Position numbers and translations under genes: made by a program | Shown: piece after piece, positions 1 through 33,882 of the stretch | How the letters are laid out: each line of letters opens with the position of its first letter | Position numbering within the stretch: the stretch's first letter is position 1 | Source: a virus | Length of the DNA: 33,882 bases | Virus record (IMG/VR): IMGVR_UViG_3300010883_000198 | Coordinates: 1-33,882 of that record | Direction: 5' to 3' (one strand) | The notes under the pieces: generated by a model | Database searches by the model: none | What the model saw: the letters and a program-made list of their open reading frames with translations, nothing else | Told to the model about the DNA's origin: nothing

Positions 1-1
1 C

Positions 2-391
2 GACCTGCCGCAGCTGGCCGACCGCATCGCTGAGGCGTTTCCGCTTGCCACTGTCTACGACTACACCAAGATCCCTAGCCCCCACATACGCACGCGCCGG
101 CATTCGAATTACAGTCTCGCCTATTCAGTCTCAGAGCGGAGCACTGACCGACAGATAAGCGACTGTATCGCACACGGAATCAACTGTGCGATTGTTTTCG
201 ATACACCGAAAGGCGCGCCACTACCAGACACCTACACGATAGCGGGCCATACACTGCCCGTGGTCGATGGTGATATTTCGGATCTCATCTATAGACAGCC
301 CGTGGGCGTCTGGCTCGGTCTCAGGTGGAAAGGCAGCAAGGCTCGACTTGCTGACGGGCTCGCGGCGGGATGGGTACGCAGCGCCGCATGA
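2..391 (+). CDS. conserved phage protein, 5'-truncated (gp88-like)
   Basis: An open frame runs in from the left edge and stops at TGA 389-391, giving 129 C-terminal residues; the start lies outside the window. Landmarks read in order: TVYDYTKIP near the beginning, NYSLAYSVSE, CAIVFDTPKGAPLP, a PVVDGD motif and PVGVWLGLRWKGSKA near the end. This order (YDYTK, NY.L..S.SE, FDT..G.PLP, V.DGD, G.WLGLR.KG) matches from memory a conserved phage family annotated as 'gene product 88'; its function is not established. It begins a run of seven same-strand small genes that probably continues to the left. The family name is tentative, but the coding call is firm because the motifs are well ordered and the reading frame is clean. 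Confidence 0.6.
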   Translation, partial: DLPQLADRIAEAFPLATVYDYTKIPSPHIRTRRHSNYSLAYSVSERSTDRQISDCIAHGINCAIVFDTPKGAPLPDTYTIAGHTLPVVDGDISDLIYRQPVGVWLGLRWKGSKARLADGLAAGWVRSAA

Positions 392-478
392 GTAGGTGTA
401 TGGCTATCTTTGTGATATGCTAGGCAGTAGAGTAGACACGTAACCGTCAACGCGGTAATGGGGGACAAGGGGGCCACA

Positions 479-871
479 ATGGGCACAGAGAAGATCAACG
501 GCTACGACGTGCGCGACTTTACCCCGACGAACGCCCGCCTTGCGTGGGGCTCGACGCTCGCTACCCGGAGATGGTCGCAGCTGTTCACGCCGTCCGCAGA
601 TGTCAAGGCGTGGGACAACGCGCCAGCGGGTACGACGCACACGGTCTACAGTCACCTCGGACGGTGTCATGCGTTTGTGTCCATCAAGATCACCGGGCAC
701 GCGCCGACGCACCGCATCCCAGCGAACGGTGGGTGGATGTCCGACAGCGCGATACGGTGCGCGGTCACCTTCCAAGCCGGGACGGACGACGAGGAGACGC
801 TAACCGGCTGGGTCGTCGAGAACCCGGTCAATTGCTACTCCGGGTATCTTGCTGACCGGCCTATCGGATAA
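479..871 (+). CDS. hypothetical phage protein, 130 aa
   Basis: Not recognised. I chose the ATG at 479 because an AAGGGGG ribosome site lies about six bases before it, whereas the in-frame ATG at 458 has none. The protein begins MGTEKINGYDVRDFTPTNAR, is mixed alpha/beta in composition, has no membrane segment, and contains a TVYSHLGRCHAF stretch in the middle and a WVVENPVNCYSGYL stretch near the end. It has only two cysteines, far apart, so a metal site is unlikely. It follows the gp88-like gene after an 87-base gap and precedes the next gene by 40 bases, so it probably belongs to the same early transcript. Confidence 0.6.
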   Translation: MGTEKINGYDVRDFTPTNARLAWGSTLATRRWSQLFTPSADVKAWDNAPAGTTHTVYSHLGRCHAFVSIKITGHAPTHRIPANGGWMSDSAIRCAVTFQAGTDDEETLTGWVVENPVNCYSGYLADRPIG

Positions 872-911
872 CGACACAAGAAACCACGAACACGCAAGGG
901 GAGAAGAACAC

Positions 912-1121
912 ATGCAGAACCAAAGCACAGACGAGCAGATCGTGATGGGCGTGCTACTGCGCGAGTATAGGCAGACGCACGAAGCATTGGATAAAAGGGT
1001 AAACGATGCGGCTGCGACGGCATTAAGCCATTACCTGGGCTCACTCTCTCGGATGATCACGCGCTACGACCCCAAAGGCCGCAAGGTGGGCGAGATCCTC
1101 GGGTGGGCGGGCAAGTCATGA
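912..1121 (+). CDS. hypothetical small helical protein, 69 aa
   Basis: Not recognised. The ATG at 912 is preferred over an upstream in-frame ATG at 849 because AAGGGGAG sits about nine bases before it and because the earlier start would overlap the preceding gene. The chain starts MQNQSTDEQIVMGVLL and is predicted mostly helical, with charged heptad-like spacing over residues 8-50 and a basic segment RYDPKGRKVGE near the end. Its stop overlaps the start of the next gene in an ATGA junction, so the two are likely translationally coupled. Confidence 0.6.
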   Translation: MQNQSTDEQIVMGVLLREYRQTHEALDKRVNDAAATALSHYLGSLSRMITRYDPKGRKVGEILGWAGKS

Positions 1122-1345
1122 CTAATGCGGACACGTATAGATTCACGGCCGACAACGGCCGAGAGGTATTTGTCCCTGAGACGTGGGTGACCGGCGAATC
1201 ACTCGAGGATGTCGGGCTCTGCCTGGCCTGTGGAGACGAGCGATACCAGACCGAGCCTGACGCGAGAGGATATCAGTGCGACAGCTGCGGCCGGGCTCAG
1301 GTTTACGGCGTGCCCGAGCTGCTGTTCATGGACCGGCTGTTATAG
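1118..1345 (+). CDS. zinc-ribbon protein, 75 aa
   Basis: The ATG at 1118 overlaps the previous stop (ATGA). The second half carries two cysteine pairs, CLAC and CDSC, about 20 residues apart, with aromatic and acidic residues between them; this is the usual layout of a small zinc ribbon. The first half (MTNADTYRFTADNGREVFVP) looks like beta strands. Zinc ribbons of this size in phage early regions commonly bind nucleic acid or host transcription proteins, but nothing here identifies the partner. The stop is followed by a 56-base leader that holds a hairpin repeat. Confidence 0.6.
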   Translation: MTNADTYRFTADNGREVFVPETWVTGESLEDVGLCLACGDERYQTEPDARGYQCDSCGRAQVYGVPELLFMDRLL

Positions 1346-1350
1346 GGGCG

Positions 1351-1382
1351 AATAACGTATGGCCCGATACCGGGCACAAACA
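1351..1382 (+). repeat. leader hairpin repeat, copy 1
   Basis: Contains GGCCCGATACCGGGCACAA (1361-1379), in which GCCCG and CGGGC form a 5-bp stem around an ATAC loop. The same 19 bases recur exactly at 1674-1692, and about ten bases before them match except for transitions. The hairpin lies just upstream of a G-rich ribosome site and the ATG at 1402. It could be an RNA-processing, attenuation or protein-binding element. Confidence 0.6.
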
Positions 1383-1401
1383 GGGGGGGGACAAGCGCAT
1401 C

Positions 1402-1668
1402 ATGCGATTACAAGACAACGGCGCTAGCGTCACAGTGATGGACCCAGACGACGCACCACAGAAAGGTCCGAACGGCGAGGCAGTCACGCTCTGGTGGACG
1501 CGCCAGGACGACCAGGGCGTGTTTCATATGGGTGACTATCGGGATGCGGTAACAGCGCAAGAAGCGATCCCCGCATGTCTCGGCGAACTGCTTCGAGAGT
1601 GCGCCGACGAAGTGGAGCGCCGGGGGATCCGGGACGGCCGTTTCACCGTGGACCCATACAGCGCATAA
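1402..1668 (+). CDS. hypothetical protein, 88 aa
   Basis: Not recognised. The ATG at 1402 follows a run of G residues (1383-1390) that can serve as ribosome site; the longer open frame reaching back to 1276 overlaps the zinc-ribbon gene in another frame and is rejected. The protein starts MRLQDNGASVTVMDPDDAP, continues with a likely beta segment around VTLWWTRQDDQGVFHMGDY, and ends in a helix (AIPACLGELLRECADEVERR). The gene sits between the two copies of the leader hairpin repeat. Confidence 0.6.
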   Translation: MRLQDNGASVTVMDPDDAPQKGPNGEAVTLWWTRQDDQGVFHMGDYRDAVTAQEAIPACLGELLRECADEVERRGIRDGRFTVDPYSA

Positions 1669-1695
1669 TGCACGGCCCGATACCGGGCACAACGA
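1664..1695 (+). repeat. leader hairpin repeat, copy 2
   Basis: Second copy of the 19-base element GGCCCGATACCGGGCACAA (1674-1692), again with the GCCCG/CGGGC stem and ATAC loop, placed between the stop codon at 1668 and the ribosome site GAGGG of the gene at 1708. Differences from copy 1 in the flanks are mostly C/T changes, as expected for a diverging repeat with a kept core. Confidence 0.6.
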
Positions 1696-1707
1696 AGCGA
1701 GGGATGT

Positions 1708-1941
1708 ATGACCGACCGAGACCCGTCCGTTGGGATTGACCACGCCGATCAGCCTGACCGTGATACGACCTATCTCCTCCGCCGCATCCCGGCCAAGCTC
1801 TGGCAGAGAGCCCGAGCACGGGCCAAGGCGGAGGGTGGGGGAAATTCCATGCGCGTGATCCTGATCTCGCTGATCGACTCATATGTAGCATACGGCCGTC
1901 CCGGAAATAAGCGCGCCCGACGACCGGCGGAGCCCTCATAG
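1708..1941 (+). CDS. ribbon-helix-helix-like DNA-binding protein, 77 aa
   Basis: A GAGGG ribosome site precedes the ATG. Residues 20-62 follow the pattern of a ribbon-helix-helix (Arc/MetJ) fold: a short strand TTYLLRRIP, a helix starting at the proline (AKLWQRARARAKAEG), a short turn with small residues, then a second helix MRVILISLIDSYVAYG. The tail is basic. Such proteins are dimeric repressors or regulators; the target is unknown. It is the sixth gene of the plus-strand cluster and could regulate it. The fold is inferred from pattern only, and a plain helical protein remains possible. Confidence 0.55.
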   Translation: MTDRDPSVGIDHADQPDRDTTYLLRRIPAKLWQRARARAKAEGGGNSMRVILISLIDSYVAYGRPGNKRARRPAEPS

Positions 1942-1955
1942 GAAGGCAGACCAAT

Positions 1956-2282
1956 ATGACCCTACGCAGACAGCTCGGTAATGACTACAACCGCTGCCTG
2001 GACGACAGCAGCCACAGTACCTACCCCTCCGCCTACGATCGAGAGATCGACCCGGACCCGGAAATAGTCGAGCTCGAGCTTCTGGTGGATCGGTTGAAGG
2101 CCGAGCGGAATCACTTCGGCTGGCATCGTCGGGAGTGCCGCACCAGCACCAGAGACGACGAAGGTTGTGAGTGTGGCTGGCAGCAGACCCAAACACAGCA
2201 CAACACGCTCTGGGATTTATCAGGCGACGGGACGATTGACATACACCGGGCTATTGACTCATGGAATGACGCCCAAGACTAG
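1956..2282 (+). CDS. hypothetical protein with Cys/His cluster, 108 aa
   Basis: Not recognised. AGGAAGG lies ahead of the ATG. The first half is acidic and helical (residues 30-50, EIVELELLVDRLKAER). A cluster in the middle, GWHRREC followed by C.CGW about eleven residues later, could bind one metal ion. The end is acidic. This is the last plus-strand gene: its TAG (2280-2282) runs into the large hairpin that separates it from the minus-strand operon. Confidence 0.55.
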   Translation: MTLRRQLGNDYNRCLDDSSHSTYPSAYDREIDPDPEIVELELLVDRLKAERNHFGWHRRECRTSTRDDEGCECGWQQTQTQHNTLWDLSGDGTIDIHRAIDSWNDAQD

Positions 2283-2331
2283 AGCTGGAGAGGGGGGGCG
2301 TCCTGCCCCCCCCTTCACTACTCTCCAGCTC
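2282..2331. terminator. large hairpin between convergent operons, candidate bidirectional terminator
   Basis: An outer perfect inverted repeat of 11 bases (GAGCTGGAGAG at 2282-2292 and CTCTCCAGCTC at 2321-2331) encloses an inner stem of seven G (2292-2298) facing a C run (2306-2313) around a short loop. It lies exactly where the plus-strand and minus-strand genes meet, and the minus-strand stop codon (2318-2320) is inside it. There is no T tract on either side, so it is not a standard intrinsic terminator; it may still stop or stabilise both transcripts. Confidence 0.6.
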
Positions 2332-2566
2332 CATCATCCAACACAACCAAGCCTGATCGCGGTTCTGAGGGCCACTCATTCGGTGACGCGGCCCAATCTG
2401 CCCCTCCTGGTAGGTGTAGTATTCTGCGCTGCTGGTTACTCGCTGGTGGGCTGGCCGTCAGGGGCGCATCTACGGGACGCCGAGCTCGCCCAGCAGTGTA
2501 AGTCCACGCCAGCCCTGCAACCAGGGCTAGAAGCATCACCCAACGCCCTAAGCTAATCCTCATCAT
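2318..2566 (-). CDS. small membrane-anchored protein, 82 aa
   Basis: Not recognised. Residues 8-27 (WVMLLALVAGLAWTYTAG) form one hydrophobic segment after a short basic N-terminus, followed by RARRP and a hydrophilic tail rich in Pro, Ser and Ala, so it is probably anchored in the inner membrane. There is no lipobox cysteine, so it is not an o-spanin. It is the last gene of the leftward replication operon and its start overlaps the end of the preceding gene by 14 bases. Either of two adjacent ATG codons (2566 or 2563) could be used. Confidence 0.5.
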   Translation of the reverse strand: MMRISLGRWVMLLALVAGLAWTYTAGRARRPVDAPLTASPPASNQQRRILHLPGGADWAASPNEWPSEPRSGLVVLDDGAGE

Positions 2567-2759
2567 TCCCAGTCGCCATATCGGACGTCAGCAAATCCTG
2601 GAGTTCCCCAAGACGGGCGACGATACAGTCGTCCTGCTGAGAGAAGGCTGCGTGCTGGCGCTCGAGCGCGGCCGCACGGAGCTCGATGGTCTTCACCCAC
2701 TCCCGATGGACGACGGCCGCCGTTCTGCGCTGCTGTGGTTCTTTTTTATCCTCACTCAT
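2553..2759 (-). CDS. small charged helical protein, 68 aa
   Basis: Not recognised. The ATG at 2759 has GGGAGA about nine bases upstream. The chain begins MSEDKKEPQQRRTAAVVH and is rich in Glu, Arg, Gln and Leu with heptad-like spacing over residues 20-58 (EWVKTIELRAAALERQHA), suggesting a coiled coil; the end is acidic (GNDED). It follows the helicase-loader gene by 19 bases and overlaps the membrane protein after it. Its position suggests a minor role alongside replication. Confidence 0.5.
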   Translation of the reverse strand: MSEDKKEPQQRRTAAVVHREWVKTIELRAAALERQHAAFSQQDDCIVARLGELQDLLTSDMATGNDED

Positions 2760-2778
2760 TGTGGTGTTCTCCCTTGTG

Positions 2779-3390
2779 TTATGTCGTCAAGGCTTTCTCA
2801 CGCGCCTTCACGATCCACCGACGTTTGTCGTCCATCTCCTGCGCCATTGCTCGCCACTTCGCGCCCAGCGAACACCCGCACGGTGTTTCAAATGAGACGG
2901 TCCTGAATCCCCGCAGCCCGTGGTGACAGGAACAGGGTGGGTCTGCTGTCTGCGGCGGCATAAGTTCTCGCAAGACCCTGGCGAACCCCTCAGCGGCATC
3001 ATCAAGGCTCAGGCCGTGAGCAACGGCGTCATCACGCTCTGCCCAGGCCAGCTTGAGCGCCTGTGCGAGCTTCACGGCTGGATCGGCCTGTTCCTGTTGC
3101 CGTTGAGCCCGGATGTCTGCTGGGGACGGCTCCAACAGCACCGCGTCCTCGCCACGGGTGTCACGGGTCGCCATGCGGTGCCGGGTGATCTCGTCGCGGA
3201 TATCGGCTGGTTTGGGGAGCCACTTCGATGTCCGCTCCAACTGATGGACTGCCCGCTGGACATCCTCGAGGGGACAATCTTCCAGCGCCCGCCAGTAGAC
3301 CCGCAGCAGTGGCTTCGACATGTCGTCCCGATAGGGACGGGCCATATCCTCCAGCAGTGTGCGAAATACTGGTTTTTCGCTTGCAATCAA
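2779..3390 (-). CDS. G39P-like helicase loader candidate, 203 aa
   Basis: Residues 25-68 contain the pattern of phage helicase loader/inhibitor proteins (G39P/DnaI N-terminal type): VYWRALEDCPLEDVQRAV, then a helix and SKWLPKPADIRDEI, where the W.P.PADIR segment is the usual landmark. These proteins bring the replicative DnaB-type helicase to the origin. The C-terminal part adds a likely metal site, PPCSCHHG and PCGC about 14 residues apart, then a basic helical tail. The start is TTG at 3390, overlapping the previous stop as TTGA, with a G-rich ribosome site; the next methionine is residue 16. Its place after a DUF1376 replication protein mirrors the O-P order of lambdoid phages. Confidence 0.6.
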   Translation of the reverse strand: MIASEKPVFRTLLEDMARPYRDDMSKPLLRVYWRALEDCPLEDVQRAVHQLERTSKWLPKPADIRDEITRHRMATRDTRGEDAVLLEPSPADIRAQRQQEQADPAVKLAQALKLAWAERDDAVAHGLSLDDAAEGFARVLRELMPPQTADPPCSCHHGLRGFRTVSFETPCGCSLGAKWRAMAQEMDDKRRWIVKAREKALTT

Positions 3391-4163
3391 AATGCCCCCC
3401 CATCATCCGTCTCAGCCCGGAGTTGATCGTCGTAGCCGCTGGCTCGACTTTTAAATTTCCCGACCGTGCGCGGCCCTCGCAGAAACTGATCCCGGCTGTC
3501 CTCGTGGCTGAGCCAGGCCACGACCATCCGCTCGAGGTGGGCGTCGTCGGTCCAGAGTTGGCAAATCTCCTGAGCAGCGCCAAAATCCAGGGATGGCTTC
3601 GGCAGATAGTAGGCACCATGACGGTGCGCCCGATGCAAGACGCCATAACGCTCCAAAAAGCGTCCGGCCCTCTCCCCCAACGCCGTCGATTCCGCGGGGG
3701 GAAGGGGGGTATGTATTGCAGAAGCAAATGCAGACGGCAAACTGCAAACTGCAGTGTTGCTGTTTGGTTGCTGTGTGCTTGCAAGCACAATGGAAGGGTG
3801 GTTGCCGTTTGGTTGCTGTGTGGTTACGGTTTGCTTGGGTGGCTGACGTCCACCTCGTGCCGATTTTTCGCGCCATAACTGCTGCTTGGCACGCTCTTCT
3901 TCTTGTCGAGCGTTCCGCAACTTACCGTCACGTACAATCCCAAACATGGGTTTTACTCGACCTCCAAGTTTTCGCCAAGTGCGTGCAGAGATTTGCAACA
4001 GTCGTGCAATCTCGGCGTCGTCATCGGGGATGCCGGCGTCCATCCAGGCGTGGCAGAGGAGGTCGATATACGCTCCCCGCTCTTGCAGTGACATCCGTCT
4101 CACGCTCGAGCTGGACAGCCAGTCGCGTGGGTAGAATTGGAATGCTGGTGACTTATGCCCCAT
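3387..4163 (-). CDS. DUF1376-type replication initiation protein, 258 aa
   Basis: Residues 6-85 match DUF1376 proteins: PAFQFYPRDWLSS, MSLQERGAYIDLLCHAW, then IPDDDAEIARLLQIS and RTWRKLGGRVKPMF, a winged-helix type fold found in phage replication initiators. Residues 105-165 are a low-complexity linker rich in Gln, Pro, Asn, Thr and Ser, and 165-258 form a separate helical domain ending in acidic residues. The gene overlaps the winged-helix gene before it by 11 bases and the helicase loader after it by 4. The DNA coding for the linker is full of short direct and inverted repeats, which may be the replication origin. The domain call is confident; the initiator role is inferred from family and context. 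Confidence 0.75.
   Translation of the reverse strand: MGHKSPAFQFYPRDWLSSSSVRRMSLQERGAYIDLLCHAWMDAGIPDDDAEIARLLQISARTWRKLGGRVKPMFGIVRDGKLRNARQEEERAKQQLWREKSARGGRQPPKQTVTTQQPNGNHPSIVLASTQQPNSNTAVCSLPSAFASAIHTPLPPAESTALGERAGRFLERYGVLHRAHRHGAYYLPKPSLDFGAAQEICQLWTDDAHLERMVVAWLSHEDSRDQFLRGPRTVGKFKSRASGYDDQLRAETDDGGAF
3731..3830. other. candidate replication origin: repeat cluster inside the DUF1376 gene
   Basis: Within 100 bases there are two 24-base direct repeats with few differences (3757-3780 and 3802-3825, core GTTTGGTTGCTGTGTG), a perfect 14-base palindrome GTGCTTGCAAGCAC (3775-3788), an inverted repeat CTGCA-AAC-TGCAG type (3742-3754) and two adjacent GCAAACT units (3737-3750). The cluster codes for the low-complexity linker of the replication protein. 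In phage lambda the origin iterons lie in the equivalent place in gene O, so an origin is the leading explanation; repeats kept only for the repeated TQQPN peptide are the alternative. Confidence 0.5.
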
Positions 4164-4422
4164 CTTGGCCCCCCAGTCGATACCACGTCACCCCTGTCTG
4201 TCGATTCCGGTCATAGGCGGTGACCTGATATCCAGACCGCCGGAGATCCGAGATCCGTCCGGTATATTTTAAGGCCAGGGTGGCGAGCTCCACATTCGTC
4301 GCCGGCCCCTGTGTGAGCCGAGAGAGGATCGCACCGCATTGACGGGAGAGGCGTGTCCGCTCCGCCGGGGCACTGGTGCGGACGATCGAGTCTCGTGCGA
4401 AATCAAAACCGGGCTGACTCAC
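4153..4422 (-). CDS. winged helix-turn-helix protein, 89 aa
   Basis: The GTG at 4422 overlaps the preceding TGA (GTGA), which I prefer over a longer frame that would bury the upstream gene. Residues 28-66 form a helix-turn-helix: AILSRLTQGPATNVELATLA, then LKYTGRISDLRRSGY, and a beta wing TAYDRNRQTGVTWYRL follows. This is the layout of the small phage helix-turn-helix family (PF14090-like) in which the third helix carries the R.SDLR motif. It probably binds DNA, perhaps at the origin in the next gene or as a regulator of this operon. It overlaps the DUF1376 gene by 11 bases. Confidence 0.7.
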   Translation of the reverse strand: MSQPGFDFARDSIVRTSAPAERTRLSRQCGAILSRLTQGPATNVELATLALKYTGRISDLRRSGYQVTAYDRNRQTGVTWYRLGGQDGA

Positions 4423-4724
4423 GCCGTGCCTCCCTTCTCTAGCGCCCACAGGATGGCCCCCTCGACCGTCTCGATGATATCCACCGGGTGGCCCCGCCAG
4501 GCGGCGTGCCACGCCACTTGGTCCTGGGTGAGCTTTCTAGCACTGGGCGCTTTCGCGCCGTCCTTCACCTCGACCATGAAATTGGCCCCTTTGATACCCA
4601 CAACCAGGTCCGGTGTGCCCGACCCTTGGGCCGCGAGGCTCTGCACGGAACAGCCAAGTGTTCGCAGCGCCTGCACGATGGCCGCTTGATTCGCATCGAC
4701 TTTTGCAGCCAGCCGTGGCGTCAT
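4419..4724 (-). CDS. VRR-NUC-type PD-(D/E)XK nuclease, 101 aa
   Basis: The whole small VRR-NUC fold is visible: an N-terminal helix (ANQAAIVQALRTLG), the GTPDLVVG motif with Asp39, then FMVEVKDG with Glu52 and Lys54, PSARKLTQDQVAWH with Gln69, and a closing helix. These residues are the expected metal-binding and catalytic set. Stand-alone VRR-NUC proteins in phages act as structure-selective endonucleases, for example on branched DNA during replication or packaging. The glutamate often found in the first helix is replaced by Asn here, which is tolerated in the family. The gene is coupled on both sides by 4-base overlaps. Confidence 0.8.
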   Translation of the reverse strand: MTPRLAAKVDANQAAIVQALRTLGCSVQSLAAQGSGTPDLVVGIKGANFMVEVKDGAKAPSARKLTQDQVAWHAAWRGHPVDIIETVEGAILWALEKGGTA

Positions 4725-5035
4725 GGCGCACCCTTCTTGCCTCGCCCTTTACTCAGTCTGGTCCCGGAGGCACCATTTCCGGTTTGCCCCCACGCGCTCA
4801 TATAATTGGCCGGGTGCAGACTACTACTGCCCCCTTCAAGTGAGAGCGGGGGGCACACGCCGTCCCGTTCCAGCGCCCCGGACCAGGCCACCTCGTAGAC
4901 CTGACCATACACCGTCAGGAGGGTCGGGGGCGTGACCGGATCCGGCACCGGCAGGAGCTGTGCCAGGTGCGGACCGATGTGGACCACCCGAAAACGGACG
5001 CGTTGGTCGAGAGACTTCTGGCTCGCACCGCCCAT
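4721..5035 (-). CDS. hypothetical protein, 104 aa
   Basis: Not recognised. The stop overlaps the nuclease start as ATGA. The first part (RVRFRVVHIGPHLAQLLPVP, then LLTVYGQVYEVAW) looks like beta strands of a small barrel; the last 40 residues are low-complexity Gly, Ser and basic residues (RLSKGRGKKGAP), probably disordered and able to touch nucleic acid. No membrane segment or metal site is seen. It sits inside a block of nucleic-acid genes and may be an accessory to the nuclease. Confidence 0.5.
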   Translation of the reverse strand: MGGASQKSLDQRVRFRVVHIGPHLAQLLPVPDPVTPPTLLTVYGQVYEVAWSGALERDGVCPPLSLEGGSSSLHPANYMSAWGQTGNGASGTRLSKGRGKKGAP

Positions 5036-5039
5036 GCTG

Positions 5040-5210
5040 TTATGACTGCTCCGGCGTCACACCGAAGGCATAGCGACTGGAGATTGTCACAGCAATGCCC
5101 GCAGCGAACGCTAGGGCGCACGACGTCAGGCCGTATGTGTCGACCAAGGCCACTGCCGTGCTCGCAGCGAACACGGCCACGACGTTCAGAATCAGCGTCA
5201 TGTTGATCAT
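5040..5210 (-). CDS. small two-segment membrane protein, 56 aa
   Basis: The ATG at 5210 has an excellent AGGAGGGG ribosome site seven bases upstream and overlaps the previous stop, so I prefer it to an in-frame ATG at 5255. The chain starts MINMTLILNVVAVFAASTAV and continues through a short polar turn (DTYG) into a second hydrophobic stretch (CALAFAAGIAVTISS), then ends in RYAFGVTPEQS. Two membrane spans in 56 residues could fit a holin or a superinfection-exclusion protein, but its place among replication genes gives no further hint. Confidence 0.55.
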   Translation of the reverse strand: MINMTLILNVVAVFAASTAVALVDTYGLTSCALAFAAGIAVTISSRYAFGVTPEQS

Positions 5211-5614
5211 ATGACTACCCCTCCTTTCGTTAATATCGGTGAGGTCACGCAGCATTGCCCGGATTCCACATCGTCATGGTGCGCCTTACATAAGTGCACC
5301 TTATGCTTCGCCAGGGCGCTATCGCCTCGGCCCCGACGCCCGATACCCCCAATCAGATGATGGACTTCGGTGGCCCGCTCCGTACATCGAGCAACGGTGT
5401 TATCAAGACACGCCAGGAGAACCTCGTGTCGAACATGCTCGCGAATGGGCGGCTTGAGGTCTTTAACGTGAATCGGCATCTCGCAACGACCGCCTGACCT
5501 GACCCGCACCTTGTCGGACTCCTGCGCGTCTCGGCGCTTCCAGGCGCGTGCCCGCTGGCGCTGGGCCTCACTCGCGGTGACGGGATTCTTCGGCTGCGGA
5601 GCAATGTCAGTCAT
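5207..5614 (-). CDS. HNH-like endonuclease, 135 aa
   Basis: The core shows SGGRCE (Cys44), Cys77, the EVHHLIGG motif (His85-His86), then KHKVHLCKAHHDDV with Cys109 and His112-113. This is the usual order of an HNH nuclease with a structural zinc site, where the first His pair is catalytic. The N-terminus is basic and helical. It begins with an ATGA overlap with the gene before it and ends with one into the membrane protein. A stretch of residues 51-71 is encoded by DNA that also occurs, partly inverted, in the neighbouring gene, which suggests that the segment between the first two cysteines was inserted or shuffled. Confidence 0.65.
   Translation of the reverse strand: MTDIAPQPKNPVTASEAQRQRARAWKRRDAQESDKVRVRSGGRCEMPIHVKDLKPPIREHVRHEVLLACLDNTVARCTERATEVHHLIGGIGRRGRGDSALAKHKVHLCKAHHDDVESGQCCVTSPILTKGGVVI
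5402..5458. repeat. shuffled repeat pair, copy 1 (units A and B)
   Basis: Unit A (5402-5428, core ATCAAGACACGCCAGGAG) is followed by unit B (5429-5458). Unit A recurs in the same orientation at 5773-5800 with 18 identical bases at its left part, while unit B recurs inverted at 5697-5726 with about 26 of 30 bases matching. Copy 1 lies in the HNH gene, copy 2 in the adjoining gene. Confidence 0.7.
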
Positions 5615-5949
5615 CGGGACAACCGCAGTTCTTCGGTTTGGAGCCGGATGTGATACTTCAGGCTCGCAATAAGACCATCAAGGAGGCTTCTGGTGTCTCG
5701 AGCCGCCCGTTTGCGAGCATATTCGACAGTGGTCTCGGCTCGAATCTTGGCTCGATTGGCTTTTTCCTCGGCATCAAGACACGCCAGGAGGATCTCGTTG
5801 AAGGCAATGTCGGCCTCTCGAATCTCGTCCAGCACATTCCCAACCAGGGCCGTCGCCATCATCAACAACACCGCTCCCCGCTCCGGCAACACATCGCCGG
5901 TCCCTACCTCGTCCTGAATCTCTAAGATTAGGGCTCTAATTGTCGCCAT
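5611..5949 (-). CDS. hypothetical helical protein, 112 aa
   Basis: Not recognised by family. The ATG at 5949 has GGTGAG upstream and sits four bases after the previous stop; the longer start at 5982 would overlap that gene. The protein is almost all helix: MATIRALILEIQDEVG, an acidic middle (NVLDEIREADIAFNEILLA) and a basic second half (KANRAKIRAETTVEYARKRA), ending LKYHIRLQTEELRLSR. Coiled-coil proteins of this kind are frequent beside phage exonuclease and single-strand-binding genes. Residues around EILLACLD repeat a peptide of the HNH protein, from the repeated DNA unit A. Confidence 0.55.
   Translation of the reverse strand: MATIRALILEIQDEVGTGDVLPERGAVLLMMATALVGNVLDEIREADIAFNEILLACLDAEEKANRAKIRAETTVEYARKRAARDTRSLLDGLIASLKYHIRLQTEELRLSR
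5697..5800. repeat. shuffled repeat pair, copy 2 (unit B inverted, unit A direct)
   Basis: Partner of the repeat at 5402-5458: unit B appears as its reverse complement at 5697-5726 and unit A in direct orientation at 5773-5800. The order A-B in copy 1 becomes B(inverted)-A here, with 46 unrelated bases between, so this is not a simple duplication. Both units are read as protein in both genes, but unit B in opposite strands. Confidence 0.7.
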
Positions 5950-5953
5950 AAGC

Positions 5954-6667
5954 TCACCGAGCCGATATACTGGTCTCCGCATACACCCGCACGCCGGGCA
6001 CGGTCAGCGCACCTTTGAGACTGCGTGCCAGCCCGTTGAGCGCGACCTGATTCACGGTAATAAGTCCAGCCGCCACGCCGTGCGGATCCTGATCCGCCGC
6101 CGCGATGAGCGCCGGCAGGTCATCGACCTGGGCCTTCCAGACTTGGCGCTGGCTGATGCCGGCAATGGTCGGCAGATGCGGTGCCGCGACAACCGGCGCG
6201 ACGATGACCGGTGCCGCCAATAGCGCCTCGGCCATCCCTGCCTCGCCATCGGCTTCCAGTGCCACCGCCTCGGCCAGCCGGTCCTCACTGTCACGACGCC
6301 GCAGCTCGGCCTCGTCCTGACGGGCAGTGACGTGTGCCAGACGCTGTTGCTCGCTGGTCCAGTTCGCCATGCCCCGCTTGATAATCTGCTCGGCCAGAGC
6401 CAATGGTTCGTCCGCCAGCTTCCGCTGGGCGCCGGCTTCCTTCCAGGCTGCATGGGCCTTTTGGACGATGGGGCCGAACGCGGACTCGACCTTCCGCCGC
6501 ATGGCCTTGATCCCCTTCACAAAGTCAGCCGCAGTCATATAGGACGCAGCGTCTGTGACCGTCAGCGCCGCCGCATGGTCCGGCCAGGTCAGCGCCTCTG
6601 CCGTCACGATGTCTGGGGTGAGGCTTGCCTCGCCAGGGTCCGGCTGTGCGATAAACGGATTCAGCAT
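5954..6667 (-). CDS. coiled-coil phage recombination-associated protein, 237 aa
   Basis: The ATG at 6667 has a perfect AGGAGG ribosome site; a much longer open frame reaching 7126 only reads through the exonuclease gene in another frame. After a short N-terminal region, residues 40-120 are a long helix with the pattern FVKGIKAMRRKVESAFGPIV, AHAAWKEAGAQRKLADEPL and AEQIIKRGMANWTSEQQRLA, typical of a conserved but unassigned phage family found next to exonuclease and single-strand-binding genes. A low-complexity hinge of Ala, Pro and Val leads to a small C-terminal domain (AGISQRQVWKAQVDDLPALI). It probably works with the exonuclease and SSB-like protein upstream; the biochemical role is unknown. 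Confidence 0.65.
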   Translation of the reverse strand: MLNPFIAQPDPGEASLTPDIVTAEALTWPDHAAALTVTDAASYMTAADFVKGIKAMRRKVESAFGPIVQKAHAAWKEAGAQRKLADEPLALAEQIIKRGMANWTSEQQRLAHVTARQDEAELRRRDSEDRLAEAVALEADGEAGMAEALLAAPVIVAPVVAAPHLPTIAGISQRQVWKAQVDDLPALIAAADQDPHGVAAGLITVNQVALNGLARSLKGALTVPGVRVYAETSISAR

Positions 6668-7245
6668 TTGTTGACCTCCTTGAACCGCGCCAAGGTCAGC
6701 GCAGCCCGAAACACGCTCCGGTCGCTGCGGTCGGTGTAGGGGAGCAGGCGATAGATCCCGCTCCGCTGCAGCCAGAGCCCCCAGCGTTTCACCGGCTCGC
6801 CCGGCTCTCGAATGAGGTCCGCATACCCCGCGAGCTGGACACGGTGCCAGGGCTGTGGGGGGCCGGTCTTGATATCCAGAATGCACCGCTCGCCGTTGAT
6901 CGTGCCTTCCCGGTCGAGCGTCCCCGCGTAGCCCCGCACGCCGTCGTACAGCCTCTTCTCGATGTCCACCCAGTGTGCCCCAGACTCCAGCATGAATCTG
7001 GCGTAGGCGTCCAGGTAGGGCTTGATGGCCGGGTCGACCGTCTTGATGTCCAGAATGCCCTTGTCGAATAATTCTGTAGCGGTGTGGACATGCGTCCCCC
7101 GCACCGCAGAGTCCGCAGTGAACCAAGTGCCATCAATCAGTCCCACGGTCTTGAGCACGGTCGTCACGGACGGCAATGTCCGCTGTCCGAGACGATAGAT
7201 GTGCTGTGCCGCGTCGAACGTCAGCACCTGATCCACTGCGGTCAT
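6661..7245 (-). CDS. RecB/Cas4-like PD-(D/E)XK exonuclease, 194 aa
   Basis: The ATG at 7245 lies one base after the previous stop, and residues upstream of it in the open frame are not protein-like. Catalytic landmarks of the RecB-type exonuclease are in order: VRGTHVHTATELF (His54), IEKRLYD (Glu96), GYAGTLDREG (Asp111), CILDIKTG (Asp124, Lys126) and HRVQLAGYADLI (Gln137). No four-cysteine iron-sulphur site is seen, unlike Cas4. In phages such enzymes trim DNA ends for single-strand annealing recombination. Genes for an SSB-like protein before it and a coiled-coil protein after it complete a recombination module, although no annealase is recognised. Confidence 0.85.
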   Translation of the reverse strand: MTAVDQVLTFDAAQHIYRLGQRTLPSVTTVLKTVGLIDGTWFTADSAVRGTHVHTATELFDKGILDIKTVDPAIKPYLDAYARFMLESGAHWVDIEKRLYDGVRGYAGTLDREGTINGERCILDIKTGPPQPWHRVQLAGYADLIREPGEPVKRWGLWLQRSGIYRLLPYTDRSDRSVFRAALTLARFKEVNKC

Positions 7246-7246
7246 G

Positions 7247-7642
7247 CTAGAACGGGATGTCTTCGATGCTCGGTGTGTTATCTGTGGATTCGCTCGGATG
7301 TGGCGGCCCTGGCTGCGTCGTGGCGACCCCGTCGATTCGCACCCGCACACAGGGCACCAGCTTGCCCTGGAAATCAGTCATGTCCTTATAGAGCGAGATT
7401 TGATGACCCGCCCAGTTGTCGGTGTCTGGTTGTCCGGTGACATGAACGATTCGGCTGAAATTCGTCTTGTTCAACACCAATTTCTTGGTCGTGCCTCGAA
7501 AAGAGACAAAGGGCTTAATCTCCTTGTCAGCGCCTTGACCAATCTCACTCATTTCCACACCGGCAATGGTTAATATCGCGTCCTTGAGTTCGAGGTCTTC
7601 GGCTTTGATGGTGCTTGCTGGGAAGGCGTCTACTTCTCTCAT
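7247..7642 (-). CDS. SSB-like single-stranded DNA-binding protein, 131 aa
   Basis: AAGGAG precedes the ATG. The body is beta-rich with the order LKDAILTIAGVEMSEIG, KPFVSFRGTTKKLVLNKT, then a TDNWAGHQISLYKD segment and GKLVPCVRVRIDG, as in a common phage family encoded next to exonucleases. The last residues, SIEDIPF, copy the acidic tail of bacterial SSB proteins (DDIPF), which recruits partner enzymes. A disordered Pro/Ser/Thr stretch separates body and tail, also as in SSB. An OB fold is therefore likely but not proven. The gene sits between the regulator and the exonuclease. Confidence 0.7.
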   Translation of the reverse strand: MREVDAFPASTIKAEDLELKDAILTIAGVEMSEIGQGADKEIKPFVSFRGTTKKLVLNKTNFSRIVHVTGQPDTDNWAGHQISLYKDMTDFQGKLVPCVRVRIDGVATTQPGPPHPSESTDNTPSIEDIPF

Positions 7643-7659
7643 GGTTATGCTCCTTGTGG

Positions 7660-7893
7660 TTAGTGGGTCTCTGTATGAGTCGAGCCTGATGCCCCGGTCG
7701 GCGGAAAAATGTCGTGACGGGACACGCCCAGAATCGACGCGAGCCGAATCTGGATGTCGATCGGTGGCGTGACCGCGCCCTCTTCGATGCGGCTGATCTG
7801 TCTCTGCTTTAGCCCCACCAGTGAGCCGAGGTCGGTCTGGTTCAGCGTTCGAGCGACCCTCGAGGCCACCAATGCACTGCGTTTGTCGCCCAT
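7660..7893 (-). CDS. XRE/Cro-type helix-turn-helix regulator, 77 aa
   Basis: Residues 6-62 form a Cro/CI-like domain: SALVASRVARTLNQTDLG, then LVGLKQRQISRIEEGAVTPP and IDIQIRLASILGVSRHDIF. The end (GASGSTHTETH) is disordered and there is no CI-type oligomerisation or self-cleavage domain, so it is Cro-like in build. I chose the ATG at 7893; a GTG at 7920 is possible but would lie upstream of the transcription start predicted from the promoter at 7933-7904. A perfect palindrome overlaps the -10 element, so the protein probably represses its own promoter, and with it the whole replication operon that it heads. Confidence 0.75.
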   Translation of the reverse strand: MGDKRSALVASRVARTLNQTDLGSLVGLKQRQISRIEEGAVTPPIDIQIRLASILGVSRHDIFPPTGASGSTHTETH

Positions 7894-7898
7894 GCCAG

Positions 7899-7912
7899 GA
7901 CTAATCTTAGTC
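7899..7912. promoter_or_regulatory. candidate operator, perfect 6-2-6 palindrome
   Basis: GACTAATCTTAGTC is a perfect inverted repeat of GACTAA and TTAGTC with two bases between. It covers the -10 region of the promoter in front of the helix-turn-helix gene, the classic place for autorepression. A smaller dyad, GTCA-C-TGAC (7910-7918), overlaps its right edge. Binding by the adjacent regulator is inferred. Confidence 0.55.
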
Positions 7913-7933
7913 ACTGACACCGACGCATGTCAA
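7904..7933 (-). promoter_or_regulatory. sigma70-like promoter of the replication operon
   Basis: On the minus strand a perfect TTGACA (7933-7928) is followed after 18 bases by TAAGAT (7909-7904), four of six matches to TATAAT. Transcription would begin near 7897, only about four bases before the ATG at 7893, so the first gene would be nearly leaderless, as lambda cI is from its maintenance promoter. A run of nine G just upstream of TTGACA is unexplained. Confidence 0.55.
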
Positions 7934-8009
7934 CCCCCCCCCGGTGGTATGCAGGCACTGGCGGGACATCGCTGCCAGGGCAATACAGTATGTCTAGTCA
8001 GGCGTCCGG

Positions 8010-8321
8010 CTAGAGGCCGCCCACCCACAGGCCGATCCCGGCGCCCAGGCTTGACCCAAGGGCATAGGCGAGCCACCCACACCGGGGTGAATGCGAGGCG
8101 GACGAGGCATTGACATGCCACAGGCAGCCGATGGCAAAGGCTCCGACTATGACCCGAATGGTGTCACCGTGCGCCAGGCTTACCGTCTGGAAGCTCACGG
8201 CAGCCACCAGCACGGCCCCACGACAGGACAGGACGACATACGGCATCCACGTCCCGAGACGCACAGCGCGACAGCGATGCCGGACGCGATTACTGGCGTA
8301 CAGACACAACGGGAGCAGCAT
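8010..8321 (-). CDS. putative small membrane protein, 103 aa
   Basis: Not recognised. The second part is strongly hydrophobic with three likely spans: MPYVVLSCRGAVLVAAVSF, TIRVIVGAFAIGCLW and WLAYALGSSLGAGIGLWVGG. The glycine-rich last span suggests tight helix packing. The start is uncertain: the ATG at 8321 gives a basic, cysteine-containing lead, and an internal ATG at 8246 would give a 78-residue protein beginning at the first span. No good ribosome site is seen for either. It lies alone between the DUF1599 gene and the regulator promoter, in the same orientation as both. A real gene is more likely than chance, but not certain. Confidence 0.45.
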   Translation of the reverse strand: MLLPLCLYASNRVRHRCRAVRLGTWMPYVVLSCRGAVLVAAVSFQTVSLAHGDTIRVIVGAFAIGCLWHVNASSASHSPRCGWLAYALGSSLGAGIGLWVGGL

Positions 8322-8348
8322 ATCTGGCTGGCGGCGCAGGCATACGGG

Positions 8349-8639
8349 TCACTCTTCCAGGAGAATGATGGCGAGCAGCGAGTAGATGGCGTTATCCACC
8401 AGAGAGTCTCTCAGGCTCTCATTCTGAGGAGTTTTCCCCTTCGACAACTCCTCGATACGGCTCCATTTATCGGTCATCCGCGTGAGCACACCGCGCCACG
8501 GTTCCACTCCCACCCGCGCAGCACGGCGGAAGTTATAGAGCGGATCGTCGTCAGGTGCATAGTCGTGGTTTTTGCGGGAGTGCAAGGACGCGATCTCTTC
8601 GAGCAGGGCATAGAATCGTGGGTCACCGTGGTGCGTCAT
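8349..8639 (-). CDS. nucleotide-modification-associated (DUF1599-like) protein, 96 aa
   Basis: The ATG at 8639 overlaps the previous stop (ATGA). The pattern HSRKNHDYAPDDDPLYNF, GVEPWRGVLTRMTDKWSRIEEL and NESLRDSLVDNAIYSLLAIILL matches the DUF1599/PF07659 family, called nucleotide modification associated domain 1, seen in phages near enzymes that alter bases or nucleotides. The conserved D-Y-A, N-F, R-x-x-D-K and D-x-x-x-D residues are all present. The exact reaction is not established for the family. The upstream partner is a metallophosphoesterase, so both may act on nucleotides or modified DNA. Confidence 0.7.
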   Translation of the reverse strand: MTHHGDPRFYALLEEIASLHSRKNHDYAPDDDPLYNFRRAARVGVEPWRGVLTRMTDKWSRIEELSKGKTPQNESLRDSLVDNAIYSLLAIILLEE

Positions 8640-10057
8640 ATGTCCGCCACTACTGCTTCGGCCGTCTCTAGCGCCTCGACCGCCCCCATATCGTGCGTGA
8701 ATTTGTAGATCTTGGCTTTCGGTGCCTGATCTAGCTTGATAGGATACTCCCATGATTTGCCGTGCGCTGGGTGGAAACCGATCAGTTTTTGGGTCGGCTT
8801 GATCGGTTTGAACAGTTTGCCAACAGCATAGCTGTCGTACCCAGGGAAGCACCCGTTGACGATGGCCGTGTCGAGCTCCATCGGTCTATGGAGATGCCCT
8901 AGTATCCAGTAGTCATAGTGATCGCCGACCATCCGCAGTAGTTCCTGATACCCGCCAGATGCTCGATTGATGGAATATGCTGGAAGCCCCATCGTGGCCG
9001 GAGGCAGCTCCATGCCATGACTCAGCAGGATCTTGTGCTTCGCCACGTCGAGCACGGTAAATATGGCTTTTGGGATCTCGATGCGGATCTTCCTGTTGCC
9101 CCGCAGCCGCGCCGCTATGATGTTATTAAACAGGTAATCGAAATTACGGTAATACTGCTGACTTTCGGGCTTGCCCTTCGCCGTCCGGCCGTGATTGCCG
9201 CTGATCCCGACATAGCGAAGACGCTTAAAGCGCGTCGAGAGCCGTTGCAGGAATACAGCCACCGCCGTGGCCCCGATGAACACCTGGTCGATGATATGCT
9301 GTGCTCCGTATTTGGCGAGTTCGTCATGGATGAGGCCAGAGACATTGTCCCCGAGTGACGCGACCACCAGTTCAGGATAGTCGCTGGCCTGATGCGAGAA
9401 CAGAATATCAACGACCCGGCGTTCAAGATGCTCGAGTCGGTCCTGGAAAATGTCGAAATTGTATGCATTGATCCCGTTCGTTTCCGACAGAGAGACGATC
9501 TGGCCTATGTGCAGGTCGCCAAACGCGAGCAGCGGCGTCTCGACGGTCTTGCGTTTCGTATGAGACAGGATCGCTGGCGCCTTCTGGAGCTCCACGGGGA
9601 TAGACGGCAGCGATCCGATCGACGTCTCAAAGAGCGTGATAAGGCGCTCTTCGGCGGCGCTCTCCTTGATCTTCGCCTCATATAGCTTGCGATACCGGGA
9701 CACGGCTTCAAGGGCGCGCTGCAACCGGACATCACTGGACGGTGTCCGCTCGCCAGGCGTGGGGATCGTGCTCACGTTGCGATGGCACGACTGGCAGACA
9801 CTTGATCGATGGTCCTTCATTGCGCCACACTCGCAATGGCTGACCGGGCGCTTCGGCCGACAGTTCACGCACGCCCGTGATCGCTTCTGAATGACCGCCC
9901 CGCATCTACAGAGCCCCTGTCCTGGGGTCAGTGTCTGCGACCGCGTCCATATGTCCAGGCAGATGGCACACCCAGGTCTCGGCTTGGATCCCCCCCGAAA
10001 TCGAGGATGAGTCTTGCATCGCATACCGTGACCAGCGCCCTGTATGGTCTCGCCCAC
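8636..10057 (-). CDS. calcineurin-like metallophosphoesterase with N-terminal Cys-rich region, 473 aa
   Basis: The five metal-binding motifs of the family are visible in order: GDLHIG (Asp181, His183), SLGDNVSG (Asp237, Asn238), SGNHGR (Asn288, His289), LLSHG (His347) and GHLHRP (His388, His390). They resemble Mre11/SbcD-like nucleases or related phosphodiesterases. Before them, residues 14-91 hold six cysteine pairs (CAIC, CRC, CVNC, CEC, CQSC and a Cys-x2-His), enough for two or three small zinc ribbons, and a helical linker joins the two parts. The GTG start at 10057 has GGAGGCGAG upstream; an ATG at 10024 has no ribosome site. DNA end processing is a reasonable guess, not shown. Confidence 0.8.
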   Translation of the reverse strand: MGETIQGAGHGMRCKTHPRFRGGSKPRPGCAICLDIWTRSQTLTPGQGLCRCGAVIQKRSRACVNCRPKRPVSHCECGAMKDHRSSVCQSCHRNVSTIPTPGERTPSSDVRLQRALEAVSRYRKLYEAKIKESAAEERLITLFETSIGSLPSIPVELQKAPAILSHTKRKTVETPLLAFGDLHIGQIVSLSETNGINAYNFDIFQDRLEHLERRVVDILFSHQASDYPELVVASLGDNVSGLIHDELAKYGAQHIIDQVFIGATAVAVFLQRLSTRFKRLRYVGISGNHGRTAKGKPESQQYYRNFDYLFNNIIAARLRGNRKIRIEIPKAIFTVLDVAKHKILLSHGMELPPATMGLPAYSINRASGGYQELLRMVGDHYDYWILGHLHRPMELDTAIVNGCFPGYDSYAVGKLFKPIKPTQKLIGFHPAHGKSWEYPIKLDQAPKAKIYKFTHDMGAVEALETAEAVVADI

Positions 10058-10096
10058 AGGCTCGCCTCCGTCCCCCTCCCCTCGCTATTGCGGTCA

Positions 10097-10519
10097 TCAC
10101 ACGCGCCGAATACCCAGGATGGCCCCGATGGGATAGCCACGAATGGACACCTTGTTGCCCTGGTTGCCGCCCAGGATGCGGATCGATCCAGAGTCGCTGT
10201 CCCACCCGGCAAAGAACCCGACATGTCCGGCGGTGGGAGAATTGCCACGCTGGAGCACAGCGATGTCAGAGCCGGGGCGGGCCTGGTCTGTCCCCACAGC
10301 CACGCCGACATCGAGCCAACTCCTGGCCGCGGCGGACTTACTACGCGGACGGCGCAACTCCCAGCAGATGCCGTTGACGAAGCTCGAGCACCACGGCACC
10401 TCGTCGTCGGTCTCCCCGATCGTACAGGTCGAGTGCCACCAGCGGATGAGCGGATGGTCTCGATCGCCAGGGATCTCAGCGATGCCCAGGTAGCGTTGGG
10501 CAAGGTCAAAGGGTGTCAC
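10097..10519 (-). CDS. endolysin, TIGR02594/NlpC-P60-CHAP-like, 140 aa
   Basis: The single domain has the order LGIAEIPG, DEVPWCSSFVNGICWELRR with catalytic Cys44, a GSDIAVLQRG strand, GHVGFFAGW with His99, ILGGNQGNKVSI with Asn119 and a closing strand ILGIRRV. These are the hallmarks of the TIGR02594 family of phage cysteine peptidases that cut cell-wall peptides. There is no signal peptide, so export should need a holin. The GTG start overlaps the stop of the preceding gene (GTGA). A wall-binding domain is absent, as is usual for phages of Gram-negative hosts. Confidence 0.85.
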   Translation of the reverse strand: MTPFDLAQRYLGIAEIPGDRDHPLIRWWHSTCTIGETDDEVPWCSSFVNGICWELRRPRSKSAAARSWLDVGVAVGTDQARPGSDIAVLQRGNSPTAGHVGFFAGWDSDSGSIRILGGNQGNKVSIRGYPIGAILGIRRV

Positions 10520-10863
10520 GCGTCTCGCTTGGCCTGAATGTCCGCGATGACCGCCTCAAGTGCGGCGTGGGCATTCCGCAGCGCGACCTCTGCGTCCATG
10601 ACAGCCCCGACAGCCTCACGCACTTGCACATCAGACACCAAGTCCGTCGCCGTAGCCTCTTCGCCCACGACGAGCAGATTGCCGACCAGGTCGATGGCCT
10701 TCTGTCGCTTGGTCGCACCGGGCATCCCTGTGGCGACATCCTCTATGATGACGACCGACTGCGAGACCGCCTTGAGGATGACCCCGACCGGGCCGCCGAT
10801 GAGTGGCACGAATGGTAGCAAATTCTTCAAGACACCGCCGATCTTACCCCACGGAATACCCAT
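10516..10863 (-). CDS. hypothetical protein beside the endolysin, possible holin-related, 115 aa
   Basis: GGAGG lies eight bases before the ATG. The first 40 residues are amphipathic to hydrophobic and rich in Gly and Pro (VLKNLLPFVPLIGGPVGVIL), and the remainder is a long alternating helix (VREAVGAVMDAEVALRNAHA) with no clear membrane span. It immediately precedes, and is coupled to, the endolysin gene, the usual place for a holin or a lysis regulator, yet the hydrophobic part is short for a holin. The function therefore stays open. Confidence 0.6.
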   Translation of the reverse strand: MGIPWGKIGGVLKNLLPFVPLIGGPVGVILKAVSQSVVIIEDVATGMPGATKRQKAIDLVGNLLVVGEEATATDLVSDVQVREAVGAVMDAEVALRNAHAALEAVIADIQAKRDA

Positions 10864-10878
10864 GTCGTATACCTCCGG

Positions 10879-12207
10879 TTACAACTCGTAGACGGCCGCC
10901 TTCCATTCCCCAAACGCCTCGGAGTCGATGACGCGAGGCGTCTGATTGTCCTTCCACCGCATCGTGTACTCCCTCGGCTCTCGCAGTGACACGCCAATCC
11001 ATTGATCGCCATCGCGTCGGCCATACACCCTCACGGGTCCATCCCAGTCATCACTCGCGTCTTCGGTCGGTGGGAATGACCCGTCCGCGACAGGAGAACA
11101 CTCCCAGTGGCCGTTGCATCCCATCCCAGGAACGCCCAGCGGGATAGCATCCAGGCCACGGCTCCACGCCTTGAGGCAAGCGACTGTGTCTGGATGGTCG
11201 AGCTTGCACCACAACAGCTCGCGGGCATGAAACGTCGAGATAGCGACATGCTTCAGCCGGTTCATGGCCCCCAAACAGAACGCCGTGGCCGTGCTGCGTT
11301 CTCGCTCGTGTCCCATGTTAAACGGCTCGTCGTCATAGACGGGGTGATTGTCCCACGCATCGGCATCGCCTTCGATGAGCCTTTTCACTGCAGCGAAGTG
11401 GTTCCACCCTTTTTTTCGACTGAGGTGGTACGAGAACGTGTTCGCTGGCGGTGCAGCGAATGCGTGGTGGTCCTCGTCCTGCGCGCCCAGGTCCAAGGGG
11501 GTGTCGTCGGACAGCAGTTCCCTGGCGTGGTCTCCCAGATCCACGACCACCTGGCTGTTGACGCCAAAGCCGATCTGATGCGGCTCGTTGGCGATCTGGA
11601 AGAAGACGTTGCGTTGGTCACGCAGTGTCCCGACCGTCTGATCGAGATAGGCGTGCATCCGCTGTATCACATCAGCATGGCCCGTCACGACATCTCCACG
11701 CCGCTCCCAGTCTGGCTCTGCCCCGCAGGACTCCACCCCCCCAAAGAGGCAGACATGCCAATACAGCCCGTGCGATTCCAGCCACTCAGCGAACGGAACG
11801 AGGGATGGGTAGAACATGGGATCAGCAAAGCTGTTCGCTAGTCCTTTTGACTGCCAGTAGTCACCGCCCAGGTTGAGCAGGGGCCTCACGCTGTTAATCT
11901 TGCCGTGGCGCTTCAAACGCTCGATGGTGATGTCCATCTCGGCCTGCCGCCCCTGGAGCCAGAGGGAGAAGCCCGCCATCAGGGTGGCCTCACGTCCGTC
12001 CCACTCGCCCGCCTCGGTCTGGAGGAAGCGATGACCTGGGCTCACACGAAGACGTGGCAACCCCTGCTGGGGCGGCGGCGTGGGCAGTGGCATCAAGTGC
12101 TTGTTCGTCGCCCAGACAGGATGCCCATCGTGATACTGGACGAGGTTCCCGTCGTCTTGGACGGACAACACATTACGCCCACTGACGCTCCTGATTTCGC
12201 GTGTCAC
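10879..12207 (-). CDS. glycoside-hydrolase-like protein (clan GH-A fold) with N-terminal GNA-lectin motif, 442 aa
   Basis: Residues 17-25 match the mannose-binding motif of bulb-type (GNA) lectins, Q-x-D-x-N-x-V-x-Y, followed by the typical HPVWATN; only one of the usual three subdomains is present. A proline-rich link (residues 40-50) leads to a TIM-barrel-like part: FLQTEAGEWDGREATLMAGF, SVRPLLNLGGDYW, GLYWHVCLFGG, then FFQIANEPH (Glu208, expected acid/base) and VYDDEPFN (Glu294, expected nucleophile), the two-glutamate plan of clan GH-A enzymes such as GH5 cellulases and mannanases. The GTG start overlaps the preceding stop. It lies among lysis genes and has no signal peptide. It may degrade host or environmental polysaccharide; the substrate is unknown. 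Confidence 0.65.
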   Translation of the reverse strand: MTREIRSVSGRNVLSVQDDGNLVQYHDGHPVWATNKHLMPLPTPPPQQGLPRLRVSPGHRFLQTEAGEWDGREATLMAGFSLWLQGRQAEMDITIERLKRHGKINSVRPLLNLGGDYWQSKGLANSFADPMFYPSLVPFAEWLESHGLYWHVCLFGGVESCGAEPDWERRGDVVTGHADVIQRMHAYLDQTVGTLRDQRNVFFQIANEPHQIGFGVNSQVVVDLGDHARELLSDDTPLDLGAQDEDHHAFAAPPANTFSYHLSRKKGWNHFAAVKRLIEGDADAWDNHPVYDDEPFNMGHERERSTATAFCLGAMNRLKHVAISTFHARELLWCKLDHPDTVACLKAWSRGLDAIPLGVPGMGCNGHWECSPVADGSFPPTEDASDDWDGPVRVYGRRDGDQWIGVSLREPREYTMRWKDNQTPRVIDSEAFGEWKAAVYEL

Positions 12208-12404
12208 TGTGTGTCCTCAGTCGCAGCAGTCAGTCCCATTGAGGTCAGGGCCGCGAGGATGCCCTGCATCGCCGGTTGCCACACCCACGCACCGAACTCG
12301 GACCAGGAACTGGGCGGGGATTGATATGCGACGAGGCCGGTGAAGACGGAGATCAAGAAGAACCCCGCGCCGCGCACGACATGGCGACGTAGCGGCTGCG
12401 TCAT
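12204..12404 (-). CDS. candidate holin, two membrane spans, 66 aa
   Basis: The ATG at 12404 follows the previous stop by seven bases; a longer frame to 12449 overlaps the upstream gene. After a basic N-terminus (MTQPLRRHVVRG) comes a first span GAGFFLISVFTGLVAY, a polar loop PPSSWSEFGAW and a second span WQPAMQGILAALTSMGLTAA, then a short acidic tail. Size, two spans, charged ends and a place in the lysis cassette fit a class II type holin. A plain membrane accessory protein is the alternative. Confidence 0.55.
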   Translation of the reverse strand: MTQPLRRHVVRGAGFFLISVFTGLVAYQSPPSSWSEFGAWVWQPAMQGILAALTSMGLTAATEDTQ

Positions 12405-12411
12405 GGCGGTG

Positions 12412-12783
12412 TCACCGCGCCGCCCCCTGCTTGGTCCGCTCATCCACACGGGCGAGATCAGACACCAACGACGAGAGGGTCTTGTCCATGTCCTCGACTT
12501 TTGACACCAGCGACTGCACGTCCCCAGCTAACGTATTCGACTCCGTCGCTCGTTGGACGATGACGAGCGTCTTTTCCAAGGTCGCCAACTGCGCGTTGAC
12601 CGTGATTAAGATGCTCATCCGCATGTATGCGACCAGGCACCCCAACGCCAGTGAGATGATACCGGCGATTGCGAAAATTGACGGCCAGGAGAGCGTCACG
12701 ACATCGCCAGGCATCATAGTGGCCGATCGCGCTTGAGCGAGCAAGGGGACGAACAGTTGGGTCCAAAAGGGCACCATTGCCAT
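12412..12783 (-). CDS. membrane-anchored coiled-coil protein, spanin- or holin-accessory-like, 123 aa
   Basis: Residues 35-54 (SIFAIAGIISLALGCLVAYM) form one membrane span; a first hydrophobic stretch (FWTQLFVPLLAQARS) might be a second span or a signal. From residue 60 to 120 the chain is a coiled coil: VNAQLATLEKTLVIVQRA, VQSLVSKVEDMDKTLSSLV, VDERTK. A span followed by a periplasmic coiled coil is the plan of an inner-membrane spanin, and also of XhlA-type holin partners. No overlapping Rz1-like lipoprotein gene is seen. It lies next to the candidate holin. Confidence 0.55.
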   Translation of the reverse strand: MAMVPFWTQLFVPLLAQARSATMMPGDVVTLSWPSIFAIAGIISLALGCLVAYMRMSILITVNAQLATLEKTLVIVQRATESNTLAGDVQSLVSKVEDMDKTLSSLVSDLARVDERTKQGAAR

Positions 12784-13050
12784 CTATGGCTCTGTATTGG
12801 CTTTGATCGCCAGCAAGAGCTCGCGCTGCTCACGGGGCGTCATCGGCACGTCTGCCGGCTCAACGACGACTGGCACCGGGGCAGTGAACACGTCCGTGTC
12901 CGCATCATACGAAGCCCCCAGCACGGCCTGATCGTCTCGGTCTGTCACGTCGATAAATGACCGCCCAGGTGGCAGCACCGTGGGGGCCTGCGTCGCGAAT
13001 AGCTGCGCCGTCGCCGTGCCATTGTCGATCTGCAGGTAGATCCTCTCCAT
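12784..13050 (-). CDS. hypothetical virion-associated protein, 88 aa
   Basis: Not recognised. The first 50 residues are beta-like (MERIYLQIDNGTATAQLF, FIDVTDRD), and the last third ends in a helix MTPREQRELLLAIKAN. It directly abuts the lysis gene downstream and follows the adhesin-like genes upstream, so it marks the border between tail and lysis modules. Small proteins of this build next to tail-fibre genes are often fibre-assembly or short structural proteins, but I cannot assign it. Confidence 0.55.
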   Translation of the reverse strand: MERIYLQIDNGTATAQLFATQAPTVLPPGRSFIDVTDRDDQAVLGASYDADTDVFTAPVPVVVEPADVPMTPREQRELLLAIKANTEP

Positions 13051-13064
13051 AAGTCAGCGCCCTC

Positions 13065-13619
13065 TCACCAGGTGATGCATTGCCATGCGATCCACGCATT
13101 ATCAGTCGAGAGCCCTCGGGTAGCCGTGATAGTGGTGGAATTAGTCAAGACCATATGCGTCTGCGTGCGGTTCCACATGGCAGACGTGGTATCGCCATAG
13201 ATGCCGCCATACATGAGGAATGAGCGAGCCGTATCGACGGCGGCAATGGTTGCCGTCGCACCGGTTCCGCTCAGCGCGATCTCGCCGCGTTGCACATCGA
13301 GGGTGCCTGGCGCGTATTCAACCACCGCGTAGGAAATGATCACCTGACCATCGTTGTCGCCGCGTTTGACCGTGACCGTGGTTGCGTTGGTCAAGACCAC
13401 GCGTGTAAAGGCGGTCACGGGTTTCTGTCCGGCTGTGGCATTTGACAGCGCACCCAGGTAATGCACCACCGAGCGTGCGGTGTCGACGGCTGTGATTGTG
13501 GCGGTATCGGTCGCGTCGTTGAGGGTGACGGTCCCGCGCTGGACGGAGGTCACCAGTGTGGGCCACGGGACATCGTTCCGCGATCGAAACCACCCGATAT
13601 AGCGTGTCCGGCGACCCAT
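13065..13619 (-). CDS. tail/decoration protein with two beta repeats, 184 aa
   Basis: Residues 26-101 and 109-184 are two copies of one beta-rich unit: each starts VQRG, has TATI.AVDTARS after about 15 residues, a VLTN.TT.T..RG stretch later, and closes on an aromatic-rich strand (YAVVEY or WQCITW). Repeats of this kind are common in phage tail-fibre and receptor-contact proteins. No enzyme motif is present. The stop lies just ahead of the next gene and the start overlaps the preceding stop as TAATG, so it is coupled to the neighbouring structural genes. Confidence 0.65.
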   Translation of the reverse strand: MGRRTRYIGWFRSRNDVPWPTLVTSVQRGTVTLNDATDTATITAVDTARSVVHYLGALSNATAGQKPVTAFTRVVLTNATTVTVKRGDNDGQVIISYAVVEYAPGTLDVQRGEIALSGTGATATIAAVDTARSFLMYGGIYGDTTSAMWNRTQTHMVLTNSTTITATRGLSTDNAWIAWQCITW

Positions 13620-13966
13620 TAGGCGGTAATCCTATTCACGAACCCGTAAATCACCACCACATTGGTGACTGAGGCAAACGCCGCCACCCCGAGCGACCCC
13701 GACATCAAGAGTCCCGGCACGATGGTGATCGCGCCACTATCAAACGGCAGCGTCATGACAATATGGTCATCGGGGTCGGTCGTGCCGCCCATCTCAATCG
13801 TGAGCACGACCGGGGCGGTGTGGGAGTTGTATGCCCAGAGCCAGACCTCATCCAAGTCCGACGCATGGGCATCATGGATGTCCGTGCCGGCCGTGGCCGT
13901 CCTGACCACCTTAATCCCGCGCCCGTTTGTGCTCCCGCTGAGTTTCTGCTTTGAAAAGGTTGCCAT
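13619..13966 (-). CDS. beta-rich structural protein, 115 aa
   Basis: The chain begins MATFSKQKLSGSTNGRGIKV and alternates short strands and turns: EVWLWAYNSHTAPVVLTIEM, HIVMTLPFDSGAITIVPGLL and ASVTNVVVIYGFVNRI. This is the pattern of a small jelly-roll or Ig-like virion protein; there is no membrane span or metal site. Both ends overlap neighbouring genes (TGATG and TAATG), placing it in the fibre/adhesin block. The function is inferred from context only. Confidence 0.6.
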   Translation of the reverse strand: MATFSKQKLSGSTNGRGIKVVRTATAGTDIHDAHASDLDEVWLWAYNSHTAPVVLTIEMGGTTDPDDHIVMTLPFDSGAITIVPGLLMSGSLGVAAFASVTNVVVIYGFVNRITA

Positions 13967-14661
13967 CAGCTAAATACCTCCACCGCGATATGGTCGAGCA
14001 CCACCGCGCCAGCCAGATCGGCCGGCATAAACGAGATCATAAGCGTCGTCACGGACATCGCCCACCCGACGCTCCGTTTCAGGGTTGGCGCTGTCCCGGT
14101 GAGCGCCCCGGCGGTGGCGCTCACATAGTATCGTGTGCCGGCTGTCAGCCCAGAGAGACCAGACGCGACCCCGCCGGTGCGGATCGTGCCAGCCGCCCCC
14201 GTCGCAATGGCTGCAGTGGAAAACCCTAACACCAGCTTCAGGCTGGAATACGCCAGGTCGGCGTCGGCCAGATACCACCGCCCCCCGGTCTTGCTCCCAG
14301 ACCCATCTGACAAATAGATACATTTCCCCGATGCGATCGTCTCCCCGGCGGTACCCGTGATGTCCGTATTCGTGCCACCGGAGATCGAGTTCGGGATGTA
14401 GTTATCGACGGTGCGAATGGTCACATCGCCAGACGTCTTGTACACGAACTTGTAGGCTTGTGACTTCAAGTAGGCAACGAACCGTCCCGCGGAATCGGCC
14501 ACAATCGGATTGGCATTGGCGGACGACAGCGCGGATGTCGTGTAGGTATCGAGGGCGTTGGTGGTGCCTGCGGAATAGGCAAATATCTTCGCCCCGGCGA
14601 CCGGATCGCCGCTGTCGTCCAATACTTGCACGGGGAGGGCTGTAATCGCTGGTCCGCTCAT
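13966..14661 (-). CDS. tail-fibre protein with P22-tailspike-like head-binding segment, 231 aa
   Basis: The ATG at 14661 has AGGCGAGG upstream; the GTG at 14682 does not. Residues 8-75 have the pattern of virion-binding domains of podovirus fibres: LPVQVLDDSGDPVAGAKIFA, TYTTSALSSANANPIVAD, SAGRFVAYLKSQAYKF. A glycine- and threonine-rich beta region follows, ending FMPADLAGAVVLDHIAVEVF. At 231 residues it is far shorter than a full tailspike and lacks a long helix domain, so it is probably an adaptor that carries the small adhesins encoded just after it. Confidence 0.65.
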   Translation of the reverse strand: MSGPAITALPVQVLDDSGDPVAGAKIFAYSAGTTNALDTYTTSALSSANANPIVADSAGRFVAYLKSQAYKFVYKTSGDVTIRTVDNYIPNSISGGTNTDITGTAGETIASGKCIYLSDGSGSKTGGRWYLADADLAYSSLKLVLGFSTAAIATGAAGTIRTGGVASGLSGLTAGTRYYVSATAGALTGTAPTLKRSVGWAMSVTTLMISFMPADLAGAVVLDHIAVEVFS

Positions 14662-14701
14662 GCTGTCCTCGCCTGATAACACAGGACTGCGCTCGACCTG
14701 C

Positions 14702-17569
14702 TCATTGCGGCCGTCCTGCTAGTGTGCCCTGACCTGGCGCGGCGCCCGTGGTTGGCGGCCTCCGGGGCAGGGAGGAGCCCGCTGGGGGCGCAGTGGTCTG
14801 AGGCTGTGTCTCCCACGGACGAGGCAAGCGATATGGCTCACGACGGGCTGGAGACGCAGACTCAGCGCGTGCCGGCGCGTCCGGTCGAGCGCCGTCTCGA
14901 ATCTCGACCATCTGTGCCACAAGTTCTCTAATTCGCTCGGCCGATTCCGTCAGTGCGGCCTCTTTCTCTTCCTCTGTGATATACGGCGATCTCACTGTGC
15001 GTCTCAGGGTGGACCGTATTTCTTGGGCGTCGTATGAGAGATCGCGGATTCGATAGCCGCGTTCCTCATCAATATCGACCGGTGTGATCTTCACGCCGAA
15101 AAAGCTACTTAACACCGCCTGCGTTTTTGACCGTGGCTCCGCCCGACTACTCATCTTATTGACCGGAACCCCCTGGGCCGCGGCGGCTAATTCCTGCCCT
15201 GCATAGCCGGCGAGTGGCGGGACGACGAAGTTATAGAGGTACCGAGGCATGCCACCGGGCCGGTCGGCTATCTTCTGGTTCGTGAACGGGTCGTCGCCGG
15301 TGACAAGCGCCGCGGCCAGGTCAGCACCGGGCACGCTCAGAAACGCCGACTTACGCCCACCCGTGCCGAGATAACCCTTGAGCGAAAACGCCTCTCCAAG
15401 GTCACCCCACGGCAACACGTATTCTAGGTTCAGGTAACGGACGCGCCCCTTTTGGTCTTGACCAGGGAGACGCATCCACCCGTCTTGCATATATGTTGGT
15501 AGCGCGGAACGCTCGCCTTCCTGTTCACGCTTGGGCGCTTCAAACGTGCGAATGATGTGCCCGTAGCGGCTGATCGCAGCCGGTCGCTTTGCGAGGGCTT
15601 TCGCGGTCGCAGGCAGGGCTTTGTATGGGAAGGTGATAAACGGCACCGCGCCATAGCGTCGGAGGTTGTCAACCAGCCAGGGAACACGCCGATAATTAAA
15701 CAAGGCGTCTTCGGCCGCGTTGGCGGCCTCCTTTACGCCGATGCCCCTCTTGCGCTGGTCGATAAAAAACGACATCTTGAACCATTGTTCTTCGGCCTGG
15801 TACGCGTCCCCTGCTTTCGCGAATGCCCGCTTGGCTTTCCGGGTCGTGGCTGCCAGGAACGATGCGGCGCCGCTCTGAAGATCCGCAAGGTCTTCAGCCC
15901 GATCCATCAGCTTCGGAATCTCCACGCCGACAAAGGTGTCCGTCAAGAACGTCCCGGCTTGTTTTGCTTCTTGATAATACTTGTCCTTGGTCGCCAATGA
16001 CCTCGCGCCCTGCACATACCGATGCACCTTGAACGGCGCGAGCCCTGCTAGGTCAGCGAGGACAAAATTCGACATGACATTGCGAGCGTGCGTGGCAGGA
16101 TTCAAGACGACCTTGCCGTATTTCCACCACCCGACGTTCTGCCTCCACAACCGACCAAACCTCCCAGGTTTCTGTGCTAATTGCACCACGTCACGATGAA
16201 TCGACTCGGGGACAGCCCGGCCAGCTAGCGGCCCGTAGCCCTTTTCGTTCGGTACGATCTTAAACCCCCGTGGAGCAACGCCGCCTACGACATCATCGGA
16301 AAACTCGTCTTTGATCGTATTCAGCATACGCCGAGTTGCCACGGCCTGACCGGCCATCGCCTGTCCCTTCGCAACGGGATAGGCCGCTTCAAGGATTTCT
16401 CCCATTTGGCGCAACATCTCCGGGGGGAGGTCTTGGCGTTCAGTGAGAAATGCAAGCCGTTCGGTGATCGAACTGGTTGGCCCAGTCATCTCACTCATTG
16501 CTTTCAGTTTCTTCTCCGCTTCGAGAGCGGCCTTGGGCGCTGACATGCCTTTGTTTATATAGTACTGAACGGGGTCTTGATGTTTGCGAAATGCGCGCCA
16601 CATATGCTGCCCGCGCCACTTCAAAAACGTGTCCGTCGTCATCAAGCCGGTGTCGACCATAGCGCCACCGAGCTTGATGTCCCGTTCCATTGCCTCGACC
16701 GCGATCTTCTCTATAGCAGCAGGATCAAAGCCGGACTGCTTTGCATTTCTGAGTACTTTTTGTCGACCGGCGTCGCTGCCTGTAATCATAAAGTCGCGGA
16801 CCCGACGCTGCGCTTGTGGCTCGAATTTGCCTATCCGCCTCCCTAAATCAACCGCTGACTCCACGGCATTACTCACTTCTCGATGGTGTTCTTCAGCGAT
16901 CTCTATAAACCTGGACGGCTTACCGAAGTCTGGCACCAGGGCACGCCCAACGGCCTGCCCCGCAGGCGTCTGTGCAATCTTCTGCCCAACTTCTGGCAGC
17001 CGACTGGCTTTCAAGAGTGCCGGTAATCTCAACAGCTTTGCAGCCTTGAGCGGGCTGAGTATCCAGAGGGGGTCCAGCGCGATGTCGGCAATAAGCCCCG
17101 CCGCCATGCCCTTTTTCCCGGTAACGCCGCCCTTCTCCATGACGTGCCGAAACGAGAGATCCTCGCTGAGTGCTTCTTGCGATCCAGCAAACACCTCTTT
17201 CAGTGTAGGGCCGCGCCCCTCTTTCGCCGCTTTCGTGGCGGCCAGGGCCGGGCCTATCGCAAGCGCCTGTTGCGGCTTGCGTAACTGATGAAAGAGCCAG
17301 TTGATGGGGCGAAAGGCAGTGCTCGCCGCGGATCGTCCTGCTCGGCCGAGGTCTGATAAGAGCCCTGTCTGCGGCTGGTCCGTCGTTGGAGGCTGCATCG
17401 GCGGAGACTGGCCCGTCACCGGAGGCTGTAGATCCCAGGGACGAGGCAAGCGATATGGTTCCTGACGGCCTAGCCGGTTCTCCGCAGGACGACCCCCCTG
17501 CGGCGGCTGTTCCGTCGCCGGAGGCTGTAGGTCCCAGGGACGAGGCAAGCGATATGATTGTTGGGCCAT
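14702..17569 (-). CDS. large internal virion/DNA-ejection protein, 955 aa
   Basis: The largest gene in the window. The mostly helical body contains landmarks of large phage proteins that are packaged and ejected: KVVLNPATHARNVMSNFVLA, EEQWFKMSFFIDQRKRG, and RYGAVPFITFPYKALPATAK. The N-terminal 75 residues are a disordered Pro/Gln/Thr arm with the motif YRLPRPWDLQP twice; a third copy, YRLPRPWETQP, is in the C-terminal arm of about 60 residues. No catalytic motif is recognised. It follows three other internal-protein candidates, corresponding in place to P22 gp7-gp20-gp16 plus one more gene. The name is inferred from order, size and these landmarks. Confidence 0.65.
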   Translation of the reverse strand: MAQQSYRLPRPWDLQPPATEQPPQGGRPAENRLGRQEPYRLPRPWDLQPPVTGQSPPMQPPTTDQPQTGLLSDLGRAGRSAASTAFRPINWLFHQLRKPQQALAIGPALAATKAAKEGRGPTLKEVFAGSQEALSEDLSFRHVMEKGGVTGKKGMAAGLIADIALDPLWILSPLKAAKLLRLPALLKASRLPEVGQKIAQTPAGQAVGRALVPDFGKPSRFIEIAEEHHREVSNAVESAVDLGRRIGKFEPQAQRRVRDFMITGSDAGRQKVLRNAKQSGFDPAAIEKIAVEAMERDIKLGGAMVDTGLMTTDTFLKWRGQHMWRAFRKHQDPVQYYINKGMSAPKAALEAEKKLKAMSEMTGPTSSITERLAFLTERQDLPPEMLRQMGEILEAAYPVAKGQAMAGQAVATRRMLNTIKDEFSDDVVGGVAPRGFKIVPNEKGYGPLAGRAVPESIHRDVVQLAQKPGRFGRLWRQNVGWWKYGKVVLNPATHARNVMSNFVLADLAGLAPFKVHRYVQGARSLATKDKYYQEAKQAGTFLTDTFVGVEIPKLMDRAEDLADLQSGAASFLAATTRKAKRAFAKAGDAYQAEEQWFKMSFFIDQRKRGIGVKEAANAAEDALFNYRRVPWLVDNLRRYGAVPFITFPYKALPATAKALAKRPAAISRYGHIIRTFEAPKREQEGERSALPTYMQDGWMRLPGQDQKGRVRYLNLEYVLPWGDLGEAFSLKGYLGTGGRKSAFLSVPGADLAAALVTGDDPFTNQKIADRPGGMPRYLYNFVVPPLAGYAGQELAAAAQGVPVNKMSSRAEPRSKTQAVLSSFFGVKITPVDIDEERGYRIRDLSYDAQEIRSTLRRTVRSPYITEEEKEAALTESAERIRELVAQMVEIRDGARPDAPARAESASPARREPYRLPRPWETQPQTTAPPAGSSLPRRPPTTGAAPGQGTLAGRPQ
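14800..14835. repeat. YRLPRPW-coding repeat, copy 3
   Basis: 36 bases ending ACGAGGCAAGCGATATG that encode the C-terminal YRLPRPW motif of the 955-residue protein. It matches the two N-terminal copies at 17421-17457 and 17520-17556 apart from a few changes in the middle. Confidence 0.75.
17421..17457. repeat. YRLPRPW-coding repeat, copy 2
   Basis: 37 bases, GGAGGCTGTAGATCCCAGGG then ACGAGGCAAGCGATATG, differing from the copy at 17520-17556 at one base. The two copies start 99 bases apart, and shorter matches (CCGTCACCGGAGGCTG and relatives) extend beyond the unit, as in a tandemly duplicated 33-residue arm. Confidence 0.8.
17520..17556. repeat. YRLPRPW-coding repeat, copy 1
   Basis: 37 bases encoding the first YRLPRPWDLQP motif, right after the start codon of the 955-residue protein. 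It is 36/37 identical to copy 2. Confidence 0.8.
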
Positions 17570-17572
17570 ATC

Positions 17573-19120
17573 CTACCTGCCCGGAACTAGAGGCGCGCCA
17601 TGCCGAGTGCCCATGAAGGGTGCCTGTGCGGGGGGTCTCGCTCTGGGAGGTGGGCGACGGCCGATGCGTTCCACACCTATATTCGCCTGTCGCTCTAATT
17701 CCTGTATAAGCGCATGGTAATAGACGCCGCTAGCTTCTATTTTCTCCTGGACACCTGGCTGCTGATACGCTGCTAATACCTTTGCTGCGTCGCCATCAAA
17801 CTCTGCAATAACTCCCGGTATCTCATCGAGCGCCTCTTGCGTTGCCTGATCGCTCTGCGGCTCGACTCCAAGCGGAGTGGGACGCGAGTAGTAATCCGCG
17901 GCATCGTTTAGGGATTGATCGGCAGGACCAGTGAGCTCGGCCACCTCCCCTGGCGTTCTGGGTAGACCAGAAACGGTGGGGCCAAGTGCTAGACCCTGAG
18001 CCCTTGTCTGCTGGACCTGCATCTGTCCGGCTTGTAATCTACCCGCCGCAGCAAATTGCTCTGGCGTAGTCCCTGGGTGTGCCGCAACAAGGGCGGCCAT
18101 GTCATCGTGAGTGAAGGTCGGGGCGCCGCCGCCTGCTACGGTGAGCATGCTAATCGCAATGGACTCTATACCCCGCTGTTGGCTGAATGCCTGATCTCGA
18201 TCAGACTCCCTTCCTGGCCTAATCAGTCGACCACCTTGCCAAACGTCTGACTCTCGCGGAACGAACTTCAAATCTTTAGTCTTCCAGTCAGGCTCAAATT
18301 CGGTACGCCAGGAATCCAGGAGTTCCTGTCCGTGCTCTGGGTCCTGTAATACGAAGTCTCTCCATCCTTCAATCCGCTGCTTACTGATAACATTGTTCTC
18401 TTCCAGAAGGGCGAACCCGGCCTCTATCGCCTCCGGGGATCCCCCGAGGAGATCGGCCATTCTCCACACCGAGCCCAGCGCGCGCTTGCGGGCGGCGTCT
18501 TGCTGCGTGCCCTCTGCTGTTTGCACGTCCAGAAACGACTTGTGAAGATCGTTTAACATTTTTAGAGCCTCTGCCCGGTATTGGCTGAGGTCTTCCCCGG
18601 TCTCTGGGTTTATCGCGGTTAATGCCGCTTCTAAAGCCTCTTCGTTCGGTGACGTGGTGCCATCCTCATTCTTTGTGAGTGCGCCTGAAACCGCCCTCCT
18701 CAGGAGTTCTGCCTCTCGCTCTCTTTGAATATTTAGTCCTACCTGCTCACGCCCAGCTGCTCCGCCGGCCCATTCCAGTCTTTCCATCTTTCGCCGGTGA
18801 CGTGCATCCCCCTCGGCGGCCTCATTTCGTGCAATATCTGCCTCTAAGGCTTCTCGCTGTAGCGAGGCCGCCTCATCCGCTCTCGCGTCCTCTATTGCGA
18901 GCCGCTCGGCCTCTTTCTTCTGCTGCATGTATCCACCGACAGTGTCCGATGCGACCTTCCCGAGCTGCGCCCACATCTGCTGTGAGGCCAATCCGCGCTC
19001 TTGTTCCCGTCTCGCTCGGGACTCCGCGTGGTGTCCGATCAGGCTGCCAAGTGTCCGCGTATCTCGGACATATGGAATCGGCGTGTAGGGCGTGGGTTGA
19101 AGTGGCATAGTGCGTCTCAC
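17573..19120 (-). CDS. internal virion/ejection protein (gp16-position), 515 aa
   Basis: The first 35 residues are a short unstructured lead (PLQPTPYTPIPYVRDTRTL). Residues 35-150 are a long charged coiled coil (EQERGLASQQMWAQLG, KKEAERLAIEDARADEAAS, RKMERLEW). The rest is helical with acidic and glutamine-rich stretches, and the end is basic and proline-rich (RRPPPRARPPAQAPF). Order and size match the third ejection protein of P22-like phages (gp16, about 600 residues), although no sequence motif proves this. The GTG at 19120 overlaps the previous stop; an ATG at 19108 is an alternative start. It precedes the 955-residue protein by three bases. Confidence 0.6.
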   Translation of the reverse strand: MRRTMPLQPTPYTPIPYVRDTRTLGSLIGHHAESRARREQERGLASQQMWAQLGKVASDTVGGYMQQKKEAERLAIEDARADEAASLQREALEADIARNEAAEGDARHRRKMERLEWAGGAAGREQVGLNIQREREAELLRRAVSGALTKNEDGTTSPNEEALEAALTAINPETGEDLSQYRAEALKMLNDLHKSFLDVQTAEGTQQDAARKRALGSVWRMADLLGGSPEAIEAGFALLEENNVISKQRIEGWRDFVLQDPEHGQELLDSWRTEFEPDWKTKDLKFVPRESDVWQGGRLIRPGRESDRDQAFSQQRGIESIAISMLTVAGGGAPTFTHDDMAALVAAHPGTTPEQFAAAGRLQAGQMQVQQTRAQGLALGPTVSGLPRTPGEVAELTGPADQSLNDAADYYSRPTPLGVEPQSDQATQEALDEIPGVIAEFDGDAAKVLAAYQQPGVQEKIEASGVYYHALIQELERQANIGVERIGRRPPPRARPPAQAPFMGTRHGAPLVPGR

Positions 19121-20733
19121 GTAAGCGGGTCAGGCATCATCGCGAGCTGGGTAAATGACGTCAGCCCATCTTTCCAGCGCCGGTAGCGATCATTGAAGGA
19201 CAGCTTCGTCGCCTCGAACCGCGGGTCGAACTCAGCCTGCAGATTCCTCGTGTTCCGGTCAAAGACACCGCGGCGCGTGTCTCGGCTTGTAGTGTATGCA
19301 TCGAGTCGCTGTTGCTCGTTTCCGGCCCACTGATTAAAGGCGTTCTGGCGGTTGCGGTCGTAGTCCGACGCCGACCGCTTGTAGACATCGCCGTAGTTCT
19401 GGCCGGCAAAGCGGTTGCCCCATCCAACGACATCCTTGAGTGCTGAGCCCGTACGGGTCATGCCTCGCGCACCGGCCGCATTTTCGAGCGCCCGCAACCC
19501 TTCGCTTCTGGCGAACTCATACCCTGGTTCGTTCCGTGCCTCTGCGAACGACGGAGCTCGAAAGTCGTCGTAGGAGAACGGATCGCCAGTCGCGTATGGC
19601 GCATACTCGGCCCGTGGCAGCGTGAGCGTCGGGAAGTCACTCGGTGAGAAGGACGGCCCAATCTCGCCACCGGCATACGGCAAGCGAGGCAGGCCGCCGC
19701 CAGTATCCCGTTCGTTGCCACCGCCCGGCTTTAACCACTGCCAAGTGCCGCCCCCCATACTCGCCGCATTCCCAATGAGGTCGATGACTCCTATGTCTTT
19801 ACCGAAGTCGACCTTGTGCTTCCATTTTTGGTTGCCTTCAACGACCTTGACATGATCCCAGTTTTCGTATGTGTTGATCTCCTTGACCAGCGCCCGGATG
19901 CCTTTATTGTTGGCCTCAAAACGACCACCGCCCTCCGGGTCATTCATCCAACCCATGAACGACGATTTATTGATCCCGTCATCGTACCAATTTGGGCCAG
20001 TGGCAGGCGGACCCCCCTTTTCAGGGGGGACTTCGGGAGGAAGCTCCGGTCTATAGTCTGGATCACCCGGTGGTCTGTTGTCCCAAGGAGGACTATTCGG
20101 ATCGTTGGGATCCCACCCAGGGGGCGGGACCGTACCTGGCGGAAGAGGATTGTAATTGGGGTCGTAGGTCGGGTCTGCACTCGCCGCCTGTTGCGCGGCC
20201 TCGGGCGACGCGGCTATCGGAACTGATCCAGATGGCCTCCTCGGGAACCCCGTCCAGGCAGGCAACCCAGCATTCTGCAGCTCCCATCCGGCCATCGGCT
20301 CGTACCTACGGAACGGATCTGTCGGTGTCCCTGGGTCGCCAGGGCCACCCCACTGAGTACCAGCATATATCCTGGGATCTGGGTTCTCCAAGAACCATTC
20401 ACCGTTCGGACCCACTCTGATATTGCGAGATGGGTCGTCGGGCACAGGAAGGAACCCGCTTTGCTGATCACGCCGTTCCAGCGACCTAGGCGGCTCAGGC
20501 ATCTCATCGCCCGGCCCCGGCGGCGTCGGCCATTCCCGCGGGCCAGGGTCATAAATAATCGGCCCCGACGGCCCCTCTGGCGTTGGAAACCGCTGTGTCG
20601 GCATATCCGGCATCGGCGGCGGCGATGGCGGTATATAGGGCGGCTGCGGGCTCCATCCACCGGCCTGACCCCGTCGTCGCAAAATGTCCCCCAGGTCGCT
20701 AGGCCCGGAAATAAACCCGCGTCGTCGCGCCAT
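19117..20733 (-). CDS. DNA-ejection protein with Pro-rich N-terminal arm (gp20-position), 538 aa
   Basis: Residues 25-240 are dominated by Pro, Gly, Asp and Trp (PPYIPPSPPPMPDMP, GTVPPPGWDPNDPNSPPWD), a long flexible arm. The C-terminal third has the pattern of phage DNA-transfer proteins: YEFARSEGLRALENAAGARG, RTGSALKDVVGWGNRFAGQN, YGDVYKRSASDYDRNRQNAF, where the helix with repeated Tyr, Asn and Arg is typical. Such proteins leave the capsid first and form the channel through the envelope. It overlaps its neighbours on both sides (TAATG and GTGA). Confidence 0.65.
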   Translation of the reverse strand: MARRRGFISGPSDLGDILRRRGQAGGWSPQPPYIPPSPPPMPDMPTQRFPTPEGPSGPIIYDPGPREWPTPPGPGDEMPEPPRSLERRDQQSGFLPVPDDPSRNIRVGPNGEWFLENPDPRIYAGTQWGGPGDPGTPTDPFRRYEPMAGWELQNAGLPAWTGFPRRPSGSVPIAASPEAAQQAASADPTYDPNYNPLPPGTVPPPGWDPNDPNSPPWDNRPPGDPDYRPELPPEVPPEKGGPPATGPNWYDDGINKSSFMGWMNDPEGGGRFEANNKGIRALVKEINTYENWDHVKVVEGNQKWKHKVDFGKDIGVIDLIGNAASMGGGTWQWLKPGGGNERDTGGGLPRLPYAGGEIGPSFSPSDFPTLTLPRAEYAPYATGDPFSYDDFRAPSFAEARNEPGYEFARSEGLRALENAAGARGMTRTGSALKDVVGWGNRFAGQNYGDVYKRSASDYDRNRQNAFNQWAGNEQQRLDAYTTSRDTRRGVFDRNTRNLQAEFDPRFEATKLSFNDRYRRWKDGLTSFTQLAMMPDPLT

Positions 20734-21383
20734 TAGTTGACCCTCCCTGGAGGTGGCATGTTCTGAAGCCGACGTCGCCGCAGCGCCTCTGCCTCGTGCG
20801 CGGGGTCCGTGTACACAAGTTGGCCCAGCGTGCTCGCCTGTTGCGGCCCAGCGGCGATCGCACCTCCGTTCACCGGCGCAATCATGGACGCATCAACAGC
20901 CGCTGGCGTCGCGCCTGGTTGGTTCTCGACAGGGACGACGTTCGGGTCGTCTAGCGTGGTAGCGACAGGGGCATAGTCATCGGGCCGTCTCCATGTCGGA
21001 TTCGGCACCGCTGCGCCGACATCAATGTCCATCCCGAGTATCTGCCCGAGCCGACCAACGGCCTCTCGGCTGATGGCGCGATAGGGTGTCCGCCTGGTCC
21101 CGTGGGCGATACGCGCTTCCTGGTTATAGTTATCTAATGCACGCTGGTAGATCCGCGCATTCTGGTCGTCCTCGAATTTCAGCCCCTGCGCCTTCTGTTC
21201 GGCTTCCCACCGGAGCTTGTCTTCAGCGATGCGCTTCCTTTCCAGATCCTCTTGCCGCCACAGGGCTTGCTGCTGGATCCGATCCGATCGCCTGGACGAA
21301 GCTGCTGCTTGGCTCGATCCGATCACAGCCGAGCCACCTGAAAAGAGTCCCGTCGCAATAGCTGCTCCTACCTCTACGGGCAT
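20733..21383 (-). CDS. internal virion protein (gp7-position), 216 aa
   Basis: The N-terminus, MPVEVGAAIATGLFSGGSAV, is glycine/alanine-rich and weakly hydrophobic, as in podovirus ejection proteins that insert in membranes. A charged helix follows (RIQQQALWRQEDLERKRIAE, LRWEAEQKAQGLKFEDD), then IYQRALDNYNQEA and a disordered Pro/Ala end. Position and length correspond to P22 gp7 (229 residues). The ATG is directly after the GNAT stop, with GGAGAG upstream. The assignment is by context and composition. Confidence 0.6.
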   Translation of the reverse strand: MPVEVGAAIATGLFSGGSAVIGSSQAAASSRRSDRIQQQALWRQEDLERKRIAEDKLRWEAEQKAQGLKFEDDQNARIYQRALDNYNQEARIAHGTRRTPYRAISREAVGRLGQILGMDIDVGAAVPNPTWRRPDDYAPVATTLDDPNVVPVENQPGATPAAVDASMIAPVNGGAIAAGPQQASTLGQLVYTDPAHEAEALRRRRLQNMPPPGRVN

Positions 21384-21761
21384 TTAGACACTCTCCTTGA
21401 CCTTTAAGACGTAGTGATCTCCCGGTAACTGGATCGCACCGAGCCCGAGCACAATGCCACGCATCCGTGCATCCATCGACGCCATCAGCACGGTCGGGAA
21501 TCCCCAGCGTCGCACAAGATCCAGCATCGCTCCGCGCAATCTCCGGCCGACGCTCGCCTTCCCGCGATGGGCGGGGGCAATCCACAAGAACTCCGCATGG
21601 ACCGACTGCAAGAGCGCCAGACAGCCACACACCACGCCGTCCTGCTCGACCACCAGCACATGATGCTTGGCCGGGTCCAGTTGCGGCCAGCTGTCCGCCA
21701 GTGTCGTCTCGGCCAACGAGGACCACTCCGCCGCTGGGAGGATCCGTGTCGTAAAGTTCAC
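21384..21761 (-). CDS. GNAT-like acetyltransferase, 125 aa
   Basis: The GTG at 21761 overlaps the preceding TGA; the longer open frame upstream just reads the structural gene in another frame. The GNAT order is visible: a first strand/helix (FTTRILPAAEWSSLAETTL), HHVLVVEQDGVVCGCLALL for strands 2-3, AEFLWIAPAHRGKASVGRRL where strand 4 leads into the acetyl-CoA loop (Arg66, Gly67, Gly72), a helix LRGAMLDLVRRWGF and a last strand DHYVLKVKES. The loop has one residue more than the common RGxGxG form. Acetyltransferases in this place occur in several podoviruses, but the target is unknown; it may modify a virion or host protein. Confidence 0.6.
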   Translation of the reverse strand: MNFTTRILPAAEWSSLAETTLADSWPQLDPAKHHVLVVEQDGVVCGCLALLQSVHAEFLWIAPAHRGKASVGRRLRGAMLDLVRRWGFPTVLMASMDARMRGIVLGLGAIQLPGDHYVLKVKESV

Positions 21762-22258
21762 GCCGACACCCGCTCCAGCACCACGTCTATCTCGTAGGTC
21801 ATCTTGCTGGCGGTGCCGCTCGCGTAGGCCGTCGCGTAGGTCACTGGCGTCGCGCCGTCGAGATGTATCAGGACCGTGTCGGACTTGACGCCGGTCAGCG
21901 CATCCAGTGTATTCGCCGTCATGACCTGGGTCACACTGGTGCTCGTCCGCGTCCAGCCGATGGTCGGTGTGACACTGCTCGATGACCCGTCCGCCGTCGT
22001 GACCCGCGTGGTGACCGACACCCGGTAGAGGCCCGAGGACAGGGACTCCGTGGGAATCGACGTCGTGCTGATCGCGGCCGTCTTCCCGGTCAACGACACC
22101 GATGTGTAGCGAAACGGGGTCGCATCGATCCGGTCGCGCTGGCCTGTCCAGAATCGTTGCCATCGTGTATTCACGCGCCATCCCGGCGCGGGCTCGCCTT
22201 GCTCGTCAAGCTCGATAATCGGTTCACCGCTCGGCGGCGGCGGGCCTTGTTGCGGCAT
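21758..22258 (-). CDS. beta-rich structural protein, 166 aa
   Basis: Not recognised. A proline-rich lead (PQQGPPPPSGEPIIELDEQG) is followed by alternating strands: PFRYTSVSLTGKTAAISTTS, GLYRVSVTTRVTTADGSSSS, TPTIGWTRTSTSVTQVMTA, and a final TYEIDVVLERV. This is typical of virion decoration or tail-accessory proteins. It lies between the gp10-like gene and the GNAT gene, where P22 encodes its tail needle (gp26), but it lacks the long helical coiled coil of a needle. Confidence 0.55.
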   Translation of the reverse strand: MPQQGPPPPSGEPIIELDEQGEPAPGWRVNTRWQRFWTGQRDRIDATPFRYTSVSLTGKTAAISTTSIPTESLSSGLYRVSVTTRVTTADGSSSSVTPTIGWTRTSTSVTQVMTANTLDALTGVKSDTVLIHLDGATPVTYATAYASGTASKMTYEIDVVLERVSA

Positions 22259-22261
22259 CCC

Positions 22262-23716
22262 CTACAACGCTGGTTCGGCGTCGAGATACACCTCAGAGAG
22301 CCGCCACCCAACGATCGGATCGCTCACACTCAACTCATACACACGGTTCCGCGATCGCCCGAGACGGCGCACGTCCGCCCGCCACGCATACTCCCCGAGT
22401 TTACCAGCCGCAATTTGCCGCTCGTTCCCCCACGTTCGACCGCCATCATTACTGTAACGCAGCATGAACATCGGATCCGACCCTTGGCCCGACGTCAGGC
22501 CGATCCCTTGCTCATACAGGAGGCGCAGCCGCGTATGGAGTAGCCATTCGCGATCAGCCACCAGGGCCGGGAACCGTCGCACTCGACGAATGCCATTGCC
22601 GTTGACATCCGTGGCGATGGTATTCGACAGCCGGTGGATCGTGCCGGTCTCACGGTCGGCCATCAGGTGCTTCCCAAAAGCGTAGGCGTGAAAGACGGGC
22701 TTCCACACATTCCATTCCGCTGCCGCACTATTCCACGTCCCACGCTCATGCCAGATCCCCGCCGTGGTCTGGTCGAACACATGGGTGATGTTGGCCGAGG
22801 GCACCGTCAGTACATAGAACGTATGTCCGTCCTCAGTATAACTCTGCCCAATGGCGTCAGACACCCGCTCATAGCCGCTCAGTTGAAATTCCAGCGCGTG
22901 CGTGCTGACCCGCTGTGGGCTGAATCCTTGCGCGGAGACGACCTGATACCCGCCTTCAGGCGACTGTCCGAGCCACATCACCGATCGGCCGACCTGCGCG
23001 ATGGAGAAGGGCGCGGCAATACCCCAGGCATAGAGGGCAGACGGCTCCGGCTGGAACGGAAACGGGGACGCGCCGGCGTTGTACCAGAACTCGCCTGACT
23101 TGGTCCCTGGTAAGCAGATATACCCGTAGGGCGTGATGTGCATCGTGCGCCACGGGTCAGACCCGATCGTGCGCTGGGCCGTCTGGGTCGCGTCCCAGGT
23201 CGTCATGTCAAACTGGTCAGAGATGCGGATCGAGGAGTCCGCGATGTTAAACACGACGCCATACCCGAAGACGGTGCCCCCCTTCGTCGCCCCACTCGAG
23301 ACCACCGTCGACAGCGCATTGGTGGACAAGTTATAGGCATACCCGACGTCGCCGCTCGTCACCAGCAGCTCACGCCCCCCATCACCGCTCGTTGAGATCG
23401 TCGCCGGATTCGCGTCTATCGCCACGGTGCCACGGCTCACCGGATCACTGCCGTCGTCGTAGAACTCATAGAGCGTCGAGCCCAGGACGCCAAAACACCG
23501 CTCCACACCGATATCGGTCACCCCAAGCATGGCCCGTCCGCCCACGTCCGCGACCGTCGCGAACGTCTCCACACCAGGCGTCGGATAGAGCGACGCACGC
23601 GACGTCGCCCCCTCGACTTCCATGATCTCTGGATACCAGTTAATCGACCGCTCTTGATCCGCAATGGGCGACTGGCTCTGATACGAGCCCCCGATAAAGG
23701 GCGGAAAGGCCGGCAC
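22262..23716 (-). CDS. P22 gp10-like packaged-DNA stabilisation (tail hub) protein, 484 aa
   Basis: The N-terminus has the family signature: GGSYQSQSPIADQERSINWY, then PEIMEVEGATSRASLYPTPG, matching the Y.S.....D.QR.INWYPE ... LYPTPG pattern of Phage_stabilise (PF11134) proteins. The rest is a run of beta-propeller-like blades with repeated G.......R and W motifs. Length (484) is close to P22 gp10 (472). In P22 this protein plugs the head after packaging and links portal to tail. The GTG start overlaps the gp4-like stop (TAGTG). Confidence 0.8.
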   Translation of the reverse strand: MPAFPPFIGGSYQSQSPIADQERSINWYPEIMEVEGATSRASLYPTPGVETFATVADVGGRAMLGVTDIGVERCFGVLGSTLYEFYDDGSDPVSRGTVAIDANPATISTSGDGGRELLVTSGDVGYAYNLSTNALSTVVSSGATKGGTVFGYGVVFNIADSSIRISDQFDMTTWDATQTAQRTIGSDPWRTMHITPYGYICLPGTKSGEFWYNAGASPFPFQPEPSALYAWGIAAPFSIAQVGRSVMWLGQSPEGGYQVVSAQGFSPQRVSTHALEFQLSGYERVSDAIGQSYTEDGHTFYVLTVPSANITHVFDQTTAGIWHERGTWNSAAAEWNVWKPVFHAYAFGKHLMADRETGTIHRLSNTIATDVNGNGIRRVRRFPALVADREWLLHTRLRLLYEQGIGLTSGQGSDPMFMLRYSNDGGRTWGNERQIAAGKLGEYAWRADVRRLGRSRNRVYELSVSDPIVGWRLSEVYLDAEPAL

Positions 23717-24453
23717 TAGGACAGCCCCCCATTGAGGTAATTAAAACGATCCCGCATGGACGACCCGATCCGCAGCCCGCTGTCGGCCGTCGCAATCCGT
23801 GGTGTCGCATGGTGCGTGCTGAACACGCGCTCTCGGGCCTGCCACGCCAACCGCGCTAGATCCGGCGTGACCGCCGACCGATAGGACGGAGCCAGCTTCT
23901 CGGCCAGGGTCAGCGTAATGGCGTCCAGATACCCAGGCGGCAGGTCCACGCTACTCGCCGACGTGACCTGCGACAGCACCACGCGCATCCAGAGGTCGAC
24001 GGTATAGGCCGTGTCCGGCACCGGCCAGAAGAACAGGTTCCCGAGCCCGCTCGAGAAGTTCGGCTCATAATAGAGGTCTGTGGGGACATTCGACCCCAGT
24101 GCCGGGAGACGCGTCGACATATACCAGGCAGCGTCACGAATCGCGATAGGCAACCGCTCGCCCCCGGTCAACACCAGGTTCGCCCCGTCTATAGAGACAG
24201 GGCGATTCGTCGCGGTCGTGAATGTCCCCCCGGTCGGACCGATGGTGTGCGGATTCAGATCCGGGGTAAGCGTGAAATTGGACTTCGCGGTGGCATAGAC
24301 CGTCTGCCGATCGGCGTTCCAGCCGTCTAGCAGCCGGTTGAGCACATCAATGGCGTCCGCTTGGTCGGCCGCGGATGTGGTCTCACCGGGATCCTGGACC
24401 CCCAGTTCAAGCAGCGCACCCTTGACGACCTTGGGAACTGTAAAGCTCGGCAT
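23716..24453 (-). CDS. P22 gp4-like head-completion/tail accessory protein, 245 aa
   Basis: The chain has the typical order: VPKVVKGALLELGVQDPGE, ADAIDVLNRLLDGWNADRQT, FTLTPDLNPHTIGPTGGTF and RPVSIDGANLVL, then a strand with PNFSSGLGNLFFWPVPDTAY and a helical end beginning LPPGYLDAITLTLAEKLAPS. This matches P22 tail accessory factor gp4-type proteins, which bind the portal after packaging. It is longer than P22 gp4 (166), as is common in the wider family. Its position right before the gp10-like gene agrees. Confidence 0.8.
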   Translation of the reverse strand: MPSFTVPKVVKGALLELGVQDPGETTSAADQADAIDVLNRLLDGWNADRQTVYATAKSNFTLTPDLNPHTIGPTGGTFTTATNRPVSIDGANLVLTGGERLPIAIRDAAWYMSTRLPALGSNVPTDLYYEPNFSSGLGNLFFWPVPDTAYTVDLWMRVVLSQVTSASSVDLPPGYLDAITLTLAEKLAPSYRSAVTPDLARLAWQARERVFSTHHATPRIATADSGLRIGSSMRDRFNYLNGGLS

Positions 24454-24471
24454 AGTGGCCTAGACGGCCAG

Positions 24472-24720
24472 CTAGGCCGTCACTTTCTTCGGGGGGCGTC
24501 CACGCTTTCTGCGAAAGGTCACGACAGGTGGCGTCGTGGTCACAGGCGGGGGAGTATCCGCGAGGACCGTCGTACGCCACCCCGCTGCGAGGGCAATGTC
24601 CAGTGCGACCTGGTCTGCCACAATTCGCGACGGATGGCTGTCGTGATACAACATGCGCGGGAACGCCTGATACACATATGGCGTTCCCGCGCGTGACCCG
24701 TCAAAGTCGTTCTGTACCAT
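24472..24720 (-). CDS. small protein with C-terminal AT-hook-like motif, 82 aa
   Basis: The ATG at 24720 overlaps the previous stop (TAATG); a longer frame to 24762 is rejected. The body reads MVQNDFDGSRAGTPYVYQAF, then PRMLYHDSHPSRIVADQVAL and AGWRTT, resembling a small protein often found beside podovirus coat genes. After a threonine/proline linker the chain ends in RRKRGRPPKK, a canonical AT-hook core (RGRP flanked by basic residues), which would bind the minor groove of AT-rich DNA. This suggests contact with packaged or host DNA. Confidence 0.6.
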   Translation of the reverse strand: MVQNDFDGSRAGTPYVYQAFPRMLYHDSHPSRIVADQVALDIALAAGWRTTVLADTPPPVTTTPPVVTFRRKRGRPPKKVTA

Positions 24721-25880
24721 TAGAACTCGCTCGTGTCGTTGAGGTATCCAACCTCCCACCAATTCACATTGACTTCAGCATCGGCATCAGACGCCAGCAA
24801 CAGGCCCAGCACCGGCACCAAGAGGTCGCCAGCCGCCGCGGCACCAGTCGCCGTCGCGATGGTCGACGCCAGTCCGTCAATGAAGAACGTAAAAACACCA
24901 GCTTCCGAGACGCGTACCTCCAGCACATGCGTCTCCGCATCGGCCCACGTCACGACCTGGTCGTCCTCATCGTCCGCATCAGTGCCATCATCTGCCGTCT
25001 GAATCTCGATATTCCCGGCAGTGTCGTTCAGGTGATACCACGCGCCCGTATTGATGGTCTCAAGCACGTTGTTATCAACCACGGCCCCAGCCAGCTTCCA
25101 CCCGAAATAGAGGTTGTCAGTGCCACTCACGGACGCAATCGTGATGCTCGCCCGCGTATAGGCTGCTCGTGATGTCCCGGTCTCGACCCAGCCGGAGACG
25201 CTGACCGCAATATCCGAGGCTGCAATCTCAACCCCTTCGTCGTCGGCCCCATTGTTGTCGATATCCAGTGTCCCGCCCCGAGAGATGAACGGGGTTGCTT
25301 GGGCGCCATCCAGGCGATAGGTGAAGATATTCGGTGCCCCACCCGGACAGATCGCCCGGTTCTCGCCAGCATCACTCACGAGCTCCACGGTCCCATCCGC
25401 CTCCTCAGACGCGAAACACGGCGCATTGAACTCTTGTCGATAGACCGTGTAGGCGGTTGAGGAGCGTTCCTGCCAATAACCCGCTGAGCAGTCATACAGA
25501 CGGCTCGTATTGGCGTTTATGGTCGGACGGAACGTCGCGGTGGTGGTGCATGTCCCCGAGAGGTCGCCACCCACCACAGACCCAGGCTGAGTGATGATGA
25601 CGATGTCGTCCACCCCGTGCGTACTCGTGGCCCCCGTGCGGGACACCTGTACGACGTTGGTGGTCGTATTGACACTGGTCACGACCATCAACTCCGATCC
25701 GACATAGAGTTGATTCGTATTGGCCGTGATGTTCGACGCTGAATCCAGCGAGTTCGACCGCTGCGAGGTCGAGGTCACCGCCGAGGCGAGTGCTGTGGTG
25801 TTGAGTGTTGTCTGCGCCTGCACCGGACCCACAAACAGGGCCAGCAGCGAGACAGTGATCACAAAGCTCCTAAGTCTCAT
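24720..25880 (-). CDS. Sec-signal-peptide protein in the capsid module, 386 aa
   Basis: The ATG at 25880 has GGAG in the right place and gives a classic signal peptide: MRLR, then the hydrophobic core SFVITVSLLALFVGPV, and VQA before the likely cut ahead of Gln23. A longer frame to 25973 overlaps the coat gene and is rejected. The mature part is Thr/Ser/Asn-rich and beta-like: an N-terminal 110-residue region with NTNQLYVGSELMVVTSVNTT, then a region with five cysteines (residues 110-185), and a C-terminal jelly-roll-like region resembling LamG/concanavalin folds (GWVETGTSRAAYTRASITIA, THVLEVRVSEAGVFTFFIDG). It directly follows the coat gene, where a virion decoration protein would be expected, yet it looks made for export. 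Confidence 0.6.
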   Translation of the reverse strand: MRLRSFVITVSLLALFVGPVQAQTTLNTTALASAVTSTSQRSNSLDSASNITANTNQLYVGSELMVVTSVNTTTNVVQVSRTGATSTHGVDDIVIITQPGSVVGGDLSGTCTTTATFRPTINANTSRLYDCSAGYWQERSSTAYTVYRQEFNAPCFASEEADGTVELVSDAGENRAICPGGAPNIFTYRLDGAQATPFISRGGTLDIDNNGADDEGVEIAASDIAVSVSGWVETGTSRAAYTRASITIASVSGTDNLYFGWKLAGAVVDNNVLETINTGAWYHLNDTAGNIEIQTADDGTDADDEDDQVVTWADAETHVLEVRVSEAGVFTFFIDGLASTIATATGAAAAGDLLVPVLGLLLASDADAEVNVNWWEVGYLNDTSEF

Positions 25881-25905
25881 GATGGTCTCCATGTTGTCGT
25901 CAGGG

Positions 25906-27147
25906 TTAGGCGCCAGCGATACGGACGGCGCACTCGTCATTATAGAGCCGGCCAAATCCCAAGAGGACATCAAACCGGTTAATCATCCGTGATTTCTCCG
26001 CGTCGAAGTCCCGTACGAACCGGATGGCGATCCCGGTATTCGGGTCACGGCGTTGCACGCCGATCTCAGCCTTCTTCGGCACCTCCAGCGGGACGCCCAC
26101 CAGGGCAAAGGCGTTCTTGTGGAGCGCGAGCGCCTGTGTGCCCACTGTGCCATTCGGGCTCGTCGTGCCCGGCATCAGTGTCAAGGCGGCACCATTCGCT
26201 GGCAACGCATCGACGTTCTGATACTGACTGGTGGTCCCGTAGATGCTCGGGCTGATTGCGACGGTCGCCGCGCTTCCCGAGCCAGTCACATCCGCCGTAA
26301 TGACGAACTGCTTGGCCTGGGTTCGGACGGCTTCCCGCGTCTTCGGGTTTACCATGATCACACTGGCAATCGAGATCACGTCACCCTTCAGGAATGTGTC
26401 GCCCGTGGTGCAGGTAAGGTTCAGCGACGCACCAGACTGGCCCGCGCCATTGATGGTCACTGCCCCCGCCCATGTCCCGGCGGTGTGTCGCTTGAGGGAC
26501 ATCGACTCATGCCACATAAAGCCTGAGGCCGTGCCGATCGCGCCTTCCTGGTACGCCTTGGAAAGCTCAGAGGTCGGGTTGAAATACCCGGACACCGAGT
26601 CCGTGATCGAGGTGTTCATCGCTGGGCTGATGATCATCCCCTTATCCTTCGGTCCACCTGGAGGACAGGCCAGCTCGACCATCCGTTGGCGCGCTTGCTT
26701 GAATGTGGTCAGCGCCGTGGGGTCGGTCCCGTTCACACCGACGATATTCGGTGTGTTCTGATAGGCAAACAATGCGGCCCTGGAGTCAATCTCCTGTGCC
26801 AACTGCGACATGGCCGGGACGATATACTCCTCGCGGACGTAGGACTTACGCTCCAGCTTGAGCGCCGCCTCCACCGAATCCCACTCAAAGTCGATCCCAA
26901 ACACCTGGTCAACGGTGACCGTGGTGTTCCGGCGGATCAATGAGTCAGCCGAGTAGGTCAGCCCATCACGGACGCGGAATCTCTGCGGGAACTTCACGCG
27001 CAATGTCTCGCCAATGGCGAACTCACGCTTAAATTCCTTATTGTATTCCGTGTTGAAGAACTTGCAGACCTCCAGCTTATTCGTGAGGATCCGCATTGAC
27101 TCCATCGCAAGCCAATTTGCAAAAAGCAAACTATTTGACACAGACAT
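25906..27147 (-). CDS. major capsid protein, P22 coat-like, 413 aa
   Basis: AGAGGTG precedes the ATG. The family pattern is clear: the N-terminal helix SLLFANWLAMESMRILTNKL, the strand GETLRVKFPQRFRVRDG, RNTTVTVDQVFGIDFEWDSV and a C-terminal end with RRDPNTGIAIRFVRDFDAEK and INRFDVLLGFGRLYND, all as in P22_CoatProtein (PF11651). A central insert rich in Thr, Gly and Ala would be the I-domain. Length (413) is close to P22 gp5 (430). The scaffold gene lies just upstream, as expected. Confidence 0.85.
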   Translation of the reverse strand: MSVSNSLLFANWLAMESMRILTNKLEVCKFFNTEYNKEFKREFAIGETLRVKFPQRFRVRDGLTYSADSLIRRNTTVTVDQVFGIDFEWDSVEAALKLERKSYVREEYIVPAMSQLAQEIDSRAALFAYQNTPNIVGVNGTDPTALTTFKQARQRMVELACPPGGPKDKGMIISPAMNTSITDSVSGYFNPTSELSKAYQEGAIGTASGFMWHESMSLKRHTAGTWAGAVTINGAGQSGASLNLTCTTGDTFLKGDVISIASVIMVNPKTREAVRTQAKQFVITADVTGSGSAATVAISPSIYGTTSQYQNVDALPANGAALTLMPGTTSPNGTVGTQALALHKNAFALVGVPLEVPKKAEIGVQRRDPNTGIAIRFVRDFDAEKSRMINRFDVLLGFGRLYNDECAVRIAGA

Positions 27148-27157
27148 GATTCACCTC

Positions 27158-28231
27158 TTAGCCAGCCTCGAGCTCACGCGCTTCGCGTCGATTCGCTTCG
27201 CGTATGTAGGCTGCTTCATCGCCTCGTGCGAGCGCCGAGTCCACCGGGTCGGTATCCGCGACCGTGCGACGGCCGAGGGTCACCGGCGGAGCGGGTGCCC
27301 GTGAGACAAAGGATTGCGGGTCCGTTGTTGGCGTCGACCCATCGGCTGTCGCCGTGAATCGAGCCTCAAGACGGCCCAGTTCCCGCTGCAGGAGATACGG
27401 ATCTGGCAGCGCACCCAACCGGTCAAACTCATCCGGGTGGGCTGAGAAGTATTGCAAGAGGTCGGCGGTATGTGCCGATCGCAGAATGTCATCGGCAATC
27501 ACATTCCGCGCATCGATCTTGTCGCCTGGCCCCAGAAGACTGGCAGGCTGGATATCCAATAGACGTGGATCCAGCTTGGCAGCGAACTCGGGGTCGTCGA
27601 CTTCGGCCTGTTTGAGCCGCGCCGATGCCTCTTCTGTGACTTTGGTAAACGCCGAGAAGTGCGCCTTGACCTGTTGCTCTCGCGCATCGGACGCCCGGAG
27701 CTTAACGTGCTCTTGACGGGCTCCGTAGCGACTCAGGGCGCTGATGTACTTCTCGTAGTCGTCAAAGTCCTTCTGCTGCGGTTCACTGTCGGTCGCGTTG
27801 GCCGTGGACGACGCGGCGCTCCCGTCCTGTGTCTCACGCGGCGACTGTAGATCCCGTAATGCCTGCTCGGCCGTCTCCGCACGCGTCTTCTGTGCGGCAC
27901 GGTCCGCTAACAACTCCTGAAAGCGATCCGCCGTTGCCGGCTTCATGCCCTCAGTGGGCTGCGCTGCGGGTGCGCCAGCTTCCGAGGCTGACTGTTCTGG
28001 TGGCACCTCCGTTGAGGCGGCCTGCTGGTCAGGCGTGGCGGATGCCGAGTCCGCAGACGACGGCGCGTCCTGATCTGGGTCTGGCGTCTCTCCGGGGAGA
28101 TTGCCTGACAGTTGCCAGGCTCCATACTCAGCCGGAGACAGCGATTCGAGGTCGAACGGTGTCGAGTCCGATGTAGCGTCTGGTGCCGGAGCCGAATCGG
28201 CAGGTTGGTCGGCAGATGTTATGTCACTCAC
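27158..28231 (-). CDS. scaffolding protein, 357 aa
   Basis: The position directly before the coat gene and the composition identify it: a long disordered acidic N-terminus rich in Ala, Pro, Ser, Asp and Gln (residues 1-130), a helical middle (ADRFQELLADRAAQKTRAET, EKYISALSRYGARQEHVKLR), and a C-terminal helix PVDSALARGDEAAYIREANR then REARE, the short charged helix with which podovirus scaffolds bind coat protein. The GTG start has only a weak ribosome site. A 107-base gap with tandem repeats precedes it. Confidence 0.75.
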   Translation of the reverse strand: MSDITSADQPADSAPAPDATSDSTPFDLESLSPAEYGAWQLSGNLPGETPDPDQDAPSSADSASATPDQQAASTEVPPEQSASEAGAPAAQPTEGMKPATADRFQELLADRAAQKTRAETAEQALRDLQSPRETQDGSAASSTANATDSEPQQKDFDDYEKYISALSRYGARQEHVKLRASDAREQQVKAHFSAFTKVTEEASARLKQAEVDDPEFAAKLDPRLLDIQPASLLGPGDKIDARNVIADDILRSAHTADLLQYFSAHPDEFDRLGALPDPYLLQRELGRLEARFTATADGSTPTTDPQSFVSRAPAPPVTLGRRTVADTDPVDSALARGDEAAYIREANRREARELEAG

Positions 28232-28269
28232 ATGCCCATGATCGACGAGTCAGTCGATGCTATGGGGGA

Positions 28270-28302
28270 AGTGGACACAAAGTGGACACAAAGTGGACCC
28301 AA
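28270..28302. repeat. three tandem 11-bp repeats
   Basis: AGTGGACACAA at 28270-28280 and 28281-28291, then AGTGGACCCAA at 28292-28302, in the gap before the scaffold gene. The unit length is one DNA turn, so proteins bound to each unit would line up on one face. Possible arm-type integrase or regulator sites. Confidence 0.85.
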
Positions 28303-28338
28303 GAAAATCAGCGACCGTGATGTCGTGGCCTCACCGGA

Positions 28339-28425
28339 TCACTTCTTCTTCGGTGTGGCCTTCTTCGGCTTCCGCGTTGGTGGACGTCCCACTCGACTCC
28401 CGTATGTTCCTGGTCCCTTCGGCAT
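28339..28425 (-). CDS. 28-residue basic peptide
   Basis: A short but convincing gene: AAGGAGAG lies ahead of the ATG at 28425 and the frame ends at TGA 28341-28339. The peptide begins MPKGPGTYGSRVGRPPTRK and ends in KATPKKK; about 40 percent of its residues are Lys or Arg, with Gly and Pro making up much of the rest, and GRPP recalls an AT-hook core. Very small basic proteins beginning MPKGPGTYG-like are familiar beside phage scaffold genes, with no known role; DNA binding or condensation is a guess. Confidence 0.6.
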   Translation of the reverse strand: MPKGPGTYGSRVGRPPTRKPKKATPKKK

Positions 28426-28472
28426 GTGCTCTCTCCTTGTTCAGCCGGACGTCTCTGACGCTCCAGCCCCTT

Positions 28473-28502
28473 GGCGTACTCAGGCGTACTCAGGCATACT
28501 CC
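28473..28502. repeat. three tandem 10-bp repeats next to the tRNA-like sequence
   Basis: GGCGTACTCA at 28473-28482 and 28483-28492, then GGCATACTCC at 28493-28502, ending about 25 bases before the tRNA-like segment. Short direct repeats flanking a tRNA-derived core are the usual form of integrase arm sites. Confidence 0.8.
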
Positions 28503-28526
28503 TAGTTGATCTGCATCCCGACATCA

Positions 28527-28576
28527 TCCGGCTGTTAACCGGAGGGTTGCTGGTTCGAGTCCAGCCTCAGGAGCCA
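28527..28576 (+). other. tRNA-Asn (GTT) 3' half, candidate attP core
   Basis: From the anticodon stem onward the sequence is a perfect tRNA-Asn: stem TCCGG (28527-28531) with CCGGA (28539-28543), loop CTGTTAA with anticodon GTT at 28534-28536, a 5-base variable loop, T arm GCTGG-TTCGAGT-CCAGC, the 3' acceptor strand CTCAGGA and discriminator G, then CCA at 28574-28576. The 5' part fails: only TCCT of seven acceptor bases pairs, and the D loop lacks GG. It lies on the strand opposite to all surrounding genes. Phages that integrate at tRNA 3' ends carry exactly such a half, so an attachment site is the first reading; a decayed tRNA gene is the second. Confidence 0.6.
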
Positions 28577-28704
28577 ATCTTTTCAACAACTTACAGTTTC
28601 GCTTTCGTTCAAGCGTCACCGGCTGTGGGTGATTTTGTGGGGGCGGCGATTTCTGGTCGCTCTTGTCGCTCCAGTTTGTAGGCCCCCCGCACTCGCTTTA
28701 CCGC

Positions 28705-29172
28705 TCAGGAATCGCGCCGCGTCCTCTCGACACCGGTAGGGAGCAGGTCTTGCTTTATGACGATCTGCGGGGATTCGCGCATAAATCGTCCATCGACATG
28801 CCCGTCCCGTGTCTGTTGTGCGAACTCTATGGACGCCAGCCATTGTTCCTCTGTCCAGTGCTTGTGGTGTCGACGGGGCTGCTCCCAGAGCGTGGCCCCG
28901 TCAGTCCCCGTGTAGAACGGAATAACAGGCGACCCAGTTCTACCCCGGCCTCGTCCACTGCGAATACCCAGTTTGCGAGATATGACTTTTTCAAGGATTG
29001 GGGTCTCGCTCGCCTCACAGGAAGACATGGGAACGACGTCATACTGCCGTACTCTGTCGTTCCTGTAGATCGTGCCGACCTCGCGGGATGCGTGGCTCAA
29101 AATGCCGGCCCTGAGCTGATCCCAGCGTCGACCAACAGTGAGCCATCGCTGCTGTGGAGTCAGTCTGCTCAC
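28705..29172 (-). CDS. hypothetical protein, 155 aa
   Basis: Not recognised. The GTG at 29172 overlaps the previous TGA. The protein is basic and mixed in composition, beginning MSRLTPQQRWLTVGRRWDQL, with a glycine/arginine-rich stretch (RSGRGRGRTGSP) in the middle, a WTEEQWLASIEFAQQTRDGH helix later and a basic end. Two tryptophans in a WTEEQW context and the RGRGR stretch could bind nucleic acid. A competing plus-strand open frame of similar extent exists here, but the minus frame fits the operon and its coupled start. Confidence 0.5.
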   Translation of the reverse strand: MSRLTPQQRWLTVGRRWDQLRAGILSHASREVGTIYRNDRVRQYDVVPMSSCEASETPILEKVISRKLGIRSGRGRGRTGSPVIPFYTGTDGATLWEQPRRHHKHWTEEQWLASIEFAQQTRDGHVDGRFMRESPQIVIKQDLLPTGVERTRRDS

Positions 29173-29372
29173 ATCCGATGTCCGAGTCGACGTAGAAACA
29201 GCCGCACTGCCGCGCCCACAAAGGCACTCGATGACATGCCACGTTGCTCTGCCTCGTCCGCAACGGCCTGGTAGATGGACTCTGGCACACGCGCCTTGAG
29301 TGATTTCGGCGTTCTCTCCATGCCACGTAAAACTACTTCCGCCGAGTCACCGCTAGGCTCAACTGCCGGCAT
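29169..29372 (-). CDS. ribbon-helix-helix (CopG/Arc-like) regulator, 67 aa
   Basis: AAAGGAGTGACG before the ATG at 29372 fixes the start; the longer frame to 29444 has no such site. Residues 23-63 form the ribbon-helix-helix pattern: strand KSLKARVP, helix ESIYQAVADEAEQRG, turn, and helix SSSAFVGAAVRLFLRRLG. The proteins act as dimers, with the strand pair in the DNA major groove. The gene overlaps the portal gene by 14 bases and lies on the side facing the gene-free island, whose tandem repeats are possible targets. A regulator within a late head operon is unusual. Confidence 0.7.
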   Translation of the reverse strand: MPAVEPSGDSAEVVLRGMERTPKSLKARVPESIYQAVADEAEQRGMSSSAFVGAAVRLFLRRLGHRM

Positions 29373-31467
29373 CGTCACTCCTTTGCGTATTCCTCGTCTC
29401 CGCTGCATGGACCGCCGAGAGCCCAAGTTCGTGTCCTTGGGCATCGTCCTGGAGTGCTAGATCCTCTTCGCCCTTCACACGGGCCAGTGCAATCGCCTGT
29501 TCGCCCTTCATGGTTTGCAACATCATCGCCAGTTCCTTCTTGATGTCCGCGAGCATCGCCTCTCGCTGTGTTTTGGCCTGTTCCTTCATCGCGCTGGTTT
29601 CCGCCTGCGTGGTGAGTTCCTGAATCTGGGCCTGTGCCTGCTGAAGCAGTTGCTGGCCTTCCATTAACTGCCGTTGGAGCTGCATCGGATCCGGCTCCTC
29701 GCCTTCCTCCGGTTTCCGCATTTCGGGCGGCTGCAAGAACTTCAGCGCCTCGGCAATCTCGTCACCAATGGGTCCAAGATTCTTCAGTTTGATAATCATC
29801 GGACCAATCAACCTGAACACGTCAGGGTTTCCCGCCAACTGGTCGGCAAATTGAGACGCCGCCTGTCGCTGGCTCTCAAACGCCGGCCCCGTCGAGATGG
29901 TGGCCTGGTGATCGCCTCGCGTCGACACCGGCTTCTTCTGGGTGGCAGTGGGGGTCATCTCCTCGTCATTGATCCGCACCGTCCGCGCCTCATCGTTCGC
30001 CCCAATGACGCCGACGTCTCGCGGCGTGTCATAGGTCGATCCCATTAAATCTTCAACAATGACGCCGATCTGGCGCAGCATGTGGTCGAAATTATCAACA
30101 AAATGATACGTGCCCTTCTGCGAGCTCGCCTCGATCTGTTGCAGTGCGACGCCACTCTTCTCATTCCGTCGCTGGGCACTCGCGGGCAGCGGGCTCACCC
30201 CCATCGCCGCCTGAATGGCTCGCCGCGCCCCTTCAGCCCCGAACTCCAGTTGGTCAATAGCGGGCGAGTAGGGTTGGCGCTGCGGGAGCGGGAGGATTTG
30301 CCCGCTGGAGCCTTCCGTCACGGCCTTCGCCTGGAGATAAGCGACCGGCGTGTGTTGTACCTTCGACCACTCGATCTCATGCCCCTTGAACTGGCCCTCA
30401 TACCCGATATACGGTGTTTTGGGCGTCATGCCCACGAGTTCTGCTTGGGTCGTCCGGTAGTAGCAATACAGCATATAGGGATCACGGGCCAACCGCGTCA
30501 TCGACATCAGTTTTCGCTCTGGCCCGGCCCCACCGGCGACATAAATCACTTTCCCGTAGCAACTCGCAATGGGGATATGCTTCCCCGGCCACGGCGTGGT
30601 GGAGAGGATTTCGACACCGTTGGTGAGGTGTTGTTTCACGGATGGGACGCGCACCTGGCGATCTTGTATCGACTCCGGCCAGGCGCTGAGCCCGAGCGCA
30701 GGCAACAGCGACCGATCCGAAATTTCAGACTTCAAGATCCCGAGCACGGAGCCATCCGGCATCTGAAACTGGTGCAAGACGTCGTCGGCCTCTTCGATCT
30801 CCCAGTATTCAGCAAGCATGACATGGGAATCAGTGAACCATGTTGGGTAGTCCACGGAGAGTGCGTCGAAGTCCTGGTGGGCGGACTCTTCACCGAACTC
30901 CCGTATGAAGTCCTCTCGTCGCCAGTGCTCATGGACGAAGCAATAGCGCATGTCTGACGAGTCTGGACGCAGTGCCGTGGGGTCTGGAAGCACCATGTCT
31001 GGGTTCGGGAACGGCTGGATGATGATGTCCTGATCAAACGACCGCGGCGAGGTGAACTCGGTATTGACCCGGCAGAAGCCATAGCCTCGCTGGACGGCGT
31101 TTTCAAAGGCGGACGTATACGCGATCTGCGCGTTCGACCGGTATTCGATCTCGCGCATCTTGTCCTGATAGAACGTGGCGGACTCGTCTGACGCGCCGTC
31201 ACCGGTGGCAGAGAACCGGACCCCGCGTGGATTCGAGCGTACGTCGTTAATCACCTGGTTGAAATACTGTCCCAGCTCGTCCAGGGCAAGGGCGGGGCGG
31301 TTGGCCTCTTTCCGCTGCGCCTTGTCTTCGGCGCTCCAGGGGTCACCCGCGACATAGCGCATATCCTCTGCGCCTTCCGTGTGGATATCACGCCAGCCGT
31401 CCTCGGCTAACTGATACCGCTCGCGAATCCGATCAAGCAGGGCATCGTCCTGTGCTGTGGTCGCCAT
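29359..31467 (-). CDS. portal protein, P22 gp1-like, 702 aa
   Basis: Size (702, against 725 in P22) and pattern match the P22 portal family (PF16510): AEDMRYVAGDPWSAEDKAQR, NRPALALDELGQYFNQVIND, NPRGVRFSATGDGASDESAT, QRGYGFCRVNTEF, and QPFPNPDMVLPDPTALRPDS. Later come HTPVAYLQAKAV and a region with QRRNEKSGVALQQIEASSQK, the clip and wing elements. The last 130 residues are a Gln/Ala/Glu coiled coil (MQLQRQLMEGQQLLQQAQAQ), like the C-terminal barrel of P22 that senses packing. The portal is the ring through which DNA enters and leaves the head. Confidence 0.85.
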   Translation of the reverse strand: MATTAQDDALLDRIRERYQLAEDGWRDIHTEGAEDMRYVAGDPWSAEDKAQRKEANRPALALDELGQYFNQVINDVRSNPRGVRFSATGDGASDESATFYQDKMREIEYRSNAQIAYTSAFENAVQRGYGFCRVNTEFTSPRSFDQDIIIQPFPNPDMVLPDPTALRPDSSDMRYCFVHEHWRREDFIREFGEESAHQDFDALSVDYPTWFTDSHVMLAEYWEIEEADDVLHQFQMPDGSVLGILKSEISDRSLLPALGLSAWPESIQDRQVRVPSVKQHLTNGVEILSTTPWPGKHIPIASCYGKVIYVAGGAGPERKLMSMTRLARDPYMLYCYYRTTQAELVGMTPKTPYIGYEGQFKGHEIEWSKVQHTPVAYLQAKAVTEGSSGQILPLPQRQPYSPAIDQLEFGAEGARRAIQAAMGVSPLPASAQRRNEKSGVALQQIEASSQKGTYHFVDNFDHMLRQIGVIVEDLMGSTYDTPRDVGVIGANDEARTVRINDEEMTPTATQKKPVSTRGDHQATISTGPAFESQRQAASQFADQLAGNPDVFRLIGPMIIKLKNLGPIGDEIAEALKFLQPPEMRKPEEGEEPDPMQLQRQLMEGQQLLQQAQAQIQELTTQAETSAMKEQAKTQREAMLADIKKELAMMLQTMKGEQAIALARVKGEEDLALQDDAQGHELGLSAVHAAETRNTQRSDDAGS

Positions 31468-31650
31468 CTATTTATCCTTTGACGCAGGCACCGTGTCCGG
31501 TGCCGGGAGTCTCCACCATCGCTCCAGTTCTTCGATTTGCCCCGCCTTCCCAGACACGAAGATCGGGATCTTCAGTTCCGCGCACACCGCATACAGCCGC
31601 ACGCGTGCGGCCATGCGTTCCGCGTAATCGTCGTGTGCGTCCTGCCTCAC
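31468..31650 (-). CDS. small hypothetical protein between terminase and portal, 60 aa
   Basis: Not recognised. The GTG at 31650 overlaps the terminase TGA (GTGA) and the stop lies directly before the portal ATG. Sequence features: a helix DDYAERMAARVRLYAVCAEL, then KIPIFVSGKAGQIEELERWW and a proline-rich tail. A gene squeezed between terminase and portal with both ends coupled is likely real. It could be a head-assembly helper. Confidence 0.6.
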   Translation of the reverse strand: MRQDAHDDYAERMAARVRLYAVCAELKIPIFVSGKAGQIEELERWWRLPAPDTVPASKDK

Positions 31651-32930
31651 TGCCAGACTCCCGATGAGACATACGGGGGGAGCGCGATTTCATCCGGCTC
31701 TGGCGTCCTATGCCGCACCGCGAGCCCACGGAAGGCGTCTGCGCCATGACTCGCCCAATCATGCACTGGGGTGGCCGTAAATTCCTGGAGACGGGCATTG
31801 TAGTCCCGTCGATAGTGCTGCAAGGATTCACGCCCGACGCGTGTATGTATCTCGTCAAACCAGCACCGACGGAAGAAGAGCCGGGCCGCGTGGATGCCCT
31901 CTTCGAGCTTGAGATTACGCCCGACCTTGAAGTTCAATCCGAGCCCACGGGCGGTCTCAAGACGGCTTTTCCCTGTCCCGAGTTCGCGGACCCGGATATC
32001 GTGCGGTGCCCAGTGTTCCCCGTAGGTATAGCCCCGATCTGACAAGACCGTGACGTAGTGCGGGAGCCCTTCCCCGCTATTCTCGTAATAATCAATCAAG
32101 CGGACCTCGCCAGAGCGTGTGGACTGGCTAAACCAGATCGACATCGCATCGCCAATGCCCAGATCCCAATCTGTATCAACAGGCAGTGCCGGGTCATACG
32201 GCACTTGGGTCACCCGTCCAGCCGCCACCGCGTCCAAGAGTTCGGCAGAGAAGATGGCCCCCTTGACGCTCGCCTCGAAACTGCACTCGTATTCCTGTGC
32301 GTATTCGTCGGCCGTCATATCGCCCGCAGACGCCTCCAATTCTTCAGCGGGCAGAATCCCGGTCTCGGAGGCTTTGTGCTCCGCATAAAACCAGTCCGTA
32401 TTCGTGCGGGCTTTCTGGGCCTGGGCGTAAAATTCATTCTTCCCGGCCGGTGTGCCCATAAACATCGCCCATCCATGACGGTCAGCCAGGGTGGGACGGA
32501 TCACCTCACTGAACACCCGCGGGGGTTGCATCCCAAATTCATCAAAGACCACCCCGTCCAGGTAAATGCCGCGCATCGAGTCAGGGTTGTCCGCCCCGAA
32601 AATGCGTACCTGTGCCCCATTCTCGAAATCAACCCGCAATTCTGCTTGGTGAATCCGTGCCCGAGCCGCTTTGGCGTAGTGCTGCATGTAATCCCACGCA
32701 CTCGCTTTGCCCTGGCGGTAGGTGGGGGCGATATACGCGAAACGTGGACGGTCCAGCGTACACATGAGCGCGGCCTTCTGGAGGAGGTTAATCGCGAGAA
32801 CGGTTTTGCCGAAACGCCGATGGCAGACCAGCACGCCGAACCGACACGACGACATCCCCTTGCTGACGGCCGCTTGCAAGGGTCTCGGCCAATACGGAAT
32901 GGACCGGACGTCTTCTCGCGCTCTGCTCAC
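31647..32930 (-). CDS. terminase large subunit (packaging ATPase and nuclease), 427 aa
   Basis: Walker A variant CHRRFGKT at residues 36-43, Walker B DGVVFDEF with Asp130-Glu131, the coupling motif MFMGTPAGKNEFY, and the RuvC-type nuclease site with Asp252, Asp254 and Asp256 (PVDTDWDLGIGD), closing on HDWASHGADAFRGL. This is the complete plan of a phage large terminase (Terminase_6 type) that pumps DNA into the head and cuts it. The GTG start overlaps the small subunit stop. At 427 residues it is somewhat shorter than P22 gp2 (499). Confidence 0.85.
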   Translation of the reverse strand: MSRAREDVRSIPYWPRPLQAAVSKGMSSCRFGVLVCHRRFGKTVLAINLLQKAALMCTLDRPRFAYIAPTYRQGKASAWDYMQHYAKAARARIHQAELRVDFENGAQVRIFGADNPDSMRGIYLDGVVFDEFGMQPPRVFSEVIRPTLADRHGWAMFMGTPAGKNEFYAQAQKARTNTDWFYAEHKASETGILPAEELEASAGDMTADEYAQEYECSFEASVKGAIFSAELLDAVAAGRVTQVPYDPALPVDTDWDLGIGDAMSIWFSQSTRSGEVRLIDYYENSGEGLPHYVTVLSDRGYTYGEHWAPHDIRVRELGTGKSRLETARGLGLNFKVGRNLKLEEGIHAARLFFRRCWFDEIHTRVGRESLQHYRRDYNARLQEFTATPVHDWASHGADAFRGLAVRHRTPEPDEIALPPYVSSGVWQ

Positions 32931-33382
32931 CCTGTCGTGCTCCCCGGTGGCGGGCCTTCCTGTTCGTGGATATACCGGACGGTCCCGCTATGCCCCACAT
33001 CCACCACATCCACCGACTTCCCCATCACTCGGTCCGCAATATCCTTGAAGGCCGCAGCCGAGGGGTCTTTCGTGAAAATGTAATAGCCCTCGTCTTTACT
33101 CAGCGCGTCGGCAATCACGTCTGGATCGGTAATCCGGTCGAATTTCCCGCCCTTGTCCCGCAAGAAGAAATGGCTGATCCCAATGGCGTGCTGGATCTGG
33201 GCATCAAAGAGTGGCCCGCGCTGCGCCCGAAACCGTTCACGCAGAATCTCAATCTCTTCCGCTTCTCGTCGCTCTCGCGCCACGACACGCTTCGTTCGCG
33301 ACCCTTTCGGTCGCCCAGCGCCACGACGCTTCCCTCCACGATTCTCCTGGTCCTTCGGGGCCTTCTCTACGGTGTCACTCAT
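32927..33382 (-). CDS. terminase small subunit candidate, 151 aa
   Basis: It lies immediately before, and is coupled to, the large terminase. The basic N-terminus KRRGAGRPKGSRTKR has an AT-hook-like GRP core for DNA binding. A charged helix follows (REAEEIEILRERFRAQRG), then QIQHAIGISHFFLRDKGGKF, a middle part with SKDEGYYIFTKDPSAAAFKD and a flexible end. The pattern resembles proteins annotated as small terminase or terminase-associated in podoviruses. The recognition site (pac) may be nearby, within or upstream of this gene. Confidence 0.65.
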   Translation of the reverse strand: MSDTVEKAPKDQENRGGKRRGAGRPKGSRTKRVVARERREAEEIEILRERFRAQRGPLFDAQIQHAIGISHFFLRDKGGKFDRITDPDVIADALSKDEGYYIFTKDPSAAAFKDIADRVMGKSVDVVDVGHSGTVRYIHEQEGPPPGSTTG

Positions 33383-33597
33383 AATACCTCTCCCCGTGTG
33401 TCGAGCAGGCGGTGTTGGGTGTACGCGGTGTGGAGGGACGCGACTAAGGCGTCACGGTGGACTGGAACCGTGTAGATGGGCCTGTACCGTCTCGGCGGTA
33501 GCTCGGCGGGGTCTGGCTGGCGGAGTAAGACTTTCATCGCCTGGAGCCGTCGATAGGCCGTGTTTTGGTTTTGGGTCTGAGAATTATAAAACCTCAT
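33379..33597 (-). CDS. first gene of the packaging/head operon, 72 aa, unknown
   Basis: Not recognised. The stop overlaps the small terminase start (ATGA). I chose the ATG at 33597, seven bases downstream of a perfect TATAAT, which would make the message leaderless; the alternative ATG at 33534 has a weak AGGCG site and gives 51 residues. The protein starts MRFYNSQTQNQNTAYRRL and contains a VHRDALVASLHTAYTQHRLL helix. Basic, polar and small, it may be an early packaging or regulatory factor. Confidence 0.55.
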   Translation of the reverse strand: MRFYNSQTQNQNTAYRRLQAMKVLLRQPDPAELPPRRYRPIYTVPVHRDALVASLHTAYTQHRLLDTRGEVL

Positions 33598-33609
33598 ACA
33601 AAGATTATA
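33583..33609 (-). promoter_or_regulatory. promoter-like region with two TATAAT boxes
   Basis: On the minus strand, TATAAT occurs at 33609-33604 and again at 33588-33583. From the first, transcription would start at or next to the ATG at 33597. No good -35 hexamer is found 16-18 bases upstream, but a run of nine A (33640-33632 on this strand) may help. A TTAGTC/GACTAA half-site like that of the operator at 7899-7912 lies at 33613-33618, beside the -10. Confidence 0.4.
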
Positions 33610-33703
33610 CCTTTAGTCGGATCCCGATCGCTTTTTTTTTGAGCGTCCAGAAAACAGCCGGATCCGAGCCCCTGACAGCCCAGGCAGTCGCCACCATCAC
33701 GGC

Positions 33704-33882
33704 GCCAGGCTCGAGCTCAGGCAGCACCAGGTCGCAGCCAGGCAGCAGCCAGGTCGCAGCCAGGTCGCAGCCAGGCAGCAGCCAGGCTCGAGCTCAGGCA
33801 GCACCAGGTAGCAGCAGGTAGCAGCCAGGCTCGAGCTCAGGCAGCACCAGGTAGCAGCAGGTAGCAGCCAGGCTCGAGCTCA
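33704..33882. repeat. 43-bp tandem repeats at the right end
   Basis: A unit beginning GCCAGGCTCGAGCTCAGG starts at 33704, 33781, 33824 and 33867. The last three are spaced 43 bases apart; the first interval, 77, is filled by related CAGCCAGGTCG-type sub-repeats. Each unit holds the palindrome GCTCGAGC. A 43-base period changes reading frame at each step, so this is not coding. The window ends inside the array, as assemblies often do at repeats. Confidence 0.85.

Follow-up and report, generated by a model that had tools for sequence, protein, structure and literature searches.

What might a phage gain from a glycosidase-like protein whose gene lies among lysis genes? The question is raised by an open reading frame of 442 residues at positions 10879..12207 (minus strand) of an IMG/VR virus record of 33,882 nucleotides (IMGVR_UViG_3300010883_000198), the whole of which is called the window here. 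The window codes for a P22-type portal protein (PF16510 in Pfam, E=8e-116), a large terminase and a major head protein, and its virus is a podovirus-like phage; among the matches listed, the portal shares at most about 32% identity with those of cultured-collection phages. The kind of collection suggests that the window and the relatives described below come from soil. The initial annotation had read the gene as a lectin-tipped glycosidase of a lysis cassette, and the reading frame, as well as all the residues it had singled out (Q17, D19, N21, V23, Y25, the HPVWATN stretch, Glu208 in NEP and Glu294 in DEP), lies exactly where it had placed them.

The lysis region of the window

The gene order on the minus strand is a 123-residue membrane protein, an 81-residue holin candidate, the glycosidase-like gene, a 115-residue protein and a CHAP/TIGR02594 protein. 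The 123-residue protein (12412..12783), a lysis-region candidate by hydropathy with a coiled-coil-like tail, has no significant family in Pfam, PHROG or NCBIfam, while the hydrophobic 81-residue protein (12204..12449) has one segment above the hydropathy threshold and a sub-threshold match to PF16079 (E=0.05). The start codon of the glycosidase-like gene is a GTG that overlaps by two bases the TGA stop of the 81-residue gene, and this GTGA arrangement points to translational coupling of the two. Downstream, the 115-residue protein (10516..10863), a holin-like candidate with one hydrophobic segment by hydropathy, has no family match in Pfam or PHROG, and the 140-residue CHAP/TIGR02594 protein (10097..10519) is an endolysin candidate based on its matches to PF05257 (E=2e-7) and TIGR02594 (86 bits against a cut-off of 70.6). 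The glycosidase-like gene, two genes upstream of this endolysin candidate, indeed sits between a holin candidate and an endolysin gene, with the 115-residue hydrophobic protein intervening before the latter. Also on the minus strand, at 13966..14682, is the gene for a 238-residue protein that is probably tail-fibre-related; in relatives, homologues of it are encoded upstream of the glycosidase-like gene. Positions 8636-10057, which follow immediately on the endolysin candidate, code for a phosphoesterase-like protein akin to phage exonuclease families (phrog_284, E=3e-37).

An uncatalogued family with a predicted clan GH-A-type barrel

No model in Pfam, PHROG or NCBIfam covers the window protein, and PF00150 (Cellulase) does not match it. 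Used as a single query against viral and genome contigs, the protein brought up no barrel relatives, and tblastn searches of cultured phages, with the window protein and also with its relatives as queries, returned none. Relatives were reached through portal-sharing records (which gave two of them), a DNA pattern for NVFF-x3-NEP, an alignment-guided scan and a broader pattern. Altogether 14 distinct relatives were obtained, each from an uncultivated viral contig; with the window protein they form an alignment of 15 distinct rows (A7). A genome scan guided by the family alignment with one seed, PxVGDEP[MI]G, recovered no family member; as it rested on that one seed, a virus-only distribution is not proven. 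When all 15 members were scanned against Pfam, PHROGs and NCBIfam, the barrel gave only sub-threshold GH5 matches (the best to PF00150 having E=0.0034; one member reached 11.1 bits against a gathering cut-off of 23.5), and the family is uncatalogued in the libraries checked.

Examination of A7 revealed that, wherever the rows cover them, Arg108 (strand 2), N207-E208-P209, H261, R264, W268, D293-E294-P295 and H327 are all conserved, which provides a family signature of N-E-P, H-x2-R-x3-W, D-E-P and T-F-H, with the last histidine coming after strand 8. Both motifs on which the glycosidase reading had been founded go beyond chance, being kept in every relative that covers them (N-E-P in all 14 covering rows of the 15, D-E-P in all 15). 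When the window protein is left out of the profile, it is still found with E=2.4e-21 (best of 500 shuffles: 0.51); it is the most divergent member of the family, with 20-27% identity (28% at most) to the others and an end branch of 4.0. In one relative (L100:2-880) the barrel gene runs through an internal TAG; the gene may be broken, the TAG an error, or the stop recoded.

AlphaFold predicts a (beta/alpha)8 barrel both for the window protein (about residues 53-356; 11140..12051, minus strand), at moderate confidence (pLDDT 62.6, pTM 0.69), and for the relative L085 (pLDDT 90, pTM 0.89). In the window model strand beta4 (201-206) is followed by N207-E208 and beta7 (290-292) by E294; in the L085 model the matching glutamates come after beta4 (154-159) and beta7 (231-234; E235). 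On the strength of conservation and model, Glu208 (codon 11584..11586, minus strand), in NVFFQIANEP at the end of beta4, is the candidate acid/base, and Glu294 (codon 11326..11328, minus strand), in DDEP at the end of beta7, the candidate nucleophile; the topology of the barrel suggests that the two would share one cleft. The L085 model continues into a clear C-terminal beta-sandwich (309-385), and in the window protein a beta-sandwich-like domain is predicted at about residues 393-442 (10882..11031, minus strand), with strands 393-399, 402-408, 425-432 and 435-441 of low confidence.

The fold searches point in the same direction. In Foldseek searches of the PDB, the matches listed for the models are GH5 mannanases and glucanases, GH140, GH30 and exo-mannosidases; identities are about 9-17% and TM-scores at most about 0.6, and nearly all the enzymes in this list belong to clan GH-A. 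GH5 and GH140-type enzymes come out best, with identities of about 13%. The matches include the GH5 mannanase ManDH5 for the window model (7e-9), and BVU_2644 and BT_1012, the latter of which we take to be a GH140 enzyme, for the L085 model (6e-9 to 1e-6). In the viral model set, uncharacterised proteins of uncultured phages match best. At the sequence level, the A7 profile matches GH5 endoglucanases (5byw, E=4e-4), with the N-E-P stretches of both aligned. Thus, the clan GH-A-like barrel that had been proposed is recovered as a prediction for two family members, complete with Asn-Glu ending beta4 and Glu ending beta7. Neither outcome that the initial annotation had named as fatal to it, a predicted structure lacking the barrel or glutamates not turned towards a common cleft, emerged from these predictions. 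Taken together, the models, the Foldseek matches and the profile match place the window protein in a clan GH-A-type family outside GH5 as GH5 is modelled, and its reading as an enzyme is well supported.

The family resembles GH5 (PF00150; ManDH5, Thermobifida Cel5A/E5, endoglucanase H) in the (beta/alpha)8 barrel, N-E-P after beta4, Glu after beta7, Arg after beta2 and a weak profile match over the first half. It differs in scoring below the Pfam cut-off, in its identity of about 13%, and in the additional C-terminal beta-sandwich and H-x2-R-x3-W signature. Moreover, GH5 enzymes usually have a conserved tryptophan after beta8, where all members of the present family have a histidine (His327, in T-F-H or a close variant). 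GH140-type enzymes (the 8t9w apiosidase and BT_1012) are among the best Foldseek matches of both models, with TM-scores up to 0.59, but share 11-14% identity with the family and have no sequence-profile match to it in Pfam or PDB. With Pfam Cellulase below its cut-off and a structural identity of about 13%, the cellulase/mannanase-like specificity originally suggested is a label that the protein has not earned. A GH5 enzyme with endomannanase activity is known from a soil virus (PMC6786970); it too is a soil-virus enzyme of clan GH-A, but one that is caught by existing family models, whereas the present family is not.

A single lectin repeat in the window protein

The N-terminus of the window protein contains a single repeat of the GNA/monocot-lectin type (residues 5-37; 12097..12195, minus strand; QDDGNLVQYHDGHPVWATN), in which QxDxNxVxY (residues 17-25) is followed by VWATN. 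In phmmer searches about residues 5-37 match the GNA-type lectins 4oit (E=1e-4), 1npl (2e-4) and 1jpc (1e-3). The motif QxDxNxVxY occurs once in the 40,539 residues of the six-frame translation of the window and in none of 300 shuffles; its DNA form is likewise found once, with no matches in 100 shuffles. The AlphaFold model has four short strands here, of low confidence. In the Pfam, PHROGs and NCBIfam scans the region gave a weak match to NF033557 and sub-threshold lectin-like matches, with no Pfam match to B_lectin at E<=1. Given the GTGA start coupled to the upstream gene, the repeat is very probably translated.

Known GNA-type domains consist of three repeats that form a beta-prism (beta-prism II). 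The window protein has the QxDxNxVxY repeat in common with GNA/B_lectin domains and the lectin-like bacteriocins LlpA and pyocin L1, but these have three repeats and it has one. Hence, what had been described as a full GNA-lectin motif holds, by phmmer and motif, for one repeat and not for a whole lectin domain. The further notion of a mannose-binding tip finds less support, as the repeat is one third of a three-repeat domain and absent from all relatives found. Lectin-like bacteriocins with GNA-type domains are described as binding D-rhamnose in LPS (PMC6465234), and, as far as that description extends, mannose specificity should not be assumed. It is possible that repeats from three chains assemble into one lectin.

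Among the reading frames examined at the relatives' loci, that of the window protein alone has the lectin motif. A corrected DNA pattern for this motif recovered five viral contigs; the two proteins inspected (with a 60-residue ORF filter) are multi-repeat lectins without the barrel, which was not found in the remaining three contigs either. Matches to the window protein in a plasmid collection cover the lectin repeat only, and in an open-access literature library we found no paper that brings together phage, bulb-type lectin and glycoside hydrolase.

Genomic setting and probable role

Of 20 records that are related by their portal and measure at least 34 kb, four have the barrel gene, which is accessory, unlike a core lysis or capsid gene. 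Homologues of the protein at 13966-14682 are encoded about 0.9-1.4 kb upstream of it in L085, L087, L089-L093 and L097. In the group of L085, L087 and L093 this homologue and small proteins with hydrophobic segments come before the barrel gene and more small hydrophobic proteins after it. A GH108 endolysin (PF05838, E=1.7e-10) lies directly upstream of the barrel gene in L134, with a hydrophobic protein following, and in L140 two small hydrophobic proteins are found directly downstream. Large tail-like genes are ahead of it in L134, L135 and L136, and in L138 it stands among nucleotide-metabolism-like genes with no tail or lysis neighbours. Except where a family is named, these readings come from inspection of the reading frames. 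Together with the presence in four of 20 records, they indicate that this accessory gene often, but not always, sits at the tail/lysis border; the lysis-region location recurs in several relatives. The N-terminal modules of the relatives also vary, being CarboxypepD_reg-like in L117 (a weak match) and L136 (out of frame) and long in L079.

Some loci show peculiarities of their own. In L135 (8290-8345) the barrel is out of frame with an upstream ORF of 691 residues, the stop of which is about 9 bases before it, and no ATG, GTG or TTG start is close by. The two would become one frame through a -1 shift at GACAAAAAACCG, which suggests either a programmed frameshift or an assembly error. In L136 (14640-14900; identical in L137, two assemblies) the barrel is immediately preceded, in a different frame, by the end of a CarboxypepD_reg/Ig-like ORF, again with no usual start near the barrel, and a +1 shift at CTCTAAA would join them. 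In L138 (7731-8374) two mutually homologous small proteins (112 and 101 residues) are encoded directly upstream of the barrel gene; a beta-trefoil was suspected for them and searches gave no match. An M15 endolysin suspected in L093 from an HxH-like motif was unsupported by Pfam and PDB searches. In L085 (9041-10282) a 413-residue ORF with a signal-peptide-like stretch near its start comes after the barrel gene, which is not so in L087 or L093.

We consider that the window protein is best explained, and probably so, as a late phage enzyme that hydrolyses polysaccharide outside the cytoplasm. From what is known of clan GH-A, Glu208 would serve as the proton donor while Glu294 attacks the anomeric carbon, and the bond would be cut with retention. 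The gene would be translated late, coupled to the holin candidate. The protein shows neither a hydrophobic signal nor a membrane segment, so that it would accumulate in the cytoplasm until lysis sets it free, or else be carried on the virion. Outside, it might trim capsule, exopolysaccharide or O-antigen-like glycan, which would help progeny to leave and to reach new hosts, and the lone lectin repeat may hold it on its glycan, perhaps by assembling with the repeats of neighbouring subunits. Between release at lysis and carriage on the virion the odds are almost equal; the coupling to the holin candidate tips them slightly towards release. What tells against the explanation as a whole is the divergence of the window protein, the moderate confidence of its own model, the histidine in place of the beta8 tryptophan usual in GH5, and the setting of the gene in L138.

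A virion-bound depolymerase, that is, a structural tail component cutting host surface glycan at adsorption with its N-terminal module for attachment or recognition, is a serious possibility, if short of even chances; our confidence in it overlaps with that in the best explanation, because the enzyme is the same in both. The variable N-terminal modules, the large tail-like genes in L134-L136 and the homologue of 13966-14682 just upstream in eight relatives' loci speak for it, but no virion-attachment domain is recognised in the window protein, its gene has the holin candidate, not a tail gene, as its coupled neighbour, and L138 is without tail neighbours. It is unlikely that the protein is an auxiliary metabolic enzyme that lysis sets free to break down polysaccharide of plants or microbes in the soil and that serves neither lysis nor adsorption. 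The endomannanase-active soil-virus GH5 (PMC6786970), the beta-mannanases among the closest folds and the accessory nature of the gene would suit such a role, yet cellular relatives were not found (in a genome scan of limited seeds), the family is distant from known plant-polymer enzymes, and the lysis-region location points to phage biology.

The position in the lysis region, shared by the window, L134 and L140, would also be compatible with a second lysin that works alongside the CHAP endolysin in cutting the glycan of the host cell wall. This we regard as improbable: the window protein has no peptidoglycan-hydrolase family match in Pfam, PHROG or NCBIfam, the structural matches listed by Foldseek include no peptidoglycan hydrolase, separate endolysin genes (in the window, the CHAP gene) are already there, and most related phages lack the barrel gene. 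Equally doubtful is a catalytically dead barrel used for binding only. GH-like folds can serve as binding modules, and the activity of the window protein is a prediction, but the two glutamates, together with the Arg, Asn, His and Trp residues around them, are kept in all covered rows, which binding alone would not demand. There is a small chance that the late enzyme favoured here extends to a virus-specific uncatalogued clan GH-A family of lysis-timed 'exit' depolymerases in soil phages, with the GNA repeats of the window protein trimerising into a polysaccharide-anchoring lectin.

What is new here is the uncatalogued family, its lysis-region setting and the fusion to one lectin repeat, while the kind of finding is familiar from the known soil-virus GH5 (PMC6786970). 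Missed by the libraries checked, the family would be overlooked in annotation; with its signature of four motifs it can be searched for and tested. Host range and access to biofilms are set in part by phage enzymes that remove host polysaccharide, and glycosidases from soil viruses are suspected to contribute to carbon turnover. If the enzyme acts at lysis, 'exit' depolymerases would be set apart from the well-known tail-borne 'entry' ones.
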